Source of the DNA: a bacterium
GTDB lineage: Bacteria; Vulcanimicrobiota; Vulcanimicrobiia; Vulcanimicrobiales; Vulcanimicrobiaceae
Length of the DNA: 64,000 bases
Assembly: GCA_021790935.1 (NCBI GenBank)
Contig: JAJYFL010000008.1
Span: 1 to 64,000, forward strand
Direction: 5' to 3'
The notes below the pieces were generated by a model. It was not told the origin of the DNA. It worked only from the letters and a program-made list of their open reading frames with translations, and searched no databases. Numbering within the stretch: position 1 is the first letter of the stretch; each line of letters opens with the position of its first letter. Position numbers and translations under genes: made by a program. Positions 1 through 64,000 of this stretch are shown in pieces.

Positions 1-16
1 ACAGCGCTGTCAACTC

Positions 17-34
17 TCGCCGAACTTTCGGCGA
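17..34. other. Short perfect hairpin at the window edge
   Basis: An 8-bp perfect stem (17-24 with 27-34) with a 2-base loop and no T run. It lies beyond the end of the first minus-strand gene and could be a weak transcript-end structure. Nothing else is recognised in bases 1-122. Confidence 0.35.
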
Positions 35-122
35 CATTCGTAAGGGGGGAGCAGACTGAAATGCCATGCCTCAATTCTAGCAGAATCATCACTGGTTGTC
101 ATGCTATTTGTGATTCATGACA

Positions 123-695
123 CTAGAACCGCGGATGCGTTTGGCAGTGCTCGACTTGCGGATCGTCGCTGGGGAAGACCGTAAAGAGCGTACCGCGCTT
201 GACCTCGACGTTCTGCCCCCGATGGAAGTAGTTGAAAACGCCGATTGCGGCGCCGAAAGCGGGAACCGGAACGGCTCCCAAATATCCTGGGAGATCGTGG
301 CTCTGCCCGCTGCGTGCCATGTCGCTCGTGTTATGATCGAGAACCACGCCGAGATGCCGCCCATTCGGGAGCACCAAGTAGCGCGGCTCAAGTACCAGCG
401 TGCCGGCGCGTCCGCCGCGTCCCGCGGGCGACGCGATGCTGACGATGCCGTAGCCGAGCGTGCGTGCCGGGATCACGATCTTCGTGCGCGCGGTTACCGC
501 ATTGACCGTTTCAAAACGGAAAAAGTCACCGGGCCGAGCGTTCGAGGAGTCGACCGAGTCGAGCATCTCGACGGCGACGACCGTGCAGCGGTGCAAACCA
601 ACCCGGTCGACGCCGACGGAAGCTCGCGCCGGCGGTGCGAACGCGAACGCGAATGCGAACGCGCATGCGACGATTGCAACGAGGTACCTGGGCAT
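123..695 (-). CDS. Exported hypothetical protein
   Basis: About 190 residues when started at the ATG at 695. That start places a short basic N-terminus and an Ala/Phe-rich hydrophobic segment ending in an Ala-x-Ala-type site, so a Sec signal peptide is likely. An in-frame upstream start at 797 would put 34 extra residues before the signal and is less likely. The mature part is beta-rich, with repeated Val/Gly/Arg stretches and a Gly/Ala-rich segment followed by a possible beta-hairpin near the C-terminus. I do not recognise a family. It lies downstream of, and in the same direction as, the DUF167 gene. An exported envelope protein is an inference from the signal peptide only. Confidence 0.6.
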   Translation of the reverse strand: MPRYLVAIVACAFAFAFAFAPPARASVGVDRVGLHRCTVVAVEMLDSVDSSNARPGDFFRFETVNAVTARTKIVIPARTLGYGIVSIASPAGRGGRAGTLVLEPRYLVLPNGRHLGVVLDHNTSDMARSGQSHDLPGYLGAVPVPAFGAAIGVFNYFHRGQNVEVKRGTLFTVFPSDDPQVEHCQTHPRF

Positions 696-749
696 CGCAT
701 CACGTTTAAGAATCGCCGCGTGCCATTCCTTGAGCGCTACGCGGCATTT

Positions 750-817
750 ACTTACTTTAAGTAGCCTACCCGCACCATCGATGTTCGCTGTCTCCAAGGA
801 GCGAACTTAAAGTAAGT
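750..817. repeat. Perfect 13-bp inverted repeat with 42-bp spacer
   Basis: ACTTACTTTAAGT at 750-762 is exactly complementary to ACTTAAAGTAAGT at 805-817. The right arm includes the TAA stop of the DUF167 gene and the left arm lies just upstream of the exported protein start at 695. It could be a regulator dyad or the ends of a very small inserted element; the sequence does not decide between these. Confidence 0.6.
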
Positions 818-1088
818 CCGGCGCTGCGCGCAGGCGCGCAGCTACCGCCGCGGCGTCGAGGCCCTCGATCTCGAAGGTCTTGCGGCGGGCGCGCTCTCCG
901 CGCCGCAGGCGCACGCGTGAGGCGGAGATGCCCAGGGCCGTGGCCAGCGTGCGAATGCAGGCGGCGTTCGCCGCGCCCTCGATCGCCCGCTCGCGTACGC
1001 GCAGCGTGACCACCCCGTCGCGTAGCGCCCAACCAGGCTCCCGCGAGCCCGGCTTTACCCACGCGCTCACCAGCGCCTTTGCCTTCAT
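807..1088 (-). CDS. DUF167 (YggU) family protein
   Basis: 93 residues from the ATG at 1088. The N-terminus (valine-rich strand, then Lys-Pro-Gly-Ser) and the central motif with Glu-Gly-Ala-Ala-Asn-Ala are typical of the DUF167/YggU family, small alpha/beta proteins of unknown biochemical role. The family motif that follows, normally Gly followed by a Ser/Arg-rich turn and Lys, is present as a Gly-Ile-Ser-Ala-Ser-Arg-Val stretch. The longer reading from 1178 adds 30 low-complexity residues and is rejected. It ends inside the right arm of the inverted repeat at 805-817. Confidence 0.8.
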   Translation of the reverse strand: MKAKALVSAWVKPGSREPGWALRDGVVTLRVRERAIEGAANAACIRTLATALGISASRVRLRRGERARRKTFEIEGLDAAAVAARLRAAPDLL

Positions 1089-1237
1089 CTTTGCCGTTTT
1101 CGCCGCTTGGCAGCGTTGCCTTTCCCAGGGAGACGTGGTAGTATCGGAGCTCAGGTTTCGAGATCGGTTACCATCCATTGATGTGCTAGGCGAGTCGATT
1201 CCCAGAAACGCACTTTACCATAACGGAGTCCTCGTCA

Positions 1238-1561
1238 ATGTACCAAGATGAAAAACTGAACTGCGTCGATTGTTCGCGTGAATTTACGTTCACCGCGGGC
1301 GAGCAGGAGTTCTACGCCGCTAAAGGCTTCCAAAACAAACCCAACCGTTGCCCCGATTGTCGTGCCGCCCGTAAGGCCGGCCAATCGCATAGCGGCGGCA
1401 GCCGGGGCGGTTACGGAGGCGGCGGCGCCGGTCGCGAACGCGAGATGTTCAAGGCGACCTGCAGCCAATGTGGCGGCGTCGCGGAAGTTCCCTTCCAGCC
1501 ACGCGGCGACAAACCGGTCTACTGCCGCGATTGTTTCGCCAGTAAGCCCAGCTATCGTTAA
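1238..1561 (+). CDS. Zinc-ribbon (CxxC) domain protein
   Basis: 107 residues with four CxxC pairs: CVDC and CPDC in the N-terminal half, CSQC and CRDC in the C-terminal half, separated by a Gly/Ser/Arg-rich linker at about residues 50-68. The N-terminal half matches the small 'zinc-ribbon domain containing protein' (zf-trcl type) and the C-terminal half the CxxC-x17-CxxC type, so each half probably binds one zinc ion. The role is unknown; a nucleic-acid-associated role is only suggested by the ribbon folds and the RGG-like linker. A strong hairpin terminator follows. The preceding 150 bp separate it from the divergent DUF167 gene and presumably hold both promoters, though I see no clear consensus. 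Confidence 0.8.
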   Translation: MYQDEKLNCVDCSREFTFTAGEQEFYAAKGFQNKPNRCPDCRAARKAGQSHSGGSRGGYGGGGAGREREMFKATCSQCGGVAEVPFQPRGDKPVYCRDCFASKPSYR

Positions 1562-1577
1562 CCGGCGCTCCCGGTAA

Positions 1578-1611
1578 CAAGAAGGGCCCGCTTTATGCGG
1601 GCCCTTCTTTA
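1578..1611. terminator. Bidirectional intrinsic terminator
   Basis: A 13-bp perfect stem (1579-1591 with 1597-1609), rich in GGGCCC, has a TTTAT loop and A/T flanks on both sides. It lies between convergent genes. The outer bases at 1609-1611 are also the TAA stop codon of the minus-strand protease gene, so the terminator overlaps that coding end. Confidence 0.9.
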
Positions 1612-3096
1612 TTGTGGAGCGTTGCGGCGGATTGCTGCGTCGCCCCGGCGCGCGAGCAAGATGATGCGACGCCGCGGGTAGTCGATCGTCACGCGGAAAT
1701 GCGAGAGGAAACCTCCGCCTAGATGCCCGTGAGCGGTGCCTTTGAGAATTCGGGTGGCTCCGATATGCGACGAGGCGACGGTGTAATCTCCGATGCGAAC
1801 GTTAGGGATTATGCCGATGAATTCGACGCTCGTTCCGCCCACGCCGCTCACCGTGCGGGCGCGCGTTGCCTTGAAAAGCGTCTTGTGCCGCATGTAATAA
1901 GGATAGGCCAAGTTGATGGTCGACTGGTCGCCCGTATCGACGGCCAGCCGCGTCGCGAGGTCGTCGAGCGTTACGGGCACGACCGGCACGAAGTTCTCGA
2001 ACTCCATCGGGATCGTCGCGGCGCCGGCTGGCGTGGCCACCGCCCCGAACCAGACGTCGCGCGCGCCGTAATCGATCGTTACGGTGGTGCTCGCCAAGAT
2101 GTCGGCTCCGAGCACGATGTCGTACCCGTACCGGTGAATGTCGTCGAGCACGACGTAGTTCGCGCGCGGGAACGTCACGCTACCGACCTGCAGCGGGCCC
2201 GCCCGCACCACCTCCGTCGCGTACTTGCCGAGGCCGCTGACCTCGAACCCGCCGATGACGGGCGCGTGCAGGCGTTCGGCGAGCTCGAGGCTCATGGCAA
2301 GCCCCGAGTTGCCCGTGTCGATCAGGCAGCGGCTACGCACGCCTTGCAGGCTGCACGGGCCGACCGGCGTCCTGTCGGCTGCAGCGATGGGCATCGGCAG
2401 CGGCGTTGCGGCGAATGTGGGAAGCAACCCGTGCGGTGCTCGAAAGGGACGCTCCGATATGCGGCGCTGCGCGTAAACTTCGATCGGCTCTCCGTTTTGA
2501 TCGATACGAAACGGCAGCATCAGCGCGCCGACGCGCCGGTAGTCGCGAAAGGCGATCGACGTATCTCCGTCGACGTCGCGCACCGCAGCCACGAGCCAGC
2601 TTCGGGGATCGACGTACACCTCCATTGGGATGGCATCCGTCTTCGCGACGAAGAGTTTGAGGTAGGTTCGTCCACCGGCGACGGTGCTGCCGCCGTCGGC
2701 GATGCTGCCGCCCCGCGCCTCGAACTGCGGTCCGAGGAAGGCTCCGCTCGAGACCGCCACCAGCCCCCGCAAGTAGCGCTCGGCGCGACGCGAGCGAGGG
2801 AGGGCCGTTCCATTCATGTCGACCGAATAGAGGCGGCGGCCATCGAAATAGGTTCCGACGCAGATAGCCCCGCTGCAGTTGCGAATGAAGAAGCGCTTGC
2901 CTTGGTCGTCGGCACGCAGCAGGGTCGTATCGCCGTTGTCGCGACGCTTCGACAGGCTCACCACATGGTACCGATAGGCGAGCCCGTTCGCGGCGCGCAT
3001 CTTGGCCAGCACCGCCGCCAGCGGCGGCTCGGGCGAGATCCCGACCGTCAAGAGCGCCAAGCCGCAGAGCACTGCGGTACGCACGGCGAAGGTCAT
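1609..3096 (-). CDS. Exported retropepsin-like aspartyl protease with LolA-like N-domain
   Basis: 495 residues. A signal peptide covers roughly residues 1-28. Residues about 30-220 resemble the LolA/LolB-type lipoprotein-carrier fold, with alternating strands of the type found in 'outer membrane lipoprotein-sorting' proteins; this is an inference from pattern. Two retropepsin-like halves follow. The first has the active-site triad Asp-Thr-Gly (LIDTGNSG) followed by a GADIL flap-type segment, and the second has Asp-Thr-Gly (AVDTGDQS) and a GGGFLSHF segment. One chain therefore carries both catalytic aspartates, as in clan AA proteases with duplicated domains. The start codon lies 3 bp from the GTG of a divergent small ORF. 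Confidence 0.8.
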   Translation of the reverse strand: MTFAVRTAVLCGLALLTVGISPEPPLAAVLAKMRAANGLAYRYHVVSLSKRRDNGDTTLLRADDQGKRFFIRNCSGAICVGTYFDGRRLYSVDMNGTALPRSRRAERYLRGLVAVSSGAFLGPQFEARGGSIADGGSTVAGGRTYLKLFVAKTDAIPMEVYVDPRSWLVAAVRDVDGDTSIAFRDYRRVGALMLPFRIDQNGEPIEVYAQRRISERPFRAPHGLLPTFAATPLPMPIAAADRTPVGPCSLQGVRSRCLIDTGNSGLAMSLELAERLHAPVIGGFEVSGLGKYATEVVRAGPLQVGSVTFPRANYVVLDDIHRYGYDIVLGADILASTTVTIDYGARDVWFGAVATPAGAATIPMEFENFVPVVPVTLDDLATRLAVDTGDQSTINLAYPYYMRHKTLFKATRARTVSGVGGTSVEFIGIIPNVRIGDYTVASSHIGATRILKGTAHGHLGGGFLSHFRVTIDYPRRRIILLARRGDAAIRRNAPQ

Positions 3097-3099
3097 AGC

Positions 3100-3399
3100 G
3101 TGGATTTCGAGTTACTCGACCGGTATCTTCTCGATCGTGCCGGGAATAAGGCCGAGGTCGTGGCGGATCTGCTCGCGCACCGTTCCGGCCTTTCCGGCGC
3201 CGCGCCGTTCTACGAGGGCTTCGAGCTGCTCGGTGCTCGTACGCCCGATCTTGCGCTGTTGGCTTTGCGCCTGGTATTGGCCGGGAAGCGCGCCGACGAC
3301 GACGCGGTCGCCGATCTGCGCCGGCTGATGGAGCGGGCGCGCGGCGGCGGTGAGGACGGCGCGCGGGCGCGAGCCGATTATTTCGTGAGGCTGCGCTGA
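3100..3399 (+). CDS. Small hypothetical protein, GTG start
   Basis: 99 residues, leucine-, aspartate- and arginine-rich and predicted helical; no family recognised. Almost every third codon base is G or C, as in neighbouring real genes. A Shine-Dalgarno-like GAAGG lies 7 bases before the GTG at 3100. The start is only 3 bp from the start of the divergent aspartyl protease, so both promoters would have to overlap coding sequence, which keeps confidence moderate. It could act with the exported protein that follows. Confidence 0.5.
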   Translation: MDFELLDRYLLDRAGNKAEVVADLLAHRSGLSGAAPFYEGFELLGARTPDLALLALRLVLAGKRADDDAVADLRRLMERARGGGEDGARARADYFVRLR

Positions 3400-3471
3400 C
3401 GCAGGCAGCGGTGCAGCGGCTTGGCGGCGAAGTGAAACGTCCACGTGGAGATCCCCGTTGTACATAGCGAG

Positions 3472-3849
3472 ATGACTTTCCAGCGCAGGTTCGCCGCGAT
3501 TGTATTGAGCGCTGCCCTCGTTTCGGGCAGCGTGGCGGTGGCATTGGGAGATCCGCCCGCTCGCAACGAGCAGGCCGGCGGCCACGAAGTCTATAGAGCT
3601 GATGCGGGCGCCGCACGCGACGGCGGCACCATGAACGTGACCGTCGTAGGCGTGGATTATGCCTCCGGTCGGATCTTCGTGGCCGGGCCGCGGGGACGCG
3701 TGGCGATTCAAGTTCTGCCCAGCACGAGCATCTTTAGCCACGGCAACGGCTACGCAACGCTCACGGATCTTCGTCCCGGCGCGCACGTGCAGGTCTATGT
3801 CAGCCGCGTCGGCGGACGTTTGGTGGCGCAGATCATCCGCATCCAGTAG
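3472..3849 (+). CDS. Exported small beta-rich protein
   Basis: 125 residues from the ATG at 3472; an alternative GTG at 3445 adds nine residues. Residues 1-25 are a signal peptide (basic, then hydrophobic, ending near Ala-Leu-Gly). The mature part has a valine-rich beta pattern with Gly-Pro-Arg-Gly turns reminiscent of DUF5666/OB-fold-like exported proteins. That family link is tentative. It is followed 9 bp later by the ABC ATPase gene. Confidence 0.6.
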   Translation: MTFQRRFAAIVLSAALVSGSVAVALGDPPARNEQAGGHEVYRADAGAARDGGTMNVTVVGVDYASGRIFVAGPRGRVAIQVLPSTSIFSHGNGYATLTDLRPGAHVQVYVSRVGGRLVAQIIRIQ

Positions 3850-3858
3850 CGTAGGGCC

Positions 3859-4857
3859 GTGGCCGCGCTTTCTGCCTCCGGCCTTCGCAAGCGGTACCGC
3901 GATGCTCGCGAACGTGCTACGGCGCTCGACGGCGTGAGCTTCACCGTTGAAGATGGGCGTTCGCTCGTCGTGTTGGGGCCTTCGGGCGCCGGCAAGAGCA
4001 CGCTGTTGCGCGTGCTCGCAGGGTTGGATCGGGCCGATTCGGGCGTCGTCCGCATCGGCGATGCGGACGTGACGGCACTCGCCGCCCACCGCCGGCGGGT
4101 GGCGCTGGTCTTTGCAGACGACGCGCTCTTCCCACACCTCTCGATTTACGAGAACCTCGCTTTCGCCTTGCGCCGGCGGCGGCCGGCTTCCGGCTCGGCC
4201 GGCGCCCGCATACGCGAGATCGCGCGAGCCTTCGAAATCGACGCCCATCTCGCGTATCGCCCCGCGCGCCTCTCAAACGGAGAGCGTCAGCGCGCCTCGA
4301 TCGCGCGTGCGGTTCTGGCCGATCCGCGTGCGTTGCTCCTGGACGAGCCGCTGGTGCACTTGGACCCACAGCTGCGCGCTCGGGTGCGCGAGCAGTTCGC
4401 GGGTTTCCGGCGCACCTTTGCCGCTCCGGTGGTCTACGTGACGCACGACCATGCCGAAGCCCTCAATCTTGCGGATCGTTTGGCGATTCTGATCGACGGC
4501 CGCATCGTCCAATGCGAGGAACCGCAGCGCGTCTACGATTTTCCGGCCGACGTGCGCGTCGCCAGGTTTTTGGGATCGCCGGCGATGAATCTGCTCGACG
4601 ATGGAATTCAGACGATCGGCATCCGTCCGGAGTACGTACGGCTCTCGCGCGGCGGCGGCCTCGGCGGCGAGGTCGTGGCGTGCGAGCGTACGGGCGCCGA
4701 GCGGTACGTTCGGGTGCGGACTCCGCATGGCGAGTTGCTCGCGCGCGCGAGCGCGGACGGGGAGGACCTTCCCGGCTGTGGCGAGCAGGTCAGCGTTACG
4801 TTGCCGGCACGGCACGTGCGGCGTTTCGATAGGGTAAGCGGGGAGGCGATTCCATGA
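3859..4857 (+). CDS. ABC transporter ATP-binding protein, MalK/PotA type, orphan
   Basis: 332 residues from a GTG. Visible motifs are Walker A GPSGAGKST (40-48), signature LSNGERQR (139-146), Walker B ALLLDEP (159-165) and H-loop His about 197. A C-terminal TOBE-like beta region follows (about 240-330), as in importer ATPases of the sugar, polyamine and iron type. The Q-loop glutamine that normally follows Val-Phe is alanine (VFA, residue 87), so coupling to a permease may be altered. No permease or binding-protein gene is present. Its end overlaps nagZ by 4 bp, so it is co-transcribed with the peptidoglycan-recycling genes. Import of muropeptide sugars is an inference from context. Confidence 0.85.
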   Translation: MAALSASGLRKRYRDARERATALDGVSFTVEDGRSLVVLGPSGAGKSTLLRVLAGLDRADSGVVRIGDADVTALAAHRRRVALVFADDALFPHLSIYENLAFALRRRRPASGSAGARIREIARAFEIDAHLAYRPARLSNGERQRASIARAVLADPRALLLDEPLVHLDPQLRARVREQFAGFRRTFAAPVVYVTHDHAEALNLADRLAILIDGRIVQCEEPQRVYDFPADVRVARFLGSPAMNLLDDGIQTIGIRPEYVRLSRGGGLGGEVVACERTGAERYVRVRTPHGELLARASADGEDLPGCGEQVSVTLPARHVRRFDRVSGEAIP

Positions 4858-6386
4858 ACGACGTGCGGCGCTTAGCCGAGGGCGTGATCTGCGTTGGATT
4901 TGAAGGAACGCGCGTCGACGCGGTCCTCGAAGCGACGATGCGGGAGATTCCATTCGCTGGGTGGATACTCTTTGGCCGGAACGTCGCGAACGTCGCACAG
5001 ACGCGCGCGCTCACCGACCAGATTCGCGCGTGCGCCGTCCGGCCGCTCGTCGCGATCGATCAGGAGGGCGGTCGCGTCATGCGCTTGCGCGACGGCATCG
5101 AAGAGATTCCTCCGATGATGGCGCTCGCGGCCGCGGGTGACGAGGTGCTTGCCGAACAGGCCGGCGCGCAGATCGCCTTCGATCTGCGGCGGGCCGGGGT
5201 AAACCTCGATTTTGCGCCGGTGCTCGACCTCGCGCTCTTCCGTATGAACACCGTGATCGGAACGCGCTCCTTCGGCGGCGACCCCAAGAGCGTCGCTCGC
5301 CTGGGCGGGGCGTTCGCTCGAGGAATGCGCGCGGGCGGCGTCGCCCCGACGTACAAACATTTTCCCGGGCACGGATCGACCGCGGTCGACTCGCACACCG
5401 ATCTGCCGGTGATCGATCTCGACGAAGCGACCTTTCGGGCGCGCGACCTCGTGCCGTTTGCAGAGCTCTTGCCCGATGCGCCGGCCGTCATGACGGCACA
5501 TATCGTGCTGCAATCGCTCGATCCCGACTCTCCCGCGACGCTCTCGCAGGTGATTCTCACCGGCTTGTTACGCGAAGAGATCGGTTTCCGCGGCGTCTGT
5601 TTTACCGACTGTCTGCAGATGGACGCCATCGCGCAGTCGGTCGGGGTGGCGCGCGGCGCCGTGCTCGCTCTGGCTGCAGGCGCCGACTGCGTCCTCGTCA
5701 GCCATAGCATCGCGCTTGCGCGCGAGAGTGCGGCAGCGATCGTCGACGCCGTGCGCGATGGACGTTTACCGCTCGCGCGTTTGGAAGAGGCCCACCAGCG
5801 AGTCGCGGAACTGCGCGGTTCGCTCGCCGAGCCCCTCGCGCTCGACGCGCCGCCACCCTATCCGGGGCTCGGACGAGAGATCGGGCGCCGCGCGGTGACG
5901 TCGATTCGAGGGAGTGCGCACCTCGCGGCGGATGCGAGCGTCGTCGTTTCGTTCGAGGGCGTGACGACCGAGGGCGTGCAGGGCACGCACGCGCACCATC
6001 CTTCGCTGGCGGCGGCCGCGACCGCGCTCGGCCTCTCGGCGACGGCGATTCCGGAGGTACGCGTCGATCTCGACCCCGGCGAAGCGCAGATCGAGAGCGC
6101 GATAGCAGAGATCGTGGGCAGCGGGCGCAATCCCGTGGTGCTGATGCGCCGCGCCCATCTCTATCGGCGGCAAGCCGAGATGGTGCGGCGGCTGCTGCTG
6201 CGCTTCCCCGATGCGCTGCTGGTATCGGCGCGCGAACCTTCGGACGCGTTCGAGTTTCCGCAAGCCCGCAACGTGCTCGCCGTCTATGGCGACGATGCGC
6301 CGAGCATCGAGGGGCTGGCAGAGATTCTCTATGGTGCGGCGCAGCCGTCGGGACGCTTGCCGCAGGAGACTGCCGCTGCATACTAA
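4854..6386 (+). CDS. nagZ: Beta-N-acetylhexosaminidase, GH3 family (NagZ)
   Basis: 510 residues. The N-terminal GH3 TIM barrel (about 1-330) has the NagZ hallmarks KHFPGHGST (168-176), the catalytic His of DSHTDLP (181) and the nucleophile Asp in TDCLQM (252). Residues about 330-510 form the extra C-terminal GH3 domain found in two-domain enzymes. NagZ removes N-acetylglucosamine from 1,6-anhydro-muropeptides or cell-wall fragments. There is no signal peptide, so it acts in the cytoplasm. It overlaps the ABC ATPase gene by 4 bp and sits upstream of anmK and murQ, which handle the released sugars. Confidence 0.93.
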   Translation: MNDVRRLAEGVICVGFEGTRVDAVLEATMREIPFAGWILFGRNVANVAQTRALTDQIRACAVRPLVAIDQEGGRVMRLRDGIEEIPPMMALAAAGDEVLAEQAGAQIAFDLRRAGVNLDFAPVLDLALFRMNTVIGTRSFGGDPKSVARLGGAFARGMRAGGVAPTYKHFPGHGSTAVDSHTDLPVIDLDEATFRARDLVPFAELLPDAPAVMTAHIVLQSLDPDSPATLSQVILTGLLREEIGFRGVCFTDCLQMDAIAQSVGVARGAVLALAAGADCVLVSHSIALARESAAAIVDAVRDGRLPLARLEEAHQRVAELRGSLAEPLALDAPPPYPGLGREIGRRAVTSIRGSAHLAADASVVVSFEGVTTEGVQGTHAHHPSLAAAATALGLSATAIPEVRVDLDPGEAQIESAIAEIVGSGRNPVVLMRRAHLYRRQAEMVRRLLLRFPDALLVSAREPSDAFEFPQARNVLAVYGDDAPSIEGLAEILYGAAQPSGRLPQETAAAY

Positions 6387-7434
6387 GGCCGCCCCATCGA
6401 CCGGTTTCTCGCGGGTCGACCGCGTTCTGCGCGATGCTTGCGGTTCGCAGTGGACCGGGGCCGTCGCGCGGATAGAGCGCGGGGGCCGCGTCGCGTTCGA
6501 ACGAGCCTACGGGCGAACGCGGGCCGACGCGGCCGGCGAGCCCGTCTACGTCGACACGCTCTTCGATCTCGCGTCGTTGACGAAGTTGTTCGTCGCGACG
6601 CTGGCGTTGCGCGCTGTCGAAGGCGGGGCGCTCGAGCTCGACGGGTCGCTCGTGCGTTGGTTTCCGAAATGGGCGGATTCCGAGCATGCCGGGATCACGC
6701 TGCGCAGATTGCTCTCCCACGATGCCGGCCTAAACTCGGGTGCCGATTACCGGCTGCTGCTGGGCGAGCGCATCGCGTGCTACGCGGTCGAGCGCGAGCT
6801 CGTCGCGGCACCGGGCGAGCGCGTGATCTACAGCGACCTTGGGTTTATCGTCGTCGGAGAGTTGCTGGAGCGTGCGTACGGGCGCTCGCTCTCCGCCCTC
6901 GTCCGCGATTTCGCGCGGGAGGGTCATCGTGGGGTCGGCTATCGTCCGCCGGCAACGCTGCACCGCGCGATTCCGGCTACAGAAGAGGATGCGTGGCGCG
7001 GCCGGGTTCAGGGCTTCGTGCATGACGAGAAGGCCTACCTCATGGGCGGCGTAGCCGGGCACGCGGGGCTCTTCGGATCGGCCGCCGACGTCGCGTGGCT
7101 GGGGGAACAGTATCTCGGAGCGCTTCGCGGACGCGCGGGCATGTTGTCGCCGAGCACCGTGCGCGAGGCGCTACGCGAACAGGCCTTCGATCCGGCCCTG
7201 CGCCGCGGCCTGGGGTGGGCGCTCAAAACCGGCGACGAGAACTCGTGCGGCCGCCGGCTGGCCTTCGAGAGCTTCGGGCATACGGGTTTCGTTGGAACGT
7301 CGATTTGGGCCGATCCCACGCGCGACGTCTTGGGCGTGCTGCTGACCAACAGCGTCTACTTCGGGCGCCGCGATACGAGCGCGCTGCGTACGTCGTTCTA
7401 CGAAAGCATGGCCGACGATTTGGACTTGCAATGA
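6331..7434 (+). CDS. Beta-lactamase/esterase-family serine hydrolase
   Basis: The class C beta-lactamase/penicillin-binding-like fold is shown by Ser-x-x-Lys (SLTK) near the N-terminus, the Tyr-Ser-Asp variant of the YxN motif (VIYSDLGF) and a C-terminal His-Thr-Gly (GHTGFVG) in place of KTG. The start is uncertain. The ATG at 6331 lies inside nagZ, while a CTG at 6376 has an AGGAG 8 bases upstream and would give a protein beginning just before the domain. There is no signal peptide, so a cytoplasmic amidase or esterase acting on muropeptide products is possible; true beta-lactamase activity is not implied. Its stop overlaps the anmK ATG. Confidence 0.8.
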   Translation: MVRRSRRDACRRRLPLHTKAAPSTGFSRVDRVLRDACGSQWTGAVARIERGGRVAFERAYGRTRADAAGEPVYVDTLFDLASLTKLFVATLALRAVEGGALELDGSLVRWFPKWADSEHAGITLRRLLSHDAGLNSGADYRLLLGERIACYAVERELVAAPGERVIYSDLGFIVVGELLERAYGRSLSALVRDFAREGHRGVGYRPPATLHRAIPATEEDAWRGRVQGFVHDEKAYLMGGVAGHAGLFGSAADVAWLGEQYLGALRGRAGMLSPSTVREALREQAFDPALRRGLGWALKTGDENSCGRRLAFESFGHTGFVGTSIWADPTRDVLGVLLTNSVYFGRRDTSALRTSFYESMADDLDLQ

Positions 7435-8573
7435 TCGCGGTTGGATTGATGAGCGGAACCTCCCTCGACGGGATCGACGCGGCGCTGTTGCAGATCGTTC
7501 CGCGCGGCATCGGTTACGAGGTGCGCCTGCTCGACTTCGCGACGGTCGAGTTCGAGGAGGCGCTCCGCGAGCGGCTCCTCGCGCTGTTGCCGCCCAACGC
7601 GGGAAGCGTGGCGGAGGTCGCCGCGCTTCATCGTGAGCTCGGGACGTGCTTCGCGCGCGCGGCACGCACCGTGGCCGGCGAGATGATGGTGGATTACGCG
7701 GCATCGCACGGTCAGACCGTATGGCACGATGGCGAGCGCAGCGTAACGCTGCAGATCGGCGATCCGTTTGCCGTTCGCGACGAGCTGCTCGCGACAGTCT
7801 GTTTCGATTTTCGCAGCGCCGATTGTGCGGCAGGCGGTTCGGGAGCGCCGCTGGTCCCGTACGTCGATGCGCTCCTGCTCGGGAGCGACGACGAAACACG
7901 CGTCGCGGTCAACATCGGCGGGATCGCCAACATCACCGTCATCCCGCGCGCCTCGCGGGACGTGCGCGCCTTCGACAGCGGTCCGGGCAACATGCTGATC
8001 GATGCCTTCGTTCGCGAGCGAAGCGGCGGCCGGCGTCGCTTCGACGAAGACGGAGCGCTGGCGCTGCGCGGGCGCGTCGACGAGGCAGCACTTCGCGCGT
8101 TGCTCGACGACCCGTATTACGGGCAAGCGCCGCCTAAATCGACCGGGCGGGAGCGTTTTGGCGCTCAATATCTCCGCGCAAACGACCGCCTCTTGCGGGA
8201 TCTCTCGCTCGAAGACGGAGCGGCGACGCTCACCGCGCTGACGGCGCGCTCGCTGGCCGATGCGATACGCGCGCACGCGCCCGGCGGCGCCCGCGTCCTC
8301 GTCAGCGGCGGCGGCGCGCATAACACGGCGGTGATGCGAGGCCTGGCGGAACGGCTGGAGGGCTTCCGCGTCGAACGCTCCGAGACGATGAACGTTCAAG
8401 GCGATGCGAAAGAGGCGCTCGCGTTCGCGGTGCTGGGATACGAAACGCTGCGCGGGCGCGCGGCCAACGTGCCGCAGGCAACCGGCGCGTCGCGCCGTAC
8501 GGTTTTGGGAGCGATAGCGCCGTACGAGCTGAGGCGGCTCTTCGAGGTGATGGAGGCGGAGTGCGCGGTATAG
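7431..8573 (+). CDS. anmK: Anhydro-N-acetylmuramic acid kinase
   Basis: 380 residues. The family signature GLMSGTSLDGID at residues 5-16 is the ATP-binding start, and further motifs are SHGQT, NIGGIAN and DSGPGNMLID. AnmK phosphorylates and opens 1,6-anhydroMurNAc to MurNAc-6-phosphate, the substrate of MurQ encoded two genes downstream. The ATG overlaps the preceding stop codon (ATGA), indicating translational coupling. Confidence 0.95.
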   Translation: MIAVGLMSGTSLDGIDAALLQIVPRGIGYEVRLLDFATVEFEEALRERLLALLPPNAGSVAEVAALHRELGTCFARAARTVAGEMMVDYAASHGQTVWHDGERSVTLQIGDPFAVRDELLATVCFDFRSADCAAGGSGAPLVPYVDALLLGSDDETRVAVNIGGIANITVIPRASRDVRAFDSGPGNMLIDAFVRERSGGRRRFDEDGALALRGRVDEAALRALLDDPYYGQAPPKSTGRERFGAQYLRANDRLLRDLSLEDGAATLTALTARSLADAIRAHAPGGARVLVSGGGAHNTAVMRGLAERLEGFRVERSETMNVQGDAKEALAFAVLGYETLRGRAANVPQATGASRRTVLGAIAPYELRRLFEVMEAECAV

Positions 8574-9463
8574 CGGTCGGTGTCGATGCCGGCGGTACGT
8601 CGACCGTCGCGGCGCTCTCGCGAGACGGAGCGTTACTGCGAACGTATGCGGGTGACTCCGCGAACGCGAATTCGCGTGGGATCGAAGGCGCGGCGGCGGA
8701 GATCGTTTTGACGCTCTTGGGCGCGCTCGAGGGCGAGCTTCCCAACGCCATCGTGGTCGGCGCCGCGGGGGCCGGGCGAGAAGACGTAGCGCGAGGATTG
8801 GAATCCTCGCTGCGCACGCGCTTTCCGCAGGCGAAAGTTCGCGTGACCGACGATGCGCAGATCGCGTTGCATGCGGCCGTACGGGAGGGACCCGGGGCCG
8901 TGCTGATCGCGGGGACCGGATCGTTCGCGTACGCGCAGCGTGGCTCCGACGGCTACCGCGCCGGCGGTTACGGGTACCTGCTGGGCGATGACGGCTCGGG
9001 TTTTTCGATCGGTTCGGCGGCACTCCACCACCTGCTGCGCTCGTATGACGAGCGGGTTGCGCGCGATGACTTCGCGCGCAGGCTCGAATCTCACCTTGGC
9101 ACGCGGAGCGTTGCCGATACGCTGGCACGCGTCTACGGGCAGCCGCAGGCCATCGCGTTCGTAGCCTCGCTGGCACCGCTCGTCATCGATGCGGCCAGTC
9201 AGGGAGAACGCGCCGCGAATGCGATCGTGCAGAGGGCGGCGCTGGAGCTCGCCGAGATGCTGAAATCGCTGGTCAAACGCGCCGGCCTGAACGAGCTGCA
9301 GGCACCGATCGTCTTCGCCGGCGGCCTGCTGGCGCGCAATAGTTTGCTAAGTTTCTTGCTGGAGACGCGCTTGCAAAACGATCTGCCGAACATGCCCATC
9401 ATAAAGGATCCGGATCCGCCGCACCTCGGGGCCCTGGCCGCCGCCGAACATCTGCTAAGGTGA
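8561..9463 (+). CDS. BadF/BadG-type sugar kinase, probable N-acetylglucosamine kinase
   Basis: 300 residues from a GTG inside the end of anmK (13-bp overlap). The ASKHA fold is visible: VDAGGTST phosphate-1 loop at the N-terminus, IAGTGS phosphate-2 loop, GDDGSGFSIG and a C-terminal FAGGLL segment. This is the BadF/BadG/BcrA/BcrD family, which includes GlcNAc and glucosamine kinases. GlcNAc released by NagZ is the natural substrate in this operon; that assignment rests on context. Confidence 0.87.
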   Translation: MRGIAVGVDAGGTSTVAALSRDGALLRTYAGDSANANSRGIEGAAAEIVLTLLGALEGELPNAIVVGAAGAGREDVARGLESSLRTRFPQAKVRVTDDAQIALHAAVREGPGAVLIAGTGSFAYAQRGSDGYRAGGYGYLLGDDGSGFSIGSAALHHLLRSYDERVARDDFARRLESHLGTRSVADTLARVYGQPQAIAFVASLAPLVIDAASQGERAANAIVQRAALELAEMLKSLVKRAGLNELQAPIVFAGGLLARNSLLSFLLETRLQNDLPNMPIIKDPDPPHLGALAAAEHLLR

Positions 9464-9498
9464 ACATGGCGCATCCGCGCATTTTCATCCGCTTCCAT

Positions 9499-9516
9499 GT
9501 GGCCCTTTAGGGCCAC
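9499..9516. other. Hairpin in the kinase-murQ gap
   Basis: GTGGCCC and GGGCCAC form a perfect 7-bp stem with a TTTA loop, 15 bp before the murQ start. There is no T run, so it is more likely an mRNA processing or stability structure than a terminator. Confidence 0.5.
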
Positions 9517-9530
9517 GGGGTTACTAACCT

Positions 9531-10475
9531 ATGAATGACCGCCCCCGTCCCCGTCATCCTGAGCCGCTCGAAGGAGACGAGCCGCTCGAAGCCTCTCTCC
9601 CGCAGACGGAGGCGATCAACCCCCGCACGCGCGGACTCGACGAACGCGCCACGCCCGACCTCGTGCGCGTCCTCGTCGACGAACAACGGGCGGCGATCGA
9701 TGCCGTACTTGCCTGCGGCGATCTGCTTGCGCTTGCCGTGGATGAGATTGCAGCGCGACTGCGCGCCGGTGGGCGGCTGCACTACGTGGGCGCCGGTACG
9801 AGCGGGCGTTTGGGATACCTGGACGCATCCGAGATGCCGCCGACCTTCGGCACCGATCCGTCGCTGGTCTGCGCGCATATTGCGGGGGGCGCCGGTGCGC
9901 TGACGCGGGCCGTCGAGGGCGCCGAAGACGACGGGGAAGCGGGAGCGCGCGAGATGAGCGCGCACGTGCGTGCCGGCGATGCGGTGGTCGGGATCTCCGC
10001 GAGCGGCGGAGCGGCTTACGTCGTGCGGGCGATTGAAACGGCTCGCGCAACCGGCGCATGGACGCTCGGCGTGGCGAACAGCGCGGGCTCGCCGTTGCTG
10101 CTGGCGGCCGATCTCTCGATCGCGCTCGGAACCGGGCCGGAGCCGCTGACCGGTTCGACGCGTTTGAAGGCCGGAACGTCGCAGAAGGTGCTTCTCAATA
10201 CGCTCTCGACCGCGGTCATGGTGCGCTTGGGTAAGGTCCACGACAACCTGATGGTCGACGTGGTCGCGACCAATAGCAAACTACGCGATCGCGCGTTGCG
10301 CTTGGTGCTGCGGCTCGCCCCGCTCGACGAGTCGCGCGGCCGTGCCGTGCTGGCTGCGGCCGGCGGCAACGTGAAGGTAGCCGTCGTCATGGCGCGCCGC
10401 GACCTGGACGCGGCGGCGGCGCGCGCGCTTCTCGAGCGGCACGGCGGCCGCCTGCGCGACAGCCTCTCGGAATGA
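9531..10475 (+). CDS. murQ: N-acetylmuramic acid 6-phosphate etherase
   Basis: 314 residues. The SIS-domain signature GAGTSGRLGYLDASE and the downstream AEDD and ASGG motifs identify MurQ, which cleaves the lactyl ether of MurNAc-6-phosphate to GlcNAc-6-phosphate and D-lactate in the cytoplasm. Residues 2-23 are an extra Pro/Glu-rich N-terminal extension before the usual LPQTEAINPRT start of the family. That extension is encoded by a copy of a dispersed 'gtcatcctgagc' repeat. The end overlaps the next gene by 4 bp. Confidence 0.93.
   Translation: MNDRPRPRHPEPLEGDEPLEASLPQTEAINPRTRGLDERATPDLVRVLVDEQRAAIDAVLACGDLLALAVDEIAARLRAGGRLHYVGAGTSGRLGYLDASEMPPTFGTDPSLVCAHIAGGAGALTRAVEGAEDDGEAGAREMSAHVRAGDAVVGISASGGAAYVVRAIETARATGAWTLGVANSAGSPLLLAADLSIALGTGPEPLTGSTRLKAGTSQKVLLNTLSTAVMVRLGKVHDNLMVDVVATNSKLRDRALRLVLRLAPLDESRGRAVLAAAGGNVKVAVVMARRDLDAAAARALLERHGGRLRDSLSE
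9553..9590. repeat. Dispersed 'GTCATCCTGAGC' repeat inside murQ
   Basis: GTCATCCTGAGC followed by CTCGAAGGA, with a second CCGCTCGAAG 11 bases on. A related copy (GTCATCCTCAGCCTGTCGAAG) sits at 16832-16852. Here it is translated as the N-terminal tail of MurQ. Confidence 0.6.
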
Positions 10476-12052
10476 AGTACGCGGCGAGCAGAGCCGCCGC
10501 AATCGCGCTTGCGGCGTGTTGCCTCGTGCCGGCCGCCGCGGCTGCCGCACGCCGGCCGATCGCGTTCGTGCCCCTCGACGACCGGCCGGTCACACTGCAA
10601 CTCCCGGTAATGCTCGGGCGGATTGCTGGCCGTGACGTCATCGTGCCGCCGCGCGCCGATCTTGGGAACTATCTCACTGCAGGTCGCCCCGATGCAGTGA
10701 TTGCGTGGCTGAACGGTCCGCAGGCGCGGCGCGCCCGCGATTTCGTCCTCTCGACGGATATGCTCGCGTATGGAGGGCTGGTCGCTTCGCGAGTTCCGGG
10801 AGTGCGCTACCAGGATGCATACTTTCGCTTGCACGAGATCGTGCATCTGCGAGCCGAGCATCCGGATGCGCGGATCGACGCATTGGGTACGATCATGCGC
10901 CTGGCGCCGACGGGCGTGCCCGCGCTCGGTGCCGCCGCGAACTACTTCGCCGCTTACCCCGCGTGGCAGTACATCCAGCAGTACGCGAACCTGCACGATC
11001 CGCTGCTGCCGAGTGAAGAGGCGACGGCGGCGCGCCTGCGCGCGCTGATCGGCGAGCCGCTGCTGCAGGAGTATCTGGCGACGCGTGCGCGCGACCGGGA
11101 CGTGGACGCGCTGCTTCTGCAGCTGACCGCGCGCGGTGCGATCGACCACCTCGTACTCGGGCAAGACGATGCGGGTCGCGTCGGCTTGCACGTCGCGGAT
11201 CTTGCCGATTTGAAGGCGGTCTTGCTGCAATACGGTCTCGCAGGCCGCGCTTCGATCGAGCCGGGTGCCGACGAACTCGGCATGGCGCTGGTCGCGCGCA
11301 CGCTGGCGCGGGAGGCGGACTGGACGCCGCGCGTAGCGGTGCGCTATTCGATGCCGGACGGCGCGTCGGTGCGCGATCCGCTCGAGTACGCGCCGATCGG
11401 AGTTACCATCGGCAGTCTAATTCGCCTGTGCGGCGGCGTTCGCAGCCGCACCGATCCGGATATCACCCTGTACGTTCGCGTTCCGAACACCGACGCCGCG
11501 CACGACGACGAGTTGCTGGCCGCGATGCGCGCCGACGTGGCCGCACGGCAGCCGGTCGCGTTCGTGGACCTGACGTTCTTGCAGAATACCTACGCGCCTC
11601 AAGCCGCCTTCGCGCAACGCTTGCTGAGCGACGGTCTTGCCGGCAAGCTCGATGCATATGCTTCGTGGAATACCGACGCGAACAGCGTCGGAACGGCGCT
11701 CGCCGAGGCCATCGCCGCGGGTGCTGGCCACCGCACGGGCAGCTACGACCGCCTGGCGCAGATGGACTTCACGTTCGATCGGATGGTTGACGACTATGCC
11801 TTTCACGACTACGTACGGCCCGAGCTCAACGCGTACCTCGACGAAGAGGGCGTCGCCGACCACACCTATCTCCTGCCGCCGGTTGCCGCCGCGGCGGCCG
11901 CCCGTAACTCGGCAGATCTCTGGAACCGAGCCGAGTCCATTCTGCACGAACTCTATCCGGGCTATCACATCGCTGCGATCCGCATCGCGCTGCCCTGGAA
12001 CCGTACGTTCGAGACGCGTATCCGCGTGCGCCTCGCCCCACCGCTGCCCTAG
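10472..12052 (+). CDS. DUF4127 family exported protein
   Basis: 526 residues with a signal peptide (about 1-25, Ala-rich). The DUF4127 hallmarks are clear: FVPLDDRPV just after the signal, STDMLAYGGLVASR and a VLGQDDAG segment. The biochemical function is unknown. Its 4-bp overlap with murQ makes it the last gene of the recycling operon, so a periplasmic or surface role in handling amino-sugar polymers is a reasonable inference. No metal or catalytic motif beyond the conserved Asp-rich segments can be assigned. Confidence 0.85.
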   Translation: MKYAASRAAAIALAACCLVPAAAAAARRPIAFVPLDDRPVTLQLPVMLGRIAGRDVIVPPRADLGNYLTAGRPDAVIAWLNGPQARRARDFVLSTDMLAYGGLVASRVPGVRYQDAYFRLHEIVHLRAEHPDARIDALGTIMRLAPTGVPALGAAANYFAAYPAWQYIQQYANLHDPLLPSEEATAARLRALIGEPLLQEYLATRARDRDVDALLLQLTARGAIDHLVLGQDDAGRVGLHVADLADLKAVLLQYGLAGRASIEPGADELGMALVARTLAREADWTPRVAVRYSMPDGASVRDPLEYAPIGVTIGSLIRLCGGVRSRTDPDITLYVRVPNTDAAHDDELLAAMRADVAARQPVAFVDLTFLQNTYAPQAAFAQRLLSDGLAGKLDAYASWNTDANSVGTALAEAIAAGAGHRTGSYDRLAQMDFTFDRMVDDYAFHDYVRPELNAYLDEEGVADHTYLLPPVAAAAAARNSADLWNRAESILHELYPGYHIAAIRIALPWNRTFETRIRVRLAPPLP

Positions 12053-12075
12053 CACGTATCTGGTTACCGTAATTT

Positions 12076-12993
12076 TCAGTGCACGAGTTGCTGCACGAGG
12101 ACGAAGCGCACGCCTTCGGCCTCCATCTTCGGATACATCTCGCGCAGCGCTTCGAGCGTCGTCGGGCGGGGGTGTCCGATGGCGATTGCCGACCCGTTCG
12201 CCTTTGCGATATCGACCGCGATCTGCAGTTGGCGCTGCGTGTAGGCAACGCTTCGGCGATCGTCGAGGAAGACGTCGCGCGCTGCAGTGGGCACGCCGAA
12301 CCGGCGGGCGGTCGCGACGCCTACGGAGGTTGCGATCGTCATCGAATCTACGAAGAAAAGCCCATGGCGTTTGAGTACGGCCATTACGGCGCGCATGACG
12401 CGGGGATCCGAAGTTGCTTGGCTCCCTTCGTGATTGTTGACGCCCGCGGCGAGCGGCACTTGCGCGATGTCGTCTTCGGTCTGCGCCGCGACTTGCGCGT
12501 CGGTCATCGCGGTCGTGATCTCGCCCGGTCCGGGATAGATGTGCGAGATCGGTTCCATCGGGAGATGCAGCATCACGCCCTTGCCGGCTGCGGCGGCCTC
12601 TCGAGCGATGAGGCTCGTGTAACGCACGTACGGTAATACCGCGAGCGTCAGCGGTATGGGTAGGGCGATGTAGCCGCGCTCGGTCGAAAGCCATTGCCCG
12701 CAGTCGTCGATGACGATCGCAACGGCCGGCTTGCCGCCGGAGGGCAGCGGCGCAGCGACGCTTGGAAGGGCCGTCGGCGCGCGCGTGGGCACCGGCGTTG
12801 CACGCGGCCTGGGCGTGGGCGGCGGCGCGAGCGTTGGCACCGGGCTCGCTTCGGCGACCGGCTTGGTCTCGCGCCGAAGGTGCTGCGGCCGATGCGGTAC
12901 GATGAGCCACACGACGGCTGCGACGGCTGTCAGCAGCACTAACACGGTAACCGGCGAGATCTTACGGCGTCGCCCGCGTCGGTTGCGTCTCAA
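12076..12993 (-). CDS. Divergent polysaccharide deacetylase family protein
   Basis: 305 residues from a TTG at 12993 with an AGGAGG 9 bases upstream that overlaps the end of the epimerase gene. A basic N-terminus and one membrane helix (about 15-33) are followed by a Pro/Thr/Ala-rich linker (about 40-85). The catalytic-like domain begins at AIVIDDCG and contains LHLPMEP and GVNNHEGS. This is the Pfam 'divergent polysaccharide deacetylase' family (YibQ-like), anchored by a signal anchor. The substrate is unknown. It is transcribed behind the methylmalonyl-CoA genes. Confidence 0.88.
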   Translation of the reverse strand: MRRNRRGRRRKISPVTVLVLLTAVAAVVWLIVPHRPQHLRRETKPVAEASPVPTLAPPPTPRPRATPVPTRAPTALPSVAAPLPSGGKPAVAIVIDDCGQWLSTERGYIALPIPLTLAVLPYVRYTSLIAREAAAAGKGVMLHLPMEPISHIYPGPGEITTAMTDAQVAAQTEDDIAQVPLAAGVNNHEGSQATSDPRVMRAVMAVLKRHGLFFVDSMTIATSVGVATARRFGVPTAARDVFLDDRRSVAYTQRQLQIAVDIAKANGSAIAIGHPRPTTLEALREMYPKMEAEGVRFVLVQQLVH

Positions 12994-13006
12994 CTCCGAC
13001 AGCCTC

Positions 13007-13405
13007 CTAGCGCCGTGGTTCGCAGAGTTCGACGAGCACGCCCTGCGTGCTCTTGGGATGCAGGAAGGCGACGCGATTGCCGTGCGCGCCGCGCCGCGGC
13101 GCCTCGTCGATCAAACGCACGCCGGCACCCTTGAGGCGCGCGAGTTCGGCTTCTATATTGCAGACGCGATAGGCGGTGTGATGGAGCTTGCTCTGCGCGT
13201 CGCCGCGGAACCTCGCGATCGGCGAAGTTTCGTCGAGCGGCAGCAGCAGTTCGAGTACGCAGCCGCCGGCCTCGAGCCCGACAGCCTCCACGCCTTGGTC
13301 TGCGATCGTTTCGCGGTACACTTGCGTGAAGCCGAGCGTGCCGGTGTAGAGATCGAGACTGGCTTCGAGATCTTTCACCACGATGGCCACGTGGTCGACG
13401 GTCAC
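13007..13405 (-). CDS. mce: Methylmalonyl-CoA epimerase
   Basis: 132 residues of the vicinal-oxygen-chelate (glyoxalase) fold. The opening [13 protein letters not shown], the KLHHTAYRV segment in the second module and the C-terminal VELCEP glutamate supply the usual His, His and Glu metal ligands. It interconverts (S)- and (R)-methylmalonyl-CoA between propionyl-CoA carboxylase and the mutase. The start overlaps the mutase stop by 4 bp, so the two are translationally coupled. Confidence 0.92.
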
Positions 13406-14982
13406 GCGAGCGCCTCCTTCGCTTGATAGACGCCGAAGACGCCCCGTAGCGTCCCGCAGATCTCGCCGAGCGTCGCACCCGCGTCGACGGCCTCTATGAA
13501 ACGAGGCATCAGGTTGGCGGTTCCCCGCGCGGCGTCACGGATCTCGTCGAGGCGCGTGCCCACCAACGCGTTGTCGCGCGCGGTGCGGAGGGCGTGCAGG
13601 CGCGCGACCTGTTCTCTCTCGATCGATTCATCGATGCGGAGCAGCGGAATCGTATCCCGCGTTCCGCCGGGCTCGACGAATCTGTTAACGCCGACGACGA
13701 CGCTCTCGCCGCGTTCGATGGCTTGCTGCGCTCGGTATGCCGACTCGGCGATGCGCGTCTGCATCCAACCGCTCTCGATCGCCGCTACGCTGCCCCCGAG
13801 ATCGTCGATCTCGGCGATGAGCTCTCCCGCTCGCTCGATCAATTCGTTCGTGAGGGACTCGACGTAATACGAGCCCGCGAGCGGGTCGACGACTTCGGCG
13901 GCGCCGCTTTCGTATGCGATGATCTGCTGGGTGCGCAGAGCCACCTTCGCGCTCTGCGCCGTCGGTAGAGCGAGCGCTTCGTCTTGACCGTTGGTATGCA
14001 AGGACTGCGCGCCGCCGAGCACGGCCGCCAGCGCCTGGAGGCTCACCCGCACCACGTTGTTCTCGGGCTCCTGCGCCGTCAGCGTCGAGCCACCGGTCTG
14101 CGCGTGGAAGCGCAGCATCTGCGAGCGGGGGTCTTTGCAGCCAAACTCGTCGCGCGTTACGTGCGCCCACAAGTAGCGCGCGGCCCGGAATTTGGCGACC
14201 TCTTCAAAAAAGTCGTTGTGCGCGTTCCAGAAAAACGAGATGCGCGGCGCGATCGTGTCGAGATCGAGGCCGGCCGTGCGCGCGGCCCGGAGGTATGCCT
14301 TGCCGTTCGAAAGCGTGAAAGCGATCTCTTCGAGCGCCGTCGATCCGGCCTCGCGGATATGATAGCCGGAGACCGAGATGGTATTCCACTGCGGGACTTC
14401 GGCAGAGCAATAGCTCATCACGTCGGTGACCAGCCGCATCGAAGGCGTGGGCGGGAAGATATAGGTTCCGCGCGCGACGTACTCTTTGAGGATGTCGTTT
14501 TGGATCGTCCCACCCAATTTTTCGAACGCGGTGCCGCGACGGCGAGCGACCGCGAGCAGCATGGCGAGGAGAATCGAGGCTGGGGCGTTGATCGTCATCG
14601 AGACGGTCACGCCGTCGAGCGGTATCGCCTCGAAGAGCCTCTCCACGTCGGCGACGCAGTCGATGGCAACGCCGACCTTGCCTACTTCGCCGCGCGCCTG
14701 CGGCGCGTCGGAGTCGTAACCCAGTTGCGTCGGGAGATCGAAGGCGACGGAGATCCCGGTCGTGCCGCGTTCGAGCAGATAGCGGTAGCGTGCGTTCGAT
14801 TCGGCAGCGGTTGCGAAGCCCGCATATTGGCGCATCGTCCAGAGGCGGCCCCGGTACATGTCCTTGCGGACGCCACGCGCGAACGGAAAGGTGCCGGGCT
14901 CGCCGAGCTCGTGCGGCGTGCCCTCGGCTCGATCGTATACCGGCCTGAGCGGAATCGCGGAATCGTTGCGTTCTCGGGGCAT
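13402..14982 (-). CDS. Methylmalonyl-CoA mutase, catalytic subunit without B12 domain
   Basis: 526 residues covering only the substrate-binding TIM-barrel part of the mutase; no C-terminal DxHxxG cobalamin domain is present. Specificity residues are readable. Tyr53 in TMRQYAGF and Arg171 in ARGTYIFPP are spaced 118 residues apart, as are Tyr89 and Arg207 of the Propionibacterium enzyme. This favours methylmalonyl-CoA over isobutyryl-CoA (which has Phe and Gln). The partner small B12-binding subunit must be encoded elsewhere. Gene order carboxylase alpha, mutase, epimerase supports propionate catabolism. Confidence 0.93.
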
Positions 14983-15040
14983 ATCTCGCTGCTACCCTTC
15001 GCGCCCGTGCGATGCCGCCCCCGCACTCGCCGCAGGCGAG

Positions 15041-16798
15041 CTACTCGAGCGTCACAAGAGGCGACTGCGCTTCGACGGTATCGCCGCTGGCGGCGTAAAC
15101 GTGCTTGACCGTGCCGCCTTTATGCGCGCGGATCTCATTCATCATCTTCATCGCCTCGACGATGGCGACGAGCTGACCTTCGGCGACCGATTCCCCGCGC
15201 ACCGCCTTCATCTCTACGACGACGCCGTGCATCGGCGAGAGTACGTCGTCTCCGCCTCCCGCGGTGGCGCGCCGGCTGCCGAGATGGCGCGGCGCTGCGC
15301 GGGGTGGGCCTCCCCGCGGCTCCTGCGATGCTTGGGACGAGACCGGCGCGTCGAGCATGCGGACGCGGTACAGTTTGTCGTTGACCTCGATGCGCAGGAC
15401 GTCGCCGGGAGACGACGGGGCGGCGGGTGCGCGGGTCTCGCCTCTCCCGGCAGCCGGCTGCAGCGCAGCGGCAAACGCTTCGAGCGTAGCCGTTCCGTAG
15501 TTTGCGCCGATCACGCTCGGATCGTCGCACAGGGCACGCAACAGCGGCAGCGTGGTGGGCACTCCGACGATCTCATACTCGTCGATGGCGCGGCGCAGAC
15601 GCGCGATCGCCCGCAGGCGCGTTGGAGCCCAGACGACGAGCTTGGCGATCATCGAGTCGTAATCGGGGGAGATTACGAAGCCCGGATAGGCCGCCGAATC
15701 AACGCGCACGCCTAACCCCCCCGGCTCGCGATACGCGCGAATCGTGCCGGGTGCCGGAGAGAAGCCCCGGGCGGGATCCTCGGCGTTGACGCGCACCTCG
15801 ATCGAATGCCCGCGAAGGACGATCGCGTTCTGATCGTAACCGAGCCGTTCGCCTGCGGCGACGCGGATCTGTTCGCGAACGAGGTCCATCCCGCTGAGCA
15901 TCTCGCTAACCGTATGCTCGACTTGGATGCGCGTGTTCATTTCGAGGAAGAAGAACTCGTCGCCGGCGGCCAAGAACTCGACCGTGCCGGCGCTGTCGTA
16001 TCCGATGCTCTGCGCGGCGCGAATTCCCGCCTCGCGTATGCCCTGGCGAACGCGGTCGGATACCGCGGCGGGCGCCTCCTCCCAAAGCTTTTGATGCCGC
16101 CGCTGCAGCGAGCAGTCGCGTTCGCCGACGTGCAGTACGGTGCCGTGCTTGTCGGCGAGAATCTGGAGTTCGACGTGCTTTGGGTTGTCCAGGTAGCGCT
16201 CGGCGTAGATCGTGCCGTTCTTGAAGTACGCCTCGGCTTCGCGGCGAGCGGTATCGAAGGCCGATTCGATCTCCTCGAGGGAGCGTGCGATTTTCAAGCC
16301 TTTGCCGCCGCCGCCGCCGGAGGCCTTGAGCGCAAGCGGCAGGCCGTACCGCTGCGCGGCTTCGCGCGCGCCGGCCAGGTCGGCGATCGGCTCGGTACCA
16401 CCGGGAACCACCGGGACGCCTGCTGCGACCATCGCGCGGCGAGCACGCACCTTGTCGCCCATCGCATCGATCGCTTCGGGATGCGGCCCGATCCAGAGCA
16501 ATCCCGCGCCGATGACGGCTCGCGCGAAGGCGGCGTTCTCGGCCAGGAAACCGTAGCCCGGATGGATCGCTTGCGCTCCCGAGCGCACCGCGATATCGAT
16601 AATCTTCTCGACGCAGAGGTAGCTCTGGGCCGGGGCGGCGGGCCCGAGCAGATAGGCTTCGCCGGCCATGCGGACGTGAAGTGCATCGCGGTCCGCCTCC
16701 GAATAGACCGCCACGGTCTGCAGGCCCATCTCGCGCGCCGTACGGATAACGCGCACCGCGATCTCCCCGCGGTTTGCGATCAACAGCCTCTCAAACAT
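15041..16798 (-). CDS. Acyl-CoA (propionyl-CoA) carboxylase alpha chain: biotin carboxylase plus BCCP
   Basis: 585 residues. The biotin carboxylase part (about 1-445) begins FERLLIANRGEIAVRV and shows the ATP-grasp glycine loop (KASGGGGGKGL) and HVGERDCSLQRRHQK. A low-complexity linker (about 450-515) follows, then a biotinyl domain with the acceptor Lys551 in EAMKM. Such alpha chains pair with a carboxyltransferase beta chain, here encoded at 19284-20837. A role as propionyl-CoA carboxylase is inferred from the adjoining mutase and epimerase. Acetyl-CoA carboxylase activity is also possible, since fabI is adjacent upstream. Confidence 0.92.
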   Translation of the reverse strand: MFERLLIANRGEIAVRVIRTAREMGLQTVAVYSEADRDALHVRMAGEAYLLGPAAPAQSYLCVEKIIDIAVRSGAQAIHPGYGFLAENAAFARAVIGAGLLWIGPHPEAIDAMGDKVRARRAMVAAGVPVVPGGTEPIADLAGAREAAQRYGLPLALKASGGGGGKGLKIARSLEEIESAFDTARREAEAYFKNGTIYAERYLDNPKHVELQILADKHGTVLHVGERDCSLQRRHQKLWEEAPAAVSDRVRQGIREAGIRAAQSIGYDSAGTVEFLAAGDEFFFLEMNTRIQVEHTVSEMLSGMDLVREQIRVAAGERLGYDQNAIVLRGHSIEVRVNAEDPARGFSPAPGTIRAYREPGGLGVRVDSAAYPGFVISPDYDSMIAKLVVWAPTRLRAIARLRRAIDEYEIVGVPTTLPLLRALCDDPSVIGANYGTATLEAFAAALQPAAGRGETRAPAAPSSPGDVLRIEVNDKLYRVRMLDAPVSSQASQEPRGGPPRAAPRHLGSRRATAGGGDDVLSPMHGVVVEMKAVRGESVAEGQLVAIVEAMKMMNEIRAHKGGTVKHVYAASGDTVEAQSPLVTLE

Positions 16799-16803
16799 CC
16801 CCT

Positions 16804-16881
16804 ACGTCATCCCCTTACGTCATCCCACTCTGTCATCCTCAGCCTGTCGAAGGGCGAACGGCGAACGGCGAACGGCGAAGG
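16804..16881. repeat. Short-repeat cluster: GTCATCC x3 and GCGAACG x3
   Basis: Three GTCATCC units (16806, 16819, 16832) lead into GCCTGTCGAAGG, then three tandem GCGAACG copies (16854-16874) and a fourth variant. This is the dispersed 'GTCATCCT..GCCTGTCGAAGG' repeat type. It forms the last ~25 codons of the small gene at 16807-17070. Confidence 0.75.
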
Positions 16882-17070
16882 CCGAGAAGGGCGGGCTAGC
16901 GCGCGCACCTCCTCGATTGTGAGCTCGGGATAGCGCATCGCAAGCCCCCACGGGGGTTGCGGGGCCGGTGCTTGCGCGCGTGACCCGATGGCGCACGAGA
17001 GTGCCGTAAAGATTGCGGCGATCTCCTCGCCGGTGGGCGCCGTTCCTAAGAATTGCGCCGTGCGCCTCAC
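16807..17070 (-). CDS. Small acyl-CoA carboxylase epsilon-like subunit
   Basis: 87 residues from a GTG that overlaps the fabI stop (GTGA). Residues 1-60 contain GTAPTGEEIAAIFTAL, a Pro/Ala-rich bend and WGLAMRYPELTIEEVRAL. The pattern resembles the short epsilon subunits that assist actinobacterial acyl-CoA carboxylases: a Pro-x-x-Glu-Glu-hydrophobic helix, then a Trp-containing tail. It is immediately upstream of the carboxylase alpha gene on the same strand. The last ~25 residues (including FDRLRMT) are translated from a dispersed repeat and are probably not original sequence. Function is inferred from size, motif and neighbours; no homology test was possible. Confidence 0.5.
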   Translation of the reverse strand: MRRTAQFLGTAPTGEEIAAIFTALSCAIGSRAQAPAPQPPWGLAMRYPELTIEEVRALARPSRPSPFAVRRSPFDRLRMTEWDDVRG

Positions 17071-17864
17071 GCCGGGCCGCTTGCGGCGGGTGGTAAGAAC
17101 ATGCCCATGACGTGGAAACCGCCGTCGACGAAGTGCACGTCGCCGGTGACGGCCGACGAGAGGTGCGATGCCAGATAGACCGCGGCGTTGCCTACGTCTT
17201 CGATCGAGACGTTGCGGTGCAGCGGCGCGGTGGCCGCAACGACGTCGAGCATCTTCGAGAGCCCGGAGACCTGGCGCGCGCTCGCAGTCTTGATCGGGCC
17301 GGCGGAGATCGCATTCACGCGGATGCCGCGTCCGCCGAGATCGAAAGCCAGATAACGCACGGAGGCTTCGAGCGCGGCCTTCGCTATGCCCATGAGGTTG
17401 TAGTTCGGCACGATCGCCGTCGCGCCCAGATAGGTGAGCGCTAGGATGGATGCGTTGTCCTCGATCTGGTCGCGCAGCGTCTGCACGAGCGCTATCAGTG
17501 AATAGGCGGAGATGTCGAGCGAGAGTTTGAATCCGTCGCGCGTCGTGTCGTACACCTTGCCGGCGAGGTCCTCTTTGTTTGCGTAGGCGATCGAATGCAC
17601 CAGCACGTCGAGTCTTCCGAACTCTTGGGCGAGCCGATCGCTCATCGAGCGGAGCGAGGCGTCGGAGGTGACGTCGCACTCGATGACCGGCCCGCCGCCG
17701 AGCTCCGCCGCGAGTCTCTCGACCTCGTCCTTGACGCGCTCGCCCTGGTAGGTGAATGCGATCTGCGCCCCGTGTGCGTGCATCTGGCGGGCGATGCCGG
17801 TCGCGATCGACCAGCGGTTGGCCACGCCCGTAACGAGGGCTCGCTTTCCTTGCAGTAGTTCCAC
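17067..17864 (-). CDS. fabI: Enoyl-[acyl-carrier-protein] reductase (NADH)
   Basis: 265 residues from a GTG. It is an atypical short-chain dehydrogenase of the FabI type. The N-terminal LVTGVANRWSIATGIA is the nucleotide loop with the Ser/Ile/Ala of FabI rather than SDR GxxxGxG. The catalytic Tyr145, Tyr155 and Lys162 have the Y-x(6)-K spacing of FabI. It reduces the trans-2-enoyl-ACP double bond, the last step of fatty-acid elongation, in the cytoplasm. It is probably the first gene of a minus-strand operon that continues with the epsilon-like subunit and carboxylase alpha. Confidence 0.94.
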   Translation of the reverse strand: MELLQGKRALVTGVANRWSIATGIARQMHAHGAQIAFTYQGERVKDEVERLAAELGGGPVIECDVTSDASLRSMSDRLAQEFGRLDVLVHSIAYANKEDLAGKVYDTTRDGFKLSLDISAYSLIALVQTLRDQIEDNASILALTYLGATAIVPNYNLMGIAKAALEASVRYLAFDLGGRGIRVNAISAGPIKTASARQVSGLSKMLDVVAATAPLHRNVSIEDVGNAAVYLASHLSSAVTGDVHFVDGGFHVMGMFLPPAASGPA

Positions 17865-17899
17865 GCTTGACTAGATACCAGCGCAACGCCCCGCGTCCT

Positions 17900-17928
17900 G
17901 TTTAGCGCTCCCCGCGGCATGGTATAAT
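17900..17928 (+). promoter_or_regulatory. Extended -10 promoter
   Basis: A perfect TATAAT (17923-17928) is preceded by TGG, the extended -10 motif. The -35 region (about 17900-17905) is weak. It lies 29 bp before the exported protein start at 17957, so a short leader is expected. Confidence 0.65.
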
Positions 17929-17956
17929 TTCGTATATCAGCGATCGGAGACATGCC

Positions 17957-18559
17957 ATGCACCTGCTTCGCGCCGCTCTCGCAAGCACGTTTCTCTTGGC
18001 CCTCTGCACGGTGAGTGCCGTTGCGAGCGGCTCCGCACTCGGCCACGCCGCCCTCGCTCCGTACGCCGGGCCTGGGACGGCCACCCTATTCGGAACGATC
18101 GATGCGGCCCGGGTGGGACAGGCGGTCTACTGCGCGCCCAATATCCCTTACACGCGCTCGTACATTTCGTCGATGGTCGCCGGTTTCGTCGCGCACCCGT
18201 ACCAACCGAAGATCCCGGTGCTGGATCCGGCGCTCGCGCCGTACGTTCGCGTCGCGACCGTCGCGATCGATCACCGGTTTACGTGCAGCGGCCTGGTGGG
18301 AGGAAAGTATCTCGTCTTCGCATGGATCCACGGAAACGCCTCGCCCGTCTACTCTACTGCCGAGCGCCTCGGAACGCTCAGCCCGAACGGAACGAACACT
18401 TCGAACGGGCATTCGGTCGTCGTGCAGCACATCGGTCAGTCGCGGCAGTACGACTACGTTCTGGTCTCAGCGGTCGATGTCGCCGCAAAGCAGACGCTGC
18501 GGACGTTCTTTCACGTAGCCGACGGAACGCTTGCGAGCTTCGATCCCACGTTGCACTAG
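17957..18559 (+). CDS. Exported hypothetical protein
   Basis: 200 residues with a clear signal peptide (about 1-24, cleavage near Ala-Ser-Gly). The mature part has two cysteines, one in the N-terminal third and one near the middle (TCSG), which may pair in the periplasm. No domain is recognised. It has its own extended -10 promoter. The TAG stop is the beginning of a 12-base match (CTAGGAGTTTGT) to the end of the repeat element at 28318. Confidence 0.65.
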   Translation: MHLLRAALASTFLLALCTVSAVASGSALGHAALAPYAGPGTATLFGTIDAARVGQAVYCAPNIPYTRSYISSMVAGFVAHPYQPKIPVLDPALAPYVRVATVAIDHRFTCSGLVGGKYLVFAWIHGNASPVYSTAERLGTLSPNGTNTSNGHSVVVQHIGQSRQYDYVLVSAVDVAAKQTLRTFFHVADGTLASFDPTLH

Positions 18560-18580
18560 GAGTTTGTGAGCAGGCGAACG

Positions 18581-19273
18581 TCAGAGCGTCGCTTGGATGT
18601 AGGTGAAGTGCGCCTCCTGGCACGCATTGATCGCCATGACGCCGGAGGGCACGACGAGCGCTCCCGGAACGATGCCGCGCATGACGCGCTCGTAGACCTC
18701 CGACCGCGGGCGCGCTAATGCCTTGGCGAAGACGTCGGCAAAGCCCACGATCGCGTTGCGGCAGACGAAAAACGATGCGCCGCGGGCGACGAGGCCCTCG
18801 ACGGAGACGCGGTCCCTCGGCGCGGAGCGTAGAAACGGGTTGCCGTCGCCTGGCCTGAGATCTCTTGGCAGGTCGTTCTTCAAAGTGTCGGGCAAGGCAG
18901 ATCCGGCCGGTATGAGGTACGCGTTCCACAGGTCGTCGCTCATGGCCAGCGCGATCGCGGCACCGTGGTATAGGACCCCCGCCGCGTGTAAGGCTCCCGG
19001 TCCCTCGTCGAGATCGTCGTCGTACGCCTCCATGGAGTTGTTCATCTCGTAGAGCACGCTGCCGCCCTCGAGTTTCGTCGCGCCGAAGCATTGCCGGTGC
19101 CTGGCCGGCTTCGCGAGCATCGCCCGGAACGCAGCGCGGTCGAAGACGAACTTCGGCAGCGAACCACCCGGCGCGCCCGCCTGCGGCGCGGCCACCGGCG
19201 CAGCAGCGGCGGCCAGCGGCGTCGCCGCGGAGACCATGCAGGCGCCGACGATAAAATCCTTGCGGGTGCTCAT
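18581..19273 (-). CDS. Exported DsrE-like protein
   Basis: 230 residues from the ATG at 19273, chosen because AGGAAGG lies upstream and the signal peptide then starts at residue 1. The N-terminus (Ser-Thr-Arg-Lys-Asp-Phe, then hydrophobic Ala-rich) looks like a signal, possibly Tat-like though with Arg-Lys. The mature part ends with VPSGVMAINACQEAHFTYIQA, a pattern like the C-terminal helix of DsrE/DsrF-fold proteins, with cysteines near residue 60 and in this helix. The DsrE assignment is a low-certainty inference. It follows the carboxylase beta gene by 10 bp and is probably co-transcribed. Confidence 0.6.
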   Translation of the reverse strand: MSTRKDFIVGACMVSAATPLAAAAAPVAAPQAGAPGGSLPKFVFDRAAFRAMLAKPARHRQCFGATKLEGGSVLYEMNNSMEAYDDDLDEGPGALHAAGVLYHGAAIALAMSDDLWNAYLIPAGSALPDTLKNDLPRDLRPGDGNPFLRSAPRDRVSVEGLVARGASFFVCRNAIVGFADVFAKALARPRSEVYERVMRGIVPGALVVPSGVMAINACQEAHFTYIQATL

Positions 19274-19283
19274 CGTACCTTCC

Positions 19284-20837
19284 TCATAGCGGGATGTTGC
19301 CATGCTTGCGCTTGGGGCGCTCGACGCGCTTATTTGCCAGCATCTCGAGCGATTCGGCGATGATCCGCCGCGTTGCGTGCGCTTCGACGATGTCGTCGAC
19401 GTAACCGCGCTGTGCCGCGATGAACGGATTGGCGAAACGCTCGGTGTAGTCGTCGACGAGTTCGCGCATCTTCGACTCCTTGTCCGCCGCGGCCGCGATC
19501 TCCCTGCGGAAGATCGTCTTGACGGCCCCTTCGGCTCCCATCACGGCGATCTCGGCGGTCGGCCATGCGACGTTGACGTCGGCGCGAATGTGCTTGGAAG
19601 CCATGACGTCGTACGCGCCGCCGTAGGCCTTGCGCGTGATGATCGTTATCTTCGGAACGGTCGCTTCGGCATAGGCATAGAGCAGCTTCGCACCGTGGAG
19701 AATGATGCCGCCGTACTCCTGATCGGTTCCCGGCAGGAAACCCGGCACGTCGACGAAGGTCACCAGCGGAATATTGAAGGCGTCGCAGAACCGCACGAAC
19801 CGTGCGGCCTTAATCGAGCTCTTGATGTCGAGCACGCCGGCGAGCACGTTCGGTTGATTGGCCACGATGCCGACGCTCCGCCCACCGACGCGGCCGAAAC
19901 CGACGATGACGTTCTGCGCGTAGAGCGGCTGAATCTCGAGGAAATCGCCGTCGTCCAGTACGGGAACGACGACGTCGTGCATGTCGTACGGCTTGTTCGG
20001 CACGTCCGGGACGATGGCGTCGAGTTCCATTACGAGCCTGGCGGGATCGTCGCCGGCCGCGTAGCGTGGAGGATCCTCGAGATTGTTTTGCGGCAGGAAG
20101 CCCAACAGCGCCTTGGTCATCGCGACCATCTCGTCTTCGTCCGCAGCCGTCAAATGCGCGACGCCGCTCTTGGAGGCGTGGGTCGAGGCTCCACCCAGTT
20201 CTTCGAAGCTCACGTCCTCGCCCGTTACGGTCTTGATGACCTCCGGTCCGGTGATGAACATCTGCGAGATACCTTCGGTCATGATCACGAAATCGGTAAT
20301 CGCCGGCGAGTAGACCGCTCCGCCCGCGCACGGACCCGCGATGAGACTGAGCTGCGGAATCACGCCGCTGGCCTGTACGTTGCGCCAGAATATCTCGGCG
20401 TATCCGCCCAGGCTCACGACTCCCTCTTGGATGCGCGCGCCGCCCGAATCGTTGATGCCGATCATCGGCGAGCCGGTGCGCAGCGCCAAATCCATGGCTT
20501 TGCAGATCTTCTCGGCGAAGACTTCGCCCAAGGAACCGCCGAGCACGGTAAAGTCCTGTGAAAAAAGAAAGACTTGCCGGCCGTCGATCGTCGCCTGCCC
20601 GGTGATCACGCCGTCACCCAGAAACTCCCGGTCCTCGAGTCCGAACGCGCTCGTGCGATGAACGGCGAAGCGGTCGAGCTCGCGAAGCGAACCGGCGTCG
20701 ACGAGCGCGTCGATGCGCTCGCGAGCCGTACGCTTACCGCGTTCGTGCTGCCGGTCGATCGCCGTTTGGCCGGCTGGGGCGAGCGAGAGCTCGCGCTTGC
20801 GCACGAGCTCGGCGTACTGCTCTGCCTGGCTCTTCAT
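19284..20837 (-). CDS. Acyl-CoA (propionyl-CoA) carboxylase beta chain, carboxyltransferase
   Basis: 517 residues from the ATG at 20837; the longer reading from 21002 has a nonsense-like Arg-rich N-terminus. Typical features of the carboxyltransferase family are [39 protein letters not shown] (first oxyanion glycine pair), [13 protein letters not shown] and [11 protein letters not shown]. It transfers CO2 from carboxybiotin to propionyl- or acetyl-CoA. Its alpha partner is at 15041-16798. It is preceded 8 bp upstream by a DUF59 gene. Confidence 0.94.
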
Positions 20838-20845
20838 CGACCTCG

Positions 20846-21157
20846 CTACCAGATACCGAGCGCGAGTTTCACGTCGTCGCTGGCCATCTCGCGAGGATCC
20901 CAGGGCGGCGTGAACGTGATCTCCACCGTGGCGGTTTCGACGCCGTCGAGCGCCTTCACGCGGTCCTCGACGCTCTTCTTGAACATCGGGCCCACGGGGC
21001 ACATCGGCGACGTGAGGGTCATCACGACGGTCACGTGCTCGCCGCTCTCGCCTTCGGTGCGTACGTCGTAGACCAGACCGAGTTCGAGTATCCCGAGATC
21101 GATCTCAGGGTCCTTGACCTCCGCGAGAGCTTCGCGGACCTGCTCGACCGTCGCCAT
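20846..21157 (-). CDS. MIP18/DUF59 (SufT/PaaD-like) protein
   Basis: 103 residues. It opens with an [26 protein letters not shown] segment and has the conserved Cys in TSPMCPVG, the hallmarks of the MIP18/DUF59 family. Members help assemble or repair iron-sulfur or di-iron centres. It ends 8 bp before the carboxylase beta gene and probably begins that operon. A direct role in carboxylase function is not established. Confidence 0.88.
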
Positions 21158-21226
21158 GATTCCTCCTACTTCAACGAGCCTACTTCTTCGGAGGCCTCCG
21201 TTTTCCGGGCGGATAACCCCTCACTC

Positions 21227-21682
21227 ATGCGAACACGACTCTCTCGCGCAATCTTCGGTTTCGCCGCAGCGCTGGCGCTGGCCGCCGCCCCGGCCTCCGC
21301 CGCGGTCTCGGTGGCCGCCGGGGCGTGGCTGCAGGATACGCCCTCGCAGGCGGGCGGTGCCGTGCTTGTGAGCAGCGGGGCCTCGATCCCCTCCTATCCG
21401 CTGGATATTCAGGGAACGCTGGCGGTGCCTCTCACCGGACGGGGCGGCTATGCTCTGACGGCCGAGATTCGCGGGTTCACCGGTGGGGGTTACGGCGGCG
21501 CGTACGTTGGCGCCGGCGCCGGGATCGGAAACCTCGCGATCGGCCATGCTGTCGGGCCGGTTCTGACCGTCTTCGCCGGCAAGTCTATCGCTACGTCGAC
21601 CTCGATCGAACTCCGCCTCTACCATTCCACGACCGACGGCGGCTCGACCGCGGGCTTCGTCGGCCTGCGGTTTACGTTCTAA
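21227..21682 (+). CDS. Exported Gly/Ala-rich protein, paralog 1
   Basis: 151 residues from the ATG at 21227. A signal peptide (about 1-26) is followed by a glycine-rich domain with the motif GGYALTAEIRG and C-terminal alternating hydrophobic strands ending in Phe (GLRFTF). This could be a small beta-barrel or surface protein. It is clearly paralogous to the protein at 22895-23332 (shared GAxVLVSxGxxxP, GGYALT and GGSTA segments). Its 3' end overlaps the convergent regulator gene by 11 bp. Confidence 0.72.
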   Translation: MRTRLSRAIFGFAAALALAAAPASAAVSVAAGAWLQDTPSQAGGAVLVSSGASIPSYPLDIQGTLAVPLTGRGGYALTAEIRGFTGGGYGGAYVGAGAGIGNLAIGHAVGPVLTVFAGKSIATSTSIELRLYHSTTDGGSTAGFVGLRFTF

Positions 21683-22784
21683 ACGAAGATTCTCCGTGGC
21701 GTAGCGCCTCGACGTCGCGCAACAGCGCTGCATTAAACCAGATACCGTTATACGCGTTGCGCGCCTCGCGTTCGGGGATCAGTGCGATCGTGCGGGCGTA
21801 GGCCGATACGGCCGCATAGAGCTCGGCGCGCGCGCGGTCGCGGTCGCCCGCTGCGGCGTAGACATGAGTTGCGACCCAGTGGCGGTAGTGCGGAAACGGA
21901 TGCCTTTCGTCGGCATCGTCGCCGACGTCGCCCCCGGGAGCTATGGTGCTCGCCGCAGAAGCCGGATCGCCCGCTCGCAGCTGCGCGAACGCCATCTCGG
22001 CCTGCATCGTTGCAACGTCCTCGCGCGAGAGGTTTTGCTGGGCGATCTCGATGGCCGAACGCAGGCGCGCGATCGCCGTTTCTAGCGACCCCATCTCGCG
22101 TTCCGCGGCTCCGAGATTCGCCAGCGCGATACTCTCCGAGACCGCGTCGCCGGCCGCGCGTGCCTGCTCGAGCGCTCGCTCCCCGACGGTGCGCGCCGAG
22201 CCGAACTCACCGTCGATATATTCGATTTGGCCGAGAAGCAACGTAGAATCCAACGCTCCTCGCGGATCGTCGCACTCGAGATACATGCAGTGCGCGCGCG
22301 CGGTTCTCGCACGCGCCGCCTCGAAGTCGGCGCGCGCTATGAGTCCGAGCGCGCGGTGGAGGAGTGCCGTCGCGACCAGGGAGCGATAATCCACCGCGGC
22401 ATCGATCGTTAGCGATCCGCGCGCTTGCGCGCTCCAGCAGACGCGTTCTCGCTCGAGTCCAAACCACGGCTCTCCCTCGGGCACTTGCGGTAACGCCGAC
22501 GTAAGATCGGCGAGGTGCCCCTCGACGCGCGCGCACGCCTCCATCTCCGGCTCGTCCGGCCAGACGGCGGTCGCGATCTCGCGGCACGGGATCTCGCGCT
22601 CACGACGGTTCAGCACGTACGCCAACAGTGCCATCGACCGGGCGCTTCCCAAAAACGGGGACGGCACGCCGTTGACCGAAAAAACCGACCGGTCGACGAA
22701 CGCGATACGCGCTTCCGGGAATGTCGTGCTCACGCACGAGTACTTCTCGCAATGCCTTGGCGGGCCCCCGTCTATAGCACCCAT
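21672..22784 (-). CDS. SARP/OmpR-type DNA-binding plus TPR regulator
   Basis: About 370 residues from the ATG at 22784; a GTG at 22733 is an alternative and an in-frame start at 22892 is too close to the divergent gene. The N-terminal ~100 residues fit a winged-helix domain of the SARP/AfsR type: a sensor-like strand, then LLAYVLNRREREIPCREIATAVWPDE, which resembles the OmpR-like recognition helix region. Residues about 150-370 are TPR-like helical repeats rich in Ala, Leu and Arg. It lies between two paralogous exported proteins and is a good candidate for controlling them. Confidence 0.7.
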   Translation of the reverse strand: MGAIDGGPPRHCEKYSCVSTTFPEARIAFVDRSVFSVNGVPSPFLGSARSMALLAYVLNRREREIPCREIATAVWPDEPEMEACARVEGHLADLTSALPQVPEGEPWFGLERERVCWSAQARGSLTIDAAVDYRSLVATALLHRALGLIARADFEAARARTARAHCMYLECDDPRGALDSTLLLGQIEYIDGEFGSARTVGERALEQARAAGDAVSESIALANLGAAEREMGSLETAIARLRSAIEIAQQNLSREDVATMQAEMAFAQLRAGDPASAASTIAPGGDVGDDADERHPFPHYRHWVATHVYAAAGDRDRARAELYAAVSAYARTIALIPEREARNAYNGIWFNAALLRDVEALRHGESSFRT

Positions 22785-22894
22785 TCGTGCGTAGGCACTA
22801 GGGCCTAAATATGACGCCGGTATGCGGAACGATGGCAAGGAAGCCGGGCGGCTACTTGCGAGGCTTGAGCTCGCGGTTTGTGAAAACCTCACGC

Positions 22895-23332
22895 ATGAGA
22901 AATATTGGGATCACCGCTGCTTTCCTACTCGCCGCACTGCTCGCATCGGCGTTACCGGCAGCTGCCGACGTTTCGGCCGCCGGCGGCCTGTGGGCACAGA
23001 CCTCGCCCAACGCCACCGGTGCGGCGGTTCTGGTGAGCACCGGCAAGGCGGTGCCGGTTCTGCCGGCCGAAGTCGACCTTACGGGTTTGATCCCGCTGAC
23101 TGCAGGAGGAGGCTATGCCTTGACGCTCGAGGCCCGGACGGGACTCGCCGGTTTTGGCGCCGGTGCCGGAATCGGCGCCGGCCGCATTGGGAACGGCGGC
23201 ACGGGCGGGGTGGCTACTGCGTTTGTCGATATGTCGGTCGCTCCGCTGACGTCGGTCGAGCTTCGCGGTTACAAAGCATTGCGGGCGGGCGGGTCGACGG
23301 CGCTCTTTTTCGGAGTGCGCGTCTCGATCTGA
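22895..23332 (+). CDS. Exported Gly/Ala-rich protein, paralog 2
   Basis: 145 residues. A signal peptide (about 1-24, ending Ala-Ala-Asp) precedes a glycine-rich mature part with GGYALTLEAR, FGAGAGIGAG and VELRGYKALRAGGSTA. It aligns end to end with the protein at 21227-21682. Divergent from the SARP/TPR regulator, with 110 bp between starts for promoters and operators. Confidence 0.72.
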   Translation: MRNIGITAAFLLAALLASALPAAADVSAAGGLWAQTSPNATGAAVLVSTGKAVPVLPAEVDLTGLIPLTAGGGYALTLEARTGLAGFGAGAGIGAGRIGNGGTGGVATAFVDMSVAPLTSVELRGYKALRAGGSTALFFGVRVSI

Positions 23333-23466
23333 CGGCGCCTCGCGTCCCTTGGGGGCAACCGGCAGGGAAGTCTAACGGTTATGCCTACACACCGGTAGGA
23401 AGACGAGCGAACCGGGCAGCGTGATCCGGGCCCAAGCCGAGCCTGGCATCAGAGGAGTTCTAGATC

Positions 23467-25967
<2,501 letters not shown>

Positions 25968-25971
<4 letters not shown>

Positions 25972-26136
25972 CAGGTTGCGGAAAAAGCCGCGTGCCAATA
26001 TCCGCGGAGCGATTTTTGGGCGATTTCGAGGCGCGAAGAAGGAGCAACGCCGTAGCGTTGTGACTGATGAGCAACGAAGAAAGCGTCCAAAAGCGCCCGC
26101 GGGATTGGTGCGGGGATTTTCCCCGCAACCCGCTAG
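25968..26136 (+). mobile_element. MITE-like element, copy A (169 bp)
   Basis: The ends are imperfect inverted repeats: TAGCAGGTTGCGG at the left and the complement of CTAGCGGGTTGCGG at the right. A core of about 110 bp is shared with copy B. The core contains a perfect hairpin (26045-26050 with 26055-26060, loop CGTA). The left end includes the clpC stop codon and the element fills the gap to the convergent MaoC gene. No transposase is encoded, so any mobility would need a source elsewhere. Confidence 0.75.
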
Positions 26137-26149
26137 TGTACCGCGGCGA

Positions 26150-26623
26150 CTACGCCGTTCGTTCCGGACGGAAGGCGATCGTGTTGATCGCGATCTCGCT
26201 CATCACGTCTTCGCCGCGCTGGTTGCGCACGAGGATGCGGCTGCGGATGACGCCACGGCGCTTGCCGGAGAGAGACGGCTGCTTGTCGACGATCTCCATG
26301 CTGACGTGTAGGGTGTCTCCGGCGCGGACGGGCGAGAGCCAGCGCAGTTCGTCTATGCCTATCCCGACGACACCGGTTGCCTCCATCACGCGGCTCTCGA
26401 CGATAGATCGCATCGCGATTGCGGCCGTCTGCCAGCCGCTGGCCACAAGCCCGCCGAATAGGCTGCTCTTGGCCGCCTCGGGGTCCGTGTGGAACGGTTG
26501 CGGGTCGTATGTCTCTGCGAACGCGATGATCTCTGCTTCGGTAATAGTCACGCCGGGTGTTTCGTGACGGTCCCCCACCGCGTAATCTTCGTAGTAACGC
26601 GCCATGCCCGCGGGTTCGCGCAA
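26150..26623 (-). CDS. MaoC-like dehydratase (hotdog fold)
   Basis: 157 residues from a TTG at 26623 with GAGG 8 bases upstream; an ATG at 26605 would drop six residues. Motifs typical of R-specific enoyl-CoA hydratases and MaoC domains are an N-terminal YYEDYAVGD and the AFAETYDPQPFHTDP catalytic Asp/His segment, followed by GLVASGWQT. Such proteins hydrate enoyl-CoA in fatty-acid or polyhydroxyalkanoate routes. No pathway neighbour is close. It is convergent with clpC. Confidence 0.85.
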   Translation of the reverse strand: MREPAGMARYYEDYAVGDRHETPGVTITEAEIIAFAETYDPQPFHTDPEAAKSSLFGGLVASGWQTAAIAMRSIVESRVMEATGVVGIGIDELRWLSPVRAGDTLHVSMEIVDKQPSLSGKRRGVIRSRILVRNQRGEDVMSEIAINTIAFRPERTA

Positions 26624-26642
26624 CGTTCTCGCCTCTACCTTC

Positions 26643-26689
26643 GATCGCTAGCAGGTTGCGGGGAAAATCCCCGCACCCTGCTAGCGATC
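26643..26689. repeat. Solo repeat end: 47-bp palindrome
   Basis: An outer 13-bp stem (GATCGCTAGCAGG and its complement) encloses a second 7-bp stem (GCGGGGA/TCCCCGC). The left half is the same end sequence as copy A at 25968-26136, so this looks like two element ends joined without the core. It lies where the signal peptide of the downstream exported protein begins. Confidence 0.7.
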
Positions 26690-28321
26690 TGTTTCACGCT
26701 GGCGGCCGTGGCGTCTGCGCCGGCGGCCGCCAGCGTGACCGCTTCGCCGTCCCCGTCGCCGGCACCGACGTCGACACCGTCGCCGCCTCCCTCGCCGACA
26801 CCGTCACCGCTATCGCTCGTTGCCACGCCGGCCGTGCTGGAAATGCACCCCGCGCAGCAAGCGACGGTGCTGATCTCCGGGGCGGTTGGACCGCTGACCG
26901 CAACGCTGGATCGCCGGATCGTCACGATTGCGATCGACCAGGCGGCGCAGACGATCTTCGTTACGGCGGAAGGGCAGACCGGCCGCGCTACGCTGGACGT
27001 CACCGACACGACGGGCGCGAGCGTCGAGATACCGGTGCGCGTTGCTTTCGATGCCGGCACGGTCCCGCAGCGTCTCGCGTTGAACGTGACCGGCAGCCCG
27101 CTCGACCCACTTTGGCTCGAGACCCAGATCGCGAACCTCGTTGCAGAGAAGACGCGCGTGCAACCAGGGCTTGCGATGCACCTGGGTTCGTTCGGTCCGC
27201 CTCCGTCCGTCGCTCCCGGGACGACCGCTTCCGTTGCCGTACCCGTGCAGATCCCCGGAGGCGCGCAGTACTACGACGTCAGCGGAACGGCGAACGTCAC
27301 CGTTACGAACCTTCCGCTCGCACCCTTTGCGCCGCCGTTGCTCTTTTACGACGACGATCCCGAGCGGATCGTGGCGGACGGGCCGATCTTCCGGGGTCAA
27401 ATAACACCCGGAACCCCCGTGCGGCTGTATTATTATCATCAGGACGGCACGGAGCCAAGCCGTTTGGTGCTCGTCTTGATCGCCGACTCCCAAGATCCGA
27501 CGCAGATTCAGGTTATCGCAGCATCGGCGGGTCCGAGCGCGGACGTGATGGGTGTCGGCCATGCGGTGACGCGTGATTTCCTGTTGCAGGAGCCGCGCAA
27601 TGAAGGCGTGGTCCTCGATCTGCCGCAGCTCTCCGCATATGTCTTGGCAGACGTGCCGCTGGATGCGCAGCAGGCTGCCGCGGGCAGCATCGATCTGCGC
27701 ATCGTCAGCGGCGGCGCGGTGGACCTCGAGGTGCTGGCCGCGCCGCCGGAGGCGACCGGTCGCCGTTTGCGAAGCGAACTCGGTCTGGCGCTTCTGCCGG
27801 GTGACGGTCACCACCGCACCGGCGTATTCGATATCGCCGGCTACGGCTCGGAGACCATTGCCTACACCGTCGGCGGCCCGGACGCGACGACCATCTACGG
27901 GGCAAAATCTCCGCCCAACGCCTTCCCGGCGGAGCGTGGCCACGATTACGGCGGCTACGGCGTCCTCCACACGTTCGTCTTTGACGCGAGCAACCCGACC
28001 GCGCAGCCGGTGACGGCCTATCTCTTCGAGGAGCCGTTGGGAGGGGTGGTGCGCAGCAGCTTCTTGGTGGACGGGCAACTCGAGCAGGTCGGCTGCGCCC
28101 GGGTTTCGCAGCGTTATCAGATCGCGAGTTTCACGATGGCGCCGGGGCAGAACCTCGTTTCCACGCTTCTCACCATGACGGACGGAGGTTCGAGCTATCC
28201 GCTCGAGATCGGTATGACCGATACCCCACCGTTGCCCGCGGTGCCGCCGATCGCCGCTCCTGACGGCTGTTTTCCAAAGGCGCCCTCGCCCGCCCCCTCG
28301 CCGTCGCCCTCGCCCCCCTAG
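26678..28321 (+). CDS. Exported protein with Ser/Pro-rich segments
   Basis: The start is unresolved. The reading frame is open from 26489, but an ATG-started protein would run through the minus-strand MaoC gene. I chose the CTG at 26678, after which a hydrophobic signal segment (LLAICFTLAAVASAPA) follows. A Ser/Pro-rich linker (about 25-55) leads to a long beta-rich region with Thr/Val-rich repeats that resembles bacterial Ig-like or adhesion modules, and the protein ends in another Pro/Ser-rich tail. The solo repeat at 26643-26689 overlaps the start region. No enzyme motif is seen. Confidence 0.55.
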   Translation: MLAICFTLAAVASAPAAASVTASPSPSPAPTSTPSPPPSPTPSPLSLVATPAVLEMHPAQQATVLISGAVGPLTATLDRRIVTIAIDQAAQTIFVTAEGQTGRATLDVTDTTGASVEIPVRVAFDAGTVPQRLALNVTGSPLDPLWLETQIANLVAEKTRVQPGLAMHLGSFGPPPSVAPGTTASVAVPVQIPGGAQYYDVSGTANVTVTNLPLAPFAPPLLFYDDDPERIVADGPIFRGQITPGTPVRLYYYHQDGTEPSRLVLVLIADSQDPTQIQVIAASAGPSADVMGVGHAVTRDFLLQEPRNEGVVLDLPQLSAYVLADVPLDAQQAAAGSIDLRIVSGGAVDLEVLAAPPEATGRRLRSELGLALLPGDGHHRTGVFDIAGYGSETIAYTVGGPDATTIYGAKSPPNAFPAERGHDYGGYGVLHTFVFDASNPTAQPVTAYLFEEPLGGVVRSSFLVDGQLEQVGCARVSQRYQIASFTMAPGQNLVSTLLTMTDGGSSYPLEIGMTDTPPLPAVPPIAAPDGCFPKAPSPAPSPSPSPP

Positions 28322-28485
28322 GAGTTTGTCTGACTTGAGCGCGTTTCCGTCTCCGGGTCGCTTTTTGCCGAATACATCGTTGCTCATCAGTCACGAAGCT
28401 ACGGCTTCGCTCCTTCTTCGCGCCTCGTCTTCGAACAAAAATCGCCTCCGGATCCAAAAACGGCCCAAGTCAGACGAACTCCTAG
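28318..28485 (-). mobile_element. MITE-like element, copy B (168 bp)
   Basis: The inverted ends CTAGGAGTTTGTCTGACTTG and CTAGGAGTTCGTCTGACTTG differ at one of 20 bases. The core is in the opposite orientation to copy A and includes the same hairpin with two compensated base-pair changes (28394-28399 with 28404-28409, loop TACG). The left CTAG contains the TAG stop codon of the upstream gene. No ORF of significance inside. Confidence 0.75.
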
Positions 28486-28583
28486 GTTTTGATGCCGTTT
28501 TGATGGCGCGGAAGCCGGTTTGTTGGCACAATGGTCTATGAGGAGATAGCGCCGTAGAACGGACTAACGAGCCCAAGATCGTC

Positions 28584-29546
28584 TTGCTCGTGCGATTGCT
28601 CAACGCGATCGACGAGGGACACTTTTCCTTCGAACAGTTGAAAGACCGCCTCGGAGAGGCGGAACGCCGGCCCAGCACGCGCAGTCTCCGCCGCTATCTG
28701 GCCATTCTGGCGGACGCGGGGTTCCCGTGGCATTTCGACCGGGCGAGCAACACCTACCGCTTTGCCGACGGCTATAGCCTCAAGCGCCTCGAGCTGAACG
28801 GCAGCGAGCTCTTCGGTTTGGTTGCGCTGCGAGCGATCAGCGCGAGCCTAGGCGGGGCGCTCGGGACCTACGTCGACGAAGTGACCGCAAAGCTGGTTGG
28901 CTCGGCGGGGAAGAGCGCCCGCGACCGGGTCGCGGCTCCTTCGCCCGTCTCGTTTCGGTTGAGCGAGATTCGCCTGGACCGGCAAGGCGAAAAGGCATTT
29001 GCCCTCTGTTCGGCCGCCGAGCGCAGCGCTCGCAGCGTGAGCTTTGCCTATCAAGACAAAGAAGGTCAGCGCACCAAGCGCATCGCCGATCCATACGGGT
29101 TTGTCGTGAGCTCGGGGCGGGTGTATTGCGTCGCATACGATCACGACCGGCGCGACAAGCGTGTCTTCGCCGTGGACAATATCTTCGATCCGGTCATGCT
29201 CGCGCGCACGTTCGTGAAGCCGGCGAGTTTCAGCCTCGATACCTTCGCCTCCGCCTCGATAAGCGGCGTTCTCCATAGCGACGAGACGACCGAGGTGCGC
29301 GTCCGCTTCGCGCCGCGCGTGGCGAAAGCCGCCGCCGCCGCACGCATCGTAGCGGAGCGGGCAATCGTGCCGCAAGAGGACGGTTCCGTCGAGATCGCCT
29401 ACGGCGTGGCAGACGTTGACGAACTCGTGCGCTGGGTCTTGGGCTGGGGAGCCCAGGCGGAGGTCGTCGCGCCGACCGCGGTACGCGACCGCATCCGCAT
29501 GCTGCTTGCCGAAGTCGCAAGCAAGTACGAACTCGCGCGCAACTAG
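28584..29546 (+). CDS. WYL-domain transcriptional regulator
   Basis: 320 residues from a TTG. The N-terminal helix-turn-helix region (to about residue 75) contains STRSLRRYLAILADAGF, typical of the DeoR-like HTH of WYL regulators. The WYL domain (about 130-230) contains a FAYQDKEGQRTKRIADPYG segment, and a WCX-like C-terminal region completes the protein. A good AGGAG (28541-28545) ends eight bases before a GTA at 28554, in frame, suggesting that translation really begins there if the codon is GTG; see findings. WYL regulators sense nucleic-acid ligands or DNA-damage states in other species. Copy B lies in its upstream region. Confidence 0.85.
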   Translation: MLVRLLNAIDEGHFSFEQLKDRLGEAERRPSTRSLRRYLAILADAGFPWHFDRASNTYRFADGYSLKRLELNGSELFGLVALRAISASLGGALGTYVDEVTAKLVGSAGKSARDRVAAPSPVSFRLSEIRLDRQGEKAFALCSAAERSARSVSFAYQDKEGQRTKRIADPYGFVVSSGRVYCVAYDHDRRDKRVFAVDNIFDPVMLARTFVKPASFSLDTFASASISGVLHSDETTEVRVRFAPRVAKAAAAARIVAERAIVPQEDGSVEIAYGVADVDELVRWVLGWGAQAEVVAPTAVRDRIRMLLAEVASKYELARN

Positions 29547-29584
29547 GACAAGCTGCCAGCGCACGGGCCGGCCGGATCGCAACA

Positions 29585-29725
29585 ATAACGGAACCCGCCT
29601 TCGTGAGAGGGCGGGCTCCGACGTATTCACTCATCGCGTCCCGCCCGTTTGGCTCCGGTGAGGGAGCCCTACTGACGCTGGCGGACGGTTCGACCGAGAC
29701 ACTCGGATCGCCGACTTTGCGACTG
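29585..29725. other. Hairpin-rich intergenic segment
   Basis: The 380-bp gap between the WYL gene and hutH holds several stems: 29590-29599 with 29610-29619 (one mismatch), 29651-29656 with 29663-29668, a CCGAG/CTCGG hairpin further on, and an outer CGTCC/GGACG-type pairing around the second. This looks like a structured RNA or transcript end. I cannot assign it to a known family and I see no T run. The rest of the gap contains the DnaA-box region. Confidence 0.35.
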
Positions 29726-29843
29726 CATCGTCAACATGTCTCGACCGCGACTATACGTTCATCGCACTTCGTCTTACCGAAGTAGGTGCATGATACCATC
29801 GTGAAAATGCCGTTGCAAGAGCGCTCGGCACCGACTCACAGGG

Positions 29844-29871
29844 TTTCCACAAGAATGTGTAGTTATCCACA
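29844..29871 (+). promoter_or_regulatory. DnaA-box-like cluster
   Basis: A perfect DnaA box TTATCCACA (29863-29871) follows TTTCCACA (29844-29851) with a TGTG between them. It lies 57 bp before hutH. No dnaA, dnaN or parA gene is nearby, so an origin is not supported. It may be a DnaA-responsive control site. Confidence 0.4.
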
Positions 29872-29927
29872 GAAGATTAGCAGCGCGAGCAAGAAGGAGC
29901 GCGCCGGGGCCGGAACTCTCCGGCTCT

Positions 29928-31499
29928 ATGGCGAGTAACTCGGACCCATCTATCGAGCTCGACGGCAAGCATTTGAGCCTAGAGCAGATTCGCGCGGTCG
30001 CGGAAGACGGCGTTGCCGTGCGCGTTACTCCCGAGGCGCGCAGGCGCGTCGCCGCGGCGCGCGCTTTGGTCGACGAAAGATTCGCCTCCGGAGAGGCCAT
30101 CTACGGTGTGACGACGGGTTTCGGGCGCTTGGCCAACGTGCAGATCGCTCCGAAGGACGCCGAGCAGCTGCAACTCAATTTGGTGCGCAGCCATGCCGCC
30201 GGCACCGGCGCGCCGCTGGCCGAACGCGACGTGCGAGCTGCCGGTGTCTTGCGCGTCAGTGCGCTGGCGGCAGGGCACTCCGGAGTCCGCGAGGGCACGC
30301 TCGATCTTCTAATCGAGATCCTCAACCACGGAATCACCCCCGTGGTGCCGTCTGCGGGCTCGGTCGGCGCGAGCGGCGACCTCGCCCCGCTCGCGCACAT
30401 GACGCTGACCCTTATCGGCGAGGGTGAGGCCTTCTATCGCGGCGAGCGGATGCCGAGCGCGCGCGCCCTGCAGCTGGCCGGTTTGGAGCCGTTGCGTTTG
30501 GGCGCGAAGGAAGGCTTGGCGTTGGTCAACGGCACCGAGGTGATGACTGCCGTTGCCGCCCTCGCGCTTCTGCGAGCCGAACGCCTTCTGGCCGCCGCAG
30601 ACGTGATCGGCGCCATGGCGCTCGAGGCCTTTCTCGGAACCGACCGGGTCTTCGACCGGCGCATCAACGCGTTGCGGCCCCACGCGGGCCAAGCGCGCGT
30701 CGCCGATAACCTACGGGCGCTGCTGGCCGGCTCGCAGATCGTGGAGTCGCACCGGGAGTGCGGCCGCGTGCAGGATCCGTACTCGTATCGATGCATCCCC
30801 GTGGTCCACGGCGCCGCGCGCGATACGGCCGCGCACGTCCGGCGGGTCATCGAAATCGAAGTGATGTCGGTCACCGATAATCCGCTGGTCTTTCCCGACG
30901 ACGGCGAGTTTCTCAGCGGCGGCAATTTTCACGGCGAGCCGGTTGCGCTCTGCGCGGATTTCTTGAAGATAGCGCTCGCCGAGATCGCGAGCATCAGCGA
31001 ACGGCGGCTCTACCTGCTTCTGAATGCCGAAGAACGCGGGCTGCCGCTCTTTCTCACCGGCCGGTCGGGGCTGCAGTCGGGCCTCATGATCGTGCAGTAT
31101 TGCTCGGCGGCGTTGGTCAACGATAACAAGGGCTTAGCTTGGCCGAGCAGCGTCGATTCGATACCGACCTCGGCCGGCCAGGAAGATCACGTGAGCATGG
31201 GCATGACCTCCGCGAATAACCTGGTGCGCCTGCTCGATAACGTGGAAGGGGCACTGGCGTGCGAGCTGCTCGGCGCGCTCGTCGCGACGGATCTGCGCCG
31301 GCCGCTGCAGTCGGGCACAGGTACGCAGGCGGCCCACGAATGCGCCCGGGCCGCGATCGCGCCGTTGACGGACGATCGCGTGCCCGCTCCGGACATCGAA
31401 GCCGCGCGCGATCTAATCGCCTCCGGCGCCCTGGTTCGAGCCGCCGAGCGCGCCATCCGGTTGCCGCTGATCGGCCGGCCGCCGGGATCCGCTACGTAG
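29928..31499 (+). CDS. hutH: Histidine ammonia-lyase
   Basis: 523 residues. The active-site Ala-Ser-Gly that cyclises to the MIO cofactor is at 148-150 (GASGDLAPLAHM). The other family hallmarks are LVNGTEVM, QDPYSYRC and AGQEDHVSMG. It deaminates histidine to urocanate, the first step of histidine degradation. Downstream hut genes follow at 33234 after an inverted transporter gene. Its last 8 bases overlap the end of that convergent gene. Confidence 0.96.
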   Translation: MASNSDPSIELDGKHLSLEQIRAVAEDGVAVRVTPEARRRVAAARALVDERFASGEAIYGVTTGFGRLANVQIAPKDAEQLQLNLVRSHAAGTGAPLAERDVRAAGVLRVSALAAGHSGVREGTLDLLIEILNHGITPVVPSAGSVGASGDLAPLAHMTLTLIGEGEAFYRGERMPSARALQLAGLEPLRLGAKEGLALVNGTEVMTAVAALALLRAERLLAAADVIGAMALEAFLGTDRVFDRRINALRPHAGQARVADNLRALLAGSQIVESHRECGRVQDPYSYRCIPVVHGAARDTAAHVRRVIEIEVMSVTDNPLVFPDDGEFLSGGNFHGEPVALCADFLKIALAEIASISERRLYLLLNAEERGLPLFLTGRSGLQSGLMIVQYCSAALVNDNKGLAWPSSVDSIPTSAGQEDHVSMGMTSANNLVRLLDNVEGALACELLGALVATDLRRPLQSGTGTQAAHECARAAIAPLTDDRVPAPDIEAARDLIASGALVRAAERAIRLPLIGRPPGSAT

Positions 31500-32808
31500 G
31501 AAGGCTTGGGAAAAAGGCCAGAACGACCGAGACGATCGTCAGCAGCCCGACGATGGCGACCGTTCCCCATGCGATGACGTTGAAGGCCGCGCCGTTTACA
31601 TATTTGCCCATCAGCCGGCGATTGTTGATGAGGATCAGCATGAGGACGAGGATAGCCGGCAAGAGCGCGCCGTTGAGCACCTGGGAGTAAAAGATGATCG
31701 CGAGCAGCGGTGAGTGCGGCAGGAGCACGATGCTTGCCCCCGTGACGATCAGCGCCAGGTAGAGGCTGTAAAAAATCGGGGCATCTTTGAACGAGTTGTC
31801 CATGCCGCGCTCGAAGCCGAAGGCTTCGCAGACGTAGTAGGCCGTCGAAAGCGGCAGGATCGAAGCGGTGAAGATAGCCGCATTGAGCAGGCCGAAGGCG
31901 AACAGCAGCGACGCGAACTTCCCGGCCAGCGGCGCTAGCGCCGCCGCCACGTCTCCGGCATTGGTGATTTGCAGCGGGTGGGCGCTGTGAAGGTTGTGGA
32001 GGTAGATCGTTGCGGCGCTCGAGACGATGATGAAATAGGCGATGATATCGGTTACGAGCGCACCCGAGACGACGTCGATACGTGAGTACGGGTAGTCCGC
32101 CACGCGGATTCCCTTGTCGACGACCGCCGCTTGGATATAGAACTGCATCCACGGGGCGATCGTCGTACCGATAACGCCGATGGCCATGACGAGGTAGGCC
32201 GACGTCGGCGTAAAATGCGGCACCAGGGTCTGGTGAAAGACTTCGCCCCAGTTGGGGTGCACGACGATCGCGCTGACCACGTACGCCAAATAGGCGACGC
32301 AGAATGCAAAAAACACGCGCTCGACGACCTTGAGATTTCCGCGGGTGATCACGCCGAACACGAGCGCGGCCGCGGCGACGACCATGCCGTCGGTGAAGAT
32401 CCATCCCGGTACCGCATGCATCCACGGCATGAAGCCGTAAAAGATCGGGGCCGACCAGGCGATCCCGGCGAACTCGGCGGCGATGTTGCCGAGATCGCCC
32501 AGCACGAAGATGAGGAGCACCCAAAACGTAACCTTGACGCCGAAGTTTTCACGGATGAGATCGGCGAGGCCCTTGCCGGTGACCGCGCCCATCCGCGCGC
32601 ACATCTCCTGCGTCACGATCAAAGCCAGCGTTACCGGAATGAGAAGCCACAGCAGCTCGTAACCAAACTGCGCCCCGGCAAGCGAGTACGTGGTGATGCC
32701 GCCGACGTCGTTGTCGGCGTTGGCGGTGATGATGCCGGGCCCCACGATCGAAAGGAACATGACGACCGAGCGCAGGAGGTTGGGACGCTTCAAGAGAGCT
32801 GCGGGCAT
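31492..32808 (-). CDS. Nramp-related Mg2+ transporter (NRMT type)
   Basis: 438 residues from the ATG at 32808, about 11 membrane helices. The first-helix metal motif is DNDVGG (residues 32-37) instead of the canonical DPGN. In helix 6 the Ala-Pro-Trp of TTIAPWMQF replaces the canonical Met-Pro-His, losing the methionine that selects transition metals. Loss of this Met is a known trait of Nramp-related Mg2+ transporters. An M-box Mg2+ riboswitch lies 180-340 bp upstream on the same strand, which strongly supports Mg2+ uptake. It sits on the opposite strand inside the hut cluster, between hutH and hutU. Confidence 0.87.
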   Translation of the reverse strand: MPAALLKRPNLLRSVVMFLSIVGPGIITANADNDVGGITTYSLAGAQFGYELLWLLIPVTLALIVTQEMCARMGAVTGKGLADLIRENFGVKVTFWVLLIFVLGDLGNIAAEFAGIAWSAPIFYGFMPWMHAVPGWIFTDGMVVAAAALVFGVITRGNLKVVERVFFAFCVAYLAYVVSAIVVHPNWGEVFHQTLVPHFTPTSAYLVMAIGVIGTTIAPWMQFYIQAAVVDKGIRVADYPYSRIDVVSGALVTDIIAYFIIVSSAATIYLHNLHSAHPLQITNAGDVAAALAPLAGKFASLLFAFGLLNAAIFTASILPLSTAYYVCEAFGFERGMDNSFKDAPIFYSLYLALIVTGASIVLLPHSPLLAIIFYSQVLNGALLPAILVLMLILINNRRLMGKYVNGAAFNVIAWGTVAIVGLLTIVSVVLAFFPSLPT

Positions 32809-32917
32809 GGCGGAGGCCTCAGCGAACGAAGGTCGTCCGAGAAAACGCGTGCGGGATGCGTACCGATGCGCCGGAGCATGCGGTAAAACCGAACTGCATG
32901 AGGCGGTGTCCTTTGCC

Positions 32918-32975
32918 AAAAAAAAAGCGCCGACGGACCTCCCGCCAGGCGACGATCGCGAAACGATGAGCGTGC
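32918..32975 (-). terminator. Candidate riboswitch-controlled terminator
   Basis: On the minus strand a GC-rich segment, with a GCGCCG/CGGCGC pairing and smaller inner stems, runs directly into a T9 run (A9 at 32918-32926 on the plus strand). It lies between the M-box and the transporter start, the position expected for a transcription-termination expression platform. The exact fold was not computed. Confidence 0.5.
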
Positions 32976-32987
32976 GGCGCACGCGTC

Positions 32988-33147
32988 GCTCCTCAATGTC
33001 GAGTTTTAGCACTACACGTTATAGAGTCTGCACTCAGCCGTCTTAGGATACCGCCTTGATTCGGCGGTGCCTGGTGACCCGTTGGCGTCTCTCGACATTT
33101 CCGGGTAGCGGCGTGTCACCGTGTAGACGCCTCACCTAACGAGGAAT
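32988..33147 (-). promoter_or_regulatory. M-box (ykoK) magnesium riboswitch
   Basis: Read on the minus strand, the segment shows in order GTTAGGTGAGGC, ACGCCGCTACCCGG, AATGTCGAGAGACGCCAACG followed by GGTC, a variable stem-loop, then GTGCTAAAACTCGACATT and GAGGA closing the P1 stem with TCCTC at the 5' end (33141-33145 with 32990-32994). These are the conserved blocks of the M-box aptamer in correct order and spacing. It lies upstream of, and in the same direction as, the Nramp-related transporter. High Mg2+ would switch transporter expression off. Confidence 0.93.
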
Positions 33148-33233
33148 CCATTCACATGATACGCCGGGTGTCAATCCCCGGCGGCCCGCTGCAGGCTGCA
33201 AGGGCTCGGGCCGCCCGGCCGGAAGTGAACCTT

Positions 33234-34895
33234 ATGAGTACCGTCGATTCAGGACCTCGTACCGTACGAGCCCCTCGCGGACCGGAGCTCAGCTGCCGAG
33301 CCTGGCCTCAAGAAGCGGCCCTGCGGATGCTGATGAACAACCTCGATCCGCAGGTCGCGGAGCGCCCCCAGGATCTGGTCGTCTACGGCGGTAACGGTCG
33401 CGCCGCCCGGTCGTGGCCGGCGTTCGACGCCATCGTGCGCACCCTGCGGCGCTTGAAGAACGATGAAACCCTGATCGTGCAGAGCGGCAAGCCGGTCGCG
33501 GTGTGGAAGACGCACGAGCGCGCCCCGCGCGTGCTGATCGCGAACGCGAATCTGGTGCCGAAGTGGGCCGACTGGACGATCTTTCGCGAGCTCGAGGCGC
33601 AAGGCCTGACGATGTTCGGCCAGATGACCGCAGGCTCGTGGATCTACATCGGCACGCAAGGCATCCTTCAAGGTACCTTCGAGACCTTTGCGGAGCTGGC
33701 ACGCCGGCATTTCGGCGGCAGCCTGAAAGGGCGCCTCTGTTTGACGGCCGGTATCGGCGGTATGGGCGGCGCGCAACCGCTCGCCATCACGATGAACGAC
33801 GGCGTCGCGCTCGTCGTCGACGTCGATGCTTCGCGGTTGGAGCGGCGTTGCGAACTCCGTTATCTCGACATCGTAGCCGGCTCGCGCGACGAGGCGCTGC
33901 GGTCAGTTGAGGAGGCACGTGCTGCGGGCACGGCGCTCTCGGTCGGTTACGTGGGCAACGCGGGGGAAGAGTTCCCGGCGCTCTATCGCCTCGGACTGCG
34001 CCCGGACGCGGTGACCGACCAGACCTCGGCGCACGACATGATCGGCGGATACGTGCCGATGGGGCTCGCGCCGGACGAGGCCGCGCGGTTGCGAACGGAG
34101 CGGCCAGACGAGTACGAGCGCCGCGCCTTTCAGACGGTCGCCCGGCACGTCGAGGCGATGATCGCGTTCCTGGATGCCGGTGCCGTCGTCTTCGACTACG
34201 GCAACAACATTCGCGCCATGGCGCAGCGTGCCGGCGTCGAGCGCGCGTTCGATTTCCCGGGATTCGTCCCGGCTTTCATCCGCCCGCTGTTCTGCCGCGG
34301 TTCGGGTCCGTTCCGCTTTGCGGCGCTCTCCGGCGATCCGCGCGATATCGAACGCTGCGACGACGAGTTGCTGGCGCTGTTTCCGCACGACGAACGCTTG
34401 CACCGATGGATCGCGCTCGCGCGCGAACGCGTCGCTTTCCAAGGGTTGCCGGCGCGCATCTGCTGGCTCGGATACGGCGATCGCGCGAAAGCGGGGCTGC
34501 GCTTCAACGAGTTGGTGCGCGAGGGCGCATTGAAGGCACCGATCGTGATCGGGCGCGACCATCTCGACGCGGGCAGCGTCGCATCGCCGTACCGCGAGAC
34601 GGAGTCGATGAAGGACGGCAGCGACGCGATCGCCGACTGGCCGATCCTCAACGCGCTGCTCAACACCGCCGCCGGCGCCCACTGGGTCTCCGTGCACCAC
34701 GGAGGCGGGGTCGGCATCGGGTACAGCCTGCACGCCGGTATGGTGGTCGTCGCCGATGGAAGCGAGGACGCGCGCGAGCGATTGGAATGCGTGCTCGCCA
34801 CCGACTGTGGAATGGGCGTCGTGCGCCATGCCGACGCGGGCTACGATCTTGCGATCGAGACGGCCGACGAGACGGGCATAGATTGGCGGCTTTGA
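33234..34895 (+). CDS. hutU: Urocanate hydratase
   Basis: 553 residues from the ATG at 33234, preceded by GGAAG; the reading from 33156 adds 26 residues before the conserved region. Family motifs include YGGNGRAAR near the N-terminus, [12 protein letters not shown], the NAD-binding [18 protein letters not shown] and [11 protein letters not shown]. It hydrates urocanate to imidazolonepropionate with tightly bound NAD+. Its stop overlaps the hutI start. Confidence 0.96.
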
Positions 34896-36142
34896 TGCGG
34901 GCGCGCGGTGGGCCGCCCGCGCCGCTGCTCGTGAGCGCGAAGACGATCGTGACCTGCGATACCGGCGCCGCGCAATGCGGCGTTACGTTTGCTGCGCTCG
35001 GGCGCATCGAGGACGGCTGTATCTTGGTCGATCCCAAACGCGGCACCGTGACGGCGCTCGGCTCGCGCGTCCAGATCGAGTCGCGTTTGAGCGGCGGCCC
35101 CGTCGACGAGCTCGATTTCGGCGACTGCACCGTGGTGCCGGGGCTGGTCGACGCGCACGCGCACCCACTCTTCGCCGGGGATCGTGAAGCCGACTTTGCC
35201 GCGCGCGGCCGTTCCGAGATCGCGCCGCTCGGGATGTCGCATACCATACGGCAGACGCGGCGCGCCCTCGAGGACCCGCGCGCATTCTGGGAGCTCGTCC
35301 GCGCGCGTCTGCACTTGATGCTCGCGCACGGCACGACGACGCTCGAAACCAAGACGGGATACGCGCTGAACGAGGCCGGGGAGAGCGCGCTGCTCGCCAT
35401 GATCGACGCACACAAGAACGAGCCCGCGCTTCCGCGTTTGATCGCCACCTTTCTGGGCGCGCATGCGGTGCCGCCGGAGTTCCACGACGAGGCGGCGTAC
35501 GTCGACTACCTAATCGAGCGCTGCCTGCCTGCAGCGAAGGCGCACGGAGCCGTCTACGCCGATGCCTTCTGCGAACCGGGCTGGTTCTCGCCGGCGCAGG
35601 CGCGGCGATACTTGGAAGCCGCGCGCGCGCTCGGCCTGCGCCTGCGCGTCCACTGCGACGAGCTGGGCTTTGGCGCCGCGGCCGAGATGGCTGCGAATCT
35701 CGGCGTCGACGCGGTGGATCACTGCAACTACATCCGCGAGCAGGATGTCGGCGCGATCGTCGCGCGCGGCATCGTGATGGTCGCCTGTCCGGCCACCGCG
35801 GCCTATCTCGATCTGCCGCGTCACGCACCCGTGCGCGCCTTGCTCGAACGCGGCGGCGTGGTAGCGCTTGCGAGCGATTTCAACCCGGGAACCTCGCCCT
35901 GTTTCAACCTCCAAACGGTTGCGTATTTTGGTCGCAAGCTCTTCGGCTTGTCGGCCGCCGAAGCGCTCTACGGCGTAACCCGCGCGGCCGCCGCGTCGCT
36001 GCGCGCCGATGCGGGCTCGTTGTACGCCGGCGGACCCGCCGACTTCGTCGTGCTGCGCATCGCCTCGCCGGAGGAGTTTGGGTGGCAGTTCGGCGGCAAC
36101 TTGGCGGCGGCGGTCGTGCGCGCCGGGAAGGTGGTCGCGTGA
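34895..36142 (+). CDS. hutI: Imidazolonepropionase
   Basis: 415 residues from an ATG that overlaps the hutU stop. Amidohydrolase metal site His-Ala-His (VDAHAHPLFAGDREADF) and the HutI-specific KTGYAL, VHCDELGF and VDHCNYI segments are present, together with SDFNPGT at the far end of the barrel. It opens the imidazolone ring to give N-formimino-L-glutamate. Its end overlaps the next gene by 4 bp. Confidence 0.95.
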   Translation: MRARGGPPAPLLVSAKTIVTCDTGAAQCGVTFAALGRIEDGCILVDPKRGTVTALGSRVQIESRLSGGPVDELDFGDCTVVPGLVDAHAHPLFAGDREADFAARGRSEIAPLGMSHTIRQTRRALEDPRAFWELVRARLHLMLAHGTTTLETKTGYALNEAGESALLAMIDAHKNEPALPRLIATFLGAHAVPPEFHDEAAYVDYLIERCLPAAKAHGAVYADAFCEPGWFSPAQARRYLEAARALGLRLRVHCDELGFGAAAEMAANLGVDAVDHCNYIREQDVGAIVARGIVMVACPATAAYLDLPRHAPVRALLERGGVVALASDFNPGTSPCFNLQTVAYFGRKLFGLSAAEALYGVTRAAAASLRADAGSLYAGGPADFVVLRIASPEEFGWQFGGNLAAAVVRAGKVVA

Positions 36143-37446
36143 AGACGCTGGTCCGGTGCGCGCGCGCGCTGTGCGCCGGAGTGGAGCGGAACGATTTTGC
36201 GATGCTGATTGAGGACGACCGCTTCGCCGACGCCGGTGCCTACGCGGCGCTGCGCGCGAGATATCCGGCTGTGGCGCAGCGCACGTACGGGCACGACGTC
36301 GTAGTCGTTCCGGGGTTCGTCAACGGGCACAGCCACGCATACCAGATTCTACTGCGTGGGTGGGCCGACGATCTTCCGTTTGAGACCTGGCGACGGGAGG
36401 CGCTCTACGCCATCGTTCCGCAGTTGAGCCCCGACGACGTCTACTGGACGTTCTTGCTTGCCTTTAGCGAGATGCTGGCCGCCGGCATCACGACCGTGAC
36501 CGAGTTTTTCTACTTGAACGGAGCCGGCAACGCTCACGCGGAAGCGGCGATCGGCGCCGCGCGCGATGCGGGCATCCGCTTGATTCTCGCGCGGAGTTGG
36601 ATGGACGTGCCTTCCGCACCTACGGCGTTCCGCGAAACGATGGAGCTGGCTGCGTCGCGCACGCGCGACCTGATGGACGCGCACCCCGAAGTCAACATCT
36701 GCGTCGCGCCCCATTCGCTGCATGCGGCCTCTCACGAGATGATTGCGGCCGCGATGGAGTTCGCGCGCGGCTGCGATTGCCTCGTGCACATCCACGTCGC
36801 CGAAGCCGAGTACGAAGGCGTGCAGACGCTGGAGCGCTACGGCGCGACACCTATCTGTCTGCTCGACCGCTTGGGTGTCCTAAACGAGCGCTTGGTGGCG
36901 ATTCACTCGATCTACGTAACCGCCGACGAGCAGCGGCTCTTGGCCGAGCGTGGAGCGCGCGTCGTCCATAACCCTCTCACGAATCAGTATCTCGGCGATG
37001 GGATCTGCGACGTGACGGAGTTGCAACGCTTGGGCGTGCCGACTGCGCTCGGCACCGATGCCGATGTCAAGCCGTCTATACTCGACGAGATGCGCGCGGC
37101 ATCGCTGCTGCAGAAGATCGCGCGGCGCGACGGGGGCGCACTCGGCGCTGCGGTCGCTTTCGATCTCGGCACGGCGCAGGGCGCGCGCGCACTCGGCATC
37201 CCGGCCGGCGATCTGCGCGCGGGTCTCTACGCGGATTACGCCGTGCTCGACGTGCGGAACGTGGACCCGTGGTCCTCCCTGCGCAACGCAGTCGTCTACC
37301 GAGCCGAATCGTCGTGGGTACGCGAGACGTACGTTGGAGGGCGCCGCGTCTGGAACGAGGAGCGTTCGGCGGCAACGCAGCGGGCCAAAGCGAAGACGGC
37401 GGCGCTGATGGCGTCGCTGCGCGAGCGCCGCCGGCGGGAGTCATAG
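36139..37446 (+). CDS. Amidohydrolase, putative formimidoylglutamate deiminase (HutF-like)
   Basis: 435 residues from a GTG overlapping the hutI stop. The metal site His-x-His (NGHSHAYQ), HIHVAEAE, the later His before IYVTADE and the Asp in GTDAD mark an amidohydrolase-superfamily deaminase. HutF converts formiminoglutamate to formylglutamate and ammonia, and operon position favours this. The sequence also resembles generic chlorohydrolase/deaminase members, so specificity is inferred. FtcD is encoded at the right edge of the window, so two routes from formiminoglutamate may coexist. No hutG (formylglutamate deformylase) is seen. Confidence 0.7.
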   Translation: MKTLVRCARALCAGVERNDFAMLIEDDRFADAGAYAALRARYPAVAQRTYGHDVVVVPGFVNGHSHAYQILLRGWADDLPFETWRREALYAIVPQLSPDDVYWTFLLAFSEMLAAGITTVTEFFYLNGAGNAHAEAAIGAARDAGIRLILARSWMDVPSAPTAFRETMELAASRTRDLMDAHPEVNICVAPHSLHAASHEMIAAAMEFARGCDCLVHIHVAEAEYEGVQTLERYGATPICLLDRLGVLNERLVAIHSIYVTADEQRLLAERGARVVHNPLTNQYLGDGICDVTELQRLGVPTALGTDADVKPSILDEMRAASLLQKIARRDGGALGAAVAFDLGTAQGARALGIPAGDLRAGLYADYAVLDVRNVDPWSSLRNAVVYRAESSWVRETYVGGRRVWNEERSAATQRAKAKTAALMASLRERRRRES

Positions 37447-38226
37447 CATCGGGCGGATCTCGCTCATGAACGGTCGGAAGCGCGCGTCGTTGGCATCGCT
37501 CGCCTCCAGGCCCGAATAGACGACGATCGCGTAGGCCCCTCCCGAGTCGGTATCCAGGATGCCGCCATCGTGCGTGACTTCGTCCGTACTGCCCGTCTTA
37601 TGCGCGAAGCGGTCGCCGGGATAGAGCCCGGTGCTCAACTTCTCGTTGCATTCTTGACGGCCGAGCATCTCGCGCAAGCGCAGAGCGAAAGGGACGCCGT
37701 CACGCGCGATCAGTTCGAAGAGCAGCGCGGCATCCGCAGCGGTATGCGCATTGCGGTGTACGCCGTCCCACTGGGGGTCGCGCAGCAGCGGTTCGCTCCC
37801 GGAGAGCTTGCGGTGGAAAGCGGTATGCGCGAGGCCGAATCGCGTGCGAACGATCGAGGTTGCCCGCTCGCGGCCAACGATGTCGAACAGCATATTGGTC
37901 GCGACGTTGTCCGAACGAGTAATCGCGAGTTCGAGGATCTCCGAGAGCGGCGAGCGGTAACCTGGTAGAAGAGGAGACCGTTTGTCGTTGGCCGTCATGT
38001 TGCCCGGATCTACCTCGAAGACCGCGTCCAGGCGCAGCTCGCCGTCGGCCGCCAACGCCAGCGTCGCGAGTGCGAGAGGCGTCTTGATCATGCTGGCTGG
38101 GTAGAGCGGCAGATTCGGTTCGATTTCGATCGGCGGCACGGGCCGGTCGAGCCGCCTGATTACGATCGAATGGGGTACCAGCCCGACCCGTTGGGCGGCG
38201 CTGCTGACGGCTTCCTGTGTGATCAC
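37441..38226 (-). CDS. Class A beta-lactamase-like serine hydrolase
   Basis: 261 residues from a GTG. Ser45-x-x-Lys48 (SMIK), Ser105-Asp-Asn107 (SDN) and a C-terminal Lys-Thr-Gly (HKTGSTDEV) are the three class A motifs. The omega-loop glutamate is not obvious. There is no signal peptide, so the protein may be cytosolic and a hydrolase or beta-lactamase-family enzyme rather than a resistance enzyme; resistance cannot be claimed from sequence. It is divergent from the STAS/efflux operon and shares the palindrome-rich region at 38274-38339. Confidence 0.8.
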   Translation of the reverse strand: MITQEAVSSAAQRVGLVPHSIVIRRLDRPVPPIEIEPNLPLYPASMIKTPLALATLALAADGELRLDAVFEVDPGNMTANDKRSPLLPGYRSPLSEILELAITRSDNVATNMLFDIVGRERATSIVRTRFGLAHTAFHRKLSGSEPLLRDPQWDGVHRNAHTAADAALLFELIARDGVPFALRLREMLGRQECNEKLSTGLYPGDRFAHKTGSTDEVTHDGGILDTDSGGAYAIVVYSGLEASDANDARFRPFMSEIRPML

Positions 38227-38273
38227 CGCCCTCAGGTTCCACGCCGTTTCCAGGGTTCACTCCCTTGCTGCAA

Positions 38274-38339
38274 GCAAGTACTTGCATTAGGCGCAGGAGC
38301 CGTGGTAGTATGCGCATGCAGGTACTCACTTGCATGCGC
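38274..38339. promoter_or_regulatory. Palindromes and promoter before the efflux operon
   Basis: A 12-bp perfect palindrome GCAAGTACTTGC (38274-38285) overlaps a TTGCAT -35 (38282-38287). An 18-bp spacer leads to TAGTAT (38306-38311) preceded by TGG. A second dyad GCGCATGCA/TGCATGCGC (38312-38320 and 38331-38339, 10-bp spacer) lies just downstream. This is a plausible promoter with two operators for the STAS-TetR-efflux operon. The TetR-family protein at 39318 is the natural candidate to bind here. Confidence 0.6.
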
Positions 38340-38353
38340 TATCCGAGAGAGTC

Positions 38354-38665
38354 ATGATCGTAGATTCCGAAATTTTTACCTTTACCGATTCGGCTCCGGC
38401 GGCCGTGGAGGCGCTCCAACGGGAGATGGCTGCAGCCCTGGCCGATGGGCAAACCCGCGTTACGCTGGACCTGGACCCGATTCCCACGCTCGACATCGCG
38501 GGGATTCGAGGCCTGATCACCTTGCTGCGACGCGTTCGGGAGGCGGGCGGCGAGATCGCCTTGCGCACTTCGCGCGCCGACATCTGCCGCACCCTGGCGG
38601 TCACCGGTCTCGACCGTGTCTTTTCGGTCGATAGCTGCCGTAGCGGCCCAGAGGTGGCAGCATGA
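38354..38665 (+). CDS. STAS-domain protein
   Basis: 103 residues from the ATG at 38354. The fold of anti-sigma-factor antagonists is seen: N-terminal strands, then VTLDLDPIPTLDIAGIRGL. The residue normally phosphorylated (Asp-Ser-Ser/Thr) is replaced by Asp47-Ile-Ala49-Gly, so phospho-switching is unlikely. No anti-sigma kinase gene is nearby. It starts an operon with a LolA-like protein and a TetR/EmrAB-TolC pump, so a structural role in membrane trafficking, as for MlaB-type STAS proteins, is an alternative to sigma-factor control. Confidence 0.78.
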   Translation: MIVDSEIFTFTDSAPAAVEALQREMAAALADGQTRVTLDLDPIPTLDIAGIRGLITLLRRVREAGGEIALRTSRADICRTLAVTGLDRVFSVDSCRSGPEVAA

Positions 38666-39321
38666 ATGGCAAGCGCCTCCTCGCCGCCCTCGCGTGCTCG
38701 TCGTTTCTCGTTGCGGCGGCTCCGGCCGGCGCAGCCCCGGGCCGGCTCGACGCTCGGACGATCGTCGAGCGGATGCTCGCCCGCAATCCGTCGCTGCGCT
38801 CTTTTCAAGCCCATCTCCACGTCAATATTCGGATGCTGAACTTCCCCTTTTTCGCGCCGGAGTTGGACGGAACGTCGTATTTCAAACGCCCGGACAACTA
38901 CGAAGTGGTCTTCGACCGCGTCCCGCCGTACGCCAAGGGGTTCGCGAAGATGTTCGACGCGATCGGCGATCCGGCGGCGTGGGAGACGGATCAAAATGTC
39001 ACCTATGCCGGCCAGGGCAGCCTCGGTGGACGCCCCATGCTGGAACTGCGCATGACCAAGAAGGTCTACAGCTCGGTCCTCGACTATACGCTCGCATACG
39101 TCGATCCGTCGGACTATCAGGTGACGCGGATGGAGTGGCACTATCGAAACGGAGGGACGATCGTGATGACGCAATCCTTCAAGACCGAAGGCGCTTACAG
39201 CGTCATCGCGTCGCAGCACGCAACGATCGACATTCCGCATATCCGTGCGGTCGCCAACGCGACCTACGGGACGTATCATACGAACGTCGCGGTCGATAGT
39301 TCGGTGTTTTCCAAACCGTGA
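38662..39321 (+). CDS. Exported LolA-like protein
   Basis: 219 residues with a signal peptide (about 1-24, ending Ala-Gly-Ala). The mature part (ARTIVERMLARNPSLRSFQA, then alternating strands with KRPDNYEVVFD) has the pattern of the LolA/LolB 'outer membrane lipoprotein-sorting' superfamily. It may bind a lipid or lipoprotein in the periplasm. Overlaps with both neighbours (4 bp each) show translational coupling with STAS and TetR genes. Confidence 0.75.
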   Translation: MNGKRLLAALACSSFLVAAAPAGAAPGRLDARTIVERMLARNPSLRSFQAHLHVNIRMLNFPFFAPELDGTSYFKRPDNYEVVFDRVPPYAKGFAKMFDAIGDPAAWETDQNVTYAGQGSLGGRPMLELRMTKKVYSSVLDYTLAYVDPSDYQVTRMEWHYRNGGTIVMTQSFKTEGAYSVIASQHATIDIPHIRAVANATYGTYHTNVAVDSSVFSKP

Positions 39322-39944
39322 TGTTCGCGCACCGGGAACTGCACCGTCCGGCGACCTCGCCTGAAGAGACCCGCCAGCGCATCCTCCAGGCGACGCGAGA
39401 GCTTTTTGCCAAGAAGGGCCGGCGCGGCACGACCACGCGCGAGATCGCCGAGCGCGCGGGCGTCAACGAAGCGACGCTCTTTCGCCATTTCGGCAACAAA
39501 GAGGCGCTTTCGCTGGCATGCGCGCAGTATTTTTGCGGCACGGTCGAATTGCAGGGCTTGATCGCGACTCTGAGCGGGAACCTCGAGGTCGACCTTCGCA
39601 CGATCGCGCAGGCGCTGATCGGTCGCCTCGAGAGCGTCCGCGACCTCATCCTCATGTCGCTGGCGGAGGAAGACGAGGACGGGACGCACGTGGGCGACCA
39701 GGCGTGGCGCGCTCCGGCGGCGATCCACAGCGTCGTTACCGAGTACCTTACGACGTGGACGGAACGCGGCGAACTCAAGGGCGATCCGCGCGTGCTGGCG
39801 CGCTATTTCATGGGCAGCATCTTCGCGCACGTCATCGGCCGTAAGAAGATGCCGCTCGACGAGCTCCAGCTCACGCAAGAGCAGTACCTCACGTTCCTGG
39901 TCGACGCGTTTCTACACGGCGTGCGGAGCAAGTTCGAGCAATGA
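39318..39944 (+). CDS. TetR-family transcriptional regulator
   Basis: 208 residues from a GTG (an ATG follows directly). The N-terminal TetR helix-turn-helix is ETRQRILQATRELFAKKG with TTTREIAERAGVNEATLFRHF. The C-terminal part is helical and would hold the ligand pocket. It sits inside the operon it probably controls; the palindromes at 38274-38339 are candidate operators. Overlaps the EmrA-like gene by 4 bp. Confidence 0.92.
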   Translation: MMFAHRELHRPATSPEETRQRILQATRELFAKKGRRGTTTREIAERAGVNEATLFRHFGNKEALSLACAQYFCGTVELQGLIATLSGNLEVDLRTIAQALIGRLESVRDLILMSLAEEDEDGTHVGDQAWRAPAAIHSVVTEYLTTWTERGELKGDPRVLARYFMGSIFAHVIGRKKMPLDELQLTQEQYLTFLVDAFLHGVRSKFEQ

Positions 39945-41137
39945 GTTCGGGCGAGGCGGAGAACGGCACCTCTCCCTTGGTGCGGCGCCTGGGGATGGCG
40001 GCCGCTGCGGTCGTCGTCATTCTGGTCCTATTCGCCGGCCTCAAGTGGTTTCTCTACGCTAGGACGCACGTGACGACGGGCGACGCGCAGATAGATGCGA
40101 ACGCCGTCGACGTCACGAGCAAGATCAACGAACGCGTGGACAAAATCGTCGTGGACACCAACCAGCCGGTGCGTAAAGGCGAGCTCTTGATCGTACTCGA
40201 CAACGCTACGGAGGTCGCTCGCGTCGCTCAAGCGCGGGCAGACTATCAACTCGCAGTGGAGAACCAGGGGGCGCTCACGCAGCAGGGTACGGGCGGCGTC
40301 GCCCAGGCGCAAGCGAATATCGCCGGAGCATCCGCGCAGGTTCCGCTCTCGCAAGCCGGCGTGGCGGTTGCCCGAGCGCAAGTGCGGGTCTCGCAAGCGC
40401 AGGTACCGGCTGCCCGAGAGAATCTCGTGAAAGCGCAAGCAGATTACAACCGTGTCGCGTCGCTGGTCTCCACCGGCGACCTGCCCGGCCAGCAGATCGA
40501 TGCGGCGAGAGCTGCGCTCGCGCAAGCCGAGTCGCAATATCGCGCTGCGGTCGATGGCCTAACCGTTAGCCGCGCGGATCTCGCGGCAGCCGAGCAGCGC
40601 GTTGCTGCCTCGCAGGCGGGAATCGGCGCGGCACGCGGATCGTTGCAGCTCGCGCAGGGGAAACTCACGCAGGCGCAAGCCCCTAGCCAAGTCGCTGCCG
40701 CGCGCGCCGAGCTCGACATCGCCGAGCAAAATCTGGCGTATACCAAGATTCGCTCGCCCATAGACGGTTTCGTCGGTGAGAAGAGCGTCGAGATCGGGCA
40801 GACCGTGGGAGCGGGCATGACGCTGCTGACGCTGATCCCCGATAGCGTCTTCATTACGGCGAATTTCAAGGAGACGGAGATGGGGAGCGTACGCGCGGGA
40901 GAGCCGGTCGACATCAACGTCGACGCATACAACGGCGTCAAGTTCCGCGGACGGGTGCTCTCGATAAATCCGGCGTCGCAGAATACCTACGCGCTGATCC
41001 CGGCACAGAACTCCACGGGCAATTTCGTCAAAGTCGCCCAGCGGATTCCGGTCAAGATCTCCATCGACGATCCCGATCCGTCCAGGTATCCGCTGCGTCC
41101 GGGCATGTCCGTCGAGGCGTCGGTCAAAGTTCGTTAG
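39941..41137 (+). CDS. HlyD/EmrA-type membrane fusion protein
   Basis: 398 residues. An N-terminal membrane anchor (about 15-35), the HlyD lipoyl/biotinyl-like half-motif (ANAVDVTSKINERVDKIVVD), a long Ala/Gln-rich coiled coil (about 90-270) and the C-terminal beta-barrel half (GQTVGAGMTLLTLIPD) are seen. It links the inner-membrane pump to the outer-membrane channel. Next gene 15 bp downstream is the MFS pump. Confidence 0.92.
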   Translation: MSSGEAENGTSPLVRRLGMAAAAVVVILVLFAGLKWFLYARTHVTTGDAQIDANAVDVTSKINERVDKIVVDTNQPVRKGELLIVLDNATEVARVAQARADYQLAVENQGALTQQGTGGVAQAQANIAGASAQVPLSQAGVAVARAQVRVSQAQVPAARENLVKAQADYNRVASLVSTGDLPGQQIDAARAALAQAESQYRAAVDGLTVSRADLAAAEQRVAASQAGIGAARGSLQLAQGKLTQAQAPSQVAAARAELDIAEQNLAYTKIRSPIDGFVGEKSVEIGQTVGAGMTLLTLIPDSVFITANFKETEMGSVRAGEPVDINVDAYNGVKFRGRVLSINPASQNTYALIPAQNSTGNFVKVAQRIPVKISIDDPDPSRYPLRPGMSVEASVKVR

Positions 41138-41152
41138 CCCTTTGGCAAATCG

Positions 41153-42697
41153 ATGAAAGCTTATGAAAGCAACGTCATCGAGTACGGTTGGCGCCGCAGG
41201 CTGGTGACGCTGGCCGTTATCATCGGGACGATGCTCGAGATCGTCGACACGACGATCGTGAACGTTGCCCTGCCGAACATTCAGGGCAACTTTGGAGTGG
41301 CCGTCGATCAGGGCGCCTGGATCGTAACCGGCTACATCATCGCGAACGTTGTCGTCATTCCGATCGCTCCGTGGTTAGAGACGCGTTTCGGGCGGAGGAA
41401 ACTCTATTTTTGGGCGATCGTAGGCTTCACGTTTGCATCGGCGATGTGCGGGCTTGCCGGCAGTTTCAACGCTCTCGTCTTTTGGCGCGTCGTTCAAGGC
41501 ATGGGCGGCGGCGCCTTGCTCTCGACCTCTCAGGCTATCCTCCGCCAAACCTATCCGCTGAGCGAGCAAGGTAAGGCGCAGGGAATCTTCTCGATGGGCG
41601 TTATCGTCGGGCCGGCAATCGGTCCGCTGATCGGCGGCATCGTTACCGATCAACTCAGCTGGCGCTGGGCATTCTTTGTGAACCTCCCGATCGGCGTCTT
41701 GGCCGCTGCGATCGTCTACCTCGTCTTGCGCAACCCGGCCGCTCCCCAAAGGGACAAGAAGCTCGACTGGACCGGCTTAGGGCTGCTGGCACTAGGGTTG
41801 GGCTCGATGCAATACGTCCTGGATCAGGGGCAACGATACGATTGGTTCTCTGATCCGAACATCCGTCTGTTCAGTTTGCTGGCGGCAGGCGGTTTGATCG
41901 CCTTCGTTTTTTGGACGCTGAGATCGAAAATTCCGGTAGTCAACCTGCATATCTTGCGGTACCGGGTCGTCGCCGTCGGCAGTCTGCTGGGCGCCGTCCT
42001 CGGTGCGAGCCTTTACGGCACGATCGTCATCTTGCCGCAGTACGTCCAAAACTCACTCGGCTTTACGGCGACGCTCTCGGGCGAATTGATCTTGATGCGC
42101 GCAACGGCAGTCGCGTTCTTCACGCCGATCATCGCCATCATCGTTACGCGCGGAAAAGCCGACACGCGCTGGTTTATCGTCTCCGGCTTCGTCATGCTGG
42201 GCATCTCCAACTGGATGCTCGCCGCCGTGACGACCGAACAATCCGCGTACTGGACGTTTTTTTGGCCGTTGGTAATCAGCGGGGTCGGCCTTTCGCAGAT
42301 ATTCGTTCCGCTCTCGGTGACGGTCCTCGGCGGCGTTCCGCAAAACGACGTCGCGGCGGCAGCGTCGTTCTTCAATCTCGCCCGCCAGGTGGGGGGCAGC
42401 ATCTCTACGGCGCTCCTGGTGACGCTCCTCGTGCGTGGCGTCACGCAACATCAAAGCGCGCTCGATGGTGCCGTCACCCTGCACGCAACGTCCACGCTGC
42501 ATTTTCTCCAAGCGAACGGGGGCGAGCATTCGCTTCGCGCCCTGCACGATCTCGCGAGGCTGGTAACGCAACAAGCGCTGGTGCTCTCGTATGCCGACAC
42601 CTCGCGTTGGGTAGCGATAATCTCGATTCTCTTGGCCCCGCTCGTGGGGCTGCTGCGCCGTCCGCGTCTGCCGGGCATTCCCTTGAAAGCCGAATAG
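41153..42697 (+). CDS. DHA2-family MFS multidrug transporter (EmrB type)
   Basis: 514 residues with about 14 membrane helices. The DHA2 signature at helix 1, LEIVDTTIVNVALPNIQGNF, and the helix-5 antiporter motif region (GPAIGPLIGGIVTD) are present. It would export hydrophobic or toxic compounds with protons in exchange, through the EmrA-like adaptor and the TolC-like channel encoded on either side. The substrate cannot be read from sequence. Confidence 0.93.
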   Translation: MKAYESNVIEYGWRRRLVTLAVIIGTMLEIVDTTIVNVALPNIQGNFGVAVDQGAWIVTGYIIANVVVIPIAPWLETRFGRRKLYFWAIVGFTFASAMCGLAGSFNALVFWRVVQGMGGGALLSTSQAILRQTYPLSEQGKAQGIFSMGVIVGPAIGPLIGGIVTDQLSWRWAFFVNLPIGVLAAAIVYLVLRNPAAPQRDKKLDWTGLGLLALGLGSMQYVLDQGQRYDWFSDPNIRLFSLLAAGGLIAFVFWTLRSKIPVVNLHILRYRVVAVGSLLGAVLGASLYGTIVILPQYVQNSLGFTATLSGELILMRATAVAFFTPIIAIIVTRGKADTRWFIVSGFVMLGISNWMLAAVTTEQSAYWTFFWPLVISGVGLSQIFVPLSVTVLGGVPQNDVAAAASFFNLARQVGGSISTALLVTLLVRGVTQHQSALDGAVTLHATSTLHFLQANGGEHSLRALHDLARLVTQQALVLSYADTSRWVAIISILLAPLVGLLRRPRLPGIPLKAE

Positions 42698-42705
42698 GAG
42701 TTCTC

Positions 42706-44556
42706 GTGTACCGACGTCTTCTCGCACTACTCGCTTTAGCCGGATGCGGCGCGCTCTGCGCCGCGCCGGCCATGGCAAAGCCCGCCCTCGCGAGCGCGTT
42801 GCGTCCGCATCCGACACCGGCGCCGCGCGTAACCCTTCCGCCTCCACCACCGGCTGTGGTGCTGCCGCCGGTACCCGCCGTGGCGCGCGGCTATGCCGCT
42901 CCGTCCGCGAACGTGCCGTCGGCCGAGATCGAAGGCGTGACGCAGCGACCGTTCGTCGGGCTAACGCTCGAAAATGCGATCGGCATGGCGCTCTCGCAAA
43001 ATCCCGACCTTGCGGTCGCACGGGCCGATCGCGCGATTGCGGGCTACCAAATTCAAGCGGCGAAGGGTGCCTACGATATTCGCCTCTCCTTACAGCCGTC
43101 GTATCAATACGCGAAGACGGCTCCGTCGAACTCGTTCTTTGCCGGACCCAATTTCGGGCCGCTCGTCTCGGAGACGACCGGCGTCTCCGCCGGCGCCTCG
43201 GGCATACTGCGCGGCGGACAGCAGTACAGCGTGAGCGTACAAGGCGGCAGCGCCTTCAGCAACAACGTCATAAACGCGTTCGACCCAACCTATCCAACGT
43301 TGTTTTCGGTCGATTTTTCCCAGCCGCTCGCGCGTGGAGCCGGCATCAATCCCGCCGGCCGAGCGCTGCAATTAGCGCAGATAAATGCCGATGCCGTCAA
43401 CGCACAGACGCTTGTGGGCGTAGAGAGCACCGTCGCGCAGGTCGAGGATTCATACTGGGATCTCGTGGCTGCGTGGCGTAACGTGGCGATTGCGGAGGAG
43501 GCGCTGAAGCAAGCTGTCGCGCAGCAGCGCAGCAACGAGCGCCTTGCCAAGCGCGGCGCGAGCGCCCCGATCGACGTCGTGCAATCGAACACCCAGGTCG
43601 AGATATTCCAGGACAACGTTTTTTCGGCGCTGCAGAGCGTCGCCCAGATCCAGAATCGGCTCAAGGAGCTTCTCTTAGCCAACCCGGCGGATCCGGCGTG
43701 GGCGGCCAACATCGTGCCGACCACCCCGGTGCTGCAGCTTCCAAGGCAGCCGTCGCTCGCCGCCTTGGTGATGACGGCCCTTCGAAACCGTCCGGAGATC
43801 GCTCGCATACGTGACGAACGCCGCGCGGCCGACGTTGACTTGGCATATGCGGAGAATCGCTTGAAGCCGCAGATCGACCTGAACCTCGGCTATACCAGCA
43901 ACGGTTTCGCCGGTCAGCCGACCAATCCCAATGCGAGTCCGTTCGCGCAGAGCAGCGCACAGCAGGTCGTCGCGATCGATCAGCTGATCGCCGCGGTGAA
44001 CAGATCGCTCCCCGCTAACCAGCAGATACCGTACTTGATGCAAGCGAACGCCCCGGTCCCGGGATACTTGATCGGCGATCTCGGCCAATCGATCAAGAAC
44101 CTGACGGCCGAAAAGTTTCCGAGCTTTTCCGCCGGCATTCTGGTGACCCTGCCGCTGGGGCACGACACCGCACACGCGGATCTGGCGATCGCGCGAGAGC
44201 GCGAACGCATCGCACGCCTGCAGGAGGCAAGTATTATCCAGCGCGTGACCGTGGAAGTGCGCGATGCCTTGCAGGCCTACAAGAGCGCCATCGCCCGGCT
44301 GATTGCAGCGCGCGCGGCCGCGCAGGCTTCGCAGCAGGTGCTGGCAAGCGAGATGCGGCGGTTCCGCAACGGTGCCTCCACCACGTTCCTGGTCCTGCAG
44401 CGACAAGTAGAGCTCGCCGATAACCGCGGTCGCGAGCTGCAGGCGCAGACGGATCTCAATAAGGCGGTCGTGGAGATCGAACGCTCCACCGGATCGATCC
44501 TGAAAGACAACGATGTCGACCTGACGACGTTAGGCGCAGGAGCACTCAAGCCATGA
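42706..44556 (+). CDS. TolC-family outer-membrane efflux protein
   Basis: 616 residues from a GTG with AGGAG 6 bases upstream. A signal peptide (about 1-24) is followed by an unusual Pro-rich segment (about 30-60) and then two OEP (TolC) repeats of long helices and beta strands, e.g. LTLENAIGMALSQNPDLAVA and the matching second repeat from about residue 340. It forms the outer-membrane channel of the tripartite pump. Its presence is the best sign of a two-membrane envelope. Its stop overlaps a tiny ORF. Confidence 0.93.
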   Translation: MYRRLLALLALAGCGALCAAPAMAKPALASALRPHPTPAPRVTLPPPPPAVVLPPVPAVARGYAAPSANVPSAEIEGVTQRPFVGLTLENAIGMALSQNPDLAVARADRAIAGYQIQAAKGAYDIRLSLQPSYQYAKTAPSNSFFAGPNFGPLVSETTGVSAGASGILRGGQQYSVSVQGGSAFSNNVINAFDPTYPTLFSVDFSQPLARGAGINPAGRALQLAQINADAVNAQTLVGVESTVAQVEDSYWDLVAAWRNVAIAEEALKQAVAQQRSNERLAKRGASAPIDVVQSNTQVEIFQDNVFSALQSVAQIQNRLKELLLANPADPAWAANIVPTTPVLQLPRQPSLAALVMTALRNRPEIARIRDERRAADVDLAYAENRLKPQIDLNLGYTSNGFAGQPTNPNASPFAQSSAQQVVAIDQLIAAVNRSLPANQQIPYLMQANAPVPGYLIGDLGQSIKNLTAEKFPSFSAGILVTLPLGHDTAHADLAIARERERIARLQEASIIQRVTVEVRDALQAYKSAIARLIAARAAAQASQQVLASEMRRFRNGASTTFLVLQRQVELADNRGRELQAQTDLNKAVVEIERSTGSILKDNDVDLTTLGAGALKP

Positions 44557-44687
44557 AGGAGAAGATCATGCAGTCCGGTCACTCACCCCTTCGCAGACTC
44601 TCGGAACGAAAGATCCAGGAGCGTAACGCCGTCCTATACCGGCGTGAACTCGAGCGCTGGAACCATCGCGTTCCGGTCCTCAAGTAG
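44553..44687 (+). CDS. Small basic protein ORF (44 aa)
   Basis: 44 residues starting at an ATG that overlaps the tolC stop (ATGA). It is rich in Arg, Lys and Glu and predicted to be one long amphipathic helix. No family recognised. The overlap and operon position argue that it is translated, but it is short and overlaps the 3' end of the convergent pgl gene by 8 bp. Confidence 0.4.
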   Translation: MKEKIMQSGHSPLRRLSERKIQERNAVLYRRELERWNHRVPVLK

Positions 44688-45423
44688 CGCGCAGGCTGTC
44701 GGCGGCGTCCCGATCGACCAGCCACGTCAAGCGCCCGGCCCGCGGCGCGACGATCTGCACCGGATAGGTCGTCGGAACGTACGGCCCCTCCAGCACCGAT
44801 GCCAGGATCGTGGCCTTCTGCGCTCCCTGCGCGGCAATCGCGACGTGGCGAGCGTTGTTGATCGCGCGTGGCGTGAGCGTGAGGCGATAGGCCTGCATTG
44901 CCTCGACGTATGGCGCGCGCACGAGATCCGCGTCGCCGGTCATCGGGTCCGTGCCGGGAAAGAGCGAGGCCGTGTGACCGTCCGAGCCCATCCCTAGCAA
45001 TACCAAGTCGAACGCCGGCGGATCGCCGAGATCCGCGCGCAGCATCTCCGCGTACAGGCGTGCGGCCTCGGTCGGGTCGTCTTCGCCGCGCATGCGGCGA
45101 ACGTTCGGCGGTGGGATCGGCACGGCCCGAAGGAACGTATCGCAGGCCATCTTGTAATTCGACTGCTCGTCGTCCGGCCCGACGCAGCGCTCGTCGCCGA
45201 AGTATACGAATACGTCTTGCCACGCGACCTGTGCGGCACGCCGCTGGGCCGCTAAGAGCGCGTACGCGGCGCGAGGGGTGGTCCCTCCGGCCAGCGCTAC
45301 GTAAAAGGCGCCGCGCTCGGCAACGGCGGCCTGCGCCCGGTCGACGAAGAGATCGGCGAGCGCGGCGGCCAGTTTCTCGGCGTCCGGGTAGATCCGAATC
45401 TCGCTGCGGTTATGCGTCGTCAG
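44680..45423 (-). CDS. pgl: 6-phosphogluconolactonase
   Basis: 247 residues when started at a CTG (45423) that has GGAG 8 bases upstream; no ATG or GTG gives a sensible start. The family motifs are ALAGGTTPRAAY near the N-terminus, FGDERCVGPDDEQSNY and GMGSDGHTASLFPG, typical of SOL/DevB-type lactonases. It hydrolyses 6-phosphogluconolactone to 6-phosphogluconate. Last gene of the pentose-phosphate operon. It overlaps the end of opcA by 14 bp. Confidence 0.88.
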   Translation of the reverse strand: MTTHNRSEIRIYPDAEKLAAALADLFVDRAQAAVAERGAFYVALAGGTTPRAAYALLAAQRRAAQVAWQDVFVYFGDERCVGPDDEQSNYKMACDTFLRAVPIPPPNVRRMRGEDDPTEAARLYAEMLRADLGDPPAFDLVLLGMGSDGHTASLFPGTDPMTGDADLVRAPYVEAMQAYRLTLTPRAINNARHVAIAAQGAQKATILASVLEGPYVPTTYPVQIVAPRAGRLTWLVDRDAADSLRAT

Positions 45424-46429
45424 ATCGATTGCTCCGGCGTTCGAGTATGGCCCGCGCCATTGCGAGCGAGCTGCGGAATACGTCGTCGCGGCGCGGGGAG
45501 AGGATAGCGCGTTCGATGAGTGCGACGATATCGATATGGTGCAGGGGAACGCAGCGTTCCGGGCGCGCAAACTTTCCCGAAACCGTGAGGGCGGCGAGAT
45601 CGGCGGTGCCGGGCTCGAGCGCCGCGGTAAACGTCGAGTCAGCGGATTCAAGCGCGATGCGGCGCACGCGTCGCGGTTCTCCCTCGCGTGCGATGGTGAA
45701 GTGAATCTCGGCGCCGGCGCTATCGTAAAACGCGTCGCCCGTATGAGGCTGCCAGCCGAGCCGGCTAGCGAGCCAGCCGACGATATACAGCGCCTCCGAG
45801 TCGGACCCAGCGGCGATGTCGATGCGCGAGATCGTGCCGATCTCGCTTGCGAGCTCGGGATCGTCGAAGAATTGCGCGATCATATCCTGCCACGAAAGCA
45901 GGCGCATGTACGCGAGGTCGTGGATGGCGATGCGCTCGTGCGCCTCGACGAAACCGGCGAGTTCGCGCAACGTCTCCGCGGTGCTATCTGAACGCGACGT
46001 ATCGACGACGAGGCAATCGGCGATCTCGGAGAGGCGCCCCAGCCGTTCGTCGCCGGCGACGTGCGCTCCAGCCCAGTAGAGGATGGTTTCGACGTTTGGG
46101 ACCACGAGCGCGTGTGCGACCGAGAAGAGGTCGGGCGCCTGCATGCCGCTCACGCCGATTGCGACCTGCTGGCTTCCCGTCATCAGCGTGTGCTCGATCT
46201 CGCGCATCGAGCTGTGCACGGAATGCGTGCCGGCTTCGTGGGCGGCGTCGAGCACGACGACGCGCGAAGGGTGGCGCCGCGCAATCTCGCCGGTTCGCTC
46301 GACGATCCATTCGCAGAGGTTTGGGTCGTCGACGAGCGCGACGAGGTTCATGGTGATCGTCGAGACGCCGACGCCCTCGCCGCGCTCCCGCGCCAGTTCG
46401 TCGAGGATCTGCGTGACGTCGAGGCTCAT
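45410..46429 (-). CDS. opcA: OpcA, glucose-6-phosphate dehydrogenase assembly factor
   Basis: 339 residues from an ATG overlapping the zwf stop (ATGA). The conserved OpcA segments include SVHSSMREIEHTL (altered), LVVPNVETILYWAG, HERIAIHDLAYMRLLSWQD and a C-terminal helical region. OpcA in actinobacteria and cyanobacteria activates or assembles G6PDH. Position between zwf and pgl agrees. About 340 residues is close to the family length. Confidence 0.9.
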   Translation of the reverse strand: MSLDVTQILDELARERGEGVGVSTITMNLVALVDDPNLCEWIVERTGEIARRHPSRVVVLDAAHEAGTHSVHSSMREIEHTLMTGSQQVAIGVSGMQAPDLFSVAHALVVPNVETILYWAGAHVAGDERLGRLSEIADCLVVDTSRSDSTAETLRELAGFVEAHERIAIHDLAYMRLLSWQDMIAQFFDDPELASEIGTISRIDIAAGSDSEALYIVGWLASRLGWQPHTGDAFYDSAGAEIHFTIAREGEPRRVRRIALESADSTFTAALEPGTADLAALTVSGKFARPERCVPLHHIDIVALIERAILSPRRDDVFRSSLAMARAILERRSNRSDDA

Positions 46430-47967
46430 AGCGGCCGCCACTTGGGGTTCATTGCCGCTGCGGACTCGGGCCCTTGGCTTCCGGCGGCGTAGTTGGGAAA
46501 GTTGCGGTCGCGGATCGAGAGCCAGACGTCGAGGACCGGCATGACGATCTCCCACGCTCTCTGCACGGCGTCCCAGCGCGTGAAGAGCGTGGCGTCGCCG
46601 CGGATGGCGTCGCCGATCAGGCGCTCGTACGCCGGCGCCGACTGCACGCCGAAACCGGTTCCGTAGTTGAAATCCATCGTGACGCTGCGAATGTGATTCT
46701 TCGGGCCGGGGACCTTGGCGTTGAAACGCATCGAGATGCCCTCTTCGGGCTGAATCTTGATGACGAGGACGTTCTGCTCGATCGTGTCGCTCTTCTCGCC
46801 GAAGAGGCGGTGCGGGATCTGGTTGAACGTGATCGCGACCTCGGAGACCTTGCGAGCCAGCCGCTTGCCACTGCGCAGGTAAAATGGAACGCCGGCCCAG
46901 CGCCAGTTGTTTACGTGCAGGCGCAGGGCCGCAAAGGTCTCGGTATTGGAGTCCGGGGCGACGTCGGTCTCGCTGCGATAGGCGGCGACCGGCTCTCCCT
47001 CGACCGAACCTGTCCCGTACTGCCCACGCGCGCTCATCTGGAAGACGCCCTCCGGTTGCGGAGGTTCGATGGCGGAGAATACCTTGAACTTCTCGTTGCG
47101 GATCGCATCGGCGTCTGAAGAGGCCGGCGGTTCCATCGCAACCAAGGCGAAGAGGTTCATCACGTGGTTCTGAATCATGTCGCGCAGCGCGCCGGCGTTG
47201 TCGTAGTAGCCGCCGCGCTGTTCGACGCCGAGCGTTTCGGCCGCGGTGATCTGCACGGATTCGACGTAGTTTCGGTTCCATATCGGCTCGAAGATTCCGT
47301 TTGCGAAGCGCAGCGCCATTATGTCTTGTACGGGTTCCTTCCCCAGATAGTGGTCGATGCGGTAGACGTGGCCTTCGTCAAACACTTTTTCGACTTCGGC
47401 TTGGAGGGCGCGCGCGGAATCCAGATCCGTGCCGAACGGCTTCTCGACGATGACGCGCGTCCAGCCCGCAGGGTTGTTGCGCGGGTCGAGTCCGGCACGT
47501 TTGATCTGGGCGACGATCTTCGGAAAGACTGAGGGCGGCGTCGCCAAATAGAAGACCCGGTTCCCGGCGGTGCCGATCTTTTTGTCGTTCGATTCGAGCA
47601 GCGCTTTGAGCTGCTTGAAATGTGACGTATCGTCGAAGTCCGCCGTGATGTAGCCGATGCGCGCGACCAAATCGCTCCAGAGCGATTCTTTGGCCGGACC
47701 CGAGCGCGAGAACTCGTCGACGGACTGCTTGCAGTACTCTCGGAAGGAATCGTCCGAAAACGGCGTGCGCGCAAAGCCGATCAGTCCGAAATTCGTCGGC
47801 AGGATGTCGTCGAGCCGCAGGTTGTAGATGGCCGGCATCAGCATGCGCTTGAAGAGATCGCCGCTGGCGCCGAAGAATACGACGTTGCACGGATCGGCGA
47901 TGCGCCCGCTGTCGATGCCCGCGCGCAACGGGTTCGCGGGCGTTGGCGTAACGTGGGCTATCGCCAC
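46426..47967 (-). CDS. zwf: Glucose-6-phosphate 1-dehydrogenase
   Basis: 513 residues from a GTG. The N-terminal nucleotide loop FFGASGDLFKRMLMPA, the RIDHYLGKEPVQDIM active-site segment with its catalytic His, and the C-terminal alpha/beta domain with NKxxY-like strands are seen. It produces NADPH and 6-phosphogluconolactone. One base overlaps the gnd stop codon. Confidence 0.96.
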   Translation of the reverse strand: MAIAHVTPTPANPLRAGIDSGRIADPCNVVFFGASGDLFKRMLMPAIYNLRLDDILPTNFGLIGFARTPFSDDSFREYCKQSVDEFSRSGPAKESLWSDLVARIGYITADFDDTSHFKQLKALLESNDKKIGTAGNRVFYLATPPSVFPKIVAQIKRAGLDPRNNPAGWTRVIVEKPFGTDLDSARALQAEVEKVFDEGHVYRIDHYLGKEPVQDIMALRFANGIFEPIWNRNYVESVQITAAETLGVEQRGGYYDNAGALRDMIQNHVMNLFALVAMEPPASSDADAIRNEKFKVFSAIEPPQPEGVFQMSARGQYGTGSVEGEPVAAYRSETDVAPDSNTETFAALRLHVNNWRWAGVPFYLRSGKRLARKVSEVAITFNQIPHRLFGEKSDTIEQNVLVIKIQPEEGISMRFNAKVPGPKNHIRSVTMDFNYGTGFGVQSAPAYERLIGDAIRGDATLFTRWDAVQRAWEIVMPVLDVWLSIRDRNFPNYAAGSQGPESAAAMNPKWRPL

Positions 47968-48869
47968 TATCGTTCCGCCTTAACCGCGTGTCCGCCGAAC
48001 TGATTGCGTAGCGCGGCTATCACTTTCGCGCTGAACGACTCGTCTTGCCGCGAGGCAAAGCGCGCAAGTAGTGCGAGCGTGATGACCGGTGCCGGCACGT
48101 CCTCGTCGATCGCGGCTTGCACCGTCCAACGCCCTTCGCCGGTGTCGTCGACGTAGCCGCGAATATCGGCGAGCTTGGGGTCGCCGGCGAAGGCAAGTAC
48201 GGCAAGTTCGAGCAACCACGAGCGTACGACGCTCCCGTGACCCCAGATCTCTGCGAGTTGCTTCAAATCAAACGCAAACGGCGACTTCTCGAGAATTTCG
48301 AAGCCCTCGCCGTAGGCCTGCAGCATCCCGTATTCGATGCCGTTGTGCACCATCTTCGAGAAGTGGCCCGCTCCGGCGCGCCCGACGTGAGCGTAACCGC
48401 CCGGCGGTGCGAGAGCGGTGAAGATCGGCTCGCATATCTTGACCGCGTCGTCGTCGCCGCCGACCATCAAGCAGTAGCCCTCTTTCAGTCCCCAGACTCC
48501 GCCGCTGGTCCCGGCGTCCACCAGGGAGACGCCTTTGGCCTTGCAGCGATCGTAGGCGGCCAGTCCGTCCTTATAGTTCGAATTGCCGCCGTCGACGATG
48601 ACGTCGCCGCGCTGAAGCGACCGGAGCAGCTCGTCGATGGTGTCGCCGGTGGCCGCACCCGAAGGAACCATAACCCATACGACGCGCGGCGTGCTGCCGA
48701 GCTTTGCGGCGAGATCCGCGAGCGAGCCGGCGGCCGTCGCCCCGCCGCCGGCGGCGCTCTTGACGGCATCGGGGCTGCGATCGTATGCGACGACCTGGTG
48801 CCCGTGCTGCAAGAGGCGCGTCGTCATATTTGCGCCCATCTTGCCGAGCCCAACCATTCCTATCTGCAT
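47967..48869 (-). CDS. gnd: 6-phosphogluconate dehydrogenase, decarboxylating
   Basis: 300 residues, the short type of 6PGDH, about 170 residues shorter than the classical 470-residue form. NADP loop GLGKMGANM, MVPSG, DGGNSNYKDG and the substrate-binding GTSGGVWG and MVHNGIEYGM segments are readable. It oxidises 6-phosphogluconate to ribulose-5-phosphate and CO2. It lies between the tal::pgi fusion and zwf. Confidence 0.95.
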   Translation of the reverse strand: MQIGMVGLGKMGANMTTRLLQHGHQVVAYDRSPDAVKSAAGGGATAAGSLADLAAKLGSTPRVVWVMVPSGAATGDTIDELLRSLQRGDVIVDGGNSNYKDGLAAYDRCKAKGVSLVDAGTSGGVWGLKEGYCLMVGGDDDAVKICEPIFTALAPPGGYAHVGRAGAGHFSKMVHNGIEYGMLQAYGEGFEILEKSPFAFDLKQLAEIWGHGSVVRSWLLELAVLAFAGDPKLADIRGYVDDTGEGRWTVQAAIDEDVPAPVITLALLARFASRQDESFSAKVIAALRNQFGGHAVKAER

Positions 48870-48878
48870 GTCGTTCCC

Positions 48879-51719
48879 TTACGTTTTTGCGGTGATGCCG
48901 TCGTCGACGGCTAGGAGCAGCGCGCGCAGGGCGGTTTCGAGGTCGCCCTTGAGATGGACGCGGATGCCGCGCCGATCGCGTTTATCGAGGGACTGGAGAT
49001 CGCCGAGCGCTTGAGCCGCGATGAGCGTGCGGAAGCCGACGTGCATCCCCGGAATCTGCAGATCGAAGGGCTCGTCGGCGGTAATCTGCAGGAAGACGCC
49101 GGTATTCGGGCCTCCCTTGTGTTCCTGTCCGGTCGAATGAAGGAAGCGCGGACCGAAGCCAACGGTGGTCGCGATCTTGAAGGCGTCGCGGATCTTGGTC
49201 CGCACCTCTTGCAGCAACGCTGCGTGCGAATCGTTACGCGCGAGGTACGCGCAGAACGCGACGTAGTCGTGAGGGCGGATCTGCGCCAGCAGTTGCGTGA
49301 AGGCGCGGTCGGGCGTCGCGGCGGCGAGATGGCGGCTCCCCGCGAGGAACGTGATGTCGAACGCCTTACCGGCCACGTCGACGGGCGCGTCGTCGAAACG
49401 ACCGTTCTCGGCGTACTGCTTGAGCAGCGCCTTGGTGTTGTCTTTGGATTCTTGTACGTTGGGTTGATCGAACGCGTCGATCCGGAGCAGCGAGCCTGCC
49501 GCCGCCGTTGCGATCTCCCAAAGGTAGAACTGCTCGCCGACGTCGTAGGCGTCGTTCATCGCGAGGCGCACGACCGGATGGCCGGCGCGTTCGAGCGCCT
49601 GGAGTTTCGAAGCGGTATCCGGTACCGGGTTCGGGAGATTCGCCCCGACGTAGACGAAGACACGGTCGTCGCCGTACGCCGCGGGATCGCCGAGCGGCTC
49701 CCCCTCAACCGGCAGAATGCCTTTGCCGGACTTCCCGGTCGACTCCGCGACGAGCTGCTCGGCCCATGCGCCGAAGGCGCGTACCGCCGGATGCGTAACG
49801 AGCGTGAGCTTATCCCGCCCGGCAGCGGCGAGCGCGCCCAGCGCGGCACCGAAGCGCACGCCTGGCGCGCTCGCCGACGCCACGGTCTTATCGTTAGCGT
49901 GCATGGCGCCCAACCCGCGGTCCAGCAGAAGGTTGACGTCGTATCCCGCAAGCGCTGCGGGAACGATGCCGAAGAAGGAGAGTGCCGAATAGCGTCCCCC
50001 GATATTGGGGTCGTTCAGGAAGCACGCGCGGAAACGCTGCGACTTTGCCTCGGCTTCGAGCGGGGTTCCAGGATCGGTGATCGCGACGAAATGCGATCCG
50101 GCGCGTTCGACGCCGATCGCGCGCGTGACTTTTTCGTGGAAGTAGCGATAGAACGCATCGGGTTCGGTCGTCGTGCCGCTCTTGCTGGCAACGACGAACA
50201 GGGCGTTCGGCAGGTCGATGGCATCTTCGAGCGCGCGGATCTGTGACGTATCGGTTGAATCGAGCACGTGCAAGGTCGGGAATCCGGAGGTCGCGCCGAA
50301 AGTCTCGCGCATGATGTCGGGCGCGAGCGAGCTGCCCCCCATGCCGAGTACGACGACGTGCGAAAACTCCGCCGCGGCTAGCTTCGCAAAGGCCTGGATT
50401 CCCGGCACCGCTTCGAGCAGGTGCTGTGGAATGTCGAGCCATCCGAGCGCGCGCCTGACGATTGCGGCGTGCTGCGGATCGGCCGACCATAGGCTCGCGT
50501 CCTTGGCCCATAATCGCTTGAGGAAATCGTCTTTCGCGAGCGAGTCGAGCGCGCCGCGAAACGGGCCGGTATCGGTCGGGAACGAAAAGGCGACCCGCTC
50601 TGCTCCCGAAGCCAGCTGTTTCTGCTTGTAGACGATAGCACCGAGCAATGCCGCGTACGAGTCGCAGAACGAGCTCACGCCGTCTACTTGCAGCTGATGG
50701 GTGACGTCGAAGAAGGAGATCTGCGCGGCCTGCAACTCCTTCATCGTCGCGCGCGCTCCTTCGACTCCCTGCAATATGGCATCCGGTACGATCTTGCCGT
50801 GATCCAAGAGGGCGTCGAACGTCTGGGGCGGCATCGTGTTGACGGTATCGCGACCGACAACCGGTTCGACGTACATCAGATCCGGGTAGTGCGGGTTCTT
50901 CGTCGAGGTCGATGCCCAGAGGGGCCGCTGCACGGATGCGCCGGCGGCTTTGAGCTTAGCGAACGGCTCGCCTTCGAAGATATCGAGAAATTTCTGATAG
51001 GTCAGTTGCAGGTTGGCCGTACCGGCTCGGCCGAGCAGGCGTTCCAGAGGTTTTTCGCCCTTGTCGATGCGGGATTGCAGCATGCCGTCCACCAGCGTAT
51101 CGATACGGCTGACGAATACGCTGTTGACGGAACGAACGCGCTCGACCGGCAAGCCCTTTTCCAGTCGTCGCTCCAAACCGCGGACGAAGGCGCGCGCGGT
51201 CTTTTCGTACATCTCGACGGCAAAGATGAGCGTGACGTTGATGTTGATGCCTTCGAAGGTGCAGGCTTCGATTGCGGGCACGCCCTCGGTGGTTCCGGGA
51301 ATCTTGATCATTACGTTCGGGCGGCCGACGCGCTTCCATAGAGCCTTGGCCATCTCGATCGTGCCTTCGGTATCGTGGGCGAGCAGCGGCGACACCTCCA
51401 GGCTAACGAATCCGTCGTTTGCGCCGGACCTCTCGTAGACCGGGAGAAAGAGATCGCAAGCGCTCTGGATATCGGTAACGGCCAGGTCCCAAAAGATGGC
51501 GCCTGCATCGTGCTGCGTCCCCATGAGCGATTTCAGCTGCTCGTCGTAATCATCTCCCGTTCCGATGGCCTTTTCGAAGATCGTCGGGTTGGAGGTCATG
51601 CCGCGCAGGCCCTTATCGATCGAGCGCTGCAGTTCGCCCGACGCGAACATGCTGCGGCGCAGGTTATCGAGCCAGACGCTCTGACCGGCATCGAGGAGTT
51701 GTTGGAGCTGATTTCCCAT
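48879..51719 (-). CDS. Bifunctional transaldolase / glucose-6-phosphate isomerase
   Basis: 946 residues from the ATG at 51719 with AGGAG upstream. The N-terminal ~370 residues are transaldolase (Schiff-base Lys139 in NVMIKIPGT, TSNPTIFEK, FDxL-like helices). From about residue 395 the protein is a glucose-6-phosphate isomerase (FSHVVVLGMGGSSLAPD, SKSGTTTEPD, SGHFVxx-like and GGRYSALSFFG). The fusion joins two enzymes that recycle sugar phosphates back to glucose-6-phosphate for zwf. Such tal-pgi fusions are known in some bacteria and are read here as a continuous frame. Confidence 0.95.
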   Translation of the reverse strand: MGNQLQQLLDAGQSVWLDNLRRSMFASGELQRSIDKGLRGMTSNPTIFEKAIGTGDDYDEQLKSLMGTQHDAGAIFWDLAVTDIQSACDLFLPVYERSGANDGFVSLEVSPLLAHDTEGTIEMAKALWKRVGRPNVMIKIPGTTEGVPAIEACTFEGININVTLIFAVEMYEKTARAFVRGLERRLEKGLPVERVRSVNSVFVSRIDTLVDGMLQSRIDKGEKPLERLLGRAGTANLQLTYQKFLDIFEGEPFAKLKAAGASVQRPLWASTSTKNPHYPDLMYVEPVVGRDTVNTMPPQTFDALLDHGKIVPDAILQGVEGARATMKELQAAQISFFDVTHQLQVDGVSSFCDSYAALLGAIVYKQKQLASGAERVAFSFPTDTGPFRGALDSLAKDDFLKRLWAKDASLWSADPQHAAIVRRALGWLDIPQHLLEAVPGIQAFAKLAAAEFSHVVVLGMGGSSLAPDIMRETFGATSGFPTLHVLDSTDTSQIRALEDAIDLPNALFVVASKSGTTTEPDAFYRYFHEKVTRAIGVERAGSHFVAITDPGTPLEAEAKSQRFRACFLNDPNIGGRYSALSFFGIVPAALAGYDVNLLLDRGLGAMHANDKTVASASAPGVRFGAALGALAAAGRDKLTLVTHPAVRAFGAWAEQLVAESTGKSGKGILPVEGEPLGDPAAYGDDRVFVYVGANLPNPVPDTASKLQALERAGHPVVRLAMNDAYDVGEQFYLWEIATAAAGSLLRIDAFDQPNVQESKDNTKALLKQYAENGRFDDAPVDVAGKAFDITFLAGSRHLAAATPDRAFTQLLAQIRPHDYVAFCAYLARNDSHAALLQEVRTKIRDAFKIATTVGFGPRFLHSTGQEHKGGPNTGVFLQITADEPFDLQIPGMHVGFRTLIAAQALGDLQSLDKRDRRGIRVHLKGDLETALRALLLAVDDGITAKT

Positions 51720-51732
51720 GGGTGTTCTTCTC

Positions 51733-53736
51733 CTAGCGAGCAATCGTAGCGAAGTGTCGTTCGGCGACCGACGCGATATGCTCGGGCGTGAAGCCGAACG
51801 CGTTCGCGATCGCCGAAGCGGGAGCCGAGGTTCCGAAGCGGTCGATACCGTAAGCGCAGCCTTCAGCGCCGACCCAGCGTTCCCAGCCGAACGTGGCGGC
51901 GGCTTCGATCGAGATGCGCGCCTTCACGTTGGGCGGTAGGACGGCGTCGCGGTACGACTGCGGCGCTGCGGCGAAGAGTTCCCAACACGGCATCGATACG
52001 ACGCGGGTCTTCATCGCGCGCGCCTCCAGAAGCGCCGCCGCCCGTAAGGCGAGCGAGACCTCGGAGCCGGTCGCTATGAGCACGAGGTCGGGTGTGCCAT
52101 CGCTATCGGCCAGGACGTAGGCACCGCGGGCGACGTCGGCGCGCCGCTCCCCGAGAAACGGCAGCTTCTGCCGCGAGAGCACGAGAAGCCACGGCGTATC
52201 TCCGGGCATCACGGCGAGCTTCCACGCTTCGAGCGTTTCGAGCGAGTCCGCCGGACGCACGACGTTGCAGTTGGGCAGCGCGCGGAATGCAGCAAGTTGT
52301 TCGATCGGCTGATGCGTCGGCCCGTCCTCACCGAGGAAGACGCTATCGTGCGTGAAGACGTAGATCGCGTGAACGCCCGTCAGCGACGCCAGCCGCATGG
52401 CGGGCTTCATGTAATCGCTAAAGTTGAAGAACGTTGCGGCGAAGGGCAGCAGGCCCTCGTGCATCGCGAGTCCTGTCGTGATCGCGCCCATGGCGTGCTC
52501 GCGAACGCCGTAATGCACGTTGCGTCCGGCGTAGTGCGTGGGCTGGAAGTCGCCCATATTTTTGAGGTAGGTCTTCGTCGAAGGATCGAGATCCGCGGAT
52601 CCGCCGACGAGTTCGGGAAGTGCGGCGGCGATCGCATTCATGACGATGCCGCCGGCTTCGCGCGTGGCGATGTTGTCGCCGTTCTCTTTGGTGAATGTAG
52701 GCCACGGCACGGCGTCGGGAAGACGCTTGGCGAGGATGCGCTCCAACTGCGCGGCCGGCTCGGCGTTCGCGTCCTTCCAAGCGGCGTAGGTCTGCTGCCA
52801 GCGGCTCTGCAAGCCGGCTCCCCGTTCGCCCACGCTGCGGTAGAACGCCAGCACTTCGTCGGGAACGTAGAAGTCGGGCTCGAGTGGCCAGCCGAGTTTT
52901 GCTTTCGTGGCTCTAACGCCTTCGGGGCCGAGCGGCTCGCCATGCGCTTTAAACGAGTCCTGCTCGGGCGATCCGTACCCGATGTGCGTGCGAATCGCAA
53001 CGAGCGACGGCCGATCGGTGACGTTCTTGGCCTCCCGGATCGCGGCGTCGATCGCGTCGACGCCGTTGCCCTGATCGGCGTCGACGTAGACCGTATGCCA
53101 GCGCTGTGCGGCGAAGCGCTCGAGAACGCTTTCGGTAAAGGTCACGCCGGTGGGCGCCGCAAGCGAGATCTTGTTGTCGTCGTATAGCGCGATGAGTTTT
53201 CCCAAGCCGAGGTGGCCGGCAAGCGATGCGGCTTCGGCCGAGAGGCCTTCCATCAGATCGCCGTCGCCGCACAAGCAGTAGGTGTAATGGTCTACGATCG
53301 CGAGACCCGCGCGATTGTAGGTTGCGGCGAGATGCGCCTGCGCCATCGCCAAGCCGACGGCGTTCGCAAAGCCTTGCCCGAGCGGCCCCGTTGTGACTTC
53401 GACTCCGGGCGTGTGGCGCGCTTCGGGGTGCCCCGGCGTCTTGCTTTCGAACTGCCGGAAGCGCTCGATATCCTGCAGCGTTAACGCGTAGCCGGTGAGA
53501 TAGAGCAAGGAGTAGAGCAGCATCGATCCGTGCCCGGCGCTCAGGACGAAGCGGTCCCGGTCGAACCATCCGGGATCCTTCGGATTGAAACGCAGATGGC
53601 GCGTCCAGAGCGTGTAGGCGGCCGCCGCGGCGCCGAGCGGCATCCCGGGATGTCCGGAGTTTGCCCGCTGCACCGCATCGACGGACAGGAAGCGGATCGC
53701 GTCGATTCGACGTTCGTCTTCGCGTGTGTTGGGCAC
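51733..53736 (-). CDS. tkt: Transketolase
   Basis: 667 residues from a GTG with AGGAG upstream. The opening [27 protein letters not shown], the thiamine-diphosphate motif GDGDLMEG followed by the [14 protein letters not shown] and [11 protein letters not shown] segments identify transketolase. It moves two-carbon units in the non-oxidative branch. First gene of the minus-strand pentose-phosphate operon, with a direct repeat in the 190-bp upstream region. Confidence 0.96.
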
Positions 53737-53812
53737 GGGTTCTCCTTAAGTAAGGAACGAGTCGGTTCTTGCTCGGGGGTGAGGGAGGGGGTAGTTCTCC
53801 ACGACCCTACGA

Positions 53813-53837
53813 TCTCTTACCCACGTTCTCTTACCCA
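53813..53837. promoter_or_regulatory. 14-bp-period direct repeat upstream of tkt
   Basis: On the minus strand TGGGTAAGAGA occurs twice with a 14-bp period (TGGGTAAGAGAACG then TGGGTAAGAGATCG). It lies 77-101 bp upstream of the tkt GTG, in the region shared with the divergent dapD gene. Tandem repeats of this kind are typical activator or repressor sites; the factor is unknown. Confidence 0.5.
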
Positions 53838-53925
53838 GCAATGCACCGCCCGTTACGCAGGCTTCCGGTCCGCCGCGGCGCCGCTGCGGAGGGGCGCAGG
53901 TTCTCCTCACGTAAGCGTGCGCTGC

Positions 53926-54732
53926 ATGGACGTTCGAAGGCTACGGCTTGAAATCGAGGCGCTGGCGGCGGATGCGAGCGATTTGAAGGGTTCGGCCGGC
54001 CGCGCGGTCGACGAGGTGGTGGCGGCGCTGGACGAAGGGAGACTGCGCGTCTGCGAGCCGTACGACGGCGGCTGGGTTACCCACGCGTGGATCAAACAGG
54101 CGATCCTGCTGTACTTCCGGCGGCGCGACGTCGTGTGGATGGGGGGTGCGTACGACAAGATTCCGCTCAAGACGAATTACGATGCGCTCGGCGTGCGCTG
54201 CGTGCCGCCGGGGGCCGCACGCTATGGGAGTTTCTTGGGGCGAGGCGCGATTCTCATGCCGGGATACGTCAATATCGGTGCCTACGTCGGCGAGGGCACG
54301 ATGATCGATACGTGGGCCACGGTGGGCTCGTGCGCGCAGATCGGCAAGAACGTGCATCTTTCCGGCGGCGTCGGTATCGGCGGCGTGCTCGAACCGCCCC
54401 AGGCGCAGCCGGTCATCGTCGAAGACGGCGCGTTCGTCGGTTCGCGCTGCATCGTGGTCGAAGGCGTGCGCGTCGAAAGCGAAGCGGTACTCGGCGCCGG
54501 CGTCGTGCTGACGGCGAGCACGCCGATCGTCGACGTCCGCGCAAGCGAACCGGTTACCACGAGGGGCCGCATTCCCGCTCGGGCGGTCGTCATTCCAGGC
54601 AGCCTCCCGAAAGCGTTCCCGGCCGGAACCTACGACGTACCGTGTGCGCTCGTCATCGGTACGCGAAGCGCGTCGACCGATACGAAGACGTCACTCAACG
54701 CGGCCTTGCGCGAGTACGAGGTAGCGGTTTGA
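53926..54732 (+). CDS. dapD: 2,3,4,5-tetrahydropyridine-2,6-dicarboxylate N-succinyltransferase
   Basis: 268 residues. The left-handed beta-helix hexapeptide pattern and the DapD-specific GTMIDTWATVGSCAQIG, followed by NVHLSGGVGIGGVLEP, are clear. It succinylates tetrahydrodipicolinate in the succinylase route to meso-diaminopimelate and lysine. A plausible aminotransferase of the next step follows 2 bp later. Confidence 0.94.
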   Translation: MDVRRLRLEIEALAADASDLKGSAGRAVDEVVAALDEGRLRVCEPYDGGWVTHAWIKQAILLYFRRRDVVWMGGAYDKIPLKTNYDALGVRCVPPGAARYGSFLGRGAILMPGYVNIGAYVGEGTMIDTWATVGSCAQIGKNVHLSGGVGIGGVLEPPQAQPVIVEDGAFVGSRCIVVEGVRVESEAVLGAGVVLTASTPIVDVRASEPVTTRGRIPARAVVIPGSLPKAFPAGTYDVPCALVIGTRSASTDTKTSLNAALREYEVAV

Positions 54733-54734
54733 CG

Positions 54735-55883
54735 ATGAATCCCCGCGTCGCACGGATCGGGGGCTCGTTGATCCGCGAGATCGCCGCCAAGCGAAGACCC
54801 GGCTCCATCGACTTGGGCCTAGGGGAGCCGTCGCTGCGGCCCAATCCGGCGCATCTCGAAGCGGCCATGCGTTACGTCGCCGAACGGGGGATCCGTTATA
54901 CGGTCAACGCGGGCGATCCGCAACTGCGCGCGCGCATCGCGGGGCACTACGGGTATCCGTGGCTCGGCGCGGCCGAGAACGTTTGCGTCACGACGGGTTC
55001 GCAAGAAGCGACGTACGTCGTCATCAAGACGCTGCTCGATCCCGGGAAGGACGAGTTGCTCGTCGTCGAACCGGCGTTCCCGTCGTACGCGAAGATGGCG
55101 GCACTCGAGGGAGTCGCGGTGCAAAGCGTGGCGATGCGTGAATCTGACGGCTTCGCGTACGATCCGGAACGCATTCTCGACGCCGTCGGCGAGCGAACGC
55201 GCGCCGTTGTCGTTTGTTCGCCGTGCAACCCGACCGCGCGCGTCATCTCGCGCGAGGCCGTCGCGCGCCTCGCGGAGGGTCTCTTGCGGCGAGGCGGGGA
55301 GCCCGTGTGGGTGATTCACGACGAGGTCTACCGCGAGCAGACGTACCTCGAAGACGCCGGTTACTTCGCCGCAGTCTATCCGCATACGATCGTTACCAAC
55401 TCGGTGAGCAAGAGCAACGCGCTCACCGGCCTGCGGCTTGGGTGGGCGATGACGCCGGCGGAACTCGCGCCCTCGATCGTCAAGGTGCACGCGTGGGTGA
55501 CGTCCTGCGCCGACACGTTCGCACAGCAAGTCGCGCTGCACATCTTCGAAGAGCCGGGCGCTTTGCGCGAGCACGCGGAGTGGTACGGTCTACAACGGAG
55601 CGCCGTCGTCGATGCCTTGCGCGAAAGCGGGTTGCAATTCATCGCACCCGAGGGTAGTTTCTACGCCTGCGTGCGTCTTCCCGAAGGCGTAAGCTCGCTG
55701 CAGGCTGCGCACGCGCTCGCCGACGAGCGAGAGGTGATCGCGATACCCGGCATCGCGTTCGGCGCGTCGTTCGATGCTTGGCTGCGCTTGAGTTGGGTCG
55801 CGCCGGTCGAACGCGTGCGCGAAGGCATCGCGCGCATCGCCGACTACTGCGGCGCCGCGCCCCACGCAACACGCTCGAGCTAA
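54735..55883 (+). CDS. dapC: Aminotransferase class I/II, probable succinyl-diaminopimelate aminotransferase
   Basis: 382 residues. Fold-type I PLP enzyme with GLGEPSLRPN near the N-terminus, the Asp-Glu-x-Tyr pocket (IHDEVYREQ), the PLP lysine in SVSKSNALTGLRLGW and a C-terminal Arg in WLRLSW. The 2-bp distance to dapD makes DapC the best guess. An unrelated aspartate/aromatic aminotransferase cannot be excluded from the sequence alone. Confidence 0.82.
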   Translation: MNPRVARIGGSLIREIAAKRRPGSIDLGLGEPSLRPNPAHLEAAMRYVAERGIRYTVNAGDPQLRARIAGHYGYPWLGAAENVCVTTGSQEATYVVIKTLLDPGKDELLVVEPAFPSYAKMAALEGVAVQSVAMRESDGFAYDPERILDAVGERTRAVVVCSPCNPTARVISREAVARLAEGLLRRGGEPVWVIHDEVYREQTYLEDAGYFAAVYPHTIVTNSVSKSNALTGLRLGWAMTPAELAPSIVKVHAWVTSCADTFAQQVALHIFEEPGALREHAEWYGLQRSAVVDALRESGLQFIAPEGSFYACVRLPEGVSSLQAAHALADEREVIAIPGIAFGASFDAWLRLSWVAPVERVREGIARIADYCGAAPHATRSS

Positions 55884-55945
55884 TCGAGACGGATCTCGCG
55901 GAGCAACCATGTACCGGGTGCCGCTGCGGCGAATCACCGGGGTTC

Positions 55946-58900
55946 ATGCCTACGGTACGCCCGCCATTTCGTCTCGACGAGGTTCGAAACTCTTTTGCGC
56001 CGGCTTACTGGGCGAGGGGGCAAGCCTACTACGATCGCGGCCGCGTGCTCGAAGTTCGCGTCGACGCAGATGGTACGCAGATCCACGCATTCGTCGCGGG
56101 CAGCGACAAGGCGCCGTACCGAGTCGGCCTCGTCGCGCGTGCGCGGAACGGCCGCTGGCTGATTGAGGGTACGTGTACGTGCCCGATCGGCTATAATTGC
56201 AAGCACGTCGTGGCGGCCCTCTTCCGGGCGCTCGATCCGTATGCAAACGCGCAAGCGACGGCTGTAGAACCTTTGCCGCGCGATAAAGCGGACGGCGCGG
56301 TCGATCTATGGCTGGAGAAACTTTCGGAGACCGCGCGCCGCGTCGGAGCGCCGCCTGGGCGCGGTAACGACGAGTTCGTAATGTACGTCGTGGACGTGCG
56401 TGAGTACGGCTTTACGCCGCGGGTCGTCGTCGAACCGTACGTCGTCCGGCGCCGCGTCTCGGGGGAGGTCGGAAAGCCGCGCTCTTACACGATGTACACG
56501 CTCGCGGAATCGACCGCCGGATTCGTACAGGCGGTCGACGTCGTAATCGGGCGGCTGGCGACAGCCGCCGAACGCTCCTACGGAAACGAGCTGCGCCGAG
56601 CCGAACTACTCGAGGCCCTGCTGCGGGCCGCGATCTCCACCGGACGGTGCCACTGGCGCGAGGCGAAGAACCCGGCGATCGCGTTTGGTGCCGCACGCAC
56701 CGGAGAGATCGCCTGGCAGCTCGGAAGCGATGGGCGTCAACGGCCGGTGCTCGCCGGCGGCGACGGCAAGGTTGCGCTGCTCCCCGCGGTTCCGGTCTGG
56801 TACCTCGATACGACGACGTGGGAAGCCGGACCGATCGATCTCGGCGTTCCCGCGCAGATCGCTTCAACGCTCCTGCACGCGCCGGCGCTCGCACCGGTTC
56901 ACGCCTCGCGCCTACGCCGCGTTTGGGAGCGCGAACTGGCGCCGTTCGCGGTCGAGCCGCCGAGCGTCGAGGTGGGGGAAGACGTTCTCGCCGACGATCC
57001 GGTCCCATGTCTTTTGATACGGACGCGCACCGTGCAGGCCGTGTGGCGCCGCGCCGACGAGTACGACGTCGCGGTGCTGGCCTTCGATTACGGTGGCACG
57101 GTCGTCGACCCGCTCGACTTTCGCGAAGAATTTCGGAGCGTAGCCGACGATCACGTGAAGCGCTGGCCGCGCCGCTTCGCCTTCGAACGTACGGCCGAAG
57201 AGCGCTTGAAGAGCTTGGGGCTTGAGGCGTTCCTCCTCGACGAGGAGATGACGCTTACCGAGTTCGCGCTCCCGCCGAAGGGCGGCGAGGCGCGTTGGGC
57301 GCGGTTCCTGGATCGCGTCGTTCCGCAATTGCGCGAGGAGGGCTGGCGCGTCGAGGTGGATCCGAGATTCCGCCACCGCGTCGTACGCGCCGATTCGCCG
57401 TGGAGCGCCGACCTCGTCGAAAACGAGAATCACTGGTTCGAGCTCGATCTCGGCACCGAGATCGGCGGACACCGCATCTCGCTCTTGCCGGTCGTCGTCG
57501 AGGCGTTACGGCGCCTGCCGCGCGACCGGTCGGAGTCGCCGCTCGCCGCGCTCGAAAACGGCGAACCGCTCTACGCGCCGCTGCCCGACGGCACGTTCGT
57601 CGTACTGCCCGCCGACCGCCTAAAGATCGTGCTGGCGACGCTGGTAGAACTCTACGATGCCGACCCGCTCTCTGCTAACGGGGCTTTGCCCGTCACGCTC
57701 GCGCAAGCCGCGCATCTGGACGATCTCGAGGAGTCGCTTCATCTGCAGGGGCGGGGCGGCGAACGATTGCGAGCGCTGGCGCGGTCGCTGCGCGAGTTCT
57801 CCGGTCTGGCCGAAGTCCGCGTTCCGCGCGGCTTTGCGACGACGCTGCGCCCCTATCAGCAGACCGGTCTCAACTGGTTGCAGTTCTTGCGAGCGCACGA
57901 CCTCGGCGGCATCCTGGCCGACGATATGGGGCTCGGAAAGACGGTGCAGGCGCTCGCGCATATCCTCGTCGAGAAGCGCGCGGGGCGTCTGGGGCACCCG
58001 TCGCTGATCGTCGCGCCGACGAGCGTTCTTCCCAACTGGGCGAGCGAGTGCCGGCGCTTCGCGCGCGGCTTGCGCGTCTTGACGCTGCACGGACCTCATC
58101 GTGCGGAGAACGTGCCCGAGATCGAGCGTGCCGACATCGTGCTCACGAGCTATCCGCTGCTGGTACGCGACGCCGAGATGCTGCTCGAGCGCCGCTGGGA
58201 GATCGTGGTGCTCGACGAGGCGCAGGCCATCAAGAACCCGCAGGCCAAGGCGACCAAGATCGCGTGGAGGCTCGATGCGGCGCAGCGCCTCGCGCTGACG
58301 GGAACTCCGATCGAGAACCACCTCGACGAGCTCTGGTCGATCCTCACGTTTGCGATGCCGGGTCTGCTCGGCGATCGCAAGCGCTTCACGCGCGTCTTCC
58401 GAACGCCGATCGAGAAGCATGCCGATCTCGAGCGTTCGGCGGTGCTGGCCGCGCGCGTGCGGCCGTTCGTGCTTCGCCGCACGAAGTCGCAAGTCGAGGA
58501 GCAGCTCCCCGAAAAGACCGAGATCGTGCAGCGGATCGAACTAGGCGGCGAACAGCGCGACCTCTACGAAGCCGTGCGCCTCGCCATGCACGAGCGCGTG
58601 GCTCGGGAAGTCGGCCAGCGCGGCCTTTCGCGCAGCCGGATCGTCGTGCTCGATGCGCTGTTGAAGTTACGCCAGGTCTGCTGCGATCCGCGTTTGGTGA
58701 AGCTCGCATCGGCGCGCGGCGTCCGCGGCTCGGCCAAGTTGGAACTCTTGCTTGAGATGCTCCCCGAGCTTATCGAAGAAGGGCGGCGCGTGCTGCTCTT
58801 CTCGCAGTTCACGAGCATGCTCGACTTGATCGTCCCCGAAGTCCGCGCGCTCGCGATCCCCTTCGTCGAGCTGCGCGGCGACACGACCGATCGCGCAACG

Positions 58901-59239
58901 CCGGTGCGGCGCTTCCAGGAGCGGGAGGTTCCGCTCTTTCTCATCAGTCTCAAAGCCGGGGGAACGGGCTTGAACCTGACGGCCGCCGATACCGTCATCC
59001 ACTACGATCCCTGGTGGAACCCGGCGGTCGAACGCCAGGCTACCGATCGCGCGCATCGTATCGGCCAAGAGCGACACGTCTTCGTTTACAAGCTCGTGAC
59101 GGTCGGCACCGTCGAAGAGCGGATCCTCGAGATGCAGTCGCGCAAAGCCGCGTTGGCCGACGTGCTGTTCGAGGCGCGGCGCGATCCCGGCAAGCCTTTC
59201 GACGCCGCCGACCTGGAGATGCTCTTCGCGCCGCTATGA
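55946..59239 (+). CDS. SWIM zinc-finger SNF2-family helicase
   Basis: 1097 residues from the ATG at 55946. An N-terminal SWIM zinc finger C-x-C-x5-C-x-H (residues 77-87) is followed by a ~550-residue region of unknown fold, then a complete SNF2 ATPase. The ATPase has DDMGLGKTVQ (about 660), motif II DEAQ (about 757), LTGTPIENHLDELWSI, and the helicase C part with GGTGLNLTAADTVIHYDPWW and RAHRIGQ. Members move on double-stranded DNA or remodel protein-DNA complexes. The native role is not known; no restriction or defence genes are adjacent. Confidence 0.92.
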   Translation: MPTVRPPFRLDEVRNSFAPAYWARGQAYYDRGRVLEVRVDADGTQIHAFVAGSDKAPYRVGLVARARNGRWLIEGTCTCPIGYNCKHVVAALFRALDPYANAQATAVEPLPRDKADGAVDLWLEKLSETARRVGAPPGRGNDEFVMYVVDVREYGFTPRVVVEPYVVRRRVSGEVGKPRSYTMYTLAESTAGFVQAVDVVIGRLATAAERSYGNELRRAELLEALLRAAISTGRCHWREAKNPAIAFGAARTGEIAWQLGSDGRQRPVLAGGDGKVALLPAVPVWYLDTTTWEAGPIDLGVPAQIASTLLHAPALAPVHASRLRRVWERELAPFAVEPPSVEVGEDVLADDPVPCLLIRTRTVQAVWRRADEYDVAVLAFDYGGTVVDPLDFREEFRSVADDHVKRWPRRFAFERTAEERLKSLGLEAFLLDEEMTLTEFALPPKGGEARWARFLDRVVPQLREEGWRVEVDPRFRHRVVRADSPWSADLVENENHWFELDLGTEIGGHRISLLPVVVEALRRLPRDRSESPLAALENGEPLYAPLPDGTFVVLPADRLKIVLATLVELYDADPLSANGALPVTLAQAAHLDDLEESLHLQGRGGERLRALARSLREFSGLAEVRVPRGFATTLRPYQQTGLNWLQFLRAHDLGGILADDMGLGKTVQALAHILVEKRAGRLGHPSLIVAPTSVLPNWASECRRFARGLRVLTLHGPHRAENVPEIERADIVLTSYPLLVRDAEMLLERRWEIVVLDEAQAIKNPQAKATKIAWRLDAAQRLALTGTPIENHLDELWSILTFAMPGLLGDRKRFTRVFRTPIEKHADLERSAVLAARVRPFVLRRTKSQVEEQLPEKTEIVQRIELGGEQRDLYEAVRLAMHERVAREVGQRGLSRSRIVVLDALLKLRQVCCDPRLVKLASARGVRGSAKLELLLEMLPELIEEGRRVLLFSQFTSMLDLIVPEVRALAIPFVELRGDTTDRATPVRRFQEREVPLFLISLKAGGTGLNLTAADTVIHYDPWWNPAVERQATDRAHRIGQERHVFVYKLVTVGTVEERILEMQSRKAALADVLFEARRDPGKPFDAADLEMLFAPL

Positions 59240-60619
59240 CGGCGGTCCGGCCCACACCGTCTGCACGTTGACGAACTCACGGATGCCGAAGGAGCCGAGC
59301 TCGCGTCCGTAGCCGCTACGCTTGATGCCGCCGAAGGGAAGGCGCGGGTCGCTCGCGACCATGCCGTTGACGAAGACCGCTCCCGCTTCGATGCGCTGCG
59401 CGAGGCGCAGCGCGTGCGCCGTATCGCGCGTCCAGATCGATGCGCCCAAACCGAAGTTCGACCGGTTGGCGAGCGCGATTGCCGCGTCTTCGTCGCCTGC
59501 GCAGATAACCGCTGCGGCCGGTCCGAACGTCTCTTCGTCGAACGCCGGCATGCCGGGGCCGGCGTCGGCGAGCACCGTCGGTTCGTAGAAGAAGCCGGCG
59601 CGGTCGAGCGGCCGGCCGCCGGTGACGATGCGGGCTCCATCCACGACCGATGCGGTGATCTGCCGGTGCAGCGCATCGCGCAGGTCGGCGCGCGCGCACG
59701 GGCCGAGGTCGTTGAGTTCGTCCATCGGGTTGCCGACGCTCTGGCCGGCGGCCGCGCGCGCGAAGCGTTCGACGAAGCGTTCGTAGAGATCGCGATGGAC
59801 GATGAAGCGCTTGGCGGCGATGCAGCTCTGCCCGTTATTTTGAAAGCGCGCCTTGACGGCAATCGCCACGGCAAGGTCCAGATCGGCGTCGGGTAAGACG
59901 ACGAAGGGATCGGATCCGCCAAGTTCCAGCACGCATTTTTTCAAGGATCGACCGGCTGCGGAGGCTACGGCGATGCCCGCGCGTTCGCTGCCCGTGAGCG
60001 TGACCGCGGCGATGCGCTCGTCGGCGATCAAGTCGTCGGCGTCGGCGTTGCTCAGCAGCAGCGTAGCGAACAGTCCTGCGGGTGCGCCCGCTTCGGCAAA
60101 GAGCCGCTCGATCTCGAGGCCGCACCGCGTGGTATTTTCGGCGTGCTTCAAAACGACGGCGTTCCCTGCCATCAGCGCGGGAGCGGCGGCCCGCACGACC
60201 TGCCAATATGGGAAGTTCCACGGCATGATCGCGAAGATGACGCCTAGGGGACGAAATGCGACCAGGCTGCGCGCGGCGTTCCCGGCCACCTCCTCGTCGG
60301 CTAAGAACGCTTCGGCGTGTCGTGCGAAGTAGTCGCAGCACGAGGCGCATTTCTCGACCTCCGCGCGTGCTTGCGCGATCGGCTTGCCCATCTCCCGGAC
60401 GGCGGTCTGCGCGAGCGACTCGCGCCGGGCACGCAATGCCGCCGCGACGGCGTGCAGGAGCGCGGCGCGGTGGGCGATCGGAGCGCGGCCCCAACGCCCG
60501 AAGGCTTCGCGTGCCGCGGTCAGGCGCTCGTCGATTTCGCGGGCGCTCGCGTAGGCGAACCGTTCGAGTTCGCCGCCGGTCGACGGATCGACCGTTAGTA
60601 TATCCCGTGCTGCGCCCAT
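59234..60619 (-). CDS. NAD(P)-dependent aldehyde dehydrogenase (succinate-semialdehyde type)
   Basis: 461 residues. Catalytic Glu232 (LELGGSDPF) and Cys266 (NNGQSCIAAK) are present, with MPWNFPYWQ and the C-terminal FGGIKRSGYGREL. The sequence is closest in style to GabD-like succinate-semialdehyde dehydrogenases, but substrate is not certain. Its 3' end overlaps the convergent SNF2 gene by 6 bp and its start overlaps the M16 gene end by 25 bp. Confidence 0.9.
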   Translation of the reverse strand: MGAARDILTVDPSTGGELERFAYASAREIDERLTAAREAFGRWGRAPIAHRAALLHAVAAALRARRESLAQTAVREMGKPIAQARAEVEKCASCCDYFARHAEAFLADEEVAGNAARSLVAFRPLGVIFAIMPWNFPYWQVVRAAAPALMAGNAVVLKHAENTTRCGLEIERLFAEAGAPAGLFATLLLSNADADDLIADERIAAVTLTGSERAGIAVASAAGRSLKKCVLELGGSDPFVVLPDADLDLAVAIAVKARFQNNGQSCIAAKRFIVHRDLYERFVERFARAAAGQSVGNPMDELNDLGPCARADLRDALHRQITASVVDGARIVTGGRPLDRAGFFYEPTVLADAGPGMPAFDEETFGPAAAVICAGDEDAAIALANRSNFGLGASIWTRDTAHALRLAQRIEAGAVFVNGMVASDPRLPFGGIKRSGYGRELGSFGIREFVNVQTVWAGPPS

Positions 60620-63300
60620 GGCCCCGTCGGTCCGGCAAAGATCTCGATCAGCCGGTTCGGCCGCAGATACTTGCGCGCGACGCGCTGCACGTCGGCGGCG
60701 GTAATGCCGGCGTAGCGGTCGTTCAGCGTTGCGTAATAATCCAGCGGTAGACCGTTGGTTGCGATGGTGAGCAGTTCGCCGACCTGCGCGTCGGCCGATT
60801 GTTGAGCTAGGAGCGCGCTTGAAACCAGGCGCGTCTTCGCTTCGGCGAGCTCCGTCTGCGTCACGGGGTGATCCCTGAGCCGTTCGAGCTGCTGCCGGAT
60901 GATTGCGATCGCGGGCAGCACCTTACCGGGCCGCGCGCTCAACTCGATCTGAAAGTCGCCGCGGTCGCGATCGGCCTCGAACGTACTCTGAACGCTGTAG
61001 ACCAGGCCGCGCCGTTGCCGCAGGTCTTGCCAAAGGCGTGATTCGAAGAACCCGCCGCCGCCTAGAATCTGGTTGAGCACGGAAAACGCGTAGTAATCCG
61101 GGCTCGTTCGTGGGATTGCGGGCTGGCCGAGCTTCAGGAAGACTTGGTTAGCGGCGGTTCCGATGTAGGCGTATCCGCGGTGAGCCGCCGGCAACGGCAT
61201 CTGTGCGATGTCGGGCTTGGGCCCGGCGTTCTTCCACGAGCCGAACGCACGTTCCACTTCCGCACGCGCCTGCTCCGGCGTGATGTCGCCGACGATCGCG
61301 ATCGTGGTCAGGTCCGGGCGCCAGTACGCTTTCGTATAGGCGAGGAGATCGTCGCGCGTGATCGACGCGACCGATAGCGGCGTTGCATAACGCAGCCCGG
61401 GGTCGTTCGGTGCCAATAGCCGCTCCAGAAACGCCCGGTCGATCATGACGCCGGAGATGTCGTTCTCCGTGTTGATGCTGTTCGCAAGCTGTTCGCGCTG
61501 CAGGCGCAGCCAGTGCTCCGGGAAGGTGGGATGCTCCTCGCCATCGGCCAGCACGTTCAGCAGCGTTCCGAAGTCTTGCGCGAAACCGTGGGCGGAGAAG
61601 GTCTGCCCGAGCTCGACGGCTGCGCCGATGTCGTCGGTCACCTTGCGTAACGTGTTGAAGCCGTAATGCTCGCTTCCGAAGTTCGCCACCGTTGAAGCCA
61701 GGCGTACGGTGCCTTCGTGGCCCGGCGGCACGAAGGCCGGCGACGAGGCGATCGAACCGCTGACGTACACCGTCGGCCGGTCGGTCTTCTCTTGCACGAT
61801 GACCTTGAGGCCGTTGGGCAGTACGAACATCGTGGGATGGAGTTTGCTGCGCGCGGTCGTCGGTTTGCGAACGGCTTCGCGGATCCACTTCGGCTCGATG
61901 ATCGGGCCGCTGGGAGCGCGCGAGGAAAAATTGTCGGACGCGGCCGTGCTGCTCTTCTGGGATTCGCCTTTAGGCGGCGTGTCGCTCGGGCGAAGATGAC
62001 CGACGACGTTGGGCGTCGTCAAGTACTTACGAGCCGCGGCCAGCAGGTCGGCCGGCGTAAGGGCGGCGAGCCGGGCGTCCTCGGCGTGGACTTTTTCGCC
62101 GACCACGCCGTAGGTATAGCCGACTAAATCTCCGTACCCGCCGATCGAATCGGCGCTGAAGACGCGTTCGGCAATCGTCTGGCGTTTCGCGGCGGTGACG
62201 ATGCCGGGCGCGAAACCGCTCTTCAGCACGGCGTCCATGGTGTGTTGAAAGACCGCTTGCGCTTCCTCGCTCGTGTGCCCCGGATTCAGAACGATGAAGA
62301 CGTTCATCAACCCGCCGCGCAGCTGCGTGTCGGCGTTGGCTTCGACGGCCAGCGCGATATTCGTCTCGACCAGAGCTTGATAGAACGGTCCGCGTTGGTT
62401 GGCGATCAGCGTCGCGAGCGTACTGATCGCCGGCTCGCCCGGCTCCTTGTCGCCGGGAACGGCGTACGCGAGGTCGAGCACCTCAAATGGGAAGGGGAAC
62501 TGCGCTTCGACGACCTTGCCCGTAGCGGCGACCGGATGAGCGGGTCTGAAGTTCGGGAGTTTGCGGGCCGGAATCGGCCCGAAATCTTTGCGCGCGACTG
62601 CGAAGACCGCTCGAGGCGTGACATCCCCCGCCACGACGAGCGTTGCGTTATTGGGTGCGTACCACTCGTGATAGTATTTCGCGATGTCCTTGACGGTAGC
62701 CCGCTCGACGTCCCGCCGATGGCCGACCGGAGTGCGCCCTGCCGGCAAACCGGGATAGGCCGCAGCGCGTACGCGCGAAAGCAAATTGAAGAACGGCGAG
62801 CTCTGGTCGCCCTCGATTTCGTTGAGGACTGCGAGCCGTTCGACGTTCCAATCGGATTGCCGGAGCAAGGCGTGCTGCATGCGATCCGCCTCGATTGCGA
62901 GCGCGATCTGGTACTTGTCCGCCGGCATGAGGAAGTAAAACTCCGTGTAATCGTAATCCGTCTGCCCGTTCATCTGGGCGCCGAGCCGCGCGACGATGTC
63001 GTCGAGGCCGCCCGCGGAGATCTCGCTGGTTCCGCGAAACATCATGTGCTCGAGCGCGTGTGCGAGCCCGGTCTTCCCGGGCGTCTCGTAGAGGGAGCCG
63101 AAGCGATAGTAGATCGCCGTTTGGACTACCGGGGCCGCGTGATCTTCCACCACCACGACCTGGAGGCCGTTATGCAGCCGAGTCGTGTAGACGTTCTTGT
63201 CACCGACGCCTGCGTCGCGAGCGTTTTCGGCGCCGATGGGCGCCGGCGCGCACCAAAGCGCAGCGGCGAAGAGCAGAAGCAGAAGAACCGGACGTTTCAA
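60595..63300 (-). CDS. Exported M16-family zinc peptidase (pitrilysin-like)
   Basis: 901 residues from a TTG overlapping the ftcD stop, with GGAG upstream. A signal peptide (about 1-24) precedes two M16 halves. The first half has the inverted zinc motif H81-A-L-E84-H85 and the third ligand Glu161, 76 residues on. The second half (about 460-900) lacks the motif and has an Arg/Tyr-type substrate pocket (as in the inactive partner half). It would degrade peptides in the periplasm. No second M16 gene is adjacent. Confidence 0.9.
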   Translation of the reverse strand: MKRPVLLLLLFAAALWCAPAPIGAENARDAGVGDKNVYTTRLHNGLQVVVVEDHAAPVVQTAIYYRFGSLYETPGKTGLAHALEHMMFRGTSEISAGGLDDIVARLGAQMNGQTDYDYTEFYFLMPADKYQIALAIEADRMQHALLRQSDWNVERLAVLNEIEGDQSSPFFNLLSRVRAAAYPGLPAGRTPVGHRRDVERATVKDIAKYYHEWYAPNNATLVVAGDVTPRAVFAVARKDFGPIPARKLPNFRPAHPVAATGKVVEAQFPFPFEVLDLAYAVPGDKEPGEPAISTLATLIANQRGPFYQALVETNIALAVEANADTQLRGGLMNVFIVLNPGHTSEEAQAVFQHTMDAVLKSGFAPGIVTAAKRQTIAERVFSADSIGGYGDLVGYTYGVVGEKVHAEDARLAALTPADLLAAARKYLTTPNVVGHLRPSDTPPKGESQKSSTAASDNFSSRAPSGPIIEPKWIREAVRKPTTARSKLHPTMFVLPNGLKVIVQEKTDRPTVYVSGSIASSPAFVPPGHEGTVRLASTVANFGSEHYGFNTLRKVTDDIGAAVELGQTFSAHGFAQDFGTLLNVLADGEEHPTFPEHWLRLQREQLANSINTENDISGVMIDRAFLERLLAPNDPGLRYATPLSVASITRDDLLAYTKAYWRPDLTTIAIVGDITPEQARAEVERAFGSWKNAGPKPDIAQMPLPAAHRGYAYIGTAANQVFLKLGQPAIPRTSPDYYAFSVLNQILGGGGFFESRLWQDLRQRRGLVYSVQSTFEADRDRGDFQIELSARPGKVLPAIAIIRQQLERLRDHPVTQTELAEAKTRLVSSALLAQQSADAQVGELLTIATNGLPLDYYATLNDRYAGITAADVQRVARKYLRPNRLIEIFAGPTGPWAQHGIY

Positions 63301-64000
63301 GGTAGTACTCCCAAGTAGTAACGAGCCGTCGCCTCGACGGCATCGTACGGCAGTGCGCCGATGAGTTCGCAACGCAGCACGGCGACGCCGCGTTCCGCCG
63401 CGAGGGCGCGAATGAGTTCCGCGACGCGGTAGAGCGGCGTAGCGTGGTAGTCGGTGACGTTGAGCGAGACCTGCACGACGCCGGCGCTCAGGCGGAAACC
63501 CAGCGCTTTGAGGGTGCGAAGGCCGCCGCCGCGCTCTCGTACCGCAGCTGCGATCCCTTTGGCAACGGTCAGGTCTCCGGTCGAAAGGTCGACGTTGAAG
63601 GCGACCAGCAGGCTGCGCGCCCCGACGGCGACGGCTCCGGCGCTTGGATGGCGCGGAACGTCACCGACATCGGGGTGCCACCCCGGGCGAGCGAAGCGTC
63701 TCTCCAGGCCTTCGAACCCTCCTCGGCGCACGACAGCGAGATCGCGCCGTTCCGGCACGGAAGCCGCCTCTCCGTAGAAGAACGACGGAACTCGATAGCG
63801 TTCCCAGATCGCGCGAGCGCTATCGCGCGCGAGGCGCACGGCCTGCTCCATCGAAGCGCCACCGAGAGGAACGAAGGGCAACACGTCGAGGGCACCGATG
63901 CGCGGATGGACGCCGGCGTGCACGCGCAGGTCGATGCGTTCGACGGCGATGCCGGCCAGCGCTACGCTTGCGGCGAGCAGATCCGAGGCGCTGCCGGCCA
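63297..64000 (-). CDS. ftcD: Glutamate formimidoyltransferase, 3' part (cut by window edge)
   Basis: The open frame runs off the right edge; about 233 residues are visible of roughly 300. HAGVHPRIGALDVLPFVP, FYGEAA and FNVDL segments, followed by the VQVSLNVTDY stretch, identify the transferase domain of FtcD. It moves the formimino group of formiminoglutamate to tetrahydrofolate, completing histidine degradation begun by HutH, HutU and HutI in this window. A cyclodeaminase domain is not present at this end. Overlaps the M16 start by 4 bp. Confidence 0.92.
   Translation of the reverse strand, partial: AGSASDLLAASVALAGIAVERIDLRVHAGVHPRIGALDVLPFVPLGGASMEQAVRLARDSARAIWERYRVPSFFYGEAASVPERRDLAVVRRGGFEGLERRFARPGWHPDVGDVPRHPSAGAVAVGARSLLVAFNVDLSTGDLTVAKGIAAAVRERGGGLRTLKALGFRLSAGVVQVSLNVTDYHATPLYRVAELIRALAAERGVAVLRCELIGALPYDAVEATARYYLGVLP

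Follow-up and report, generated by a model that had tools for sequence, protein, structure and literature searches.

The window, the whole 64,000-nucleotide stretch of DNA analysed here, carries on its minus strand nrmT, a gene predicted to encode an Nramp-related Mg2+ transporter, behind a leader with a likely promoter, an M-box aptamer and a predicted intrinsic terminator (Table 1). The genome is 2.65 Mb in size and 98.8% complete, and the closest relatives that bear a name are MAGs of Candidatus Eremiobacterota (WPS-2), an uncultured phylum. The sequence-only reading had set transporter and riboswitch together at 31492-33147, which was right to within a few bases, the aptamer starting at 33150. 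The most likely start codon of nrmT is ATG 32808 and not GTG 33012, the start of the longest ORF, which falls within the aptamer.

Table 1 Features of the nrmT locus, in window coordinates
Feature	Position	Strand	Basis
hutH, histidine ammonia-lyase (convergent neighbour)	29928..31499	+	TIGR01225, 658.8 bits (cut-off 539)
nrmT, Nramp-related Mg2+ transporter (predicted), 438 aa	31492..32808	-	PF01566, 297 bits; EleNRMT, E 1.6e-90; NRMT signature
Possible upstream ORF, 26 codons, between terminator and nrmT	32819..32899	-	Frame open in each of the genus's three genomes; none seen in other genera
Predicted intrinsic terminator (hairpin 32953-32927, T9 32926-32918)	32918..32953	-	Place of T-tract conserved in relatives; stretch between aptamer and T-tract unchanged in sister species
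M-box (ykoK) Mg2+ riboswitch aptamer, RF00380	32985..33150	-	Covariance match; 166/166 and 165/166 identity in two sister species
Aptamer 5' strand GGATTCCTCGTTAGG, predicted ON-state partner of 32949-32935	33135..33149	-	Free minimum-energy fold; duplex z -3.7 versus shuffles
Likely promoter (TTGACA 33174-33169, 7-nt spacer, TATCAT 33161-33156; transcription predicted to begin near 33150)	33156..33174	-	Elements conserved upstream of relatives' M-boxes
hutU, urocanate hydratase (divergent neighbour)	33234..34895	+	TIGR01228, 922.7 bits (cut-off 375)

As had been proposed, nrmT lies antiparallel between hutH and hutU, both of which were identified on the opposite strand above curated cut-offs. 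Past hutU follow genes that are likely hutI and then hutF, assigned because the gene order fits, although their model scores fell below the cut-offs. The convergent hutH and nrmT share 8 bp at their 3' ends (31492-31499), so read-through from hutH would produce antisense RNA against the nrmT transcript. Outside the genus, 21 of 27 relatives have hutH upstream of hutU, close by and on the same strand, and in none does nrmT lie between them, while the insertion is present in genomes of the window's genus. On gene order, the position of nrmT inside the hut cluster is derived and confined to this genus.

The M-box aptamer and its terminator

An M-box had been recognised from sequence alone in the minus-strand leader, a claim that would fall with a non-significant covariance score. 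The Rfam search gave a strongly significant match to RF00380 at 33150-32985(-), scoring 113.1 bits (E 1.8e-24) against a gathering score of 44 bits and covering the full model (positions 1-169 of 169). P1/P2 closes in this aptamer and the CGAGAG block is present; no other Rfam family gave a match within the window.

The terminator hairpin downstream of the aptamer is by itself only mildly more stable than shuffled sequences (z -1.8), and it is followed directly by the T9 tract. We searched for T-tracts within 300 nt in 55 M-box leaders, taken from relatives as well as from this genome; 38 of the 54 tracts found lay 46-67 nt past the aptamer, and most of these were preceded by a hairpin. In the free minimum-energy fold of the window leader (-92.4 kcal/mol) the 5' strand of the aptamer is paired with the terminator, and enforcing the aptamer restored the terminator hairpin (-86.3 kcal/mol). 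The ON and OFF folds are thus about 6 kcal/mol apart, a gap that could be closed by Mg2+-dependent tertiary folding.

If the leaders are Mg2+-OFF terminator switches, the 3' tract of each aptamer should complement its own terminator more strongly than that of another leader. Pairing between each 3' tract and its own terminator arm averaged -9.1 kcal/mol compared to -7.2 kcal/mol for mismatched pairs, and none of 20,000 permutations was as low, a statistic that still includes the shared ancestry of the leaders. An earlier test with loosely cut segments had given p 0.02 and cutting the exact tracts gave the stronger result; the outcome of the test depends on the choice of segments. Within the window leader itself the pairing between 3' tract and terminator arm is short (4 bp), and the 5' strand supplies most of the ON-state pairing. 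In many nrmT-type leaders the loop of the terminator contains GAGG, the complement of a CCTC in the aptamer 5' strand. Computationally, then, the terminator is coupled to the aptamer through alternative pairing with the aptamer ends, as expected of an M-box.

The segment spanning aptamer and terminator is identical at 233/233 and 232/233 positions in two sister species, compared to 102/110 for the stretch from the T-tract to the start codon. As judged from these sequences, the window leader and its relatives fit a Mg2+-OFF terminator switch, a mechanism known for M-boxes (Shin et al. 2014, PMC4072509).

NrmT as a predicted Mg2+ importer, and searches for others

The best solved relative of NrmT was EleNRMT (residues 14-430 aligned), with an E-value far below that of the best MntH (E 5.8e-22). 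Ramanadane et al. (2022, PMC8806188) take a DxxG motif of helix 1 and a TxxA/T motif of helix 6 as defining NRMTs, and NrmT carries both, as D34-V-G-G37 in TM1 and T215-T-I-A218-P-W220 in TM6; residue 218 is Ser in most of its Eremiobacterota relatives. Glu112 is retained, and the proton-path His of helix 6b is replaced by Trp220 in a segment (APWMQFYIQ) devoid of His. Conversely, the MntH model NF001923 scored 116.7 bits against a cut-off of 430, and DVGG and Ala218 stand in place of DPGN and the TM6 Met, which places NrmT outside MntH. The sequence-only reading had described a lost DPGN motif, which is accurate for the Pro and Asn but not for the Asp, which is retained; its replacement of the TM6 Met by Ala-Pro-Trp was correct, and its assignment to the Nramp-related Mg2+ transporters, rather than the Mn/Fe MntH proteins, is supported by the closeness to EleNRMT and by the published signature. 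Two paralogues are encoded in the same genome (G000:C6 and C24), both without an M-box, and the former retains the TM6 Met.

A second M-box-linked Nramp-related group was also observed (L174, L200, L201, L202, L203), with longer ORFs of about 550-600 codons, 34-37% identity to nrmT and DAGA instead of DxxG in helix 1.

Searches of this 98.8%-complete genome for CorA (PF01544) and the MgtE pore (PF01769) gave no match, and the best score with the MgtA model, 284 bits, was below its threshold of 611. nrmT therefore looks like the sole recognisable Mg2+ uptake system here, provisionally at this completeness, and it is likely, though not certain, to be the main Mg2+ importer. Across 60 genomes the MgtE pore was above cut-off in none, CorA in 15 and MgtA in 8; a NrmT match was found in 59 and a detached MgtE_N-CBS protein in 56.

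The partner gene mgtE_N and promoter spacing

In other bacteria and archaea nrmT often lies 3' of a gene that encodes a soluble MgtE_N-CBS protein, a partner gene described in M-box operons by Shin et al. (PMC4072509), and M-boxes of the relatives precede either nrmT or mgtE_N-nrmT. Here nrmT stands alone and the MgtE_N-CBS-PRC gene is on another contig (C11:169434). A single break of an mgtE_N-nrmT operon was rejected as the origin of the solo gene, as the tree requires three or more transitions between the solo and the operon arrangement; the history is more tangled than that. The mgtE_N gene is preceded by an M-box remnant of 127 nt (44.8 bits; L002 1501-1627, equal to G000:C11:169270-169396) without second arm, P1 or terminator. 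Its counterparts in sister species score 33-34 bits and differ by indels, and we rejected a functional small variant on account of these losses and indels. Some M-boxes of relatives (40 to 140 bits) precede genes for exported-looking proteins (L102 2033-3169, L082 1984-3168, L191 1140-3137(-), L193 2597-3505(-)), for which a Pfam search gave no match; such proteins would not be expected under the control of a Mg2+ riboswitch.

A search before the window M-box for a sigma-70 promoter of the standard kind, with elements 16-18 nt apart, found none. TTGAC and TA(N3)T elements are conserved 5' of M-boxes, with a spacer of 7-8 nt at 31 distinct sites, 16-18 nt at 28 and 20 nt at one, and no site had a spacer between the two main classes. 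When TTGAC-TATACT pairs were counted genome-wide in 14 genomes of this family, 72 were spaced by 17-18 nt, 32 by 7-8 nt and 0-6 by any other length; the short class, about one helical turn below the normal 17-18 nt, recurs before topA and mgtE_N (G000:C9:181536, G000:C11:169244 and relatives of the same family), so the 32 sites are not independent. These spacings raise the speculative and rather doubtful idea of a distinct 7-8 nt promoter class for nrmT, mgtE_N and topA in this family of Eremiobacterota, read by a variant sigma factor or an activator common to Mg2+ uptake and topoisomerase I, with NrmT and the detached MgtE_N-CBS protein forming the sole Mg2+ uptake system.

Predicted switching and known systems

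We propose, with a probability of roughly 90%, that the leader is a Mg2+-OFF transcriptional riboswitch controlling a Mg2+ importer. From sequence comparison we infer that Mg2+ is the ligand of the aptamer, that its binding turns expression off and that NrmT transports Mg2+. When Mg2+ is ample the M-box aptamer would fold and P1/P2 close, sequestering both aptamer ends, such that the terminator hairpin could form and RNA polymerase would halt at T9. When Mg2+ is scarce the aptamer would be unstable and its ends would base-pair instead with the arm and the loop of the terminator; with the terminator blocked, nrmT would be made. NrmT would then import Mg2+, and probably Mn2+ too as EleNRMT does, without proton coupling.

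An improbable alternative is that the aptamer is real but the transporter carries mainly Mn2+ or Fe2+, whose uptake the switch would tie to Mg2+ only indirectly. EleNRMT also carries Mn2+ (PMC8806188), and the NrmT of Acidobacterium capsulatum, which lacks an M-box, restored Mn2+ uptake, acting as a Mn2+ transporter (PMC4072509); membership of the clade is therefore no proof of Mg2+ transport by itself. The binding site of NrmT is nevertheless of the Mg2+ type by sequence, the M-box-linked NrmTs assayed to date provide Mg2+ (PMC4072509), and the genome showed no further recognisable Mg2+ importer. Its G000:C6 paralogue, with a TM6 Met and no M-box, is the better candidate for transition metals. 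Even less probable, and very much so, is that the nrmT M-box is a decayed remnant with expression regardless of Mg2+. Such decay has befallen the other M-box of this genome, before mgtE_N; the nrmT aptamer, however, scores a full 113 bits and retains its terminator, and both are near-identical in sister species, in contrast to the variable sequence that immediately follows them.

A Mg2+-OFF switch at this locus would extend M-box/NrmT control to an uncultured phylum with few recognised Mg2+ importers; among the papers searched, none named both Eremiobacterota and riboswitches. The locus poses the question of whether a bacterium can rely on an NRMT alone for Mg2+ import, and a second one, left open by Shin et al. 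(PMC4072509), on the role of the soluble MgtE_N protein.

NrmT belongs to the same superfamily (PF01566) as the MntH/Nramp transporters of Mn2+ and Fe2+ but is without their DPGN and TM6 Met. With EleNRMT of Eggerthella lenta (PDB 7qia, PMC8806188) it shares the fold family, the DxxG/TxxA site, the retained acidic residues and the lost proton-path His; EleNRMT is a proven Mg2+ transporter with a solved structure, whereas the window NrmT is known from sequence alone. Also among the closest known systems are Ca_c0685 and Ca_c3329 of Clostridium acetobutylicum (PMC4072509), where an M-box leader with an intrinsic terminator likewise precedes an Nramp-related Mg2+ transporter and which have the mgtE_N partner gene in common with the window's relatives. 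The window differs in its phylum and in that nrmT stands alone among hut genes with the partner gene on another contig. M-box-controlled NrmT has already been published (PMC4072509), and the pair described here adds another case of the same kind.
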